DNA of 49,065 nt. Origin: Bacteroidales bacterium. GTDB lineage: Bacteria; Bacteroidota; Bacteroidia; Bacteroidales; Muribaculaceae. Each line of letters begins with the position of its first letter. Position 1 is the stretch's first letter. Under the pieces are notes generated by a model. The model saw nothing but the letters and a program-made list of their open reading frames with translations. It made no database searches and had not been told where the DNA came from. The stretch is taken from positions 1 through 49,065 of the forward strand of contig JAAVFS010000072.1 in assembly GCA_014800605.1 (NCBI GenBank), given 5' to 3'. Below, piece after piece: positions 1 to 49,065 of the stretch. Made by a program: the position numbers and the translations under genes.

Positions 1-93
<93 letters not shown>

Positions 94-102
94 ATCCAAA
101 GC

Positions 103-142
103 GAAGCCCGAGGAACACTCCGTTCCCCGGGCTTCCTTATTT
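103..142 (+). terminator. Rho-independent terminator after the rRNA operon
   Basis: gaagcccg (103-110) pairs with cgggcttc (128-135), with an inner ggaac/gttcc stem, followed by a T-rich tract. Confidence 0.75.
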
Positions 143-241
143 TTATCCAATCTGTATTTTCAATCTATCCAGGATAATATGTAATTAGATATTTCTTTTG
201 GAGATGTCAGTCTTTAAGGCGAAAATTTATTATTTTTGGGC

Positions 242-1249
242 ATGAATTGGATCAAACATATTACTTTATTCTGTCTTGCCGCTATCGCTGTCTCCTGCGG
301 CAGTAGCGACAGCCTTGAGATTACTGTCGATATAGATGGTCTCGGCACTCAGAATGTCAATCTTTCCTATTATACTCGCTCCGGCTTCAAGACTGTCTCT
401 ATCCCGGTGATTGACGGTCATCTGGAGTATTCTTATGTCTCAGAGGAGACACTTCTGATCGAGTTTACCACCGCCAACGGCCGCCTGATAGGCCACGTCG
501 TGGCGAAAAACGGTGAAAAGATCACGGCGAAATTCAAACTCGGTGATTCATCGGCCTCGTCGGTCAAGGGTAATGCAGTGGCAAAACGCCTTGCGGAATT
601 CTGCGCTGCCAATGCGGCGGTTATTGACTCACTCGACCTCGAGGGTCTGAATCAAGCTATCGCAAAATACGTCGAAGCGCATCCGGACGACCAGGTATCA
701 ACCATCCTGATGTCGCGCTACTATGATGCCACTCTCGACCCCGATAGGGCTGCTGAGCTTTTGTCGGGTATTGCGGCCGCTGCCCGCCCTGCGTCTTTAG
801 CTGCCGGCGCGTCTGAGCTCTACAATGTAGGGCCCGATACAGTGTCGCTCATGCCGGAGCTCTCGCTCTACAACAAGGGGGACTCCCTTTCAAAGTTCGC
901 GCCGAAGGATTCCCTCGGCCTGCTCTTGGCCATCAATGCCTACGATGCCGCTATATCACGCGACTCGACGGTGAGAATGCTCAACGCCATCGCTGACTCG
1001 CTGAAGGGGTATGCGCAGGTCGTGGAGCTGCTCTGCGCTCCTGACACGGCGGCATGGCACGCGCTCGCGCTTGAGGCTAAGGCTACATATCCCGTAACAT
1101 GGCTCCCCCTCGGATTGGCCTCTCCAGCCATCCGTGAGCTTAATATAAAGTCGCTGCCTACGATTGTGGTTGCTGATTCATGCAGTAATATCGTCTATCA
1201 AGGAGCATCATTTGACGAAGCAGCATCATATTTTAACTCAAAACCATAA
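242..1249 (+). CDS. Lipoprotein with DUF4369-like N-terminus and thioredoxin-like C-terminus lacking CxxC
   Basis: Lipobox 'AAIAVSC'; C-terminal 'RELNIKSLPTIVVAD' resembles the end of TlpA-type thioredoxin folds. The ORF track starts at a TTG (236); ATG is at 242. Confidence 0.65.
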   Translation: MNWIKHITLFCLAAIAVSCGSSDSLEITVDIDGLGTQNVNLSYYTRSGFKTVSIPVIDGHLEYSYVSEETLLIEFTTANGRLIGHVVAKNGEKITAKFKLGDSSASSVKGNAVAKRLAEFCAANAAVIDSLDLEGLNQAIAKYVEAHPDDQVSTILMSRYYDATLDPDRAAELLSGIAAAARPASLAAGASELYNVGPDTVSLMPELSLYNKGDSLSKFAPKDSLGLLLAINAYDAAISRDSTVRMLNAIADSLKGYAQVVELLCAPDTAAWHALALEAKATYPVTWLPLGLASPAIRELNIKSLPTIVVADSCSNIVYQGASFDEAASYFNSKP

Positions 1250-1255
1250 GCAGCA

Positions 1256-2815
1256 ATGTTGGTCAAGACCTACGGAGCGGCGGTGCAGGGTATCGACGCC
1301 ATCATGATAACGATCGAGGTCGTGGTAGACCGCGGAAGCGGATTTGTGATCGTGGGTCTGCCTGACACGGCTGTCAAGGAGAGCGGCGACCGAGTTCAGT
1401 CGGCCATCAGGCAGTGCGGCGGTGAATTTCCCCGCCATCATGTGGTCGTCAATATGTCGCCGGCCGATGTCAGAAAAGAGGGAGCTGCCTACGACCTCCC
1501 GATCGCTGTCGGTATCCTGGCAGCAGATGGCAAGCTCCCCTCCGACCGTCTGGGGCGCTACGTGATCATGGGCGAGCTGTCACTCGATGGCTCCGTGCTC
1601 CCCATCCGCGGTGCGCTTCCGATGGCGATCGCCGCGCGTCAGCTTGGGTTTGAGGGTATGATCGTGCCGCGCGCCAATGTGACGGAGGCCGCTGTTGTCA
1701 ACAATCTCGATGTCTATGGGGTCGACAATCTTGTTCAGGTTCTCGACTTCCTCCGTGGCGAGGGCAACCTCCAGCCTACGGCGGTAAACACCCGCGAGGA
1801 GTTTGCGCGCTCGGCCTCGATGTCGACCTTCGACTTTGCCGATGTCAAAGGTCAGGAGCATGTCAAGCGCGCATTGGAGGTGGCGTGTGCCGGAGGTCAC
1901 AATATACTGATGGTCGGCACCCCCGGCTCCGGCAAGTCGATGATGGCGAAGCGCCTTCCATCCATACTCCCTCCGCTGACCCTCTCGGAAGCGCTCGAGA
2001 CTACCAAAATCCATTCCGTGGCAGGCAAGCTCAAGCGCGGCTCGATGCTGATGACCGAGCGCCCATTCCGCTCGCCCCACCACACCATCTCGCCCGTGGC
2101 CCTCGTCGGCGGTGGATCCAACCCGATGCCCGGCGAAATCTCGCTCGCGCATAACGGCATCCTGTTTCTCGACGAATTTCCGGAATTCAGCCGTGGTGTG
2201 CTCGAGGTGATGCGTCAGCCGCTTGAGGACCGCCACATCACAATCTCTCGCGCCCGCTACTCCATCGACTACCCCGCCGGCTTCATGCTCGTAGCGTCAA
2301 TGAATCCGTGCCCATGCGGCTATTACAATCACCCGACCAAGGAGTGTACATGCGCTCCGGGGCAAGTGCAGAAATACATGAGCCGCATATCCGGGCCGCT
2401 TATGGATCGCATCGACCTGCAGGTCGAGATACTCCCCGTCGCTTTCGAGCAGATGGCCTCTACACGCCCCGGAGAGTCGTCAGCCGCCATCCGTGAGCGC
2501 GTCATCCGGGCGCGCGAGATACAGACCGAACGCTTCCGCGACTGCAAGGACATACACTGCAACGCCCAGATGGACTCGCGCCTGCTCAATCGCTATGCCC
2601 GCCCCGACGAGGCCGGACTGCGCGAGCTCGAAAAGGTGATGACAAAGTATGATATGTCGGCGCGCGCCTACGACCGCATCCTCAAGGTCGCCCGCACGAT
2701 AGCCGACCTCGCCGGCAGCGAGTCGGTAGGGTTGACCCACATCTATGAAGCGGTGAGCTATCGCAAGCTCGACCGATCGTCGTGGGGCGCCCAGGCCAAG
2801 CCGATTCCGTTCTGA
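1256..2815 (+). CDS. comM: YifB/ComM family Mg-chelatase-like AAA ATPase
   Basis: Walker A 'GTPGSGKSMMAKRLPSILPPL', 'RPFRSPHHTIS', 'GEISLAHNGILFLDEFPEF', 'MNPCPCGYYNHP'. Confidence 0.95.
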   Translation: MLVKTYGAAVQGIDAIMITIEVVVDRGSGFVIVGLPDTAVKESGDRVQSAIRQCGGEFPRHHVVVNMSPADVRKEGAAYDLPIAVGILAADGKLPSDRLGRYVIMGELSLDGSVLPIRGALPMAIAARQLGFEGMIVPRANVTEAAVVNNLDVYGVDNLVQVLDFLRGEGNLQPTAVNTREEFARSASMSTFDFADVKGQEHVKRALEVACAGGHNILMVGTPGSGKSMMAKRLPSILPPLTLSEALETTKIHSVAGKLKRGSMLMTERPFRSPHHTISPVALVGGGSNPMPGEISLAHNGILFLDEFPEFSRGVLEVMRQPLEDRHITISRARYSIDYPAGFMLVASMNPCPCGYYNHPTKECTCAPGQVQKYMSRISGPLMDRIDLQVEILPVAFEQMASTRPGESSAAIRERVIRAREIQTERFRDCKDIHCNAQMDSRLLNRYARPDEAGLRELEKVMTKYDMSARAYDRILKVARTIADLAGSESVGLTHIYEAVSYRKLDRSSWGAQAKPIPF

Positions 2816-2869
2816 GCAAACTATTTACGCCCCGGAAGCGTTTATATTGAAAACAGACAAGCATCAGAT

Positions 2870-3322
2870 ATGAAACAGATTGGAGATATGACCCCCGATG
2901 TGCTCGGCGTTGACGACAATGGGCACGAGGTGAAGCGTAGCGATTTCCCCGGCAAGACGATCGCCCTGTATTTTTACCCTAAAGACTCGACTCCCGGCTG
3001 TACGGCCGAAGCCTGCAACCTGCGCGACAACTATCAGGAGCTGCTCGACAAGGGGTATCAGGTCATCGGTGTGAGTGTCGACAGCGCAGCGTCGCATCAG
3101 AAATTCCGCGCAAAGAACGAATTGCCCTTCCCGCTCATCGCCGATACCGACCATAAGCTCGTCGAGGAGTTCGGTGTCTGGGGCGAAAAGACGCTCGCCG
3201 GACGCAAATATATGGGTACATTCCGTACGACATTCATCATCGCGCCAGACGGCCGTGTAGAGCGCGTCATCGGCCCGAAGGTGATCAAGACCAAGGACCA
3301 CGCCGCTCAGATCCTCGCCTAA
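2870..3322 (+). CDS. bcp: Thioredoxin-dependent thiol peroxidase (Bcp/PrxQ)
   Basis: 'YPKDSTPGCTAEACNLRDNY' peroxidatic motif; 150 aa. Confidence 0.94.
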   Translation: MKQIGDMTPDVLGVDDNGHEVKRSDFPGKTIALYFYPKDSTPGCTAEACNLRDNYQELLDKGYQVIGVSVDSAASHQKFRAKNELPFPLIADTDHKLVEEFGVWGEKTLAGRKYMGTFRTTFIIAPDGRVERVIGPKVIKTKDHAAQILA

Positions 3323-3457
3323 GGAGGTAGTTTTGAGGCGATGTGTTGGCTCGTAACGGAAAAATGCGTAAATTCGCGGTGTGGAAACGCCACTAAGTGT
3401 CTGCCCGACAGAAGATGGAGCCGATGCTGACTTTTTGACAACTAAGATTCTAACTTT

Positions 3458-4765
3458 TTGGATACTGTCCCTCTTGCGATTGCGCATTTTGAGTTGCCGC
3501 AGATTGTGGCGCTCGCTGTAGCTGTGCTCGCTCTTTTCCTCTCAGCGTTTATGTCAGGGAGCGAGATAGCATTCTTTTCTCTTACGCCCGAGACCCTCGA
3601 TGAGCTTGACGATACGCCTGAAAATCAGCGTATCCGTGCCATTCTGTCCGCACCTGAGCGGCTGCTGGCGACAATTCTGATCGGCAACAACCTGGTCAAT
3701 GTGACCATAGTCGTGCTCTGTAACTTCGCTTTGGGTCCGATTTTCAGCGGGATGAGCGAGGTGATGAGCTTCATCCTGCAGACGGTCCTGCTTACCTTCC
3801 TGATCCTGCTCTTCGGCGAAATCCTCCCGAAACTTCTTGCCAACAACAACCCCCTGCGCTGGGCTCATCGCGCAGTCGGGCCGCTCGCAGTGCTTCAGAA
3901 GCTGGTGTGGCCGCTGTCGAGCCTGCTGGTCAAGAGTACCTACATCGTCAATCGCGTAGTCACCAAGAAGCATGACAACATCTCGACCGACGAGCTATCG
4001 CAGGCCCTTGAGATCACCGACGTGGCCGAGGGTGAGAATAAGGAGATGCTTGAGGGAATCCTGAAATTCGGCGACACGACCGCCTCCGAGATCATGACGC
4101 CGCGTGTCGACATCACTGATATCGACATCACATGGGACTTCGAGCATGTGCTCGATGTGATCCGTACGAGCGGCTACTCGCGTCTGCCGGTCTACAGCAA
4201 GACCCAGGATGATATCCGCGGCGTGCTCTATTCGCGTGACCTCCTCCCGTATATAGGACCCGACAATCGTCTGCCGGCCAATTTCGAGTGGCAGGCGCTT
4301 ATCCGCGAGCCCTATTTCGTGCCCGAATCGCGAATGATTGATGACCTGCTTGAGGACTTCCGAAAACTCAAGAAGCATATTGCTATCGTAGTGGATGAGT
4401 TTGGCGGCACCCAGGGGGTAGTGACCCTTGAGGATGTCCTGGAGGAAATCGTGGGCGACATCAATGATGAATATGACGAGGAGGAGAAGACCTATAAGGA
4501 GCTTGGCAATGACACTTACATCTTCGAGGGACGAACCCTGCTCAATGATTTCTTCCGCGTGACAGGCCTGGATGAGAGTGACTATGCTCCTGTCATCGAA
4601 GACTGCGAGACGCTCGCGGGAATGCTTCTCTCAATCAAGGGGGATTTCCCCAAGGAGAAGGAGGCGCTCGTCTATGGCCGCTGCCGCTTCCTGATTCTTG
4701 ATATCGAACATCACCGTATCACCAGTGTCAGAGTCAAAGTGATGCCTGACATTCAGCAGGCCTGA
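3458..4765 (+). CDS. gldE: GldE-like CNNM/CBS-domain (hemolysin family) membrane protein
   Basis: N-terminal DUF21/CNNM membrane domain, CBS pair ('SEIMTPRVDITDID', 'FGGTQGVVTLEDVLEEIVGDINDEYD'); followed directly by a GldD-like gene. The start in the ORF track is TTG. Confidence 0.87.
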   Translation: MDTVPLAIAHFELPQIVALAVAVLALFLSAFMSGSEIAFFSLTPETLDELDDTPENQRIRAILSAPERLLATILIGNNLVNVTIVVLCNFALGPIFSGMSEVMSFILQTVLLTFLILLFGEILPKLLANNNPLRWAHRAVGPLAVLQKLVWPLSSLLVKSTYIVNRVVTKKHDNISTDELSQALEITDVAEGENKEMLEGILKFGDTTASEIMTPRVDITDIDITWDFEHVLDVIRTSGYSRLPVYSKTQDDIRGVLYSRDLLPYIGPDNRLPANFEWQALIREPYFVPESRMIDDLLEDFRKLKKHIAIVVDEFGGTQGVVTLEDVLEEIVGDINDEYDEEEKTYKELGNDTYIFEGRTLLNDFFRVTGLDESDYAPVIEDCETLAGMLLSIKGDFPKEKEALVYGRCRFLILDIEHHRITSVRVKVMPDIQQA

Positions 4766-4768
4766 CGT

Positions 4769-5359
4769 ATGTTACAACCGATGTCGAGCCGATATTATCC
4801 ATTAGCGGCCATTGCAGGTGCTGTGTGGCTCTGGATGGCTGTAGCCTGCTCGACATCACCATCGTCGTCCGATACGCCTGTGCCGCGCCAATATGCCTAC
4901 CATCGTATCGATGTGCCTGCCGCCGTTTATCGTGCGGACACTATCGGTGGAATTCCTGTCGAGCTCAACCAGTCTGCTCAATCAGTCGCGAATACTCCCG
5001 GTTGGCTTACAGCCGTCTATGACGGCCTTAATGCCGAGCTTTACCTCACACTGACACCCCTTAGCGCCGAAACGGAAGAGTCTCTGATAGCCAATCGCGT
5101 TGAGCGGCTGTCGATGAATACCGGTGGAGCGTCGACCGAAGTGGTCGAGAGCCGGAATGCCGGCGGGTGGGAGTGTACGCTCCTCGTCACCCCCTCGGGC
5201 TCGCCGACCCCCGTACAGTTTCTCGCTGTCGAGCCTGGCAAATGGATGCTGAGCGGTAGCGCCATGATTCAGGGTGCCACCTCGGCTCCGGCTGACTCCA
5301 TCCGCCCTGTGGTCGAGATGCTCAGACGCGATATCACTCACTTACTTATGACCTTATGA
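4769..5359 (+). CDS. gldD: Gliding motility lipoprotein GldD-like
   Basis: Lipobox near 'AVACS', 'TPVPRQYAYHRIDVP' N-terminal motif typical of GldD, immediately downstream of gldE. Confidence 0.75.
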   Translation: MLQPMSSRYYPLAAIAGAVWLWMAVACSTSPSSSDTPVPRQYAYHRIDVPAAVYRADTIGGIPVELNQSAQSVANTPGWLTAVYDGLNAELYLTLTPLSAETEESLIANRVERLSMNTGGASTEVVESRNAGGWECTLLVTPSGSPTPVQFLAVEPGKWMLSGSAMIQGATSAPADSIRPVVEMLRRDITHLLMTL

Positions 5360-6801
5360 AACGCGCGGATATCGATGGAATCGTAATACTCTCTCAGCCC
5401 CTCGGAGACTCGAGGCTCCCGAGACGCGAGCAAGAGAGACGTGTCGTCCGGCAGATGCTCAGCGAATACTATGGCCGCGACGTCGCTGTCAGCCATCATC
5501 CAGACGGAGCTCCCTTTCTGTCTGATATCCATGATGAGATTTCTATCAGCCACTCGGCTGATCAGGTAGTCATAGCCATAGGGCAGGACAAATGTTTCGG
5601 CATAGACACCGAGACCCTCCGCCCGCAGCTCGAACGTGTAAAGGAGAAATTTCTGTCACCCGATGAGCAGTGGCTCTTCCCGACACTTGCCGACAAGCTT
5701 TGGGCCTGGTCGGCCAAAGAGGCTGTCTACAAGGCTGCCCGCAGCGAGGGGTTGCCGCTCAAGAATATTCGCTTGGTCGGCGACTATGCCACTGTCGATG
5801 GTGGCGGAGTATATCGCCTGACCACTGTTGACTGTCAGGAAGATTCGCTCACGATTTTGGCAAAGGGAGTTACCCCGAAAGGGCGATTCGCGCCCTCGCC
5901 ATCGGGGCGGATGCACCTCGGCAACATCTTTTCGGCTGTCATGTCGTATCTCTCAGTGAAATCGCGCGGCGGCAAGTGGATTTTGCGTATCGAAGACCTC
6001 GATCCCCAGCGTTCTAAGGAAGCATTCACCCGTCAGATTGAAGATGACCTCCTCTGGCTCGGCATTGAGTGGGATGAGGGGGGGATTGCCGACATCGGCC
6101 CTGACGGTCCTTACCGCCAGAGCCGCCGGTCAGATATCTACGAAGAATATCTTAACCGTCTGAAGGCCACGGGATATACCTATCCATGCCGCTGCACACG
6201 CGCCGAGATTATGGCTACGCAGGCGCCCCATAGCGGCGATAGCCGCATAGTCTATGGCGGAAATTGCCGGCCGGCCACATTGCCTACCATCACCGCCGAA
6301 CCGGCCGATCCGCACGCTACACGCCTGTATGTGCCTGACAGAGAGATTACATTCGTCGACCGTACCTACGGAGTGCAGTCTACCAATCTCGCTACCGACA
6401 GTGGCGACTTCATAGTGCGCCGGGCCGATGGAGCGTGGGCATATCAGCTCGCGGTCGTGGTGGATGATGCGCTGATGGGTGTGACGGAGGTTGTGCGCGG
6501 CAGCGACCTGCTGATGTCGTCGGCGCAGCAGATATATCTCTATCATCTGCTGGGACTTAATGCGCCCGAGTGGGCTCATGTGCCTCTGCTGACGGCAGCT
6601 GACGGGCGCCGTCTGGCCAAGCGCGACCGCTCGATGGCAATGGATAGCCTGCGTGAACTTTACACACCCGAGCAGCTCTTAGGTCGTGTAGCCCGGCTTG
6701 CCGGCTTCAACCCTTCCGGGGCCGCAATGTCGCTCCCCGAACTGCTCGACGCCTATCGTCTTCTTCCGGCTAACAGCACCATGACACTCTCAGTAGACTG
6801 A
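5356..6801 (+). CDS. Fusion protein: 4'-phosphopantetheinyl transferase (about aa 1-170) + glutamyl-Q tRNA(Asp) synthetase (about aa 174-481)
   Basis: PPTase motifs 'FGIDTE' and 'WAWSAKEAVYKA'; GluQRS motifs 'GRFAPSPSGRMHLGNIFSAVMSYL', 'WILRIEDLDPQR', 'YPCRCTRAEI...YGGNCR', 'DGRRLAKRDRSM', in one uninterrupted frame. Confidence 0.9.
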   Translation: MKRADIDGIVILSQPLGDSRLPRREQERRVVRQMLSEYYGRDVAVSHHPDGAPFLSDIHDEISISHSADQVVIAIGQDKCFGIDTETLRPQLERVKEKFLSPDEQWLFPTLADKLWAWSAKEAVYKAARSEGLPLKNIRLVGDYATVDGGGVYRLTTVDCQEDSLTILAKGVTPKGRFAPSPSGRMHLGNIFSAVMSYLSVKSRGGKWILRIEDLDPQRSKEAFTRQIEDDLLWLGIEWDEGGIADIGPDGPYRQSRRSDIYEEYLNRLKATGYTYPCRCTRAEIMATQAPHSGDSRIVYGGNCRPATLPTITAEPADPHATRLYVPDREITFVDRTYGVQSTNLATDSGDFIVRRADGAWAYQLAVVVDDALMGVTEVVRGSDLLMSSAQQIYLYHLLGLNAPEWAHVPLLTAADGRRLAKRDRSMAMDSLRELYTPEQLLGRVARLAGFNPSGAAMSLPELLDAYRLLPANSTMTLSVD

Positions 6802-6915
6802 GACCTCGTTTCCAATATTAGTTAATGCCGGTGAAGGGAACCTAATAATCGAAGATTATAGCGCGGACAGGAGTTCGGAACCGGTCAATACGACCATCTT
6901 GGAGAAGGCGAAGAG

Positions 6916-7725
6916 TTACTTGCCGAGATCTTTGAGAGAAGCTCCGATGTGATATACATCTTCGATAATTATTAGAAAGCGATCGTGGGCTTTATTGTAT
7001 TTGTGGAGCGTGATGCCTGGATACTGTTCGTTGTGCTTGTCCACATCCTGGCGCAGCTGCCGAGATATTTGACCATCGTAGATGTCAACGGTTACTCCCG
7101 GCCGACGCTTGGAAAGCTGGACTAATACTGTATCGTCAATATAATTGTCGATAATTACTATTCTTTTAGTTGCCTGCCGGATAAGGTCAGCTACAAGTGC
7201 ATAGGCATCGAAAATCTGCCCGTCGAAGAACACTCCCTCCTTGGGTTGAAGTGATGATTTGACAAAGAAATCGACCCTCTCTTCAAGTTGACAGAGTTGG
7301 CGGTCATGCTCCAACAATCGCCTGTCAATTCTATCTTCAAGCTGCATCAGGCGCTGATTTATCGAATAGCCGCGCAGCAGATAATCTTTCAACACCTTAT
7401 TGGCCCATTGGCGGAACTGAGTTCCTCTCAAAGACTTAACTCTGTATCCGACGGATATTATCACATCGAGGTTGTATAATTTTGTACGATACTTCTTCCC
7501 ATCTGTTGCAGTTAGTAAGGATTCCTTACTAACTGAATCCTCAACCAACTCACCTTCCTTGAATATATTACGTGTGTGAAGTGTAATGTTGTTTCTTGTG
7601 GTTTGAAACAATTCAGCCATCTGAGCTTGAGTGAGCCATACCGAATCATCCGCCACTCTTACATCAAGAGCTAAGGTATTATCCGGCTGATAGAGTATAA
7701 TCTCGTTAGATTGGTTCTTATCCAT
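6916..7725 (-). CDS. rhuM: RhuM-family DNA-binding protein with C-terminal PLD-like domain; apparently shortened by an in-frame TAA
   Basis: 'VWLTQAQMAELFQTTRNNITLHTRNIFKEGEL', 'KKYRTKLYNLDVIISVGYRVKSLRGTQFRQWA'; C-terminal 'HDRFLIIIEDVYHIGASLKDLGK' stops in mid-motif. Confidence 0.85.
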   Translation of the reverse strand: MDKNQSNEIILYQPDNTLALDVRVADDSVWLTQAQMAELFQTTRNNITLHTRNIFKEGELVEDSVSKESLLTATDGKKYRTKLYNLDVIISVGYRVKSLRGTQFRQWANKVLKDYLLRGYSINQRLMQLEDRIDRRLLEHDRQLCQLEERVDFFVKSSLQPKEGVFFDGQIFDAYALVADLIRQATKRIVIIDNYIDDTVLVQLSKRRPGVTVDIYDGQISRQLRQDVDKHNEQYPGITLHKYNKAHDRFLIIIEDVYHIGASLKDLGK

Positions 7726-7749
7726 TTTGGTGTGTATTGTAGGTGTCGG

Positions 7750-9009
7750 TTACCAGGAGCCGGAGGCGCCCCCGCCGCTGGTGGAGCCTCCACCGAAGCC
7801 CCCACCGAAGCTTCCTCCACCGAATCCTCCACCGCCAAATCCTCGACCGCCGCCCCCTAAGAATATCGGGGGATTGACCACTTTTGCGATCTTGTAAGGC
7901 ACGGAGCGACGATTGCCGCAGTTGAGGCAGTGGTAGTCGCGCTGACCGATCCCTTCAGCTACAGGGGTGGGATGGCGCAGAATACGGTTGGACTGAAGCG
8001 ACTCGGCACGCGCGCCGCAGACGGGACAGGTGGAGAATGTCGAGCGCTTGTTGACGTAGGGGATGATGTCGGTCTCATTGCAGTTGGGGCAGAGCCATAC
8101 GTCGTAGTCGACGGATTTCAGCCGCTCCTCGGTGTCCTGCGCCGGGGTCAGATACTCGTTGTCGGTGACTTCGTCAAGGCGATGCATCCGTGTGCCGCAG
8201 TTGGGGCAGTTGTGGCGCTTCAGACGCAGGTGGCGCAGGATGAGCCATAGGGGGACGAAGGCTATTATCCCGATGCCGAGAGTGAGCGGGATGAGCATCA
8301 TGGCGGGGAGCCACAGGCGGTTGAGACGCGTGTAGCGCTCCACGGAGTCATAGCGTGCCGAGGATATGAGCGTGTAGATCATCCACGCGATCAGCGCAAT
8401 GGTCAGTATTACAGCTAAATATATGTAGTCGCGGAAGAAGGTCTCATTGTCAGAGCTTCCTCCCCGTGAGCGGACAGCCTCGCGGTCGGAGTGGAGGTCG
8501 TCATAGTAGGCCGGGTCAGATACGATTGTGCCGATGGAGGCTATCGCGTCGAGCAGAGCCTTGTCAATGTTGCCTTCGCGCATGGCGGGAGCGATGTCGT
8601 GGCGGATGACAGAGCCGGAGCGACCGTCGGTCATGGCTATCTCCATACCACTGCCGGTACGGATTACGGCTTTGCGGTCGTCGCGCGAGATGAGCAGCAG
8701 CAGACCATTGGAGCGGTCCTTGCGTCCGACGCCCCAGAGCTCGAAGAGCTGCGTGGCATAGTCGTTGGCGTCAATGTCGCTGAGGTCGGGGACGATGACA
8801 GCGCAGATTTCCGTCGTGTTGGCGCGGTTGATCTTGTCAATAGCCTGATTGGCTTGCATGAGTGCCTCGGGGGATAGGAGTCCGGCGGGGTCGCTGACCC
8901 ACTGGTCATAGCGTTGGCGCTGCACGTTGGGGACATCCTCGGGGCGGATGGCTGAAGCTGTGATGCAGATCAGCAAGAGGAGCGGGAGAGTCAGAAGTCG
9001 TTTTATCAT
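7750..9009 (-). CDS. TPM-domain (YgcG-like) membrane protein with two zinc-ribbon-like modules and Gly-rich C-terminus
   Basis: 'VNDPAGLLSPEALMQANQAID'-like TPM start ('VSDPAGLLS...'), TM segments, CPNC/CPNC/CPVC/CLNC motifs, tail 'GGGGRGFGGGGFGGGSFGGGFGGG'. Confidence 0.85.
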   Translation of the reverse strand: MIKRLLTLPLLLLICITASAIRPEDVPNVQRQRYDQWVSDPAGLLSPEALMQANQAIDKINRANTTEICAVIVPDLSDIDANDYATQLFELWGVGRKDRSNGLLLLISRDDRKAVIRTGSGMEIAMTDGRSGSVIRHDIAPAMREGNIDKALLDAIASIGTIVSDPAYYDDLHSDREAVRSRGGSSDNETFFRDYIYLAVILTIALIAWMIYTLISSARYDSVERYTRLNRLWLPAMMLIPLTLGIGIIAFVPLWLILRHLRLKRHNCPNCGTRMHRLDEVTDNEYLTPAQDTEERLKSVDYDVWLCPNCNETDIIPYVNKRSTFSTCPVCGARAESLQSNRILRHPTPVAEGIGQRDYHCLNCGNRRSVPYKIAKVVNPPIFLGGGGRGFGGGGFGGGSFGGGFGGGSTSGGGASGSW

Positions 9010-10370
9010 ACTGCGGGTAGACTGGTTCCGTTGAGTTTGCGGTAGAGGTCAAGGGCATAGACGTCGGTCATGGCCGAGACATGGTCAAGCACGGCCTGGA
9101 TGCGGCCATAGAGTGTGGGAGCGGCTACGTCATACTGGCGCGGCACCTTGGCCAGCAGTAGTCGCGAATAGTTGAGGTCGGGGAAGCGGACTGCATGTAT
9201 CAGCTTGTCAAGCAGGAAGTTGATGATGCGGTTGCCGGCCAGCTCGATATCGACTACGTCGCCGGCTGAGTAGAGGCGGTCCCAGGATAGGGCGTTGCAG
9301 GCCTGATAGGCGCGACGCTCGGTCTCGGGTATGGCCTGGATGAGGGTGCCGCGGAAGGTGCCGTCGAGGATCTCGCTTTCATGCGCGACGAAAGCCTCGG
9401 CGCATCGGCTGACGAGCTGAGAGATGACGCATGAGCGCAGGTAGGCTACCTGCTCGTTGGGATCCTCGATGTCGGCGATGGTCTCTTTGTGCCGGGCAAG
9501 CGCTTCGCCTGAGAAGTAATCGAGCAGCAGTGGTATGACCTCTGAGGTGGGGAGTATCTTGAGCTTGTGGGCATCCTCGATGTCCATTATCTCATAGCAG
9601 ATGTCGTCGGCGGCCTCGACTATGTAGACGAGCGGATGGCGGGCATAGCTGACTGTGCCGTCAGGGCGCTCGCGGCGGAGCATGCCGAGGGTGTCGGCGA
9701 TGCGTATGAAGTCGTCCTGCTCGCTGGCGAAGAATCCAAACTTGCCGTTGGGTGAGATGGTCGATTCGTAGGGGTATTTGACGATAGAGGCGAGTGTTGA
9801 GTAGGTCATGCCGAATCCGCCGTGGCGACGTCCCTTGAAGCGATGGGTGAGCACGCGCAGCGAGTTGGCATTGCCTTCGAATGATACCAGGTCGCACCAC
9901 TCGCGCTCGGTCAGGTCGGCGCGAAGCTCTGCGCCCGCACCCTCTGAGAAGAATGTCGAGATGGCTTTCTCGCCCGAGTGGCCGAACGGGGGATTGCCCA
10001 GGTCGTGGGCAAGGCAAGCTGCGGCGACTATCTCGCCGATAGATGTCAGCGCCTCTCCGTCGGGGGTGCCGGCATAGCGTGGAGCGAGCGCATGGCTGAT
10101 CTCGGCTGCTATCGAGCGGCCTACTGAGGAGACTTCGAGGCTGTGGGTCAATCGGTTGTGTACGAAGATACTGCCCGGCAGCGGGAAGACCTGGGTCTTA
10201 TTCTGCAGGCGGCGGAAAGGGGATGAGAAGACGAGGCGGTCATAGTCGCGGCGGAAGTCGCTTCTGACGCCCCCTTTAGTGTCGACCGTGTCTTCATGGC
10301 CGAAGCGCTTGTCATTGATGAGGCGCTCCCAGGTCATGGCCGTGGCGGCTGGCTTACTCGGCGTTTTCAT
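9006..10370 (-). CDS. dgt: Deoxyguanosinetriphosphate triphosphohydrolase (dGTPase)
   Basis: 'DYDRLVFSSPFRRLQNKTQVFPL', 'RLTHSLEVSSVGRS', HD motif 'ACLAHDLGNPPFGHSGE'. Confidence 0.95.
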   Translation of the reverse strand: MKTPSKPAATAMTWERLINDKRFGHEDTVDTKGGVRSDFRRDYDRLVFSSPFRRLQNKTQVFPLPGSIFVHNRLTHSLEVSSVGRSIAAEISHALAPRYAGTPDGEALTSIGEIVAAACLAHDLGNPPFGHSGEKAISTFFSEGAGAELRADLTEREWCDLVSFEGNANSLRVLTHRFKGRRHGGFGMTYSTLASIVKYPYESTISPNGKFGFFASEQDDFIRIADTLGMLRRERPDGTVSYARHPLVYIVEAADDICYEIMDIEDAHKLKILPTSEVIPLLLDYFSGEALARHKETIADIEDPNEQVAYLRSCVISQLVSRCAEAFVAHESEILDGTFRGTLIQAIPETERRAYQACNALSWDRLYSAGDVVDIELAGNRIINFLLDKLIHAVRFPDLNYSRLLLAKVPRQYDVAAPTLYGRIQAVLDHVSAMTDVYALDLYRKLNGTSLPAV

Positions 10371-11583
10371 CTATGTCGTCGTATTTCTGATAGAGGAAGT
10401 CGTTGTAGGGGAAGCGCTGGAGATGTATCTCGCGGGCCTTCTCGTAGAGCAGGTGCTTGAGCTCGTCGATGTTGCGGCCTGTCTTGGCTGAGATGAAGAC
10501 GCAATTGTCGTGCATCTTGGCCATCCATGTCTCCTTGAGCTCCTCGAGCGGGATGTTCTCGCGCTTGCGGGGTGTCAGGTCGTCGGCGTCCTTGGGCTTG
10601 TAGGAGAAAGCGTCGATTTTGTTGAAAACCATAATCATAGGTTTTTCGGCGCTGCCGCAGATGTCGCGGAGGGTCTTGTTGACGACTTCGATCTGCTCTT
10701 CGAAGTTGGGATGGCTGATGTCGACCACATGTACGAGGAGGTCGGCCTCGCGCACTTCGTCGAGGGTCGACTTGAAGGAGTCGACGAGGTGGGTCGGGAG
10801 CTTGCGGATGAAGCCGACGGTGTCGGTCAGCAGGAAGGGAAGGTTGTCGATGATGACCTTGCGTACAGTGGTATCAAGGGTGGCGAAGAGCTTGTTTTCA
10901 GCGAATACTTCGCTCTTGCTCAGCAGGTTCATCAGTGTCGACTTGCCTACGTTGGTATAACCCACGAGGGCTACGCGGGTCAGCTTGCCGCGATTCTTGC
11001 GCTGGATCGACTTCTGCTTGTCGAGGTCGCGGAGCTCGGCTTTGAGGCGGGAGATCTTGTCGAGGATGATGCGTCGGTCTGTCTCGATCTGAGTCTCACC
11101 CGGGCCACGCATGCCGATACCGCCTCGCTGACGCTCAAGGTGGGTCCAGAGTCGGGTGAGTCGCGGCAGCAGGTATTGATATTGAGCGAGTTCTACCTGG
11201 GTGCGGGCGCTCGCTGTCTGGGCTCTGCGGGCGAAGATGTCGAGGATCAGGCTCGTGCGGTCGAGAATCTTGACCTGGAGCTCGCGCTCGATATTGGAGA
11301 CTTGCTTTGTGGTCAGGTCATCGTCGAATATGACCATACCGATTTCATTTTCTTCGATATAGGTCTTGATTTCGTCGAGTTTGCCCTTGCCGACGAATGT
11401 GCGCGGGTTGGGGTAGTCGAGTTTCTGGATGAAGCGTTTGACGGTGACAGCGCCGGCGGTATCGGCGAGGAATGCGAGTTCGTCGAGGTATTCGTTGACT
11501 TTTTCCTCCGACTGGTCGCGTGTGACGAGTCCGACGAGAACGGTGCGTTCGGTGGTTTCCTGACTTATTACAAATTCTTTCAT
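10354..11583 (-). CDS. hflX: GTPase HflX
   Basis: 'RGPGETQIETDRRIILDKISRLKAEL', G1 'GYTNVGKSTLMN', 'DTVGFIRKLPTHLVDSFKSTLDE'. Confidence 0.96.
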   Translation of the reverse strand: MKEFVISQETTERTVLVGLVTRDQSEEKVNEYLDELAFLADTAGAVTVKRFIQKLDYPNPRTFVGKGKLDEIKTYIEENEIGMVIFDDDLTTKQVSNIERELQVKILDRTSLILDIFARRAQTASARTQVELAQYQYLLPRLTRLWTHLERQRGGIGMRGPGETQIETDRRIILDKISRLKAELRDLDKQKSIQRKNRGKLTRVALVGYTNVGKSTLMNLLSKSEVFAENKLFATLDTTVRKVIIDNLPFLLTDTVGFIRKLPTHLVDSFKSTLDEVREADLLVHVVDISHPNFEEQIEVVNKTLRDICGSAEKPMIMVFNKIDAFSYKPKDADDLTPRKRENIPLEELKETWMAKMHDNCVFISAKTGRNIDELKHLLYEKAREIHLQRFPYNDFLYQKYDDIDENAE

Positions 11584-11717
11584 TAGGCGAAAGTCTACAA
11601 GATTAAACGTTATGAGTTAAAAGCGGGAGTCGCTGAAGGCGCTCTAAGAGATGTTAGACGTCGAACCGTTATCAGTTCTATATTTAAACGCTTATCGGGG
11701 GCAAAAAGATGTGTCGG

Positions 11718-13055
11718 TTATTTGGATGAGTTGAGAAATCTCAGCGGAGCGGCCGATGAGCGGTGGGCTACGGAGCCGTTGTCAAAAGCCTTTTTGCCGT
11801 TGACCCAGGTGGTGATGACCTTGTAGTGGGTCTGCATCCCGGCGTAGGGGGTCCAGCCGCATTTAGAGATGACGTCGGCATCGGTGATGGTGATCGGCTC
11901 GCGGAGACGTCTGACTCTGACGATGTCGGCATGGAATCCGGCCAGGAGAAATCCGCGGTTGGCGATGCCGAAGATGCGTGCCGGATTCTCGCTCATCAGC
12001 GCGGCTACGCGCTCGGGGCGGCCGTCGAGGAGCTCGAGCATCACCGGCAGGGAGAATTGTATGCCGGGCATGCCTGAGGCGGCTGTCAGCAGGTCCCCCT
12101 CCTTGTCGGCGGGGAGATGTGGCGCATGGTCGGTGGCAATGGTGTCGATGGTGCCGTCGGCAACACCGCGCACGAGGGCGATGCGGTCGGCCTGCGACTT
12201 GATGGACGGGTTGCATTTGATTCGGCTGCCGAGGCGGTCCATGTCGGCGTCGGTGAAGAGCAGATAGTGGGGGCAGGTCTCGGCGGTGATGTTGCGGTCG
12301 CCGCCGAGGAGGGTGAGTTCCTCGGCCGTGGAGAGGTGGAGCAGGTGGAGCCGGGTGCCGTAGCGGCGTGCGAGCTCGATGGCGCGGCGCGAAGCCTTGA
12401 CGCACGCCTCGGCGGGACGGAGCGACGAGTGGAGCCGGACAGGGAGCGGACGCCCGGCGGCCAGGTCGGTGAGCTCCTGACGGCGTCGGTTGATAGTCTC
12501 CTCATCCTCAGCGTGTACGGCTATGATGGCCGGGGCGGAGGCAAAGAGCTGCTCGAGTGTGGAGGCATTGTCGACGAGCATATTGCCGGTCGAGGAGCCC
12601 AGGAAGAGCTTGATGCCGGGGACGCGGGTATAGTCCACGGTCAGGAGGGTCGGGAGATTGTCATTGGTAGCCGCTATGAAGAAGGCATAGTTGGCCATCG
12701 AGACCTCTGCGGCGCGCTCCATCTTGGCTTCCCAGTCGGCCGTGGTCACAGTGGCCGGTCGGGTATTTGGCATGTCGATATAGGATGTCACTCCTCCGGC
12801 CACTGCGGCACGGCTCTCCGAGGCGATGTCGCCCTTGGCTGTGAGCCCCGGGTCACGGAAGTGGACGTGAGTGTCGATGGCGCCGGGCATCAGCATGTCG
12901 CCCTCGCAGTCGATGGCTTCGTCGGCCAGTCGGGAGAGCTCTCCGGGAACCGGACCCGCGCCTATGGCTGCGATATGTGCGTCTTTGATGAGGATGTAGC
13001 CGTCAGAGCATTCGGCGCCGGTGACTATTTTTGCGTTATGTAATAATGTGAGCAT
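11718..13055 (-). CDS. pyrC: Dihydroorotase
   Basis: 'GAIDTHVHFRDPGLTAKGDI', 'GVTSYIDMPNT', 'GIKLFLGSSTGNML', 'IATDHAPH'. Confidence 0.92.
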   Translation of the reverse strand: MLTLLHNAKIVTGAECSDGYILIKDAHIAAIGAGPVPGELSRLADEAIDCEGDMLMPGAIDTHVHFRDPGLTAKGDIASESRAAVAGGVTSYIDMPNTRPATVTTADWEAKMERAAEVSMANYAFFIAATNDNLPTLLTVDYTRVPGIKLFLGSSTGNMLVDNASTLEQLFASAPAIIAVHAEDEETINRRRQELTDLAAGRPLPVRLHSSLRPAEACVKASRRAIELARRYGTRLHLLHLSTAEELTLLGGDRNITAETCPHYLLFTDADMDRLGSRIKCNPSIKSQADRIALVRGVADGTIDTIATDHAPHLPADKEGDLLTAASGMPGIQFSLPVMLELLDGRPERVAALMSENPARIFGIANRGFLLAGFHADIVRVRRLREPITITDADVISKCGWTPYAGMQTHYKVITTWVNGKKAFDNGSVAHRSSAAPLRFLNSSK

Positions 13056-13062
13056 GGAGGGG

Positions 13063-13827
13063 TTATTCTACAGGTTTAGGGTATTTGCGAAACCAGCTTG
13101 ACATCTTCAGTTTCAGCACTCCGAAGACGGCCTCACCAAAGATGCCGCTGCTCATCTTGCTCTGCCCGAGGACGCGATTGACAAAGATGATGGGGACCTC
13201 GACTACCTTGAATCCGCATTTATGGGCGGTAAACTTCATCTCGATCTGGAATGCGTAGCCTTTGAAGCGTATCTTGTCGAGTTCGATAGTGGCGAGGACG
13301 CGGCGGCGATAGCAGACAAACCCGGCGGTGGTGTCGCGCACCTTCATGCGGGTGACCATGCGCACATATTTCGATGCGTAGTAGCTCATGAGCACACGTC
13401 CCATCGGCCAGTTGACGACATTGACTCCCGTGATATAGCGCGAGCCGATGGCAAGGTCGGCTCCATCTTCTGAGCAGGCCTTGTAGAGTGCCATCAGGTC
13501 GTTGGGGTTGTGGGAGAAGTCGGCGTCCATCTCAAATATATACTCGTAGCCGGCGTCGAGGGCGTAGTGGAATCCGGCGATATAGGCTGTGCCGAGTCCG
13601 AGCTTGCCTTCGCGCTCGATGATGTCGACGCGGCCCGGATAGAGCTGCATCCGGCCTTTGACGATGCCGGCTGTTCCGTCGGGTGATCCATCGTCGATTA
13701 CGAGGACATTCATGGGGTGTGGCAGAGCCATGACGGCGTCGATGATAGCCGCAGCATTTTCGCACTCGTTGTACATCGGGATGATGACAAGACAATCGGA
13801 GGAGGGTGTGGGGCGCGTCGTAGTCAT
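13063..13827 (-). CDS. Polyprenol monophosphomannose synthase-like GT2 glycosyltransferase
   Basis: 'IPMYNECENAAAIIDAV', 'VLVIDDGSPDGTA', 'EMDADFSHNPNDL', 'SRYITGVNVVNWPMGRVLMSYYASKYVRMV'. Confidence 0.92.
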   Translation of the reverse strand: MTTTRPTPSSDCLVIIPMYNECENAAAIIDAVMALPHPMNVLVIDDGSPDGTAGIVKGRMQLYPGRVDIIEREGKLGLGTAYIAGFHYALDAGYEYIFEMDADFSHNPNDLMALYKACSEDGADLAIGSRYITGVNVVNWPMGRVLMSYYASKYVRMVTRMKVRDTTAGFVCYRRRVLATIELDKIRFKGYAFQIEMKFTAHKCGFKVVEVPIIFVNRVLGQSKMSSGIFGEAVFGVLKLKMSSWFRKYPKPVE

Positions 13828-13866
13828 GAGTGGAGTTTATAGTGATTGTATCTGATTAATAGATGA

Positions 13867-14934
13867 TTAAAGTAGGGCGGGCGCGAGGTAGCGGGCAAGG
13901 AGGTAGCCGCCGCCAAGGAGCCATATATAAATAATGAATGCGAGTACAAAAGGTTTGGCACCGGCTTTCTTGAATTTGTCGATCGAGGTCTCGGCGCCGA
14001 GTGCGGCCATCGCCATGGTCAGCAGGAAGGTGTCGACATAGTTGATCACGTCGACTACGCTTTCAGGGAGGCCGCAGGGGGTGGAGAGGGTATTGAGGTA
14101 GGTGGAGAGGGAGTTGATGGCTATCACCAGGAGGAAGCCGAAGGCAAACCATGGGATGGCAACCCGGCCTTTGCCGGCATTTCCGCCATCGGCTTTGGGG
14201 CGGCGGGCTGCCCAGACGCCGAGGATCAGCAGGACGGGAACGAGCATCATCACGCGTATCATCTTGACGATGACGGTGGTAGAGGCGATGTCATCGCCCA
14301 TGGCATTGCCGGCACCGACGGCGTGGGCCACTTCGTGAAGGGTCGAACCGCCGTAGATGCCCATCTCGGTGGGGGTCAGATGGAGGGCACCGGTGCGATA
14401 GAGGATGGGGTAGATAAACATTGACAGGGTTCCGAAGATCACCACGGTAGCAACGGCGACGGCTGTCTTGTAGGGCTTGGTGCGGAGGGTGGCTTCAGCG
14501 CCGAGTACGGCGGCTGCACCGCAGATGCCGCTGCCGACGGAGGTCAGCATGGCTGTCTCGCGGTCCATCTTGAGGAGCCGGCTGCCGATGAGATAGCCGC
14601 CGATGATGGTGACGGTCACGATGATGGCATCAATAGCTATTCCGGCCACGCCGACGGCTGCAATATCCTGAAATGTAAGGCGGAAGCCGTAGAATATGAT
14701 ACCGATACGCAGCAGGCGCTTGGAGCAGAACTGGATGCCGGGGACCCATGTCTCGGGCAGGTGATTGCGCAGGGAGTTGGCGTAGAGCATGCCGAGGATG
14801 ATGCCGATGATCATCGGGCTGAATGATATGTCGGTAAAGAATTTTGCGCTACCGATATAGAAGGCTGCACATGCGAAGAGGGCGATGAGCAGAATGCCGT
14901 GGAGCATGCTGCTGCGTTGGTCTGATAGCTTCAT
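13867..14934 (-). CDS. YeiH family (UPF0324) putative sulfate exporter
   Basis: Multi-TM protein with 'FYGFRLTFQDI', 'GSGICGAAAVLGAEATL', 'GIYGGSTLHEVAHAVGAG'. Confidence 0.9.
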   Translation of the reverse strand: MKLSDQRSSMLHGILLIALFACAAFYIGSAKFFTDISFSPMIIGIILGMLYANSLRNHLPETWVPGIQFCSKRLLRIGIIFYGFRLTFQDIAAVGVAGIAIDAIIVTVTIIGGYLIGSRLLKMDRETAMLTSVGSGICGAAAVLGAEATLRTKPYKTAVAVATVVIFGTLSMFIYPILYRTGALHLTPTEMGIYGGSTLHEVAHAVGAGNAMGDDIASTTVIVKMIRVMMLVPVLLILGVWAARRPKADGGNAGKGRVAIPWFAFGFLLVIAINSLSTYLNTLSTPCGLPESVVDVINYVDTFLLTMAMAALGAETSIDKFKKAGAKPFVLAFIIYIWLLGGGYLLARYLAPALL

Positions 14935-14969
14935 TGTGGGTGGTTATGAGTCTGTTATGTGGTTATGAG

Positions 14970-17900
14970 TTATTTGATTACTACTATTTCGGCCGGGGTG
15001 GCATTGCCGACAGTGCGGTCATGTGTGAGCCACGCATGGATGGTGTAGTGTCCGTCGGCGACGGGTTGACCCTCGGCGTCGCAGCAGTCCCAGACGAAGG
15101 GGAATGTAGGGTCGGTGACTGTCTTGACTGTGTTGCCGTGGCGGTCTATGATGGAGAGTCGACCCCCGGGTTCAGTCGGGAAATCGTGGCTGAGGTCGAT
15201 GGTCACGTTTTCGGAGGCTACGGGGCGGTCGGCGGTGAGGGTGCCGGTCCGGATGTCGCTGACTACGTTGAAGCGGAATGAGGCTTTGGCGGAGCGTCCC
15301 GAATTGTCAGCGATGTAGAGCGTGGCGGTGTGGCGTCCCGGGGCGAGGGGCTCCGGCGTGAAGTCGAGGGATCCTGAGCCGTCGCTGCCGCAGGAGGCTA
15401 TGGAGCTGAGCGATGTGCGCCTACCGTCGATTGCGATATAGGAGGTGCCGGCCACTCCGAGCTTGGAGAGCGAGTAGGGGGTGAGCCACTCGGCATGGAG
15501 CGATGGGCGGGAGTCGGTGGCGACTCCATCGGCGCTCTCTGTGCCGTCGATGCTGAAGAGGGTGATTGAGGGGGCTTCAGGGAGTGACGGCGAGTCAGGG
15601 AGCGATGTGTCGATGGTCACATCGCTGAGGGTTATGGCGGCGAGGTCGTGAGAGTTGTCGCGGAAGGCTGCGAGATGGAGCTCAAAGCCTGGCCCGGGAT
15701 CTTTGACGACTGGCATGTCGAAGTTGAAGTCAAACTGTCCGTCGGTGACGGTTGCTCTGACGGTAGCCAGCAGCTGGCCGTCGTTGGGCACGGCGCGGAG
15801 TGTGTCAGACGACGCATGTTGCTGAGTAGTAATCATCTTCATCGGGGCATACAGGTCGGCGATCAGGGTGCCGTTGAAGTCGCGGTCGATGGAGCCGTCG
15901 GGACGGCATACCGTGCCTGAGATGCGATTGTCGGATGCGAGAGGGGTCAGAGTCAGCGATTTGCTTTCAGTCGTTAAGGTATGGGTATAGGTGTAGACCG
16001 GTAGCGAAGGGTCGCCAATGTAGCTGTAGCAGAGGGTATTGAAGATGTATTCGTCAGATTTGTCGCTTTTTATTTTGTTGTAGGCGAGGCGGAAGACGTC
16101 GCCAAGCGTTGAGGTGGGATCGGCTGAGAAATAGTTTTCGATCACAGCGAGGTGGAGGTGCTGGTTGTAGGACATGTTGACCTCGCGGCAGGAGGCGACG
16201 GCGGCTATTGCTCCGCCATCGGGGTTGAGGACGAAGGAGTGGCCGATGCCCTGGCGACCCAGATCGAACGGATAGGAGTCGCAGGTGGCGAGCATGACGA
16301 ATGGCAGGTCGGTGATGGGGGTCGAGGCTATCAGGCGACGGTTCCAGAGCGGGGCTGAGCCTATGGATACCTCGTTGCCGTGGCCGCAATAGGTCATGAG
16401 GCCGACGCCGGCGCGGAGCTGATCGGCTATGAGCTGATTGTGGATCTTTGGGTTGTTGTCTTTGTAGAAGTAAGACTGGTCGTAGTCGCGGAAGATGTGT
16501 GTCCCTGGGGCTACGGAGTCGATGAACTGGCCGATCTCAATGGCCTGAAGGGTGTGGCCGCTCTTGTTGCCTCGGTCGCTGACGGAGATTACCCGCGAGC
16601 GGACATCCGTCTTGGCCGGACAGGTCAGATAGCGCTCGACTTTCCGGATATAGGCGGATGCTTCAGCGCTGTTGGAGGCCGGGATTCGCCCGACGTTGAC
16701 ATCCATGGCTGAGGACATCGGCGACATGGAGCCGTCGGCCATCACGCCGTAGAAGCTGTCGGTGCTGTAGGCTTGAGCCTTATTGAACTGATTGCTAATG
16801 TCTTCTGTGGGAAATGTCGGCAGATACGTGGAGATGTCGGGGACGAAGGTGGCGTCAATGCCGCGAGGGTTGACGTAGCTCGTGCCGAGCAGGATGATGT
16901 CGTGCAGCTTGCCTGGCCGGCGGTCGTAGAGCATCTTGGCAAAGCGGCGGATGGCGTCGGCCGAGGGGGTGCCGGAGGAGAATTCGTTGAAAATGGAGAT
17001 ATGGTCGGCCACAAGGACGTCCAGCTGCTGGTGGGTGCGGTGGAGCCGTGCGAGCTTTTCAGCTTCCACCAACAGTGCAGGGGTGGTGACGATGAGCAGG
17101 TCGGGGGTGGCCGCGGAGTGTAAATCGGAGTTGGCCGTTTCGCCGATGATTTCGACGCTGTTGAGCTGATAGTCAGGCTTGAATGCTATGAATCGACTCA
17201 GCGATCCGGCGCCGCGAGCCGTTTTGTTGATGGCTATGGCCGACGACTCGCTGTCGGCGTTGACGGCGAGTCTGACGGGGGCCGAGGCTGTCGTCAGATC
17301 CCAGACTTCGAGGGGAGCAGAGGTGGTGACATTGGTGAAGCGCAACGGCTCGCCGGCGCCCATCTTGCCTACGTTGTAGAATATCATCTGCGACTGATCG
17401 TCGGTGAAGTCGGTCAGCCGGTAAAAGAGCATAGCGAAATAGTTGGCCGCGGCGAAGTCGAAGTCGTCGGTGCGCACTGTCAGGGCGACTTCGGCCTGAC
17501 AGTCGGAGGTGAGCTGCTGTACGGTCGCTTTGTCGTCGAAACTGTAGGTATAGAGCTTTGTCGACTCGCTCTTGACCGAGGATGTGTTGATGGCGTTCGG
17601 ATAGCTGAACGAAATCTTGCCTCCTTCGGTGGAATTAGCTGCTGCGTAGCTTACGTGGTAGGAGGGTAGTTGGGTCGGATCGGGGCGCATGACCTCGAAT
17701 GAGTGGGTGAGGCGGTGGCGGGGGAGTGTCGAGAGGTTTTCGCTCAGGATGATAGTGCCGAATCCTGTGTGGTAGCGGTCCATGTATTTGTGCATCAGCA
17801 GGGTGAGGACCGACCTGCGCGGCTCTCCCGGGGCCGGGGGAGTGGTGTCTGTCTGCGGGCGGACGGGAGAGTCGGTCTCATGCAGGAAGTAGTAGCCGTA

Positions 17901-18314
17901 GAGCGAGGACGGGTTCTGGCGGTAGGCCGGCGTGGGCTTGTCTGAGCCGGTCACGCCGATGCCGCAACGCTCGCCGGCTTCGGCATAGAATATCAGCTTG
18001 CCGTCGTCGGTGCATATCGAGGGGATGGGAGGGAGGTCGTCGGGCTTGGCGGCGGTCAGCGCATGGTCGGCGATGTCGACGGAGCTGAATCCGTAGACAC
18101 CGACACGCTGCGGGTCGGTAAAGCCGGCTTCGGCAAGCTCGGCGGCAGTGATCTGCTGCATGCCGGCTTCGGCGACTTTGATCTTGACCCAGCGGCCTGA
18201 GGCGAGGGCTGATGAGGTGGCGTAGCTGCCGGGAGGCAATGCCGAGGCAGCCAGCGTGGCCGAGAGCGCCAGGGAGGTGAGTGTGGTCTTTAGTGTATGT
18301 AAGGTAAAGGTCAT
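14970..18314 (-). CDS. porU: Type IX secretion system sortase PorU (C25 gingipain-like)
   Basis: Peptidase C25 signatures 'LMTYCGHGNEVSIGSAPLWN' and 'PFVMLATCDSYPFD'; overall architecture and size (1114 aa) fit PorU. Confidence 0.88.
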   Translation of the reverse strand: MTFTLHTLKTTLTSLALSATLAASALPPGSYATSSALASGRWVKIKVAEAGMQQITAAELAEAGFTDPQRVGVYGFSSVDIADHALTAAKPDDLPPIPSICTDDGKLIFYAEAGERCGIGVTGSDKPTPAYRQNPSSLYGYYFLHETDSPVRPQTDTTPPAPGEPRRSVLTLLMHKYMDRYHTGFGTIILSENLSTLPRHRLTHSFEVMRPDPTQLPSYHVSYAAANSTEGGKISFSYPNAINTSSVKSESTKLYTYSFDDKATVQQLTSDCQAEVALTVRTDDFDFAAANYFAMLFYRLTDFTDDQSQMIFYNVGKMGAGEPLRFTNVTTSAPLEVWDLTTASAPVRLAVNADSESSAIAINKTARGAGSLSRFIAFKPDYQLNSVEIIGETANSDLHSAATPDLLIVTTPALLVEAEKLARLHRTHQQLDVLVADHISIFNEFSSGTPSADAIRRFAKMLYDRRPGKLHDIILLGTSYVNPRGIDATFVPDISTYLPTFPTEDISNQFNKAQAYSTDSFYGVMADGSMSPMSSAMDVNVGRIPASNSAEASAYIRKVERYLTCPAKTDVRSRVISVSDRGNKSGHTLQAIEIGQFIDSVAPGTHIFRDYDQSYFYKDNNPKIHNQLIADQLRAGVGLMTYCGHGNEVSIGSAPLWNRRLIASTPITDLPFVMLATCDSYPFDLGRQGIGHSFVLNPDGGAIAAVASCREVNMSYNQHLHLAVIENYFSADPTSTLGDVFRLAYNKIKSDKSDEYIFNTLCYSYIGDPSLPVYTYTHTLTTESKSLTLTPLASDNRISGTVCRPDGSIDRDFNGTLIADLYAPMKMITTQQHASSDTLRAVPNDGQLLATVRATVTDGQFDFNFDMPVVKDPGPGFELHLAAFRDNSHDLAAITLSDVTIDTSLPDSPSLPEAPSITLFSIDGTESADGVATDSRPSLHAEWLTPYSLSKLGVAGTSYIAIDGRRTSLSSIASCGSDGSGSLDFTPEPLAPGRHTATLYIADNSGRSAKASFRFNVVSDIRTGTLTADRPVASENVTIDLSHDFPTEPGGRLSIIDRHGNTVKTVTDPTFPFVWDCCDAEGQPVADGHYTIHAWLTHDRTVGNATPAEIVVIK

Positions 18315-18321
18315 GTGTGTG

Positions 18322-18873
18322 CTATTTTATCTTGAAGTTCAGACACTCGGAGCCGTTGAGTGTCAGGCGGAGAGATGTGTCGATTTGGGGCGTGCGGATG
18401 AAGCCGTCGATGTCGCCGGCCACAATGATGTCGCCTGTCTTGAGCATGAAGTATTGGCTCAGATGCTCTACCAGATTGTCGACTGCCTCGCGGTCAAACG
18501 GTAGCGTGAGGTCAGCATCACCTCCTATGGTGATCGCTTCCGGGGCACCGTCGCCAAGGGGCATCCACTCGCCTACGACGGCCGAGGAGTCGAAGGCTGT
18601 CATAGTGGCTGTAGCCGGCAGTCTGAGGTTGGCGGGGCGGAGGCGGGCGATGAGAGTGGCGGCGTCGTAGTAGCGGTGGGCGAATCGGGCAGAGATAAAC
18701 TTGCCGAGCCTGACGATTCGGATGGCTATGCCTGTGGTCAGCCTCCACTCCGAGGAGTGGGGCGGGAGAAAGAGCGGATGGAAATTGCGCGAAAGCGACG
18801 AGTCGACCAGCAGGCTGACGTCGGTCGGCTCGCCGGGAGTCCATATCGGGTTCTCGCAATAGAGTATCTTCAT
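18322..18873 (-). CDS. Fumarylacetoacetate hydrolase (FAH)-family-like protein, probably catalytically inactive
   Basis: Family-like segments 'GKFISARFAHRYYDAATL', 'FDSSAVVGEW', 'LSQYFMLKTGDIIVAG'; expected acidic metal ligands not seen. Confidence 0.6.
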   Translation of the reverse strand: MKILYCENPIWTPGEPTDVSLLVDSSLSRNFHPLFLPPHSSEWRLTTGIAIRIVRLGKFISARFAHRYYDAATLIARLRPANLRLPATATMTAFDSSAVVGEWMPLGDGAPEAITIGGDADLTLPFDREAVDNLVEHLSQYFMLKTGDIIVAGDIDGFIRTPQIDTSLRLTLNGSECLNFKIK

Positions 18874-18878
18874 TGGGG

Positions 18879-19526
18879 TTACATGTTGTCTAAGCGGTTG
18901 TACATCACGGCAAGGTGAGCATAGATCGACGTGTTGGCGATCACGATGCCGTCGGCTACGCGAATGCGGACCGGGGTGAAGTTCCAGAGGGCTTTGACGC
19001 CTGCGGAGATGAGCATGTCGGCAGCGTCCTGGGCGTGGTCGACCGGGACGGTGATTATGCCGATGTCGGCCTTCAGGCGGCGGCAGCGGGAGTCAAGCTC
19101 GTCGACGGAATATACGGGCACACCACCTATCTGGGCACCGATGATCTCCGGATTGATGTCGAATCCGGCCACGACTCTCAGTCCGTAGCGCGACAGGCCC
19201 GAGTCCTGCATCAGGGCTGCACCGAGGCTGCCGGCACCGAATATGACGGCATTGTGTGTGCGGCTGAATCCCAGGAAGTTGCGGAGCTCCTTCTCGAGGT
19301 GGACTACATTGTAGCCGATGCGGGTCTTGCCCTTGATGTTGAGGAATGAGAGGTCTTTGGCGATCTGAGAAGCATCGACATTGAGCTCGCGGGAGATGTG
19401 GGTCGACGACACATGCTCTACATGCTTGTCACGCAGCATACTGACGTAAGCCAGATACCAGGGGAGCCGTCGCAGAGCGGGTTCCGGTATGAAGTCGCGC
19501 AGGTTGTTGTCTTTACTTTCTGACAT
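18879..19526 (-). CDS. rex: Redox-sensing transcriptional repressor Rex
   Basis: 'PEPALRRLPWYLAYVSML', 'VSSTHISRELNVDASQIAKDLSFL', Rossmann 'VIFGAGSLGAALM'. Start reassigned to ATG at 19526 ('MSESKDNNL'). Confidence 0.93.
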   Translation of the reverse strand: MSESKDNNLRDFIPEPALRRLPWYLAYVSMLRDKHVEHVSSTHISRELNVDASQIAKDLSFLNIKGKTRIGYNVVHLEKELRNFLGFSRTHNAVIFGAGSLGAALMQDSGLSRYGLRVVAGFDINPEIIGAQIGGVPVYSVDELDSRCRRLKADIGIITVPVDHAQDAADMLISAGVKALWNFTPVRIRVADGIVIANTSIYAHLAVMYNRLDNM

Positions 19527-19557
19527 CGGTGTGGATAATGATGGTATGGATAATCTA

Positions 19558-19565
19558 CAAAGATA
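19558..19565 (-). promoter_or_regulatory. Putative Bacteroidales -7 promoter element upstream of rex
   Basis: CAAAGATA on + strand = TATCTTTG (TAnnTTTG) on - strand, 32 bp upstream of the reassigned rex ATG. Confidence 0.45.
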
Positions 19566-19648
19566 AGAAAAACCTGCCATATCACCATGCCTGTCAGCGC
19601 GTTTAACCGCTATTAACACCACCCGGGTGTCAATGATTGTGGTCGGGG

Positions 19649-20539
19649 TCAGTCGTAGAGGGCGAGGGTGTTGCGCAATTCGTTGAGGACCATGGCGCGG
19701 AGCTCGGGTGGCTGCATGACCATGACGCTGGAGCCGTGGGAGAGGAGCTCCTGGATGAAGTCGGCGGTGATCTTCATCTTGTAGGTGAAGATGGAGTAGG
19801 TGTCATGGATGAGTTCCTGCTGGGAGTGGTGGAGGGGGAGGGCACGGAAGTATTTGGCCTGGCGCGAGTCGACTTTGAGCATAATGTTTTTGACTTCGCC
19901 CTGGGTGAAGATTATGCCGAAGCTGTCGCGGAAGTAGCTTTCGGCGTCAAAGTCGTCGGGGATAGAGTAGTTGATGCCGGTCAGTACGGGCGATATCATG
20001 CGGTCGAGAGCGTAGGTCTTTATGGCTTTGTCGGTGGGGACATTACCGGTCAGATACCAGCGCTGCTTGAACAGCTTGAGGAAATATGGCTCGACGATGA
20101 CGTCGCGCGTCGGGGTGGAGCGTGAGTAGGGGGCATAGTCGAATCGGAGGCACTGCTTCTCTTTTAGCGCCTCGACGGCGAGGCTGAGGTAGTCGCGCGC
20201 GGAGGGGACCTCTTCGAGGAATATGTTGCGGGCCACTTCGCGGGAGTCGGAGAGGGCCTGGCTGAGCTCGGATGAGTGGACGATCCAGTTGGTCATGCTG
20301 CGTGCGTGGTCGTCTTCCTCGAGATAGTATTCGTAGGTATTTGGATCGCAGAGGATACGGATATTGAATATCGACTCGACTTCCTCGCGATAGTTGAAGA
20401 ATGTGCGTCGGGGTATGTCGCGCCCGTCGGAGAAGGATGTGCGTCGCCAGTGCTGATTGATCTCGGCACGTGTCAGGCGTCCGTAGCGTCTGAGGAGATC
20501 GACGAGCCAGAGGGCGCGGTTTAGTTGGGTTGTTGACAT
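19649..20539 (-). CDS. WYL-domain transcriptional regulator
   Basis: From 'MSTTQLNRALWLVDLLRRYGRLTRAEINQHW' onward: HTH plus WYL-like 'PYFLKLFKQRWYLTGNV', 'YALDRMISPVLTG'. The upstream extension in the ORF track overlaps the SSS gene and is spurious. Confidence 0.88.
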   Translation of the reverse strand: MSTTQLNRALWLVDLLRRYGRLTRAEINQHWRRTSFSDGRDIPRRTFFNYREEVESIFNIRILCDPNTYEYYLEEDDHARSMTNWIVHSSELSQALSDSREVARNIFLEEVPSARDYLSLAVEALKEKQCLRFDYAPYSRSTPTRDVIVEPYFLKLFKQRWYLTGNVPTDKAIKTYALDRMISPVLTGINYSIPDDFDAESYFRDSFGIIFTQGEVKNIMLKVDSRQAKYFRALPLHHSQQELIHDTYSIFTYKMKITADFIQELLSHGSSVMVMQPPELRAMVLNELRNTLALYD

Positions 20540-21978
20540 GGCTTTGAAAGTATTATGAGACCTATGACTGTGTAGGCGGCGTTGATCAGCAGGAGCTCGA
20601 AGCCGGTGTGATAGCCGACGGTGGAGGCGAGCAGGCGTGTGGTGGCCCACGCGAGTATCGGGGCGGCGATGCAGGCTATGGGGACGAGCCGGTCGCGCAC
20701 GGGTCGGCGCGACATCATGCCGAAGGTGAATAGGCCGAGTATCGGGCCGTAGGTATAGGATGCGAGGGTGTAGACGGCGCTGATGGCATCGGAGTCGCTG
20801 ATATAGTAGAAGCAGATGATGATGGCGCCCATGCATGTCGACATGGCAAGGTGGGTGATGCGCCGGGCGCGGTTGAGCTTGCGGTCGGGATAGCGGGTGG
20901 CATCCAGGATGTCGATAGTAAATGAGGTGGTCAGCGAGGTGAGAGCCGATCCGGCTGCCGAGTAGGCGGCGGAGATGAGTCCGAGGATGAAGAGGATGCC
21001 GACGATGAGGGGCATATCGGAGTGGGTGGCTACGAGCGCGAAGAGGTTGTCGCTTTTCTGTGGCATCGCGAGGTCGTGGCGGCTTTCGACGTACATGACC
21101 AGCAGCGTGCCGAGCACGAGGAAAAGGGCGACGACTATGAGCTGCATCATCGAGGCGACGATGAGGTTTTTGCGGGCCTGGCGGTAGTCGCCGCAGGCCA
21201 GGGTGCGCTGCATCATGTCCTGGTCAAGTCCGGTCATGGCTACTGCAAGGAATACGCCCGCGATGAATTGCTTCCAGAAGTAGTTGCCTGACATCGGGTC
21301 GTCGAAAAAGAAGATACGCGATGTCTGGTGGCCACCGACTGCGGAGGCGAGCGAGCCGGTATCGTGGCCCATGCCCCTCGCTATGAAGTAGATGCAGAGG
21401 ACGACGGACATGATGAGGCAGAAGCTCTTGAGGGTGTCGGTCCAGATTACGGCTTTGACTCCCGAGCGGGCTGTGTAGAGCCAGATCAGGGCGATGGTGA
21501 CTATGACATTGAATGAGAAGGGGATGCCGAGCGGACCGAAGACGAGCTCCTGGAGAACGACGCAGACCACAAAGAAGCGCACCCCCGCGCCGAGCATTTT
21601 GCTGAAGAAGAAGAACCACGCTCCGGAGCGATAGGTCGAGTCGCCGAAGCGCTGCTGCAGGTAGGTGTAGATGGAGATGAGGTTGCGGCGGTAGAACATC
21701 GGAATCAGTGCGAAGGCTATCAGTGCATAGCCGACGACGAATCCGAGGATCATCTGCAGGTAGGCATAGCCGTTGGCAGCTACCATGCCGGGGACGGAGA
21801 CGAATGTGACGCCTGAGATGGAGGCTCCTATCATGGCGAAGGCTACGATGGGCCAGGGGGTGCGACGCTCGCCGCCGAAGAATGTCGACGAGCCTGCCCG
21901 ACGCCCTGCGACATAGGAGATGGCTATCAGCAGCAGGAAGTAGGCGGCTATTACGATGATGACGATGGATGGCTTCAT
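20521..21978 (-). CDS. Sodium:solute symporter (SSS family)
   Basis: 'FFGGERRTPWPIVAFAMIGASISGVTFVSVPG', 'YTYLQQRFG', multiple TM segments. Confidence 0.94.
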   Translation of the reverse strand: MKPSIVIIVIAAYFLLLIAISYVAGRRAGSSTFFGGERRTPWPIVAFAMIGASISGVTFVSVPGMVAANGYAYLQMILGFVVGYALIAFALIPMFYRRNLISIYTYLQQRFGDSTYRSGAWFFFFSKMLGAGVRFFVVCVVLQELVFGPLGIPFSFNVIVTIALIWLYTARSGVKAVIWTDTLKSFCLIMSVVLCIYFIARGMGHDTGSLASAVGGHQTSRIFFFDDPMSGNYFWKQFIAGVFLAVAMTGLDQDMMQRTLACGDYRQARKNLIVASMMQLIVVALFLVLGTLLVMYVESRHDLAMPQKSDNLFALVATHSDMPLIVGILFILGLISAAYSAAGSALTSLTTSFTIDILDATRYPDRKLNRARRITHLAMSTCMGAIIICFYYISDSDAISAVYTLASYTYGPILGLFTFGMMSRRPVRDRLVPIACIAAPILAWATTRLLASTVGYHTGFELLLINAAYTVIGLIILSKPCQQPN

Positions 21979-21992
21979 TGGGCAGTGGTGTG

Positions 21993-23171
21993 TCAGGGGT
22001 AAATGTAGTGTTGGCGGCTACGGACTGCGAAGTCGGCGGCCTCTTTCTGCCAGGAGGCCTTGACTGTAGCGGCATCGGCTCCCTCGGTGATGAGTCGGCG
22101 GATGGTGTCGTTACCGGCAAGCAGTTCGAAGAATGTGGTGAAGAACTTGGCCGGGCGCCCCATGCGATTGTATGCGTCGATGATGTAGGTGAAGTCGACT
22201 CCGCGGGCTATCAGCGTGTCGGCAGGGATCTCGCGGAGATCAATACCGCGGCATCGGCGGCCCATCAGTGGCGGTTTCTTGGCTCCGGGGCGCGACTGAG
22301 GTGTGAAGGTGAATGTCCCGGAGGTCTTCATGTCTGGGTGGCCGTAAACTTCAAAGGGGAAGTCGGTGCCGCGGCCGAGCGAAAGCGGGGTGGCCTCAAA
22401 GAAGCAGGTCGATGGGTAGAGATAGATGGCGTGGATATTGGGGAGATTGGGTGAGGGAGCGATGGGGAGCTCATAGCGGGTGGCATGGGTATAGCTGTCG
22501 CAGGGGACGACATGGAGCCGCGATGTGCGCCCCTCCTTGAGCCATCCTTCGGCTGAAGCCATGGTGGCCAGCTCGCCAAGGGTCATGCCGTGGAGGATCG
22601 GAATAGGCAGAGCGCCGACTCCCGAGGCGTGACGCATGTCGAGGATCGGGCCGTCGACCCCCATGGGGGCAGTCGGGTTGGGGCGGTCGAGGACTACGAA
22701 ATCGATATCGCGGTCGGTGGCGCGGTTCATAAGCTCGATCATGGTGACATAGTAGGTGTAGAAGCGGAGACCTACGTCCTGGATGTCAGTGACTATGACA
22801 TCGACTGAGTCAACGGCGGCCATGGCCCGGCGTTTTCCGGCGCCGAAGAGGGAGCGGATCGGTGTGCCGGTCAGAGGGTCGACGGAGCTGTTGATATGTT
22901 CGCCGGCATCGGCGTTGCCGCGAAATCCGTGCTCGGGCGAGAAGATATATCTGACATCCACTCCGGCATCGAGGAGGATATCGAGGGTGTGGCGGTCGCC
23001 TACCATGCCGGTGTGATTGGAGTAGAGTGCGACCTTCTTTCCTTTGAGCAGAGGCATATAGAGGTCGGGACGGGCGGCTCCGACGGTCACTGTGTCGGCG
23101 GCCGAAAGAGTTGCCGCTGATATGACTGTCAGGAGGACTACGAGAATGGTTTTCAGTCTGAGAGTATTCAT
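21993..23171 (-). CDS. namZ: DUF1343/NamZ family exo-beta-N-acetylmuramidase
   Basis: 'GKKVALYSNHTGMVGDRHTLDILL', 'IFSPEHGFRGNADAGE', 'VDVIVTDIQDVGLRFYTY', 'FEATPLSLGRGTDFPFEVYGHP'. Confidence 0.92.
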   Translation of the reverse strand: MNTLRLKTILVVLLTVISAATLSAADTVTVGAARPDLYMPLLKGKKVALYSNHTGMVGDRHTLDILLDAGVDVRYIFSPEHGFRGNADAGEHINSSVDPLTGTPIRSLFGAGKRRAMAAVDSVDVIVTDIQDVGLRFYTYYVTMIELMNRATDRDIDFVVLDRPNPTAPMGVDGPILDMRHASGVGALPIPILHGMTLGELATMASAEGWLKEGRTSRLHVVPCDSYTHATRYELPIAPSPNLPNIHAIYLYPSTCFFEATPLSLGRGTDFPFEVYGHPDMKTSGTFTFTPQSRPGAKKPPLMGRRCRGIDLREIPADTLIARGVDFTYIIDAYNRMGRPAKFFTTFFELLAGNDTIRRLITEGADAATVKASWQKEAADFAVRSRQHYIYP

Positions 23172-23247
23172 GCCTTAAAGGTATGACAAAAAATCTGCTC
23201 CGACATGTTAAAATACATTAAACCACATTCTCGTGTATATAAAAGGA

Positions 23248-23288
23248 GGAAGCTCCGCTGTCGTCGAGTGACGATTTGCGGAGCTTCC
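23248..23288 (-). terminator. Intrinsic terminator downstream of the FN3 surface protein
   Basis: 11-bp perfect inverted repeat ggaagctccgc / gcggagcttcc with inner tcgtc/gacga stem; followed on - strand by 'tccttttatatac'. Confidence 0.75.
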
Positions 23289-23315
23289 CTGATCAGTAGG
23301 GTGTGTCAGAGATGA

Positions 23316-26300
23316 TTATCTGACTGAGATTTTTGCGGTTGTTTCTCCGACGGTGACGATATAGACGCCGCTTGAGAGAGGCAGGACGGTCTTATCGGCG
23401 CCGGTGACGGCGGCTACAAGGCGGCTGTCGACAGCGAACACCTTGACATCACGGCCTTCGGCTCCGGCGATGATGATCTCACCGTTTCCGCCGACGATGC
23501 TGAGGCCGTCGGTAGCGATCTCATCAGCCGATGAGTAGGTGATGTCGAGGGTGGCGGGAGATGATTCGCCTACGGTGTAGAGGGCTGTCACGGCATACTT
23601 GTGGCTGCCTTCTTCAAGGTCTTTGTCGACAAATGATGTCTCGGCTACTGGCTCGGCATTGAGCTTCACGCCATCGCGATAGATGTTGTAGCCGGTAAGT
23701 TCGAGGCCGTCGCCTGCATCTGCGGGGATGTAGGTCACGTCGTCGACGAGGAGCATCATGGCGCCGGCAGCAATTGAGCGGATTGCGAAGTAGCGTGCGC
23801 CTTCGGGGAGCTCGGCCTTGAATTCAGTCCATTCCTGCGAGATCTTCTCGTATTTGGCGATGGATGTGAAGTCGGCGGCCTCTGTGCCGGTCGTAGAGTA
23901 GAGTATCTCGATTGACTCGGTGTAGAGGTTGTGGTAGCTGCGGGCGAAGAATGAGATGGTCTGCGCTCCGCCGAAGAGGCGGGGTGAGATTGCCCAGTCG
24001 TCGACAGCTTCATAGTAGTAATTGAAGAGCGATGCGAGATATTTTGTGCCTGAATGAGCATCAAAAGTCGAGTTGTAGTCGTCGCCTTCGGTGTCAAAGA
24101 CAAAGAAGGTGGCGGGCTTGTTCTTGGTGATACCCGGGGTGGGAACGGTCATGCCGCCTACGCCCTTGCCGTCGAGGTCGAGGAATGTCCATTTGCCGTA
24201 TGCGCGTGAGAAGGACTCGCCATCCTCGAAGTCGTCAGTGACAGCTTCGGGAGCGGCGGCGTTGAGCTCGGGCGCGGTCCATGTGAGGGCGATACCTTCA
24301 GTGCCGGTTTCGGCATTGAGCTCAGTCACAGCGGGATATTCGGGCATGATGTTGGCGACGGCGAGGGTCTCGGAGTCATTGTCGGACTTGTCAGCGTCGG
24401 CAGCGTATTCCACTTTGGCCATGTAGGCGTGATCCTCGCCATCGACAGTGCGGAGGGTCTGGGCAAAGGTGAATGTCAGGTTTTTACCGGGCTCGATAGT
24501 TTCGCCGGGGAGTTCGGCCATTTTGTCGCCGTTGCGGTAGAGGGCTACGATGAAGTCGTCAGCTGACTTGAGACCGCCATTGTCTACCTTGACATTGACG
24601 TCGAAATTGTCGCCGGCATTCACTTTCTCGGGAGCCTCGATGGCAAGCACTGAGAGGTTGTCGTCGAGGAGCTCGACGACGCGGATGTTGTCAAGGAAAG
24701 AGTACTGATAGTTGCGGCAGATGCCTTCGAAGCGGAAGAATACGGCTTTGTCCTTATACTCATCGAGAGCTACGACTACGGGATACCATCCGGTGGCTTC
24801 GAATGTGCTCATGTCAATGTGTTTGAGGAGTTTTTCGTCGTTGCCGGCGGGGGTGCTGACGTAGAGGTTGAGCTCGTTGAGGTCGGCAGGCTGACCTTCT
24901 TCATGGAAGTTGAAGACGAAGAATGTGATGCCGGGTTTGTCGCCGGCGATCTTGATCTTGCCGGTGGTGAGTGAGCCGGATGTGTCCTGGCCATTGCCCT
25001 TCATGCCGAACATGCCGTTGTCGTCATCGTGGTTGGGGACGGCGGGCATTGTTTCGAGGGTGTAGGGGCGCCAAACGCCGCCAAGGAACTGGTCGCTGGT
25101 GAAGTTGTAGGAGAGTTTGCCGTCAGCTACTGACTCCTTATAGGGCATCGTGTAGTCGGGACCTACGGCTACTACGCCGGTAGATGTGCCGGCTCCGGAG
25201 CCTTTGGAGGTCATGGCGAAGACTACCCACTCCATGTTCTGCTGCTCTTCATCGTCGTTGACAGCCTGATAGGTGAATGTTGTCTCGGTAATACCATCTT
25301 TGACGAGTATCTGCTTATAGTCAATGGTGTATTCGCACACGGCGTAGGTCAGCAGCTCGGGATTGAGGGGGTATCCGTCGGCATCGACGGTGGGAGCATC
25401 CCATGTGAAGGTCACTTCGCCATTCTTGGAGGTCTCGCGAGCGACGAGGTTAGTGACAGTTCCGGGTTTGTTGATGCCCACGTAGCTTACTATTGAGGCA
25501 GCCTTGCCGGCGCCTGATTCATTGGATGCTACGAAGGTGTAGGTATATGTGTCGGCTGCTGAGGGCTCATCGACAAATTCGAGCGCTTCGCCTGCGGCGG
25601 GAGTGTCGAAGGTCTTCACGAGCTGACCGTTGCGGCTCACTTCGATCTTGGTGAGCGATGAGAGAGCCGAGCCGCTGATGTCGAGCTTGGGCGCGGTGAA
25701 TTTGATGGTAGCTTTGTTGAGGCCGTTGTAGTCGGGGACTACCTCGATGTCGCTGACAGTATCGGGAGCGTTGACTGAAAGGCCTTCGGCTATGCTGAGC
25801 TTGGCTACATTCAGGCCATACTGATATTTGTCGCTGATGCCGTGGATACCGACATAGTAGATGCCATCGGCCTCGGGAGTGATGTAGCCGTCGAAGTCAA
25901 CGTCCTTGATGGATGCAAATACGTAGGGGGCGAGGAGCTCTCCGGTCATGCCTTCGGAGGTGGGGGCAGAGCCCCATTTCACCTCGACGCGCTCCTTGTA
26001 GGAATTGCTGGTGGTGAAGAGGGTGTAGGCTACACAGTAGGTCTTACCCTTTTCGAGCTTCAGCGGGGGAGAAATCAGCCAGTCGTCCGAGTCCAGGTAT
26101 CTGCTGTAGTTGAGGTTGGCGGCGCCGCTCTTGAGCGCCCATGTGATATCGTCACTGTTGGCATCGATGATGGTGAAGCCGTCTAACCCGTTGGATGTGC
26201 CGAATGCAGAGCTGAATGGAGGAACGACAGAGCCGAGGGTGACAGAGTTGGAGCGTCCGGCTGACGATGTCTTTTCGCCGGCGAAGGCTACGACTGTATA

Positions 26301-27788
26301 GTAGTAGGAGGTCAGGGTCTCGGGGTCGGGAGCAGTCTCGGTGAATGTGGTGAGAGCGGTCTTTTCGGCTACGACTGTTTCGCCGGGGAAGCGGGTCACG
26401 GTGTAAGTTACAGCTTCAGGGTCGATGTAGCCATTGTCGACGCTCACTTTGATGGAGTCCCATGTCAGGGTCATCTGTCCGTCGATGATAGAGAGCTGAG
26501 GCTTGGGGGCTGCGGGGGTGCCGGTACCGATGAATCCTTCGGCCTTGACAGTGGGTGAAGCGCCTACAGAGTTGGAGACGGTCACTGCAAACTCGTAGTT
26601 GCCGGCCTCGTCGAGAGTCACGGGAGCTTCGGTCGCGGCGCCGAAAGAGGTCTTGCCGACAGAGACTTCGGTGCCGTTGGCAAGGACCTTGTAGTCGAGT
26701 TCGCCGGAAGCAGCCTCGCCGTTGAAAAGGGTGGAGGGAGCGGTGAAGTCGACAGAGCCTGTAAGGGCGCCTTTGGGGAAGTTGAGCTTGAGGTCGGTGA
26801 CGGCTGCGGGAGCTTCGTCTTCAGCAAGAGGAGCTACGACTACGAGTCCTGAGATCTCGGTCTTGCCGGGGAGCTCGGCGATGAGGGTAGCCTCGGCTGT
26901 TGCGGTGTTGACCTGATAGAGCTTGCCGATCTGGTCTTCGCCAAAGACGCTCCAGATCATGACACCTGACTTCGGGTCGATAACGGCTGAGGTCAGATAC
27001 ATTGGCACGACGCCTGTGGAGCCAACCTTGGCGGTGGCGCCTGTCGATTTGTCGACAGTGAGGAGGTCGCCGTTGACGTCGATGGCGTAGAGAGTGCCGT
27101 CAGCGGCGAAGGCCACACTGTTCCACTGGTTTGACAGCGAGCAGATCGGGGTGCGGGTGAAGTTGGTGTAGTCGCCGATGCCGAAGACGTAGCCGTCGGC
27201 GTCGTCATTGATATAGCAGCCATAGACCTTGCCGCTGATTGGGTCAACAGAGACGTCGGAGGCAAAGAGGTTCTGGTTGTTGAGCTGAACGTGCTGGACG
27301 CGCTCCCATGTCTCCATGTCAAAGATGTCGACATAGTTGATCAGCTGGATATCAAAGAAATTGTACTGCCAGGCTGAATAGTATTTACCATCCATAGCGA
27401 AGCCGCTGCGGTTGGCGTTCGGGCATTTGTCGGTGACGGTGCAGATGGGAGTGAGCTCGCCGTCGGTGAGAGAGATCTTGTACATTCCGACGGGATTGGT
27501 CTCGGAGGAGATTACGGATCCGATCAGATTGACAGAGGCCAGAGAAGGTGTCGAGGCTTTGGCCGTGGCGAGGGGGCTGACGAATGAGCCGAGCGCCTGG
27601 CGGATGCCGGGGTTTCCCTCATAGACTTTGAGAGTGCGTCCGGGAGGGTCGCTCATGGGGCGAGCGACTGCACTGCTGTGGAGCGATGCGGTCTCGGAAG
27701 AGACACGCTGTGCGTGCTGGGCCATAATCTGAGCGGGCACGGAGAGAGCCGCTGCGGCCAGCAGTGTGGTAAGTACAATTTTTTTCAT
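23316..27788 (-). CDS. Giant secreted protein with fibronectin type III-like and choice-of-anchor J-like domains and a T9SS type A sorting domain
   Basis: Signal peptide 'MKKIVLTTLLAAAALSVPAQ', repeated 'TVSDIEVVPDYNGLNKATIKFTAP'/'VTNLVARETSKNGEVTFTWDAP' FN3-like units, 'DDWLISPPLKL'/'DDWAISPRLF' anchor-J-like motifs, C-terminal 'GRDVKVFAVDSRLVAAVTGADKTVLPLSSGVYIVTVGETTAKISVR'. Confidence 0.88.
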   Translation of the reverse strand: MKKIVLTTLLAAAALSVPAQIMAQHAQRVSSETASLHSSAVARPMSDPPGRTLKVYEGNPGIRQALGSFVSPLATAKASTPSLASVNLIGSVISSETNPVGMYKISLTDGELTPICTVTDKCPNANRSGFAMDGKYYSAWQYNFFDIQLINYVDIFDMETWERVQHVQLNNQNLFASDVSVDPISGKVYGCYINDDADGYVFGIGDYTNFTRTPICSLSNQWNSVAFAADGTLYAIDVNGDLLTVDKSTGATAKVGSTGVVPMYLTSAVIDPKSGVMIWSVFGEDQIGKLYQVNTATAEATLIAELPGKTEISGLVVVAPLAEDEAPAAVTDLKLNFPKGALTGSVDFTAPSTLFNGEAASGELDYKVLANGTEVSVGKTSFGAATEAPVTLDEAGNYEFAVTVSNSVGASPTVKAEGFIGTGTPAAPKPQLSIIDGQMTLTWDSIKVSVDNGYIDPEAVTYTVTRFPGETVVAEKTALTTFTETAPDPETLTSYYYTVVAFAGEKTSSAGRSNSVTLGSVVPPFSSAFGTSNGLDGFTIIDANSDDITWALKSGAANLNYSRYLDSDDWLISPPLKLEKGKTYCVAYTLFTTSNSYKERVEVKWGSAPTSEGMTGELLAPYVFASIKDVDFDGYITPEADGIYYVGIHGISDKYQYGLNVAKLSIAEGLSVNAPDTVSDIEVVPDYNGLNKATIKFTAPKLDISGSALSSLTKIEVSRNGQLVKTFDTPAAGEALEFVDEPSAADTYTYTFVASNESGAGKAASIVSYVGINKPGTVTNLVARETSKNGEVTFTWDAPTVDADGYPLNPELLTYAVCEYTIDYKQILVKDGITETTFTYQAVNDDEEQQNMEWVVFAMTSKGSGAGTSTGVVAVGPDYTMPYKESVADGKLSYNFTSDQFLGGVWRPYTLETMPAVPNHDDDNGMFGMKGNGQDTSGSLTTGKIKIAGDKPGITFFVFNFHEEGQPADLNELNLYVSTPAGNDEKLLKHIDMSTFEATGWYPVVVALDEYKDKAVFFRFEGICRNYQYSFLDNIRVVELLDDNLSVLAIEAPEKVNAGDNFDVNVKVDNGGLKSADDFIVALYRNGDKMAELPGETIEPGKNLTFTFAQTLRTVDGEDHAYMAKVEYAADADKSDNDSETLAVANIMPEYPAVTELNAETGTEGIALTWTAPELNAAAPEAVTDDFEDGESFSRAYGKWTFLDLDGKGVGGMTVPTPGITKNKPATFFVFDTEGDDYNSTFDAHSGTKYLASLFNYYYEAVDDWAISPRLFGGAQTISFFARSYHNLYTESIEILYSTTGTEAADFTSIAKYEKISQEWTEFKAELPEGARYFAIRSIAAGAMMLLVDDVTYIPADAGDGLELTGYNIYRDGVKLNAEPVAETSFVDKDLEEGSHKYAVTALYTVGESSPATLDITYSSADEIATDGLSIVGGNGEIIIAGAEGRDVKVFAVDSRLVAAVTGADKTVLPLSSGVYIVTVGETTAKISVR

Positions 27789-27928
27789 TAGAAAAAGTGT
27801 GATTGATTAGAATGTATATTGGAAATCTGGAATGAGTTGTAAAGATAATTGAAATTTAAGTACTTGAGCCAGTATGTGTTTGAAATTTTAAGTATGATAT
27901 ATGAATTTTATAAATTTTTTGTAAGAAA

Positions 27929-27956
27929 TGGAGCGCTGCCACGAGGTAACGCTCCA
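27929..27956 (-). terminator. Putative terminator hairpin downstream of pgi
   Basis: tggagcg (27929-27935) / cgctcca (27950-27956) inverted repeat about 58 bp downstream of the pgi stop; U-tract weak on - strand. Confidence 0.4.
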
Positions 27957-28013
27957 GATAAAAAAACATATTCTCAATACTTGTACAAAGCAAGTATGAG
28001 GTAAAGCTATTCT

Positions 28014-29339
28014 TTAGAGACGGGCTTTGATGGCATCGGTCTCTTTTTCGTAACCGGGCTTGGCTAGAAGTGCAAACATGTTGCGCTTATAGTCTTCTAC
28101 GCCGGGCTGGTTGAAGGGGTTGACATTGAGAATGTAGCCGCTGATGCCACAGGCTTTCTCGAAGAAGTAGATAAGCTCGCCGAGATAGAGCTCTGTGAGA
28201 GCGGGTATGGTTATGTGGAGGTTGGGGACACCACCGTCGACGTGTGCGATACGTGTGCCGAGTTCGGCCATCTTGTTGACCTGGTCGACATGGAGTCCGG
28301 CGATGTAGTTGAGTCCGTCGAGGTTGGCCTCGTCGGTGGGGATGATGACGCTGTGGCGTGTGGTCTCTACGGAGAGGACTGTCTCGAAGATAGTGCGCTC
28401 GCCATCCTGGATCCACTGACCCATGGAGTGGAGGTCGGTGGAGTTGTCGACGGCTGCGGGGAAGATGCCTTTGTGGTCTTTGCCTTCGCTCTCGCCGTAG
28501 AGCTGTTTCCACCATTCACCGAAGTAGTGGAGTTTGGGGTTGTAGTTGACAAGTATTTCGATCTTTTTGCCGGCACGATAGAGTGCGTTACGGGTAGCAG
28601 CGTAGAGCTCGGCGGGATTTTCGAGGCCGGGGTGAGCGGTAGCTTTCTCCATGCGGATGGCGCCTTCGATGAGGGCGTGGATGTCGAATCCGGCTACTGC
28701 GATGGGGAGCAGGCCTACGGGGGTCAGCACTGAGAAGCGGCCGCCGACATTGTCTTCGATGACGAATGTCTTGTAGCCTTCTTCGGTAGCGAGCTGGCGG
28801 AGTGCGCCACGATGTGCGTCGGTGATGGCGACGATACGGCGTGCTGCTTCGGCTTTGCCGAGGGTCTTTTCAAGGTTGTCCTTGAGCAGACGGAAGGCGA
28901 TGGCGGGCTCGGTGGTAGTGCCTGACTTGGAGATGACGATGATGCCATACTTTTTGCCCTGGAGATACTGCATCAGCTCGTGGAGATAGTCTTCACCGAT
29001 GTTCTGTCCGGCGAAGATCACGGGGGTCTCGCAGGGAGCAAATGTGTCGGAGAGGGCTTCGATTACGGCTTTCGCACCAAGGTAGCTGCCGCCGATACCG
29101 ATGGCTACTACTACTTCGCAGTCTTTGCGGAGCTGTAGGGCGGTAGCCTGAATGTCGTCGAGAAGAGAGGCGGGGGTTTCGGTTGGGAGTTTCACCCATC
29201 CGAGGAAGTCGTTGCCGGCAGCTGTGCCGTTGTTGACATGGCCGAGAGCTACAGCTGCTTCGGAGCTGAGAGCTTCGATGTCGGCTTTGGTGACAGCGGA
29301 GCCAAGTGCGTGATCGATGTTTACTTGAATTGATTTCAT
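28014..29339 (-). CDS. pgi: Glucose-6-phosphate isomerase
   Basis: '[20 protein letters not shown]', '[20 protein letters not shown]', '[20 protein letters not shown]', '[16 protein letters not shown]'. Confidence 0.97.
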
Positions 29340-29361
29340 GCTTTATGTTGTTAAGAGTCTC

Positions 29362-29844
29362 TTAGTCTTTGGTGATGAGGGCTGTGGCTTGGGCTGCGAT
29401 GCCTTCGCCGCGGCCGGTGAATCCGAGTCGCTCTGTGGTGGTGGCTTTGACTGACACTCGATCAGGGTCGAGGGCGAGGTCGGCGGCCATGTTCGCAATC
29501 ATCTGCGGAATGTGGGGGAGCATTTTGGGCTGCTGGGCTATGATGGTGATGTCGACGTTTGACACCCGATAGCCTTTTTCGCCGATCAGCTCCACGACGC
29601 GGCGGAGGAGCCGGCGGGAGTCGGCACCGGCGTAGGCGGGATCGGTATCGGGGAAGTGATAGCCGATGTCGCGCATGGTGGCGGCTCCGAGTATCGCATC
29701 GGCGAGTGCGTGGATGGCTACATCGGCATCGCTGTGGCCGAGCAGGCCGAGGGTGTGGGGGATTTCGACTCCGCAGATGATGAGTGGGCGCCCCTGGACG
29801 AGGCGATGTACGTCAAATCCGTTGCCTATGCGAATATCTGTCAT
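29362..29844 (-). CDS. ispF: 2-C-methyl-D-erythritol 2,4-cyclodiphosphate synthase
   Basis: '[11 protein letters not shown]', '[23 protein letters not shown]', '[11 protein letters not shown]', '[22 protein letters not shown]'. Confidence 0.97.
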
Positions 29845-29870
29845 CCTGTGCTATATGTTATTTATGTGTA

Positions 29871-31067
29871 TTAGCGCCGCTTTCCGAGGAGGTCGCGAAG
29901 ACCGTCCATATCGAATGTGAGGGTGAATCGGAGTGTCTGGTCGAGTGGCGATGTCTGGGCTGTGGCGAGCATATATGCTGCGTCGAGTCTGACTACATTG
30001 AGCGAAAAGCCTGCGCCGAAGCTGAAATACTGGCGATTGCCCTTGTAGGAGCTTTCGTGGAAGTAGCCGCCGCGGAGGAAGAACTGGTTGTTGTAGGCAT
30101 ATTCGGCGCCGAAAGACCAGTTGATCTCGCGCAGCTCCTCTTTGAATCCGCCGGGAGCGTCGGTAAATGATTTGAAGATGCCGGTGATGGGCGACATGTT
30201 CTCCCACTTTTCGAGGGCGTCGAGATATTCGATCTGGCCATCGGTGGTGTCGGCATAGTCGGATTCGCGGGGCTTGGCCGGGACGAGGAGCTTGTTGAGG
30301 TCGAGCGAGAGGGCCAGTGTGTGATAGTCGGCAAGGGGGAACATGAATGTCGTACCGAGACGCAGGTTAGTCGGCAGGAAGGCCGGATCCTCACCATTGT
30401 TGTAGGAGACCTTGGAGCCGATGTTGGATATGTCAAAGCCCCATGACCACTGGCACTCGTTGCGGCCGATGATGGGATAGGTGGTATAGTAGCCGGAGAT
30501 GTCGGCTGAGAATGCTGATGCACCTACGGTCTGGTCGCCGGCGTATGACTCTGAGAATCCGAGGTCGGAATAGATGTAGCGGAAGACTACGCCCATAGAG
30601 AATTTCTCGGAGAGCTTGCGTGAGTAGCCTACATCAAATGAGAGCTCATAGGGGTTGAGACTCTGGGCGACGACTCCGGTGAGGTCGTTGGTGGTCACTT
30701 CGCCGAGAGAGAAGTAGCGGAGGGAGGCGCTGATGGCCTGATTGTCGTTCTGGCCGAGCTTCCAGTAGCCTGCGAGGTTGGCCAGGAAGATGTCGTTGAC
30801 GAGTTTGCGCAGCCACGGTGTGTAGCTTAGCGAAACGGCTCCCTGGCTATATGCAAAGGCGTATTTGGAGGGGTTCCAGAACTGGGAGTTGACGTCAGGA
30901 TCGGTGGCTGCACCCAGGTCACCCATTGAGGCTCCGCGCGCATCGGGTGCTATCGAGAGTGATGTGACGCCGGTCTCGATAGGGTTGAATTCGTTCTTCT
31001 GCGCCGCGATTGAGCCTGCGCCAATCAGAATGGCGATCAATGCAGTTATGATGTGCTTCATTTTCAT
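29871..31067 (-). CDS. porV: Type IX secretion system outer membrane protein PorV
   Basis: 'TSLSIAPDARGASMGDLGAATDPDVNSQFWNPSKYAF', 'LSYTPWLRKLVNDIFLANLAGYWK', FadL-like beta-barrel pattern. Confidence 0.9.
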   Translation of the reverse strand: MKMKHIITALIAILIGAGSIAAQKNEFNPIETGVTSLSIAPDARGASMGDLGAATDPDVNSQFWNPSKYAFAYSQGAVSLSYTPWLRKLVNDIFLANLAGYWKLGQNDNQAISASLRYFSLGEVTTNDLTGVVAQSLNPYELSFDVGYSRKLSEKFSMGVVFRYIYSDLGFSESYAGDQTVGASAFSADISGYYTTYPIIGRNECQWSWGFDISNIGSKVSYNNGEDPAFLPTNLRLGTTFMFPLADYHTLALSLDLNKLLVPAKPRESDYADTTDGQIEYLDALEKWENMSPITGIFKSFTDAPGGFKEELREINWSFGAEYAYNNQFFLRGGYFHESSYKGNRQYFSFGAGFSLNVVRLDAAYMLATAQTSPLDQTLRFTLTFDMDGLRDLLGKRR

Positions 31068-31114
31068 TCAGTATAAGCTGTCATTTCTACACTATTAACT
31101 GAAAAAATGGCTGT

Positions 31115-33379
31115 TTATTGTGGGATTCTGGGCGTAAAGGCGTTTTTTTCAGGGGCTGATGGGCCTGTTTTATGGGGGGCGTCGTAGTGGGGCACTGACA
31201 CGGGGGAGTCGAGCGGGGCGTGACGAGGTGGCTCGGGAGCCGGAGCTGCGGCCGGCTGGACGTGAGCGGGGGCTGCCGGCTCATGGTGCTGTTCGGGCTG
31301 AGGAGCAGGCGCCGGGGCGGTCTCCGTCTCGGGCGCAGGAGCGGGAGCGGGATGGCGCGGCGACGGGGGATAGGCGATGCGAGTGTGATACATCGTGCGC
31401 AGGCGGGAGATGAAGGCCTCCTTGACGAGCTTGATGTCACGGAATGAGAGGGGCGACTCGCGGTGGAGCCCGTCAGCTACCTGCCCGTCGATGACGTTGT
31501 TGACAAGCTTGGTGATAGCCTCGGTCGAGTAGTCTTTGAGGGAGCGTGAGGCGGCTTCTACGGAGTCGGCCATCATCAGCAGGGAGGCTTCTCGGGTCTG
31601 CGGGTTGGGGCCGGGATAGGTGAAGAGCTCGTCGTCGATAGGCTCATCGGGGTGTTGCTGCTGATATTTGATGTAGAAGTATTTGGTCTTGCTCTTGCCG
31701 TGGTGCTGGGCTATCATGTCGCGGATGACGGCGGGAAGTTTGGCTTTTTCGGCCATCTTGAGGCCATCGGTCACATGGCGATGGAGCACATAGGCGCTCT
31801 GTTCGGGCGAGAGGGAGTCGTGGGGGTTGACGCCGTGCTGATTTTCGGTGAAGAATGCCGGATTGTTGATCTTGCCGATGTCGTGATATAGAGCTCCGGT
31901 TCTGACCAGTAGGGGGTCGGCGCCGATGCGGGTTGCGGCTATGGCGGCGAGATTGCCCACTCCCATGGCATGCTGGAATGTGCCGGGACACTTCTCGGAG
32001 AGGGCGCGCAGCAGCGGAAGGTTGATGTCTGACAGCTCTACGAGGGTCACCGACGAGATCAGACCGAAGGTCTTCTCCATAATAAATATAAGGATATATG
32101 CGAAGGTGATCAGGATGCCGTTGACGGCGAAGAATCCGAGCATGCGGCCTGAGATGGTGGCTATTGATGATGTCAGCAGCAGGTCGATGGCTATATATGA
32201 GAAGATATAGGCGATGAATGCGAACAGGGCCGTGCGCAGCAGCTGTGAGCGCCGCGAGAGTTCGCGCATGGAGAAGACGGCTACAAGGCCGACGGTCATC
32301 TCGATGAAGATGAGTTCCAGTGGCGACGGGCTGTAGCAGGCGGTGAGGAGTATCTCGCAGAGATAGAAGAAGATTGCTGTATTGGCATCGAAGAATACGA
32401 CGATGACTATGGCCAGAATCGCAAACGGGACGAGGAATATACCCAGATGGAATGTCACTGAGATGATGACTCCGAGGATGTAGAAGACGACAAAGAGCAG
32501 CATGACGGCTGTCAGTGAGCGGACGGAGTCGAAGATGTCGCGGCGGTAGAGGAAGAGGTAGCAGTAGAGTCCGACAAGGAGAATGATGGTGACGAACAGG
32601 CGGCCGGCCAGCGAGGCGATATGTTCGGCTGCTGAGGATGAGTAGCGTCCGGCAAACATTTCGTCGTAGGTCGAGATGATCTTGCCCAGCTGAGGGGTGA
32701 CTAACTCGCCGCGGTCGATGATGATCTGCCCGGGCTTGATTGACGAGATGGCGCGGGTGGCCGGGATCACTTTTTCGTTGTAGAGGCGATTGGTCTCCGC
32801 TGTATCTTTGACTATCGACGGACCCAGAAGGGCATAGATGTCGATGCCGTCGAGATACCCTTCCTTGGTGGCGGTGTGAAGTTTCTGTCGAATCTCGTCA
32901 TGGGCCTGCACGAGGGAGATGATGTCGCCGGTGCGCAGTGAGTGGGTCTTGATGCCGTCGATTATGTTGATCGATGGCATGGATCCTATCTCGCGGTAGG
33001 TCGGGACGCTGACGACGCCGTTTTTATAGACGGCTTCGATGTTTTTGAGGATGGATGCTGTCTGTGCCTCGGTCATGACGCGATGGTCCATGGAGGCGAG
33101 GACGGCGCGAAGCGAGTCGAACGGATTGTCGACGAAGCGATAGACGGGTCGGAACTCTTTTTTTATGGAGTCGATGATGCTCTTCTGGACGGAGTCTTCG
33201 AGGTAGACGGGTATCTCGAATGATGCGGTCAGGACGGGATGGTCCCACTTCTCCCCCTCGGTATATGAGAGGTTGACTCTTTCGGAGCGAGGCATCAGGT
33301 AGATGATGGCCGCAAGGCTCACGATAAAGATGGCGGCCCGGCTCAGGGAGAAGCGGTTGATCTGTCGGAAGATGTTCAT
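31115..33379 (-). CDS. pgpH: 7TM-HD (PgpH-like) HDIG-domain phosphodiesterase with Pro/Ala-rich C-terminal tail
   Basis: 'HAMGVGNLAAIAATRIGADPLLVRTGALYHDIGKINNPAFFTENQ' (HD), 7 TM segments. Start at ATG 33379 ('MNIFRQINRFS'); the upstream part of the track ORF overlaps relA. Confidence 0.92.
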   Translation of the reverse strand: MNIFRQINRFSLSRAAIFIVSLAAIIYLMPRSERVNLSYTEGEKWDHPVLTASFEIPVYLEDSVQKSIIDSIKKEFRPVYRFVDNPFDSLRAVLASMDHRVMTEAQTASILKNIEAVYKNGVVSVPTYREIGSMPSINIIDGIKTHSLRTGDIISLVQAHDEIRQKLHTATKEGYLDGIDIYALLGPSIVKDTAETNRLYNEKVIPATRAISSIKPGQIIIDRGELVTPQLGKIISTYDEMFAGRYSSSAAEHIASLAGRLFVTIILLVGLYCYLFLYRRDIFDSVRSLTAVMLLFVVFYILGVIISVTFHLGIFLVPFAILAIVIVVFFDANTAIFFYLCEILLTACYSPSPLELIFIEMTVGLVAVFSMRELSRRSQLLRTALFAFIAYIFSYIAIDLLLTSSIATISGRMLGFFAVNGILITFAYILIFIMEKTFGLISSVTLVELSDINLPLLRALSEKCPGTFQHAMGVGNLAAIAATRIGADPLLVRTGALYHDIGKINNPAFFTENQHGVNPHDSLSPEQSAYVLHRHVTDGLKMAEKAKLPAVIRDMIAQHHGKSKTKYFYIKYQQQHPDEPIDDELFTYPGPNPQTREASLLMMADSVEAASRSLKDYSTEAITKLVNNVIDGQVADGLHRESPLSFRDIKLVKEAFISRLRTMYHTRIAYPPSPRHPAPAPAPETETAPAPAPQPEQHHEPAAPAHVQPAAAPAPEPPRHAPLDSPVSVPHYDAPHKTGPSAPEKNAFTPRIPQ

Positions 33380-35625
33380 ATTCGGGAGGCCTTGGTGACG
33401 CCGTTGATGGAGCGGACGTTGTCGCACAGGGTGTTGACTACGTCGGCATCGCTGACCAGCACGGAGAGTTCGCAGTTGAAGACTTCATCGCGGGCCTCGA
33501 TGTCGAGACGTCGGATGTTGATATTTAGATGTGTAGAGATCATGTGGGTGAGCTCCTGGAGGATGCCCAGGCGGTCGATACCTTCGATGTGGACTTTGGC
33601 GAGGAATGATCCCTCGACCTCTGGAGCCCATTCTGTGGTGACAATGTTCTGCCCGTAGCTTGCCTTGAGGGCGAGGGCGCGGGGGCAGTCGACGGTGTGG
33701 ATGGTGACTTCGTTGTTGTCGTCGACGAAGCCGAGCACGGGGTCGCCGGGGATCGGGCAGCAGCAGCCTGAGAACTTGAAGTTGGAGCCGTTGCTGTCGT
33801 AGCGTAGCAGGTAGGTCTGCTTCATGTTGACGGGCGGACGCTTTGTCACCTCCTCGTCATCGGTTTCCGCGTCGTCGGCCGACGAGCGGTTGACTCTGAA
33901 TATTTTGGCGAGGACTCCTCGCTGGCGGTCGTTCTGGCGGCGGAGCGCTTTGGCAAGACTTTTGTCGATGATTATCTCGTCGTTGCCGAGCATGAGGTAG
34001 AGTTCGTCGCGATTGGCGGCGTGGAAGATTCCGAGCGTTTTGGTCAGGACGTCGTTGGTCAGCGGGATATTGTTCTCTTCGAGGAATTTATCGAAGATTT
34101 CGCGGCCGCGGTTGATGGCCGGCTGCTGTATCTTTCGCAGGGCGGCGCGCAGGCGGGTCTTGCCCTTGGCTGATGCAAGGAAGTTGATCCATTCGGGCTT
34201 CGGTGTCTGCGATTGTGATGTGAGCACTTCGACCTGGTCGCCGCTATTGAGTTTCTGGCTCAGAGGCACGAGTTTATGGTTGACCTTACCGGCGATGCAG
34301 TGGCATCCGATCTGGGAGTGGAGCCAGAATGCGAAGTCGAGCACGGTGGCGTCTTTCGGGAGGGTAATCAGCTCACCCTTAGGGGTGAAGACGACGATTT
34401 CGCTCGAGAAGAGATTGAGTTTCAGGGTGTCGAGGAAGTCGAGGGCGTTGGGCTCGGGGTTGTCGAGGATATCCTTGATGGTGCGGAGCCATGCGTTGAG
34501 TTCTGACTCTTCGTCGTGGTCGCCGATCTTGTATTTCCAGTGTGCTGCAAATCCCTTTTCGTCGATCTCGTCCATGCGGCGGGAGCGGATCTGGACTTCG
34601 ATCCAGTTGCCGTCGGGGCCCATGACGGTCAGATGCAGCGCCTGGTAGCCGTTGGCTTTGGGGACGGAGATCCAGTCGCGGGTGCGGTCGGGGTGGAGGC
34701 GATAGAGGTCGGTGATGGCTGAATAGATCTGCCAGCAGATGGCTTTTTCGTGAGAGTGGTCGTCGCAGTCGAAGATGATGCGCATGGCGTAGAGGTCATA
34801 GACCTCCTCGAAGGGGACTTTCTTCTTCTCCATCTTGTTCCAGATGGAATAGACGGATTTGATGCGCGCTTTGGCTTCGAATTTGATGCCCATGCGCTCG
34901 AGTTCGCGTGTGATCGGTGCGGAGAAGTCGTTGTAGACGCTTGAGCGCTTGGCTTCGGATTCGAGTATCTTGCGCTCGATCATGGCATAAGCCTCCGGGT
35001 GCTCGTATTTGAAGCTGAGGTCTTCGAGTTCGGTCTTGATGCTGAAAAGTCCGAGGCGATGGGCCAGCGGGGCATAGATGTAGAGGGTCTCTCCGGCTAT
35101 CTTGTACTGCTTGTTGGGAGCCATGGAGCCGAGTGTCCGCATGTTGTGGAGTCGGTCGGCCATTTTAATGAGCACTACGCGTATGTCTTCGCTCATCGTC
35201 AGGAGCAGTTTGCGGAAGTTTTCGGCCTGCAGCGAGGCTTTGTCGCCGAAGATTCCGCCGGAAATTTTCGTCAGGCCATCTACGAGCTGGGCTATCTTGG
35301 GTCCGAAATGCTGCTCGATGTCCTCGACGGTGTATTCTGTGTCTTCCACGACGTCGTGGAGCAGGGCGGCGCAGATAGATGTCGACCCGAGGCCGATCTC
35401 TTGGCTGGCTATGCGGGCCACGGCGATGGGGTGGAGTATGTAGGGCTCGCCACTGCGGCGACGGATGCCGCTGTGGGCTTCGCGGGCGAAGTTGAAGGCG
35501 CGCTCTATGATCTCGACCTTTTTACGGTGGTTGCTGGCGATGTAGCCGTCGAGAAGGTCGCGGAATGCGTCTTGTATGATGAGGTCTTCCTCGGGAGTCG
35601 TGAATGATTTTTGGGCAGTTGTCAT
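33376..35625 (-). CDS. relA: Bifunctional (p)ppGpp synthetase/hydrolase (RelA/SpoT)
   Basis: HD domain 'CAALLHDVVEDTEYTVEDI', synthetase 'DWISVPKANGYQALHLTVMGPDGNWIEVQIRS', TGS and ACT domains. ATG at 35625; the track start at 35637 is GTG. Confidence 0.96.
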   Translation of the reverse strand: MTTAQKSFTTPEEDLIIQDAFRDLLDGYIASNHRKKVEIIERAFNFAREAHSGIRRRSGEPYILHPIAVARIASQEIGLGSTSICAALLHDVVEDTEYTVEDIEQHFGPKIAQLVDGLTKISGGIFGDKASLQAENFRKLLLTMSEDIRVVLIKMADRLHNMRTLGSMAPNKQYKIAGETLYIYAPLAHRLGLFSIKTELEDLSFKYEHPEAYAMIERKILESEAKRSSVYNDFSAPITRELERMGIKFEAKARIKSVYSIWNKMEKKKVPFEEVYDLYAMRIIFDCDDHSHEKAICWQIYSAITDLYRLHPDRTRDWISVPKANGYQALHLTVMGPDGNWIEVQIRSRRMDEIDEKGFAAHWKYKIGDHDEESELNAWLRTIKDILDNPEPNALDFLDTLKLNLFSSEIVVFTPKGELITLPKDATVLDFAFWLHSQIGCHCIAGKVNHKLVPLSQKLNSGDQVEVLTSQSQTPKPEWINFLASAKGKTRLRAALRKIQQPAINRGREIFDKFLEENNIPLTNDVLTKTLGIFHAANRDELYLMLGNDEIIIDKSLAKALRRQNDRQRGVLAKIFRVNRSSADDAETDDEEVTKRPPVNMKQTYLLRYDSNGSNFKFSGCCCPIPGDPVLGFVDDNNEVTIHTVDCPRALALKASYGQNIVTTEWAPEVEGSFLAKVHIEGIDRLGILQELTHMISTHLNINIRRLDIEARDEVFNCELSVLVSDADVVNTLCDNVRSINGVTKASRI

Positions 35626-35682
35626 CGTTTTAGTCACTTACAGACGGGGTCGGTGCCGTAAATCCTTTTGGACACTAACTGA

Positions 35683-35690
35683 CAAAGATA
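35683..35690 (-). promoter_or_regulatory. Putative -7 promoter element upstream of relA-pgpH
   Basis: CAAAGATA on + strand = TATCTTTG (TAnnTTTG) on - strand, 58 bp upstream of the relA ATG. Confidence 0.45.
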
Positions 35691-35934
35691 ATGCAATTAA
35701 ATGATATCTCCTATAATACGCGCGAAAAACTTGTGCGCGCGAGCGTAGGGGCTTAGCTTTGTTTGCAGAGGTGTCTGACTTCGTGTTTGTGATGGCCCGA
35801 TTGCGAGTTCTGACAAACTTGATTCCACCACCTGCCGACGCGCCCGAAGCAGCGCTATGCACGAATAGGCCATATCAGTATGGTCTACTGACACAGCCTT
35901 TCTGTATGCTTGCGGGGCAGGGATGCCCTGATGA

Positions 35935-36276
35935 TTAGTTGGCTTCTGTAGTTGAAGTGGGGAGGACTTCAGTGGGGAGGTCGTTGGAGGTGGTTGTGGT
36001 AGTGTTGGTCACGGTACCCTTATCGAATGCGGGGCCGTTGGCAGTCTTGCCGCTCTTTTCCATTACAACGCCTGAGAGGATAGCGAGGACAGCTACGATT
36101 GCTGCGAGGGTCCAGGTTGCTTTCTCGATGAAGTCGGTTGTACGGCGTACACCCATCAGCTGGTTAGAGCCTGCGAAGTTGGAAGCGAGGCCTCCTCCTT
36201 TGGATTTCTGAATGAGGACTACGATGATGAGCAGTACGGAGATGATTACAGCGAGTACAATAAATGTTGTTACCAT
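35935..36276 (-). CDS. secG: Preprotein translocase subunit SecG
   Basis: 'LLIIVVLIQKSKGGGLASNFAGSNQLMGVRRTTDFIEKATWTLA'. Confidence 0.95.
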   Translation of the reverse strand: MVTTFIVLAVIISVLLIIVVLIQKSKGGGLASNFAGSNQLMGVRRTTDFIEKATWTLAAIVAVLAILSGVVMEKSGKTANGPAFDKGTVTNTTTTTSNDLPTEVLPTSTTEAN

Positions 36277-37052
36277 TATTTAGATTTTTGTTTATTCTTT
36301 TTATTGCGTTCGGCCGCGTCCTGGATGATTATCAGTTTGCGGAGGAAACGTAATTGGTCTGCAAAGTAAATACTTTTTTCCGGATAATTCAAACTTAGGG
36401 AGTGGATTATTTCGTATGCCTGTCGATAATGTCCCTGTTTGATGAATATTTTTGCGAGTGACTGGCTCAGCAGACCCCCCTGAGGCATAGCGGGTTGCGC
36501 CTGAGCTTCGGGCTCGGCGGCTGGGGTCGGTTCGGGCGTCGCCGGGGGCTCTGTTTTTGGCGCGGGAGTGATCTCCTCGGAGTGGGAGCTGATGAAGGCA
36601 TCGAGCAGTGAGTCCTGCTCATCGCGCTCGCCAAGGGGGGCGTCGTCGCCGAGCGAAAGGGCGTAGTCGGCAGGCACGGGGTTGAATATCAGTCGATTCA
36701 GGAGCTCGTCCTCGGCCGGGTCGGAGTGGCCGTAGGTGGCGAGGAATGTGTCGATTGTGTCATTGGTCGAGGGGGTGGCGTCAGCGGCCGCTGCGGGATA
36801 GAAGCGGTCAAACTCGCCGGTACCTTCCGGGTCGAGCAGAATGCGCAGGCGCGACATGTCAGGGATGGATAGCGCGATCCGCTGCACGATGTCGGCTGTC
36901 TGCTCCTCGGTCAGCGCTGGATGCGGGTGGCGTAGTTGCAGTATCAGCGGATAGACGCATGCGGGGGCCTGCCGCATGAGCTGTGCTACTTGTGCGGCGT
37001 CGAGCGGAGCGCTCAGAGGGGTGTTGATTATGTCGCTGAGAGAAGTTTCCAT
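36276..37052 (-). CDS. Hypothetical protein with C-terminal TPR-like segment
   Basis: 258-aa ORF between lptE and secG; C-terminus 'SLAKIFIKQGHYRQAYEIIHSLSLNYPEKSIYFADQLRFL' looks like a tetratricopeptide repeat. Confidence 0.8.
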   Translation of the reverse strand: METSLSDIINTPLSAPLDAAQVAQLMRQAPACVYPLILQLRHPHPALTEEQTADIVQRIALSIPDMSRLRILLDPEGTGEFDRFYPAAAADATPSTNDTIDTFLATYGHSDPAEDELLNRLIFNPVPADYALSLGDDAPLGERDEQDSLLDAFISSHSEEITPAPKTEPPATPEPTPAAEPEAQAQPAMPQGGLLSQSLAKIFIKQGHYRQAYEIIHSLSLNYPEKSIYFADQLRFLRKLIIIQDAAERNKKNKQKSK

Positions 37053-37067
37053 TGTCGGGTGGGGCGT

Positions 37068-37592
37068 CTACCAGTTGCCGAGTGTAGCGTTGAATATCAG
37101 GTCTACGAGTTCTTCGGAGATCTGCTGACACAGTTCGTCCTGGACGTCGGTCAGCATCTGCGATGCGTCGAAATCGCGATAGGCCGTGAAAGTCTGGTCG
37201 ACGTTGTTTTTCTCGTTCTTGGTGTCGGTATATTTTACTCTGACGCCGATGGTCAGTCGGGTCTGTGATGCGTATGCGTCCTCGGTGACGGCCTGAGGCG
37301 AGAGCGAGTAGGTGGTGATTTCGCCTTCGAGCATGAGGTCTGACTGACCGTCGGTCGTCTGCAGGCGGGTGTTGCGGTTGATGTAGTCGAGCAGCTCATT
37401 CTCAAATGTCTGCTGGAGCGGGGGGTAGACGAGCGCCGCGCGGATCGGGAACTGACTGACATGGATCGTGTGATAGACATTGTAGTCGATCGGCGCGCCG
37501 TTGAGAGTGAAGTTGATGCGGCATGATATGGCTGCTACCGCAAGGATTGTGGCAGTCAGTGACAGTAGGAGCAATCGGGCGTGGCGTTTCAT
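37068..37592 (-). CDS. lptE: LptE family LPS-assembly lipoprotein
   Basis: 'CRINFTLNGAPIDYNVYHTIHVSQFPIRAALVYPPLQQTFENELLDYINRNTRL', with lipobox Cys at 'AAISC'. Confidence 0.88.
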   Translation of the reverse strand: MKRHARLLLLSLTATILAVAAISCRINFTLNGAPIDYNVYHTIHVSQFPIRAALVYPPLQQTFENELLDYINRNTRLQTTDGQSDLMLEGEITTYSLSPQAVTEDAYASQTRLTIGVRVKYTDTKNEKNNVDQTFTAYRDFDASQMLTDVQDELCQQISEELVDLIFNATLGNW

Positions 37593-38827
37593 TCGAGATT
37601 GTATTCTTTGATTTTGCGGTAGAGGGTGCGCTCCGAGAAGCCGAGCTCGGCTGCGGCGTTGCGTCGGCGCCCCATGTTGCGCTCCAGGGCGAGGCGGATG
37701 AGTTCACGCTCATTCTCTTCGAGTGTGGGGAGGGGTTCGTCAGCTTCCGCGCGTCGGGCGTTTCGGGGTGGCAGATCCGATGCTGTCGGAGCATACTTGA
37801 CGAGCGATGTGGGCTGCGGAGTGACGGACGTAGCCACCTCGACGTGGGGTGTGATCGGAGCCTCCTCGGAGGGTACGGAGCTCCCGCGGCCGGTGACTAT
37901 CGCACGCAGGTCGTCGATCTCGCTCTGCAGCCGCCATATCAGGTTGAAGAGGGCTTCGCGTTCACGCTCGTAGGCTCCGGTGGAGGGGGTGCCGGCGAGG
38001 GTGGGCGATAGCGTTGCCGGTACGTCGGGCAGATATTTGCGCAGTATCGCGTCGTCGATCTCCTGGCCCGCCTCAAAGAGAGCCATCTGCTCGACTACAT
38101 TCTTGAGCTGGCGGACATTGCCGGGCCATGCATAGTGGAGCATCGTGCGGGTAGCCTCCTCGGTTAGAGTGATCTGGGGAGTGCGGTAGCGCTCTGAGAA
38201 GTCGGCGGCGAAGCGGCGCGCCAGGGTGGTGATGTCGTTGCCGCGCTCGCGAAGCGGCGGGACGTTGATCTGCACGGTCGAAAGGCGGTAGAACAGGTCC
38301 TGACGGAATCGTCCTTCGCGCACGAGGCGCTCCAGATCTACATTCGTGGCGGCGACGATGCGCACGCTCGTCTTCTGCACGGTCGACGATCCGACCTTGA
38401 TAAATTCGCCTGACTCGAGCACGCGGAGCAGGCGGGCCTGAGTGGTGAGCGGCAGCTCGGCCACTTCGTCCAGGAAGATCGTACCCCCGTCAGCCTCCTC
38501 AAAGTAGCCTTTGCGGGTGGCTATAGCGCCCGTGAAAGCCCCCTTTTCGTGGCCGAACAGCTCGGAGTCGATGGTGCCCTCGGGGATGGCGCCGCAGTTG
38601 ACGGCTATATATCGCGAGTGCTTGCGCGGACTGAATTGATGTATTATCTTGGGGAAGAACTCTTTGCCGGTGCCGCTTTCGCCGGTGACCAGCACGGAGA
38701 GGTCGATGGGCGCGACGCGGACGGCACGTGTCAGCGCTTCCGTCAGTGCCGGCGCATTGCCTATGATGCCCAGTCGAGCCTTGGCTGCGGCTACTTCCTG
38801 CGGTATTTCTACAAGGTTGAGTTCCAT
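37589..38827 (-). CDS. Sigma-54-dependent Fis-family transcriptional activator (no N-terminal receiver domain)
   Basis: From 'MELNLVEIPQEV': Walker A 'GESGTGKE', 'ELFGHEKGAFTGA', 'GGTIFLDEVAELP', C-terminal Fis HTH 'RNMGRRRNAAAELGFSERTLYRKIKEYNL'. The N-terminal 98 aa of the track ORF overlap the acyltransferase gene and are spurious. Confidence 0.93.
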   Translation of the reverse strand: MELNLVEIPQEVAAAKARLGIIGNAPALTEALTRAVRVAPIDLSVLVTGESGTGKEFFPKIIHQFSPRKHSRYIAVNCGAIPEGTIDSELFGHEKGAFTGAIATRKGYFEEADGGTIFLDEVAELPLTTQARLLRVLESGEFIKVGSSTVQKTSVRIVAATNVDLERLVREGRFRQDLFYRLSTVQINVPPLRERGNDITTLARRFAADFSERYRTPQITLTEEATRTMLHYAWPGNVRQLKNVVEQMALFEAGQEIDDAILRKYLPDVPATLSPTLAGTPSTGAYEREREALFNLIWRLQSEIDDLRAIVTGRGSSVPSEEAPITPHVEVATSVTPQPTSLVKYAPTASDLPPRNARRAEADEPLPTLEENERELIRLALERNMGRRRNAAAELGFSERTLYRKIKEYNLE

Positions 38828-39711
38828 TAGGATTGCTTGGACTTTATGTCGCGGAGCGAGTAGGTGCGCTCGCGCAGAAATGTGCCGAACTCCTCGAGCG
38901 AGCCCTTGTGTCGTGCCTGCTCCTCGACCGATATCGGGTCGCCGATGGTGACGCGGAAGGTTTTGCCTTTCTTTTTGAAGACCTCGTGGGGGTGCATGAT
39001 CGAGCGCACCTGCCAGCAGACTACTCCCATGAAGTTGAAAAACCAGCTGTTGGAGCCGTGGAAGAATATCGGGATGACCGGGACGTCGAGCTGGTCGATC
39101 AGTCGGATGATGTTGGGCTGCCACTGGCGGTCCTTGAGGCGGAGCCGCCAGTTGACCTTGGCCACTGCGCCGGCCGGGAAGAAGCCCACGGGGTCGCCTT
39201 TGCGCACATTGAGGATCACCTCCTTGATGCCGCGCATCGAGACAGCCTTTTTCTTCGGGTCGTCGCTCGCCATGGCGTCGACGGCTATGAAGTTGGGCCG
39301 CATGCCGCGTATGTGGTTGAGTATCATGTTGACCATCACCTTGTATCGGGGGCGACGGCTGGCTATGAGGTCGATGAGTATGATGCCGTCGAGCGCGCCG
39401 AAGTGGTGATTGCTGACGGTGATAAACGCCCCCTCGGGCAGGTGGTTGAGCACATCCTCATTGTCGACCTTCAGCTTGATGTCGAGGTCGGTCAGCAGTC
39501 CGCGCACAAATTCCGGACCGGGATGATCCACATGGCGTGCATGCAGATCGTTGACCTTGTTGAGCCATAGGAAGTTGACGAGCCGATTGACGAGCTTCGG
39601 GTGCTTGCGTAGCTTCGGCGCCATCTGCATGATGTCGTCGGCATTCAGCACATCGCGTTTCTTGTCGTCATCGAGCGCTGCGGCGGGTTGTTCGTTAGAA
39701 ATTGTATTCAT
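38827..39711 (-). CDS. Lysophospholipid/lipid O-acyltransferase family protein (PlsC-like)
   Basis: 'ITVSNHHFGALDGIILIDLIASRRPRYKVMVN' (H-x4-D-like acyltransferase motif), 'DPVGFFPAGAVAKV', 'VPVIPIFFHGSNSW'. Confidence 0.88.
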   Translation of the reverse strand: MNTISNEQPAAALDDDKKRDVLNADDIMQMAPKLRKHPKLVNRLVNFLWLNKVNDLHARHVDHPGPEFVRGLLTDLDIKLKVDNEDVLNHLPEGAFITVSNHHFGALDGIILIDLIASRRPRYKVMVNMILNHIRGMRPNFIAVDAMASDDPKKKAVSMRGIKEVILNVRKGDPVGFFPAGAVAKVNWRLRLKDRQWQPNIIRLIDQLDVPVIPIFFHGSNSWFFNFMGVVCWQVRSIMHPHEVFKKKGKTFRVTIGDPISVEEQARHKGSLEEFGTFLRERTYSLRDIKSKQS

Positions 39712-39718
39712 ACATTCG

Positions 39719-39726
39719 CAAAGTTA
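39719..39726 (-). promoter_or_regulatory. Putative -7 promoter element just upstream of the acyltransferase gene
   Basis: CAAAGTTA on + strand = TAACTTTG on - strand, only 7 bp from the annotated ATG. Confidence 0.4.
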
Positions 39727-39929
39727 CAAATCTTTTTGCTAAAAACAATCCCCCGCCGCCATGACCTGTTAAATTACGCCTCTGTCTGCTGCCGGTGAGG
39801 GCCCGCACCACCCTCGTGTCTTGGCTATTTTGACATTATAGTTGGTCGAAAGTTCCACATCGGAGTTAAAAAAGTCAAAATCACCCGTTTCACGCTGCTT
39901 TACATCTTTTATAAGGAAGTAACATTTAC

Positions 39930-39937
39930 TACCTTTG
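39930..39937 (+). promoter_or_regulatory. Putative -7 promoter element upstream of the RND efflux operon
   Basis: TACCTTTG matches TAnnTTTG, 87 bp upstream of the adaptor ATG. Confidence 0.45.
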
Positions 39938-40024
39938 CAGCGGTTTAATAGGTACAAACGATTCCAATTTCCGTAACCACTAAGCTAAGTAATTAAGCAA
40001 TAACAACTTATATAATCAATCAAA

Positions 40025-41206
40025 ATGAAAAAGCAACTCAGACACGGCTCTATCTCGATGATGGGCCTCGCAGCAGCGGTTTCACTGGCGTCTTGCGGCG
40101 GAAAATCAGAGCAGCAGATGCAGATGCAGCAGGGTGCTCCTGCTATCGCAGTAGAAACTGTAGGATTCGGTTCTACTGATTTCACTTCCGACTATCCCGC
40201 TACAATCAAGGGTAAGACTGACATTCAGATTCGTCCCCAGGTTTCAGGCTTTATTACAAAAGTCCATGTCGACGAAGGCGATCACGTCAGAAAGGGTCAG
40301 TTGCTTTTCACTATCGACCAGGTGCAGTTTCAGGCAGCTGTAGATCAGGCCAAAGCAGCCGTCGAGTCAGCCCGCACAGCCGTCAATACTGCAAAAATGA
40401 CCGCCGATCAGAAACAGAACCTCTTCAATCAGAACATCATCAGCGAATATGAGAATCAGCTCGCCAAGAACTCACTGACCCAGGCTCAGGCTCAGCTCGC
40501 CACAGCTGAGGCAGCCCTCGTGACAGCGCGTAAGAATCTCGCCTACACCGAGGTGACCTCTCCCAGCGACGGCGTGATCGGCTCGATCCCCAGCCGTGAG
40601 GGCTCGCTCGCATCTCCCTCGATGGCCCAGCCCCTGACAACAGTCAGCGACAACAACGAAGTCTACGCCTACTTCTCACTCAATGAGAAAGATCTCCTCC
40701 GCCTGACCGACAACGGCGCCAACACCCTCTCGCAGAGCATCGCCGAGATGCCCGAAGTCGAGCTCCAGCTCGCCGATGGCACCATCTATCCCTACAAGGG
40801 CAAGATCGCTACCGTCTCGGGCGTGATCGACAATTCGACCGGTGCAGCTACCGTTCGCGCGCTCTTCCCCAACAAGAACGGCATGCTCCGCAGCGGCTCT
40901 ACCGGCAAGATACTCATCCCCGGCATTCAGGATAGCGTCATCGTGATCCCACAGAAGGCTACTTTCGAGCTTCAGGACAAGAAATTCGTCTTCGTGCTCA
41001 ACGACTCTAACCGCCTCGAGTCTACCCCCATCCAGGTGTCACCCGTCAGCGACGGTAAGGTCTACGTAGTGACCGGCGGCCTCAAGGGCGGCGAGGTGAT
41101 CCCCGTCGAAGGCATCGGCACCAAGCTGCGCAACGGCATGGAGATTCAGCCCATGGACGCAACTGCACGTGCAGCCGCCGCTCAGGGTGCTCCCGCCGCT
41201 ATGTAA
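40025..41206 (+). CDS. RND efflux periplasmic adaptor subunit (AcrA/MexA-like)
   Basis: Lipoprotein signal 'AVSLASCGG', 'IRPQVSGFITKVHVDEGDHVRKGQLLFTID', 'TEVTSPSDGVIGSI'. Confidence 0.96.
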   Translation: MKKQLRHGSISMMGLAAAVSLASCGGKSEQQMQMQQGAPAIAVETVGFGSTDFTSDYPATIKGKTDIQIRPQVSGFITKVHVDEGDHVRKGQLLFTIDQVQFQAAVDQAKAAVESARTAVNTAKMTADQKQNLFNQNIISEYENQLAKNSLTQAQAQLATAEAALVTARKNLAYTEVTSPSDGVIGSIPSREGSLASPSMAQPLTTVSDNNEVYAYFSLNEKDLLRLTDNGANTLSQSIAEMPEVELQLADGTIYPYKGKIATVSGVIDNSTGAATVRALFPNKNGMLRSGSTGKILIPGIQDSVIVIPQKATFELQDKKFVFVLNDSNRLESTPIQVSPVSDGKVYVVTGGLKGGEVIPVEGIGTKLRNGMEIQPMDATARAAAAQGAPAAM

Positions 41207-41254
41207 GATTAAGCCACATTTTCTTCATTTCACATTCTTCAGCAGAAAAAAGCA

Positions 41255-44200
41255 ATGAAATTAGATACATTTATTAACCGCCCGGTGCTCTCGACGGTAA
41301 TCTCCATCTTTATCGTCCTGTTGGGTCTGATCGGACTGACTTCGCTCCCTATCACTCAGTTCCCCGACATCGCGCCTCCTACCATCCAGGTGTCGACCAC
41401 TTATACCGGTGCTAATGCCCAGGCTGTGCTCAACTCCGTGATCGCGCCCCTTGAGGAAGCCATCAACGGTGCCGAAGGCATGGTCTACATGGAGTCAACA
41501 GCCACCAACACCGGCTCCGCCAACATCACCATCACATTCCGTCAGGGCTTCAACCCCGACATGGCTGCCGTCGACGTGCAGAACCGTGTGGCCAAGGCTA
41601 CCAACCTCCTTCCCGCCGAAGTAACCCAGGTCGGCGTGCTCACCCAGAAGCGCCAGACCTCAATGCTCGTAGGTATCGCCCTCTATAGCCCCAACGACTC
41701 TTACGACGGCCTCTTCATCGACAACTATATGAAGATCAACGTCATCCCGATGCTTCAGCGTGTGTCCGGTGTGGGCGACGTCATGTCGTTCGGCGCTGAC
41801 TACTCGATGCGTATATGGCTCAAGCCCGACGTGATGGCCCAGTATCACCTGATGCCGACCGATGTAGCCGCTGCCCTCTCGGAGCAGAATATCGAGGCTG
41901 CGCCCGGTGCATTCGGCGAGCAGGGCGACCAGACATTCCAGTACACCCTCAAATATCGCGGCCGTCTCGCCACTCCCGAGGAGTTTGATAATATCGTCGT
42001 GCGTGCCAACTCCGACGGCTCTGTCCTATACCTCAAGGATGTAGCCGACGTAGAGCTCGGTAAGGTGACCTACGGATTTGCCAACTCACTCAATGGCCAC
42101 CCGTCATCCACCTGTATGGTGTTCCAGACAGCAGGCTCCAACGCTACCGAGATTATCAACAACTGTCTTGCTCTTGTTGATGAAATCTCGACCGACCTTC
42201 CCGAAGGTCTTGAGTTTGCTACAATCCTCAACAACAACGACTTCCTCTATGCGTCAATCCATCACGTGATCCAGACCCTCATCGAGGCCTTCATCCTGGT
42301 GTTCTTCGTGACCTACGTCTTCCTGCAGGACTTCCGCTCCACACTTATCCCCGCTATCGCCATCCCCGTGGCCCTTATCGGTACATTCTTCGGTATGAGC
42401 GCCATCGGATTCTCGATCAACCTTATCACCCTCTCGGCACTCGTGCTTGCCATCGCGATCGTGGTCGACGATGCCATTGTGGTCGTCGAGGCTGTCCATG
42501 CCAAGCTTGACGCCGGCTACAAGAGCGCGCGCAAAGCATCTATCGACGCCATGAGCGAGATCGGCTCAGCCATCATATCGATCACGCTTGTCATGATGCT
42601 CGTGTTCATCCCCGTGTCATTCATGCCAGGCACTTCCGGTATCTTCTATCAGCAGTTCGGTCTGACCATGGCCATCGCGATCGGTATCTCCGCTCTGAAC
42701 GCGCTTACCCTTTCGCCCGCGCTATGCGCCGTCTTCCTGAAGCCTCACAATGACGACCGCTCCCTGAAGGAACGCATGGGCGTCGCCTACTCCGAGGCAG
42801 CCCGTACCATGAAAGGCCGCTTCCAGCTCCCCGCTTTCGTGACATTCATCTTCCTTGTTGCGACAATCGTATTCATGATCCTTGGATGGTACAACCTGCA
42901 TAACACCCTCCACTTCGTAATCGCAGTCATTTCAGCCATCATCGCCGTTATCGGCATCTTCGGAAAACGCTTCCAGCGGGCATTCGAGAAATCTTACGAA
43001 AAACTTCTCGGCGGATACCGCAAGGGAGTCAAATTCTTCGGCAACCATAAGATCGTATCCTTCCTGCTCGTGATTGTCAGCGGATTCGTGCTCGTCTTCC
43101 TGATGCAGCGTACACCCTCGACCATGGTGCCCGACGAAGACACCGGCGTGCTGTTCGCCATGATCGACATGCCTCCCGGTACATCACAGGAGCGCACCGA
43201 CGAGGAGCTGACCAAGCTCGGAGCTGCTATTCAGCAGATCCCCGGCGTCAAGTACACCCAGAAGATTCTCGGCTATAGCTTCATTGCCGGCCAGGGTGCT
43301 ACCTACGGTACATTCATCATCAAGCTCGATCCCTGGGAAGACCGTACAGCCGAGGACGAATCCTCAAAGGCTATCGTGCGCAAGATCTTCGGCATCGGCG
43401 CGCAGGTAGTCAAGGACGGTCGCGTGGTGGCATTCGCTCCTCCGATGATCTCCGGCTACTCCGTGACCAACGGTTTCGAGCTCAAGATGCAGGATAAGAC
43501 CGGCGGCGACATCAATACCTTCTTCGGCGTCGTCCAGGGATTCCTCGCCAAGCTCAATGAGCAGCCCGAAATCATGTCGGCATATTCGACCTTCAACCCC
43601 ACCTTCCCTCAGTATATGATCGACATCGACGCCGCCAAGTGTATGCAGGCCGGCATCAGCCCCAAGACAATCCTCACCACACTCCAGGGCTACTACGGCG
43701 GTATGTATGTCTCCAACTTCAACCGCTTCGGTAAGATCTACCGCGTCATGATGCAGGCTACCCCCGAGTCACGCGTCTCTCCCGAGACTCTCGCATCGAT
43801 CAAGGTGCGCAATGGCTCCGAGATGGCTTCGCTCGAGAACTTTGTCACCATGACCCGCGTCTACGGTCCTGACCTTCTCAACCGCTTCAACATGTTCCAG
43901 TCGATCTCCGTGACCGGTCAGCCCAACCCCGGCTTCACCTCGGGCGACGCTCTCGCCGCCGTGAAACGCGTGGCAGCCGAGACCCTCCCTCAGGGATATG
44001 GCTACGACTATGCAGGTATGACCCGTGAGGAAGCCAACAGCTCCGGTGGTTCCACAGGCATCATCTTCGGCCTCTGCCTCCTCTTCGTCTACCTCCTCCT
44101 CTCAGCTCAGTATGAGAGCTATGTGCTCCCCTGGGCTGTTATCCTCTCGATCCCCTTCGGTCTGATGGGTACATTCATCTTCGCCAACATCTTCGATATC

Positions 44201-44614
44201 GCCAACAGTATCTACCTGCAGATCGCGCTCATCATGCTTATCGGTCTTCTCGCTAAGAATGCCATCCTTATCGTAGAGTTCGCGCTCGAACGCCGCCATA
44301 CAGGCATGTCCATCTTCAATGCCGCCGTAGCCGGTGCAACCGACCGTCTCCGCCCGATTTTGATGACATCGCTTGCGCTGATCATCGGTCTGCTCCCCAT
44401 GATGTTCTCCACAGGTGTAGGAGCCAATGGTAACCGTGCACTCGGTGCCGGCTCGATCGGCGGTATGCTTATCGGTATGATCTGCCAGATCTTCATCGTG
44501 CCCGCCCTCTTCATCGTCTTCGAGATCATTCAGGAGAAATTCTCTCCCATCAAGTTCAGCGATACCGACAATTCAGGCATCGAAAGCGAGATCGAACAGT
44601 ATTCGGCCAACTAA
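41255..44614 (+). CDS. RND efflux permease (AcrB/MexB-like, HAE1 family)
   Basis: 'FINRPVLSTVISIFIVLLGLIGLTSLPITQFPDIAPPTIQVSTTYTGANAQ', 'VDDAIVVVEAVHAKLD', 1119 aa. Confidence 0.98.
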   Translation: MKLDTFINRPVLSTVISIFIVLLGLIGLTSLPITQFPDIAPPTIQVSTTYTGANAQAVLNSVIAPLEEAINGAEGMVYMESTATNTGSANITITFRQGFNPDMAAVDVQNRVAKATNLLPAEVTQVGVLTQKRQTSMLVGIALYSPNDSYDGLFIDNYMKINVIPMLQRVSGVGDVMSFGADYSMRIWLKPDVMAQYHLMPTDVAAALSEQNIEAAPGAFGEQGDQTFQYTLKYRGRLATPEEFDNIVVRANSDGSVLYLKDVADVELGKVTYGFANSLNGHPSSTCMVFQTAGSNATEIINNCLALVDEISTDLPEGLEFATILNNNDFLYASIHHVIQTLIEAFILVFFVTYVFLQDFRSTLIPAIAIPVALIGTFFGMSAIGFSINLITLSALVLAIAIVVDDAIVVVEAVHAKLDAGYKSARKASIDAMSEIGSAIISITLVMMLVFIPVSFMPGTSGIFYQQFGLTMAIAIGISALNALTLSPALCAVFLKPHNDDRSLKERMGVAYSEAARTMKGRFQLPAFVTFIFLVATIVFMILGWYNLHNTLHFVIAVISAIIAVIGIFGKRFQRAFEKSYEKLLGGYRKGVKFFGNHKIVSFLLVIVSGFVLVFLMQRTPSTMVPDEDTGVLFAMIDMPPGTSQERTDEELTKLGAAIQQIPGVKYTQKILGYSFIAGQGATYGTFIIKLDPWEDRTAEDESSKAIVRKIFGIGAQVVKDGRVVAFAPPMISGYSVTNGFELKMQDKTGGDINTFFGVVQGFLAKLNEQPEIMSAYSTFNPTFPQYMIDIDAAKCMQAGISPKTILTTLQGYYGGMYVSNFNRFGKIYRVMMQATPESRVSPETLASIKVRNGSEMASLENFVTMTRVYGPDLLNRFNMFQSISVTGQPNPGFTSGDALAAVKRVAAETLPQGYGYDYAGMTREEANSSGGSTGIIFGLCLLFVYLLLSAQYESYVLPWAVILSIPFGLMGTFIFANIFDIANSIYLQIALIMLIGLLAKNAILIVEFALERRHTGMSIFNAAVAGATDRLRPILMTSLALIIGLLPMMFSTGVGANGNRALGAGSIGGMLIGMICQIFIVPALFIVFEIIQEKFSPIKFSDTDNSGIESEIEQYSAN

Positions 44615-44642
44615 TCAATACACATTATTATATATAGCAATA

Positions 44643-46022
44643 ATGAAACAAGCAAAACTACAGCTCCTCGTGGTGTCGGCACTCATGGTGTCGACACTCA
44701 CCGGATGCAATATCTATAAGAAATTTCAGATGCCTGCCGACACGGCCCTCCGCCAGGAGTATGTCGACGCACGTGCAGCTCAGCTTGATCCCACCGAGCT
44801 CGGCAATCTCCCCTGGGAGCAAGTCTTCACCGATCCGATGCTTGCTGACCTCATCAATCAGGCACTCGAGGCCAACACCAACCTCGAGAATGCCCGCATC
44901 AACGTTGAGATAGCCCACGCCGGCCTCCGCGGTGCCCGCCTGTCTTATCTCCCCTCATTCGCTATCGCCGCCCAGGGGGGTGCCTCATCCTATGCCAACG
45001 GCTCGCTCGGCAACTGGAACTACACCATCCCCTTGACAGCCTCTTGGGAGATCGACGCCTTCGGCAAGCTCCTCAATGCCAAGCGTAATGCCGAGGCCAC
45101 TCAGGCTCAGGCCGAAGCCTATGCGCAGGCTGTCCGCTCTCAGATTATCGGCGGCGTGGCCAATTGCTACTACTCTATCTCAGCCCTCTCACGCCAGCTC
45201 GAGCTCAACCGCTCCACTGCCGAGATCTGGCGCGATAATGTCGAGACAATGCGCCGCTACAAGGAGGCCGGCCGCACCAATGAGGCTGCCGTCATGCAGG
45301 CCGATGCCAACTATCGCTCGATACTCGCATCTATCACCGACCTCGAAAGCGCCCTCCACGAGGCTAATCTCTCGATGTCGCTCCTGCTCAACGTCAAGCC
45401 TCAGTCATGGGCCGTCAATGCCTCAGCACTGACCATCCCCGCCGAGCTCAGCAATGGTGTCCCCATGGCCCAGCTCGCGGCCCGTCCCGATGTCCGCGCC
45501 GCCGAGGCTGCCGTGGCCGTAGCCTACTATGCTACAAATCAGGCTCGTGCTGCCTTCTATCCCGGCCTGACCATTACCGCCAACTATGGCTTCACCAACC
45601 TTGCCGGATCTATCGTCCGTAATCCAGGTGAGTGGTTTGCCAACCTTGCCGGCTCGCTCGTAGCGCCCCTCTTCTCGCGTGGCCAGAACATCGCCCGCCT
45701 CGAAGCCGCCAAGCTCCAGCAGCAGCAGGCCATGAACAACTTCGAGTATTCTCTCCTGTCGGCTTCAGCTGAAGTCTCAGGCGCGCTGACCACCTATGAC
45801 CGCGCCAACGCCAAGGCAGAGCATCTCGCCGTTCAGGTCGACGACCTCGTCAAAGCATCCAAATACACAGCCGAGCTCTTTAAGACAGCCGATGCCACAT
45901 ATCTCGAGGTGCTGACCGCACAGTCGAGTCTCCTCGGCGCCCAGATGTCGCAGATCTCTTGCGAGCTCGCACGCTCCCAGGCCATCATCAACCTCTACCA
46001 GTCACTCGGCGGAGGCCGCTGA
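44643..46022 (+). CDS. TolC/NodT family efflux outer membrane lipoprotein
   Basis: Lipobox 'LTGC', 'LANLINQALEANTNLENARINVEIAHAGLR'-type repeats ('LADLINQALEANTNLENARI'), 'AARPDVRAAEAAVAVAYYATNQARAAFYPGL'. Confidence 0.95.
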   Translation: MKQAKLQLLVVSALMVSTLTGCNIYKKFQMPADTALRQEYVDARAAQLDPTELGNLPWEQVFTDPMLADLINQALEANTNLENARINVEIAHAGLRGARLSYLPSFAIAAQGGASSYANGSLGNWNYTIPLTASWEIDAFGKLLNAKRNAEATQAQAEAYAQAVRSQIIGGVANCYYSISALSRQLELNRSTAEIWRDNVETMRRYKEAGRTNEAAVMQADANYRSILASITDLESALHEANLSMSLLLNVKPQSWAVNASALTIPAELSNGVPMAQLAARPDVRAAEAAVAVAYYATNQARAAFYPGLTITANYGFTNLAGSIVRNPGEWFANLAGSLVAPLFSRGQNIARLEAAKLQQQQAMNNFEYSLLSASAEVSGALTTYDRANAKAEHLAVQVDDLVKASKYTAELFKTADATYLEVLTAQSSLLGAQMSQISCELARSQAIINLYQSLGGGR

Positions 46023-46099
46023 TAGACAGCTCACACAGTTAGCCATTCTCCTCTCTCACCTTTTTCTTACTATTTGAAGTTTACCTTATTTCTACCATC

Positions 46100-46888
46100 A
46101 TGATTTCTCCACTTGCACATATCGCGCCCGGAGCCAGGATCGGCAGCGGCGTGACCATCCATCCCTTCGCATTCATCGACGACAACACCGTCATCGGCGA
46201 CAACTGCGTCATCATGCCCTACGCAAGCGTAATGGCCGGAACGACAGTCGGCGAGGGCTCTACCATCTATAATGGCGCCATCGTCGGAGCCGCCCCCCAG
46301 GATTTCCGCTGGAAGCCCGGTCAGCCCAGCCACTGCACCATCGGCGCCCGCTGCGTTATCCGCGAGAATGTCATCATCAACCGCGGATTTGCTACCCCCG
46401 AGGGCACATCTATCGGCGACGAGACCTTCATCATGGCCACAGCCCATATCGGCCACGACTGCCACCTGCAGGGGCGCACAGTCGTGGGCAATGGCGTCAC
46501 CATGGCCGGCAATATCGAGATCGGTGCCTGCACGATCCTTTCAAGCAACTCTGTAGTCCACGAAGGGTCTCGCATCGGAGAGTGGGTACTCATCAAGGGA
46601 GGCTGCCGCATCTCAGGCAATGTCCCTCCCTATGTCATCATCGCCCACAACCCCGCCTCCTACTATGGCATCAACGCCAGCATAATGCGCAAATCCGACT
46701 TCACCGACGAGCGCATCGACGACATCGCCAAAGCATACCGCCACATCTACCAGTCGGGCACATCGGTATTCAACGCCCTCCAGCGTATCGAGGCTGATAT
46801 CGACCCCTCCGACGAGCGCGACAAGATCCTCAGCTTCATCCGCGATAATAAGCTCCGCATCGTAGCCGTTCCAATCGACCTCGAATAA
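46100..46888 (+). CDS. lpxA: Acyl-ACP--UDP-N-acetylglucosamine O-acyltransferase (LpxA-like)
   Basis: Left-handed beta-helix hexapeptides, 'GAPQD'-type 'GAAPQDFRW', 'RENVIINRGF', 'ATAHIGHDC' catalytic-His region. Confidence 0.85.
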   Translation: MISPLAHIAPGARIGSGVTIHPFAFIDDNTVIGDNCVIMPYASVMAGTTVGEGSTIYNGAIVGAAPQDFRWKPGQPSHCTIGARCVIRENVIINRGFATPEGTSIGDETFIMATAHIGHDCHLQGRTVVGNGVTMAGNIEIGACTILSSNSVVHEGSRIGEWVLIKGGCRISGNVPPYVIIAHNPASYYGINASIMRKSDFTDERIDDIAKAYRHIYQSGTSVFNALQRIEADIDPSDERDKILSFIRDNKLRIVAVPIDLE

Positions 46889-46896
46889 GACCCACA

Positions 46897-46926
46897 GGGG
46901 CGCCCTCCACGGCGCCCCTTTTTTTA
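46897..46926 (+). terminator. Strong intrinsic terminator after lpxA
   Basis: ggggcgcc (46897-46904) / ggcgcccc (46911-46918) followed by a run of T. Confidence 0.88.
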
Positions 46927-46938
46927 TTTTCGGGGCGA

Positions 46939-46963
46939 GCGAGCCATGCGCGGAGCGTATGGC
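46939..46963 (+). repeat. 25-bp intergenic direct repeat, copy 1
   Basis: gcgagccatgcgcggagcgtatggc; 24/25 identical to 47139-47163. Confidence 0.8.
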
Positions 46964-47022
46964 CTACTGATTTGATAGGGTGACTATTGATGAGCGCCCG
47001 GAGGGCGTATCATTGTGGCAAA

Positions 47023-47048
47023 CCCCAGGCGTGCGTCAGCGCCTGGGG
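47023..47048. repeat. Perfect 9-bp inverted repeat (hairpin)
   Basis: ccccaggcg (47023-47031) / cgcctgggg (47040-47048). Confidence 0.75.
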
Positions 47049-47138
47049 GTAGGGGCAGTGCTCTCTTCCAGAGCGTCGGAGACGCGATGTTGTGGTGATA
47101 CCCTTTCGGGCTTTTTTAGCGTCGTCTTCAGAGCAAGT

Positions 47139-47163
47139 GCGAGGCATGCGCGGAGCGTATGGC
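47139..47163 (+). repeat. 25-bp intergenic direct repeat, copy 2
   Basis: gcgaggcatgcgcggagcgtatggc; one mismatch to copy 1, exactly 200 bp downstream. Confidence 0.8.
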
Positions 47164-47299
47164 GGCAGAGTATCGTGGCGGTTGAGACGCAGTCGAAACC
47201 CCACGATCGTGTATTCTGCTTTCCGCCGCGCGCGCAGAGCGTGTGCGAACAATAATCTGCTACACAGATGTCAAGCCCGGACTGCCATACCCGGCCCGG

Positions 47300-47319
47300 G
47301 GCGTCCCGACGAGGACGCC
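47300..47319. repeat. Perfect 7-bp inverted repeat (hairpin)
   Basis: ggcgtcc (47300-47306) / ggacgcc (47313-47319). Confidence 0.65.
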
Positions 47320-47448
47320 GATTAACTCCACCCTGAGCCTTACGTTTTGCTGCCGACTGGTATTTAATTAATATAAATTAACATATTTCATCCGATCTCC
47401 AATCAATTTATCTTTAAAAACTCTGCTGATTATTAAAAAATAATTAAT

Positions 47449-47456
47449 TATATTTG
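47449..47456 (+). promoter_or_regulatory. Putative -7 promoter element upstream of the terminal secreted protein
   Basis: TATATTTG matches TAnnTTTG; preceded by AT-rich DNA, 83 bp before the ATG. Confidence 0.5.
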
Positions 47457-47539
47457 CACGCGATACCATGTAACTATTCTATTTTTGAGAGCTATATATC
47501 ATCTTCTGATACCATACAAACCAATTTAATAAACCATTT

Positions 47540-49065
47540 ATGAAAAAATCATTACTCTTCTCTGCCGCTGCGCTCATGCTCGCCGGCACGATGACTGCTC
47601 AGACATTTACTGCTGAGACAGTCTGGAGCTACGATGTCAATGGCGGCACGGCCAATCCCGTCCCCGGTCTCGATGCCGGTTGGTCCGGTTGGAATGCTGA
47701 CAATGCTGCAACCCAAGCTGCCACAGCCACCTGCTCACGTTTCGGCGTAGGCTACAATGGCAAATTCCTCACTACTGACCACAAGAAAAACGCTATCGTC
47801 GCTATCGATAAGGACGGCGTTACTACATTCAAGGAACTCCCCGCCCGTACTGCCGACCACTGGAATGGTACTGCAGTTACCACCGACGATGCCGGCAACG
47901 TAATCTTCAACTACAACTTCACCAACGCTACCGGTTCTGCTCAGGAATGGGGCGTCATCACCACGGAGGGTACAATATACAACCTCACCTGCGCAAGCTC
48001 CCTCGCTAATCAGGGCGCTACCGGTCGTGTCGACATCATGGGTCATGTTGTAGGCGACGTTACCAGCGCTGAAGGCGGTATCGGCTACGTCGTTTCTCAG
48101 AACGCCGGCGCCGTTATCAAAATGACATTCACAGGTGACGGCACAAAGCCCGTTGACCTCAACTGCGTTAAGGCTTACGATTATCCCCTCGCTGCAGTTA
48201 CAGCTATGGGCACTAACGCACAGCTCACATCTGTATGCCCCCGCTTCACTACCGTTGCAGCTATCAACGCTGCTGAAGGCCCCGCATTCATCCTTCCCTT
48301 AGGTATGCTGGGCAATAGCGTTGAAAATTGCCCCTCTGTCGAGGAAGGCTGGGTAGGTAAATTCATCCCCGGTTGGAATCCCGGTGCTCCCGCTATGGGC
48401 AACCGCTGGTATATGGGTATCGCCTACTTCGAGCTCGGCGGTAAGAGCTACATCGTTCGTAACTATATCACCCCTGAGTTCTCAGCAGCTCACATGGACG
48501 GTGAGACAGAAATCTTCTCTAAGTGGAAAGGCACCATGAACTTCGCTGTTTATGAGTACAACGCTGCTGACAACACCGCTAAAATAGCAGGTACATGGCA
48601 GGGCTCTGAGTACTCTAACGGCAACGGTATGGGTACTCTCACCGCTGAGGTAGTCGACGACAAGACTGTCAATATCTACACCTATGCTTCTACCGGCACA
48701 GCTGAAGCTGCTACCGGCACTGTAGCAGGCGTTTACTGCGCTATGGTTAAGATGACTCTCGGCGAGGCTGCTGCTCTCGAAGGCGAAGGCACTGAGGCAA
48801 GCCCCTACCAGATCACCAAGCCTGCCGACGTAGAAGCTATGAAGGATCTCGTATCTGCTGACAAAGCTACCTACTTCAAGCTGATGAACGATATCGATAT
48901 GACCGGTATCAACCACATCCCGACCGTAGGCAGCAAGAACGTAGATTTCGGCAAGACCATCTACTTCGACGGTAACAACCACGTGATCTCCAACCTCACC
49001 TCAGTAGCCGAAAACGAAGAGTTCTACTACGCTTCACTCTTCGGCGTATTCCAGGGCGAAGTGAA
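47540..49065 (+). CDS. Secreted protein with GLUG-like region near the visible end (truncated by window end)
   Basis: ATG at 47540: 'MKKSLLFSAAALMLAGTMTAQTFTAETVWSYDVNGG...', signal peptide, frame open to window end; late segment 'GEGTEASPYQITKPADVEAMKDLV...YFKLMNDIDMTGINHIPTVG...FDGNNHVISNL' resembles GLUG/adhesin-type cell-surface repeats. Absent from the ORF track because it has no stop in the window. Confidence 0.85.
   Translation, partial: MKKSLLFSAAALMLAGTMTAQTFTAETVWSYDVNGGTANPVPGLDAGWSGWNADNAATQAATATCSRFGVGYNGKFLTTDHKKNAIVAIDKDGVTTFKELPARTADHWNGTAVTTDDAGNVIFNYNFTNATGSAQEWGVITTEGTIYNLTCASSLANQGATGRVDIMGHVVGDVTSAEGGIGYVVSQNAGAVIKMTFTGDGTKPVDLNCVKAYDYPLAAVTAMGTNAQLTSVCPRFTTVAAINAAEGPAFILPLGMLGNSVENCPSVEEGWVGKFIPGWNPGAPAMGNRWYMGIAYFELGGKSYIVRNYITPEFSAAHMDGETEIFSKWKGTMNFAVYEYNAADNTAKIAGTWQGSEYSNGNGMGTLTAEVVDDKTVNIYTYASTGTAEAATGTVAGVYCAMVKMTLGEAAALEGEGTEASPYQITKPADVEAMKDLVSADKATYFKLMNDIDMTGINHIPTVGSKNVDFGKTIYFDGNNHVISNLTSVAENEEFYYASLFGVFQGEV

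Follow-up and report, generated by a model that had tools for sequence, protein, structure and literature searches.

The window analysed here, a stretch of 49,065 nucleotides from a Muribaculaceae genome, contains a gldE-gldD operon that continues into an open reading frame encoding two enzymes, a 4'-phosphopantetheinyl transferase (PPTase) and a glutamyl-Q tRNA(Asp) synthetase (GluQRS), in a single protein. This frame (5356-6801, forward strand) runs from an ATG to a TGA and codes for 481 aa with zero internal stops, and each of the remaining five frames contains 5-24 stops over the same interval. The stop codon of the gldD-like gene overlaps the start codon of the fused gene (ATGA). The features discussed below are the following:

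3458-4765, forward strand: gldE, upstream in the same operon, with an uncertain start codon (TIGR03520, 482 bits, cut-off 376)
4769-5359, forward strand: gldD-like lipoprotein gene (PF25593, 47.7 bits, cut-off 27; below the TIGR03512 cut-off)
5356-6801, forward strand: fused PPTase-GluQRS gene, one open frame of 481 aa (orthologue at L023:4001-5449)
5356-5868, forward strand: PPTase part, aa 1 to ~171, with the last beta-strand at aa 164-172 (ACPS match, Sfp profile match, AlphaFold2 model)
5596-5613, forward strand: FGIDTE, with the metal-binding acidic pair D84 and E86 (conservation in standalone homologues)
5707-5733, forward strand: WSAKEAVYK, the PPTase catalytic motif, with W118, K121, E122 and K126 (conservation in standalone homologues)
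5857-5883, forward strand: junction LAKGVTPKG, aa 168-176, comprising the PPTase end, a few linker residues and a native-like GluQRS start (codons, standalone termini)
5881-6801, forward strand: GluQRS part, aa 176-481 (TIGR03838 match, fold matches, conserved positions)
5914-5925, forward strand: HLGN, the class I HIGH motif in the form of the HXGN GluQRS subgroup (sequence; PMC3542578)
5986-6003, forward strand: RIEDLD, with L215 at the position of the GluRS threonine (alignment with Ile47 of E. coli YadB)
6187-6267, forward strand: zinc site pattern of GluQRS, C278, C280, Y300 and C304 (sequence and alignment with 1nzj)
6610-6624, forward strand: RLAKR, the KMSKS-type loop (sequence)

An earlier note on this DNA had described a single frame carrying both enzymes, and both domains were indeed recognized above curated cut-offs. 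The Pfam family ACPS matched aa 81-134 with 28.5 bits (cut-off 25), and tRNA-synt_1c, the catalytic domain of class I Glu/Gln tRNA synthetases, matched aa 177-455 with 172.5 bits; the NCBIfam equivalog model for GluQRS, TIGR03838, scored 299.6 bits on the second half, as compared to a cut-off of 276.7. Every motif named in that note is present: FGIDTE (aa 81-86), WSAKEAVYK (118-126), HLGN (187-190), RIEDLD (211-216), CRC (278-280), YGGNC (300-304) and RLAKR (419-423).

A protein search across 297 genomes of the family retrieved the same fusion, again with no stops, in a second species of the genus, G015 (CAMWHE010000010.1, locus L023), where the match covers positions 3-479 of the query at ~80% identity. 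Searching relatives for this architecture, as the earlier note had advised, thus found it in the same genus. An end-to-end alignment of the two fused proteins has 381 of the 479 positions identical (79-80%), and gldE-gldD lies directly upstream of the fusion in both genomes. G015 is a metagenome-assembled genome that is 97% complete; the window genome is fragmented and 85% complete.

In the PPTase half, the catalytic and metal residues of the GxDxE and WxxKExxxK motifs (D84, E86, E122 and K126) are present. Among 40 standalone PPTase homologues D84 is kept in all 40 and E86 in 39, and W118, K121, E122 and K126 are each found in 40/40; overall, the fused PPTase retains 22 of the 23 positions that are conserved among these homologues. 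D84 and E86 presumably correspond to D107 and E109 of Sfp. A profile built from these PPTases matched Sfp (1qr0) with E=5.8e-21, and an AlphaFold2 model of aa 1-174, built from a PPTase-only alignment, reached a pLDDT of 96.9 and a pTM of 0.92. When this model was compared with the PDB, the best match by E-value was the Sfp-CoA-PCP complex 4mrt (TMq 0.69), and PptAb 6qyg was matched with a TMq of 0.75. As modelled, the PPTase half has the complete two-half Sfp fold. Its C-terminal strand (...SLTILAK in the window, ...SVTVLAR in G015) is the same last strand that is seen in the standalone PPTases of the genus (...EVTVLVIPRQ, ...SATILCTPI), and just a few C-terminal residues have therefore been replaced. 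The earlier suspicion of a trimmed PPTase end is incorrect: the half stops only a few residues away from where the genus's standalone PPTases do, and its model shows a whole fold.

One PPTase-family match per genome was found in 8/8 genomes of the genus, and in the window genome and G015 this match is the fused copy. The check for another PPTase that had been proposed thus returned none beyond the fused copy in these two genomes (85% and 97% complete, respectively). A single acyl carrier protein (ACP) is present in the window genome. The cell probably has no PPTase other than the fused one, and this enzyme is therefore probably essential, as judged from its role in producing holo-ACP.

The GluQRS half is whole as well. 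It retains 134 of the 141 positions conserved among 46 homologues, and its structure model matched the E. coli GluQRS structures 4a91 and 1nzj with target-normalised TM scores of 0.81 and 0.84, respectively. Its HLGN places it with the HXGN subgroup of GluQRS, which was defined in PMC3542578. According to the same study, the threonine of GluRS (Thr133 in M. jannaschii) is replaced in GluQRS by Ile, Leu or Val (Ile47 in S. flexneri); L215 of the fused protein aligns with position 47 of YadB and is thus a GluQRS-type residue. The C-terminal anticodon-binding domain of GluRS is absent, with ~26 residues between the end of the match to the catalytic domain (aa 455) and the end of the frame (aa 481). 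The KMSKS-type loop reads RLSKR in 79 and RLAKR in 5 of 87 homologues.

The window genome contains one GluQRS-type gene, the fused copy, in addition to GltX. In G015 one GluQRS over the cut-off was found, again the fused copy, together with two weaker matches that are GltX-like and GlnS-like as judged by length and score. Since no other PPTase or GluQRS was found in either genome, the fused halves are the sole candidates for their respective jobs. The earlier note had also called for a check of tgt and queuosine genes, and tgt is present in the window genome (TIGR00430, 450.9 bits, over the cut-off).

Several standalone GluQRS proteins of the family begin with M...TP(V/K/R)GRFAPSP (for example MNTVTPVGRFAP in L065). 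The VTPKGRF of the window fusion, and the VTPTGRF of its counterpart, are therefore probably a remnant of the last part of the native GluQRS N-terminus. Codon 168 is TTG in both fusions and codon 172 is GTG in G015, so that internal initiation at these codons may yield a separate GluQRS product in addition to the full-length protein. In the full-length alignment MAFFT laid standalone PPTases over the GluQRS half, and the PPTase half rested on 2 sequences; the domain arrangement in the full-length model (pLDDT 84.4, pTM 0.83) is accordingly left out of the evidence.

In six other genomes of the genus the gldE-gldD-PPTase operon is intact and separate from gluQ. The gluQ gene itself was found in five of these six, the sixth genome being 56% complete. 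In three of them it lies behind a shikimate-kinase-like gene (a name assigned by eye from the sequence), an AlaDh/PNT-type gene and an RNase H gene, and in the remaining two it occupies two further, different places.

The gene behind the fusion (6916-7725, reverse strand) encodes a protein with a RhuM-type N-terminus (PF13310), and the N-terminus of its G015 counterpart (L122:2555-3457) is of the ORF6N type (PF10543). The C-terminal half (FDAYALVADLIR...HDRFLII) is common to both, pointing to a swapped N-terminal domain. At ~6855-6918 (reverse strand) an in-frame stop in the window is followed by 19 codons in the same frame whose translation looks like the C-terminal end of the G015 counterpart (LFAFSKMVVLTGSELLSAL after the stop, as compared to LFAFSRMEVMTGSELLAGL in G015), so that the window gene is shortened.

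The fused form was found in 2 of ~133 GluQRS-bearing genomes of the 297-genome Muribaculaceae sample, a count made by hand from the search table that includes partial genomes. No further PPTase-GluQRS fusion was found in a 393-genome sample of the order. In such searches, only the length of the open frame would reveal a fusion whose PPTase is very diverged. The fusion is thus rare, and it is also recent. Several further candidates were rejected. The 618-aa frame of G118 (L085) has upstream of its GluQRS just an Arg/Pro-rich stretch that resembles out-of-frame DNA; the 1216-aa frame of G280 came to 303 aa in a second search, with the PPTase on the other strand; the sole PPTase match of G055 (535 aa) lies on another contig; and no PPTase homologue was found for the matches in L024 and L051, which start upstream of the GluQRS. 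GluQRS as such is common in Muribaculaceae (~133/297) but rare elsewhere in the sampled order, and Bacteroidetes are not among the phyla listed for GluQRS in PMC3542578.

Phylogenetically, the two fused GluQRS form one clade (support 100/100). In the best tree this clade falls outside the GluQRS of the genus, with a grouping within the genus not rejected (p-AU 0.279); a horizontal origin of the fused gluQ is possible on the basis of these trees. When GltX was included, the fused pair was placed next to GltX on a long branch, which probably represents long-branch pull. When GltX was left out, the pair remained firm and its sister branch had no firm support.

Elsewhere in the family, gldE, PPTase and gluQ stand in a row on one strand, unfused, at L049:2463-5472 (Muribaculum sp.) and L065:2398-5564, and in G280 the neighboring gluQ and gldE-PPTase are on opposite strands, in divergent orientation. 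The loci at which gluQ adjoins the gldE-PPTase genes without fusion include L121:1286-4729, and no gldD homologue was detected at L049, L065 and L121. The GluQRS of L049, L065 and G280 belong to a different clade from the fused GluQRS.

An assembly error had been raised earlier as a way in which the fusion could be refuted, and the assembly of the window genome is in fact fragmented (135 contigs). However, G015, which is an independent assembly of another species, shares both the junction and its surroundings with the window genome, at 79-80% identity. Because two divergent species have the same junction, sequencing or assembly error is excluded as its source, and we regard an artefact or a chimeric contig as vanishingly improbable. 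The fusion could also have harmed the GluQRS (or the PPTase), leaving one half as a decaying and now inactive appendage; the long branch of the fused GluQRS pair would fit such decay, as would six positions, conserved elsewhere, that are altered in both fusions. One of these lies in the KMSKS-type loop, where A replaces S, but this replacement is also seen in unfused homologues, and HLGN, the zinc pattern and the GluQRS signature residue are all retained. Comparison of the two fusions by the NG86 method gave, for the PPTase half, dN 0.207 and dS 1.322 (dN/dS ~0.16) and, for the GluQRS half, dN 0.108 and dS 1.84 (dN/dS ~0.06); both dS values exceed 1, making these rough estimates. Together with the lack of stops, these ratios show purifying selection acting on both halves, and decay of either is very unlikely.

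Functional coupling had likewise been suggested. In such a reading, activation of ACP for lipid synthesis would be linked to the glutamylation of queuosine-tRNA(Asp), for instance through common regulation or membership of one complex, and the fusion would be selected for that. In favor of this reading, PPTase and gluQ also adjoin, unfused, in another clade (L049, L065 and G280), and the fused form has been retained by two species whose proteins are ~80% identical; if coupling were true, the repeated neighborhood of gluQ and gldE-PPTase in the second clade would reflect the same pressure. However, just two of the ~133 GluQRS-bearing family genomes have the fusion, gluQ has unrelated neighbors elsewhere in the family, the linker is minimal (a few residues), and we know of no specific substrate shared by the two pathways. 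The suggestion is therefore left unsupported, the fusion being one event, and a recent one, confined to two species. Nothing in the data speaks for channelling or joint regulation, and we consider coupling unlikely. That selection favored the fusion as a link between acyl-carrier activation and glutamyl-queuosine tRNA(Asp), for instance by placing lipid synthesis under joint control with a translation signal, seems quite unlikely.

We thus consider it very likely that the PPTase-GluQRS gene is a genuine translational fusion of two complete enzymes tethered end to end. From the sequences and models we infer both activities, the production of a single protein and the route of origin. The N-terminal Sfp-like PPTase would move 4'-phosphopantetheine from CoA onto the acyl carrier protein, and the C-terminal GluQRS would activate glutamate with ATP and load it onto queuosine-34 of tRNA(Asp). 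These enzymes would act independently, being merely tethered. The fusion would have originated once, in an ancestor of the two species of this Muribaculaceae genus. In this simplest scenario gluQ, which is patchy and changes its neighborhood in the family, came to sit just behind the PPTase gene of the gldE-gldD-PPTase operon, and subsequent loss of the stop codon of the PPTase gene and of the start codon of gluQ joined the frames with almost no linker. Loss of a stop between neighboring genes was among the explanations offered earlier, and it is supported here.

In the literature searched for the PPTase-GluQRS pair, for GluQRS fusions and for GluQRS in Bacteroidetes we found nothing relevant beyond PMC3542578, and no description of this pair. 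The fusion offers a clean natural case in which two enzymes of unrelated pathways have become one continuous chain, with selection maintaining each half. More broadly, the common occurrence of GluQRS in Muribaculaceae and its differing neighborhoods there make gain, loss and movement of this gene testable. Automatic naming may assign such a fusion protein just one of its two functions.

The architecture is new, and both component families are well known. With the Sfp-like PPTases (PF01648) that are linked to gldE-gldD in Muribaculaceae, the fused PPTase has in common its catalytic residues, its fold and its place in the operon; the standalone PPTases of the genus are ~177-186 aa long, whereas the C-terminus of the fused PPTase continues into GluQRS. 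With GluQRS as represented by E. coli YadB and TIGR03838, the fused half shares the catalytic domain, the HXGN motif, the zinc pattern and the replacement of Thr by Leu. However, the known GluQRS and the other copies in the family are separate proteins of ~300 aa, and here GluQRS forms the C-terminal part of a protein of 481 aa. The closest resemblance in gene order is to the L049 and L065 loci, where gldE, PPTase and gluQ follow one another on one strand as at the fused locus; unlike in the fusion, the genes there are separated by a stop and a gap, and in L049 they lie in different reading frames.
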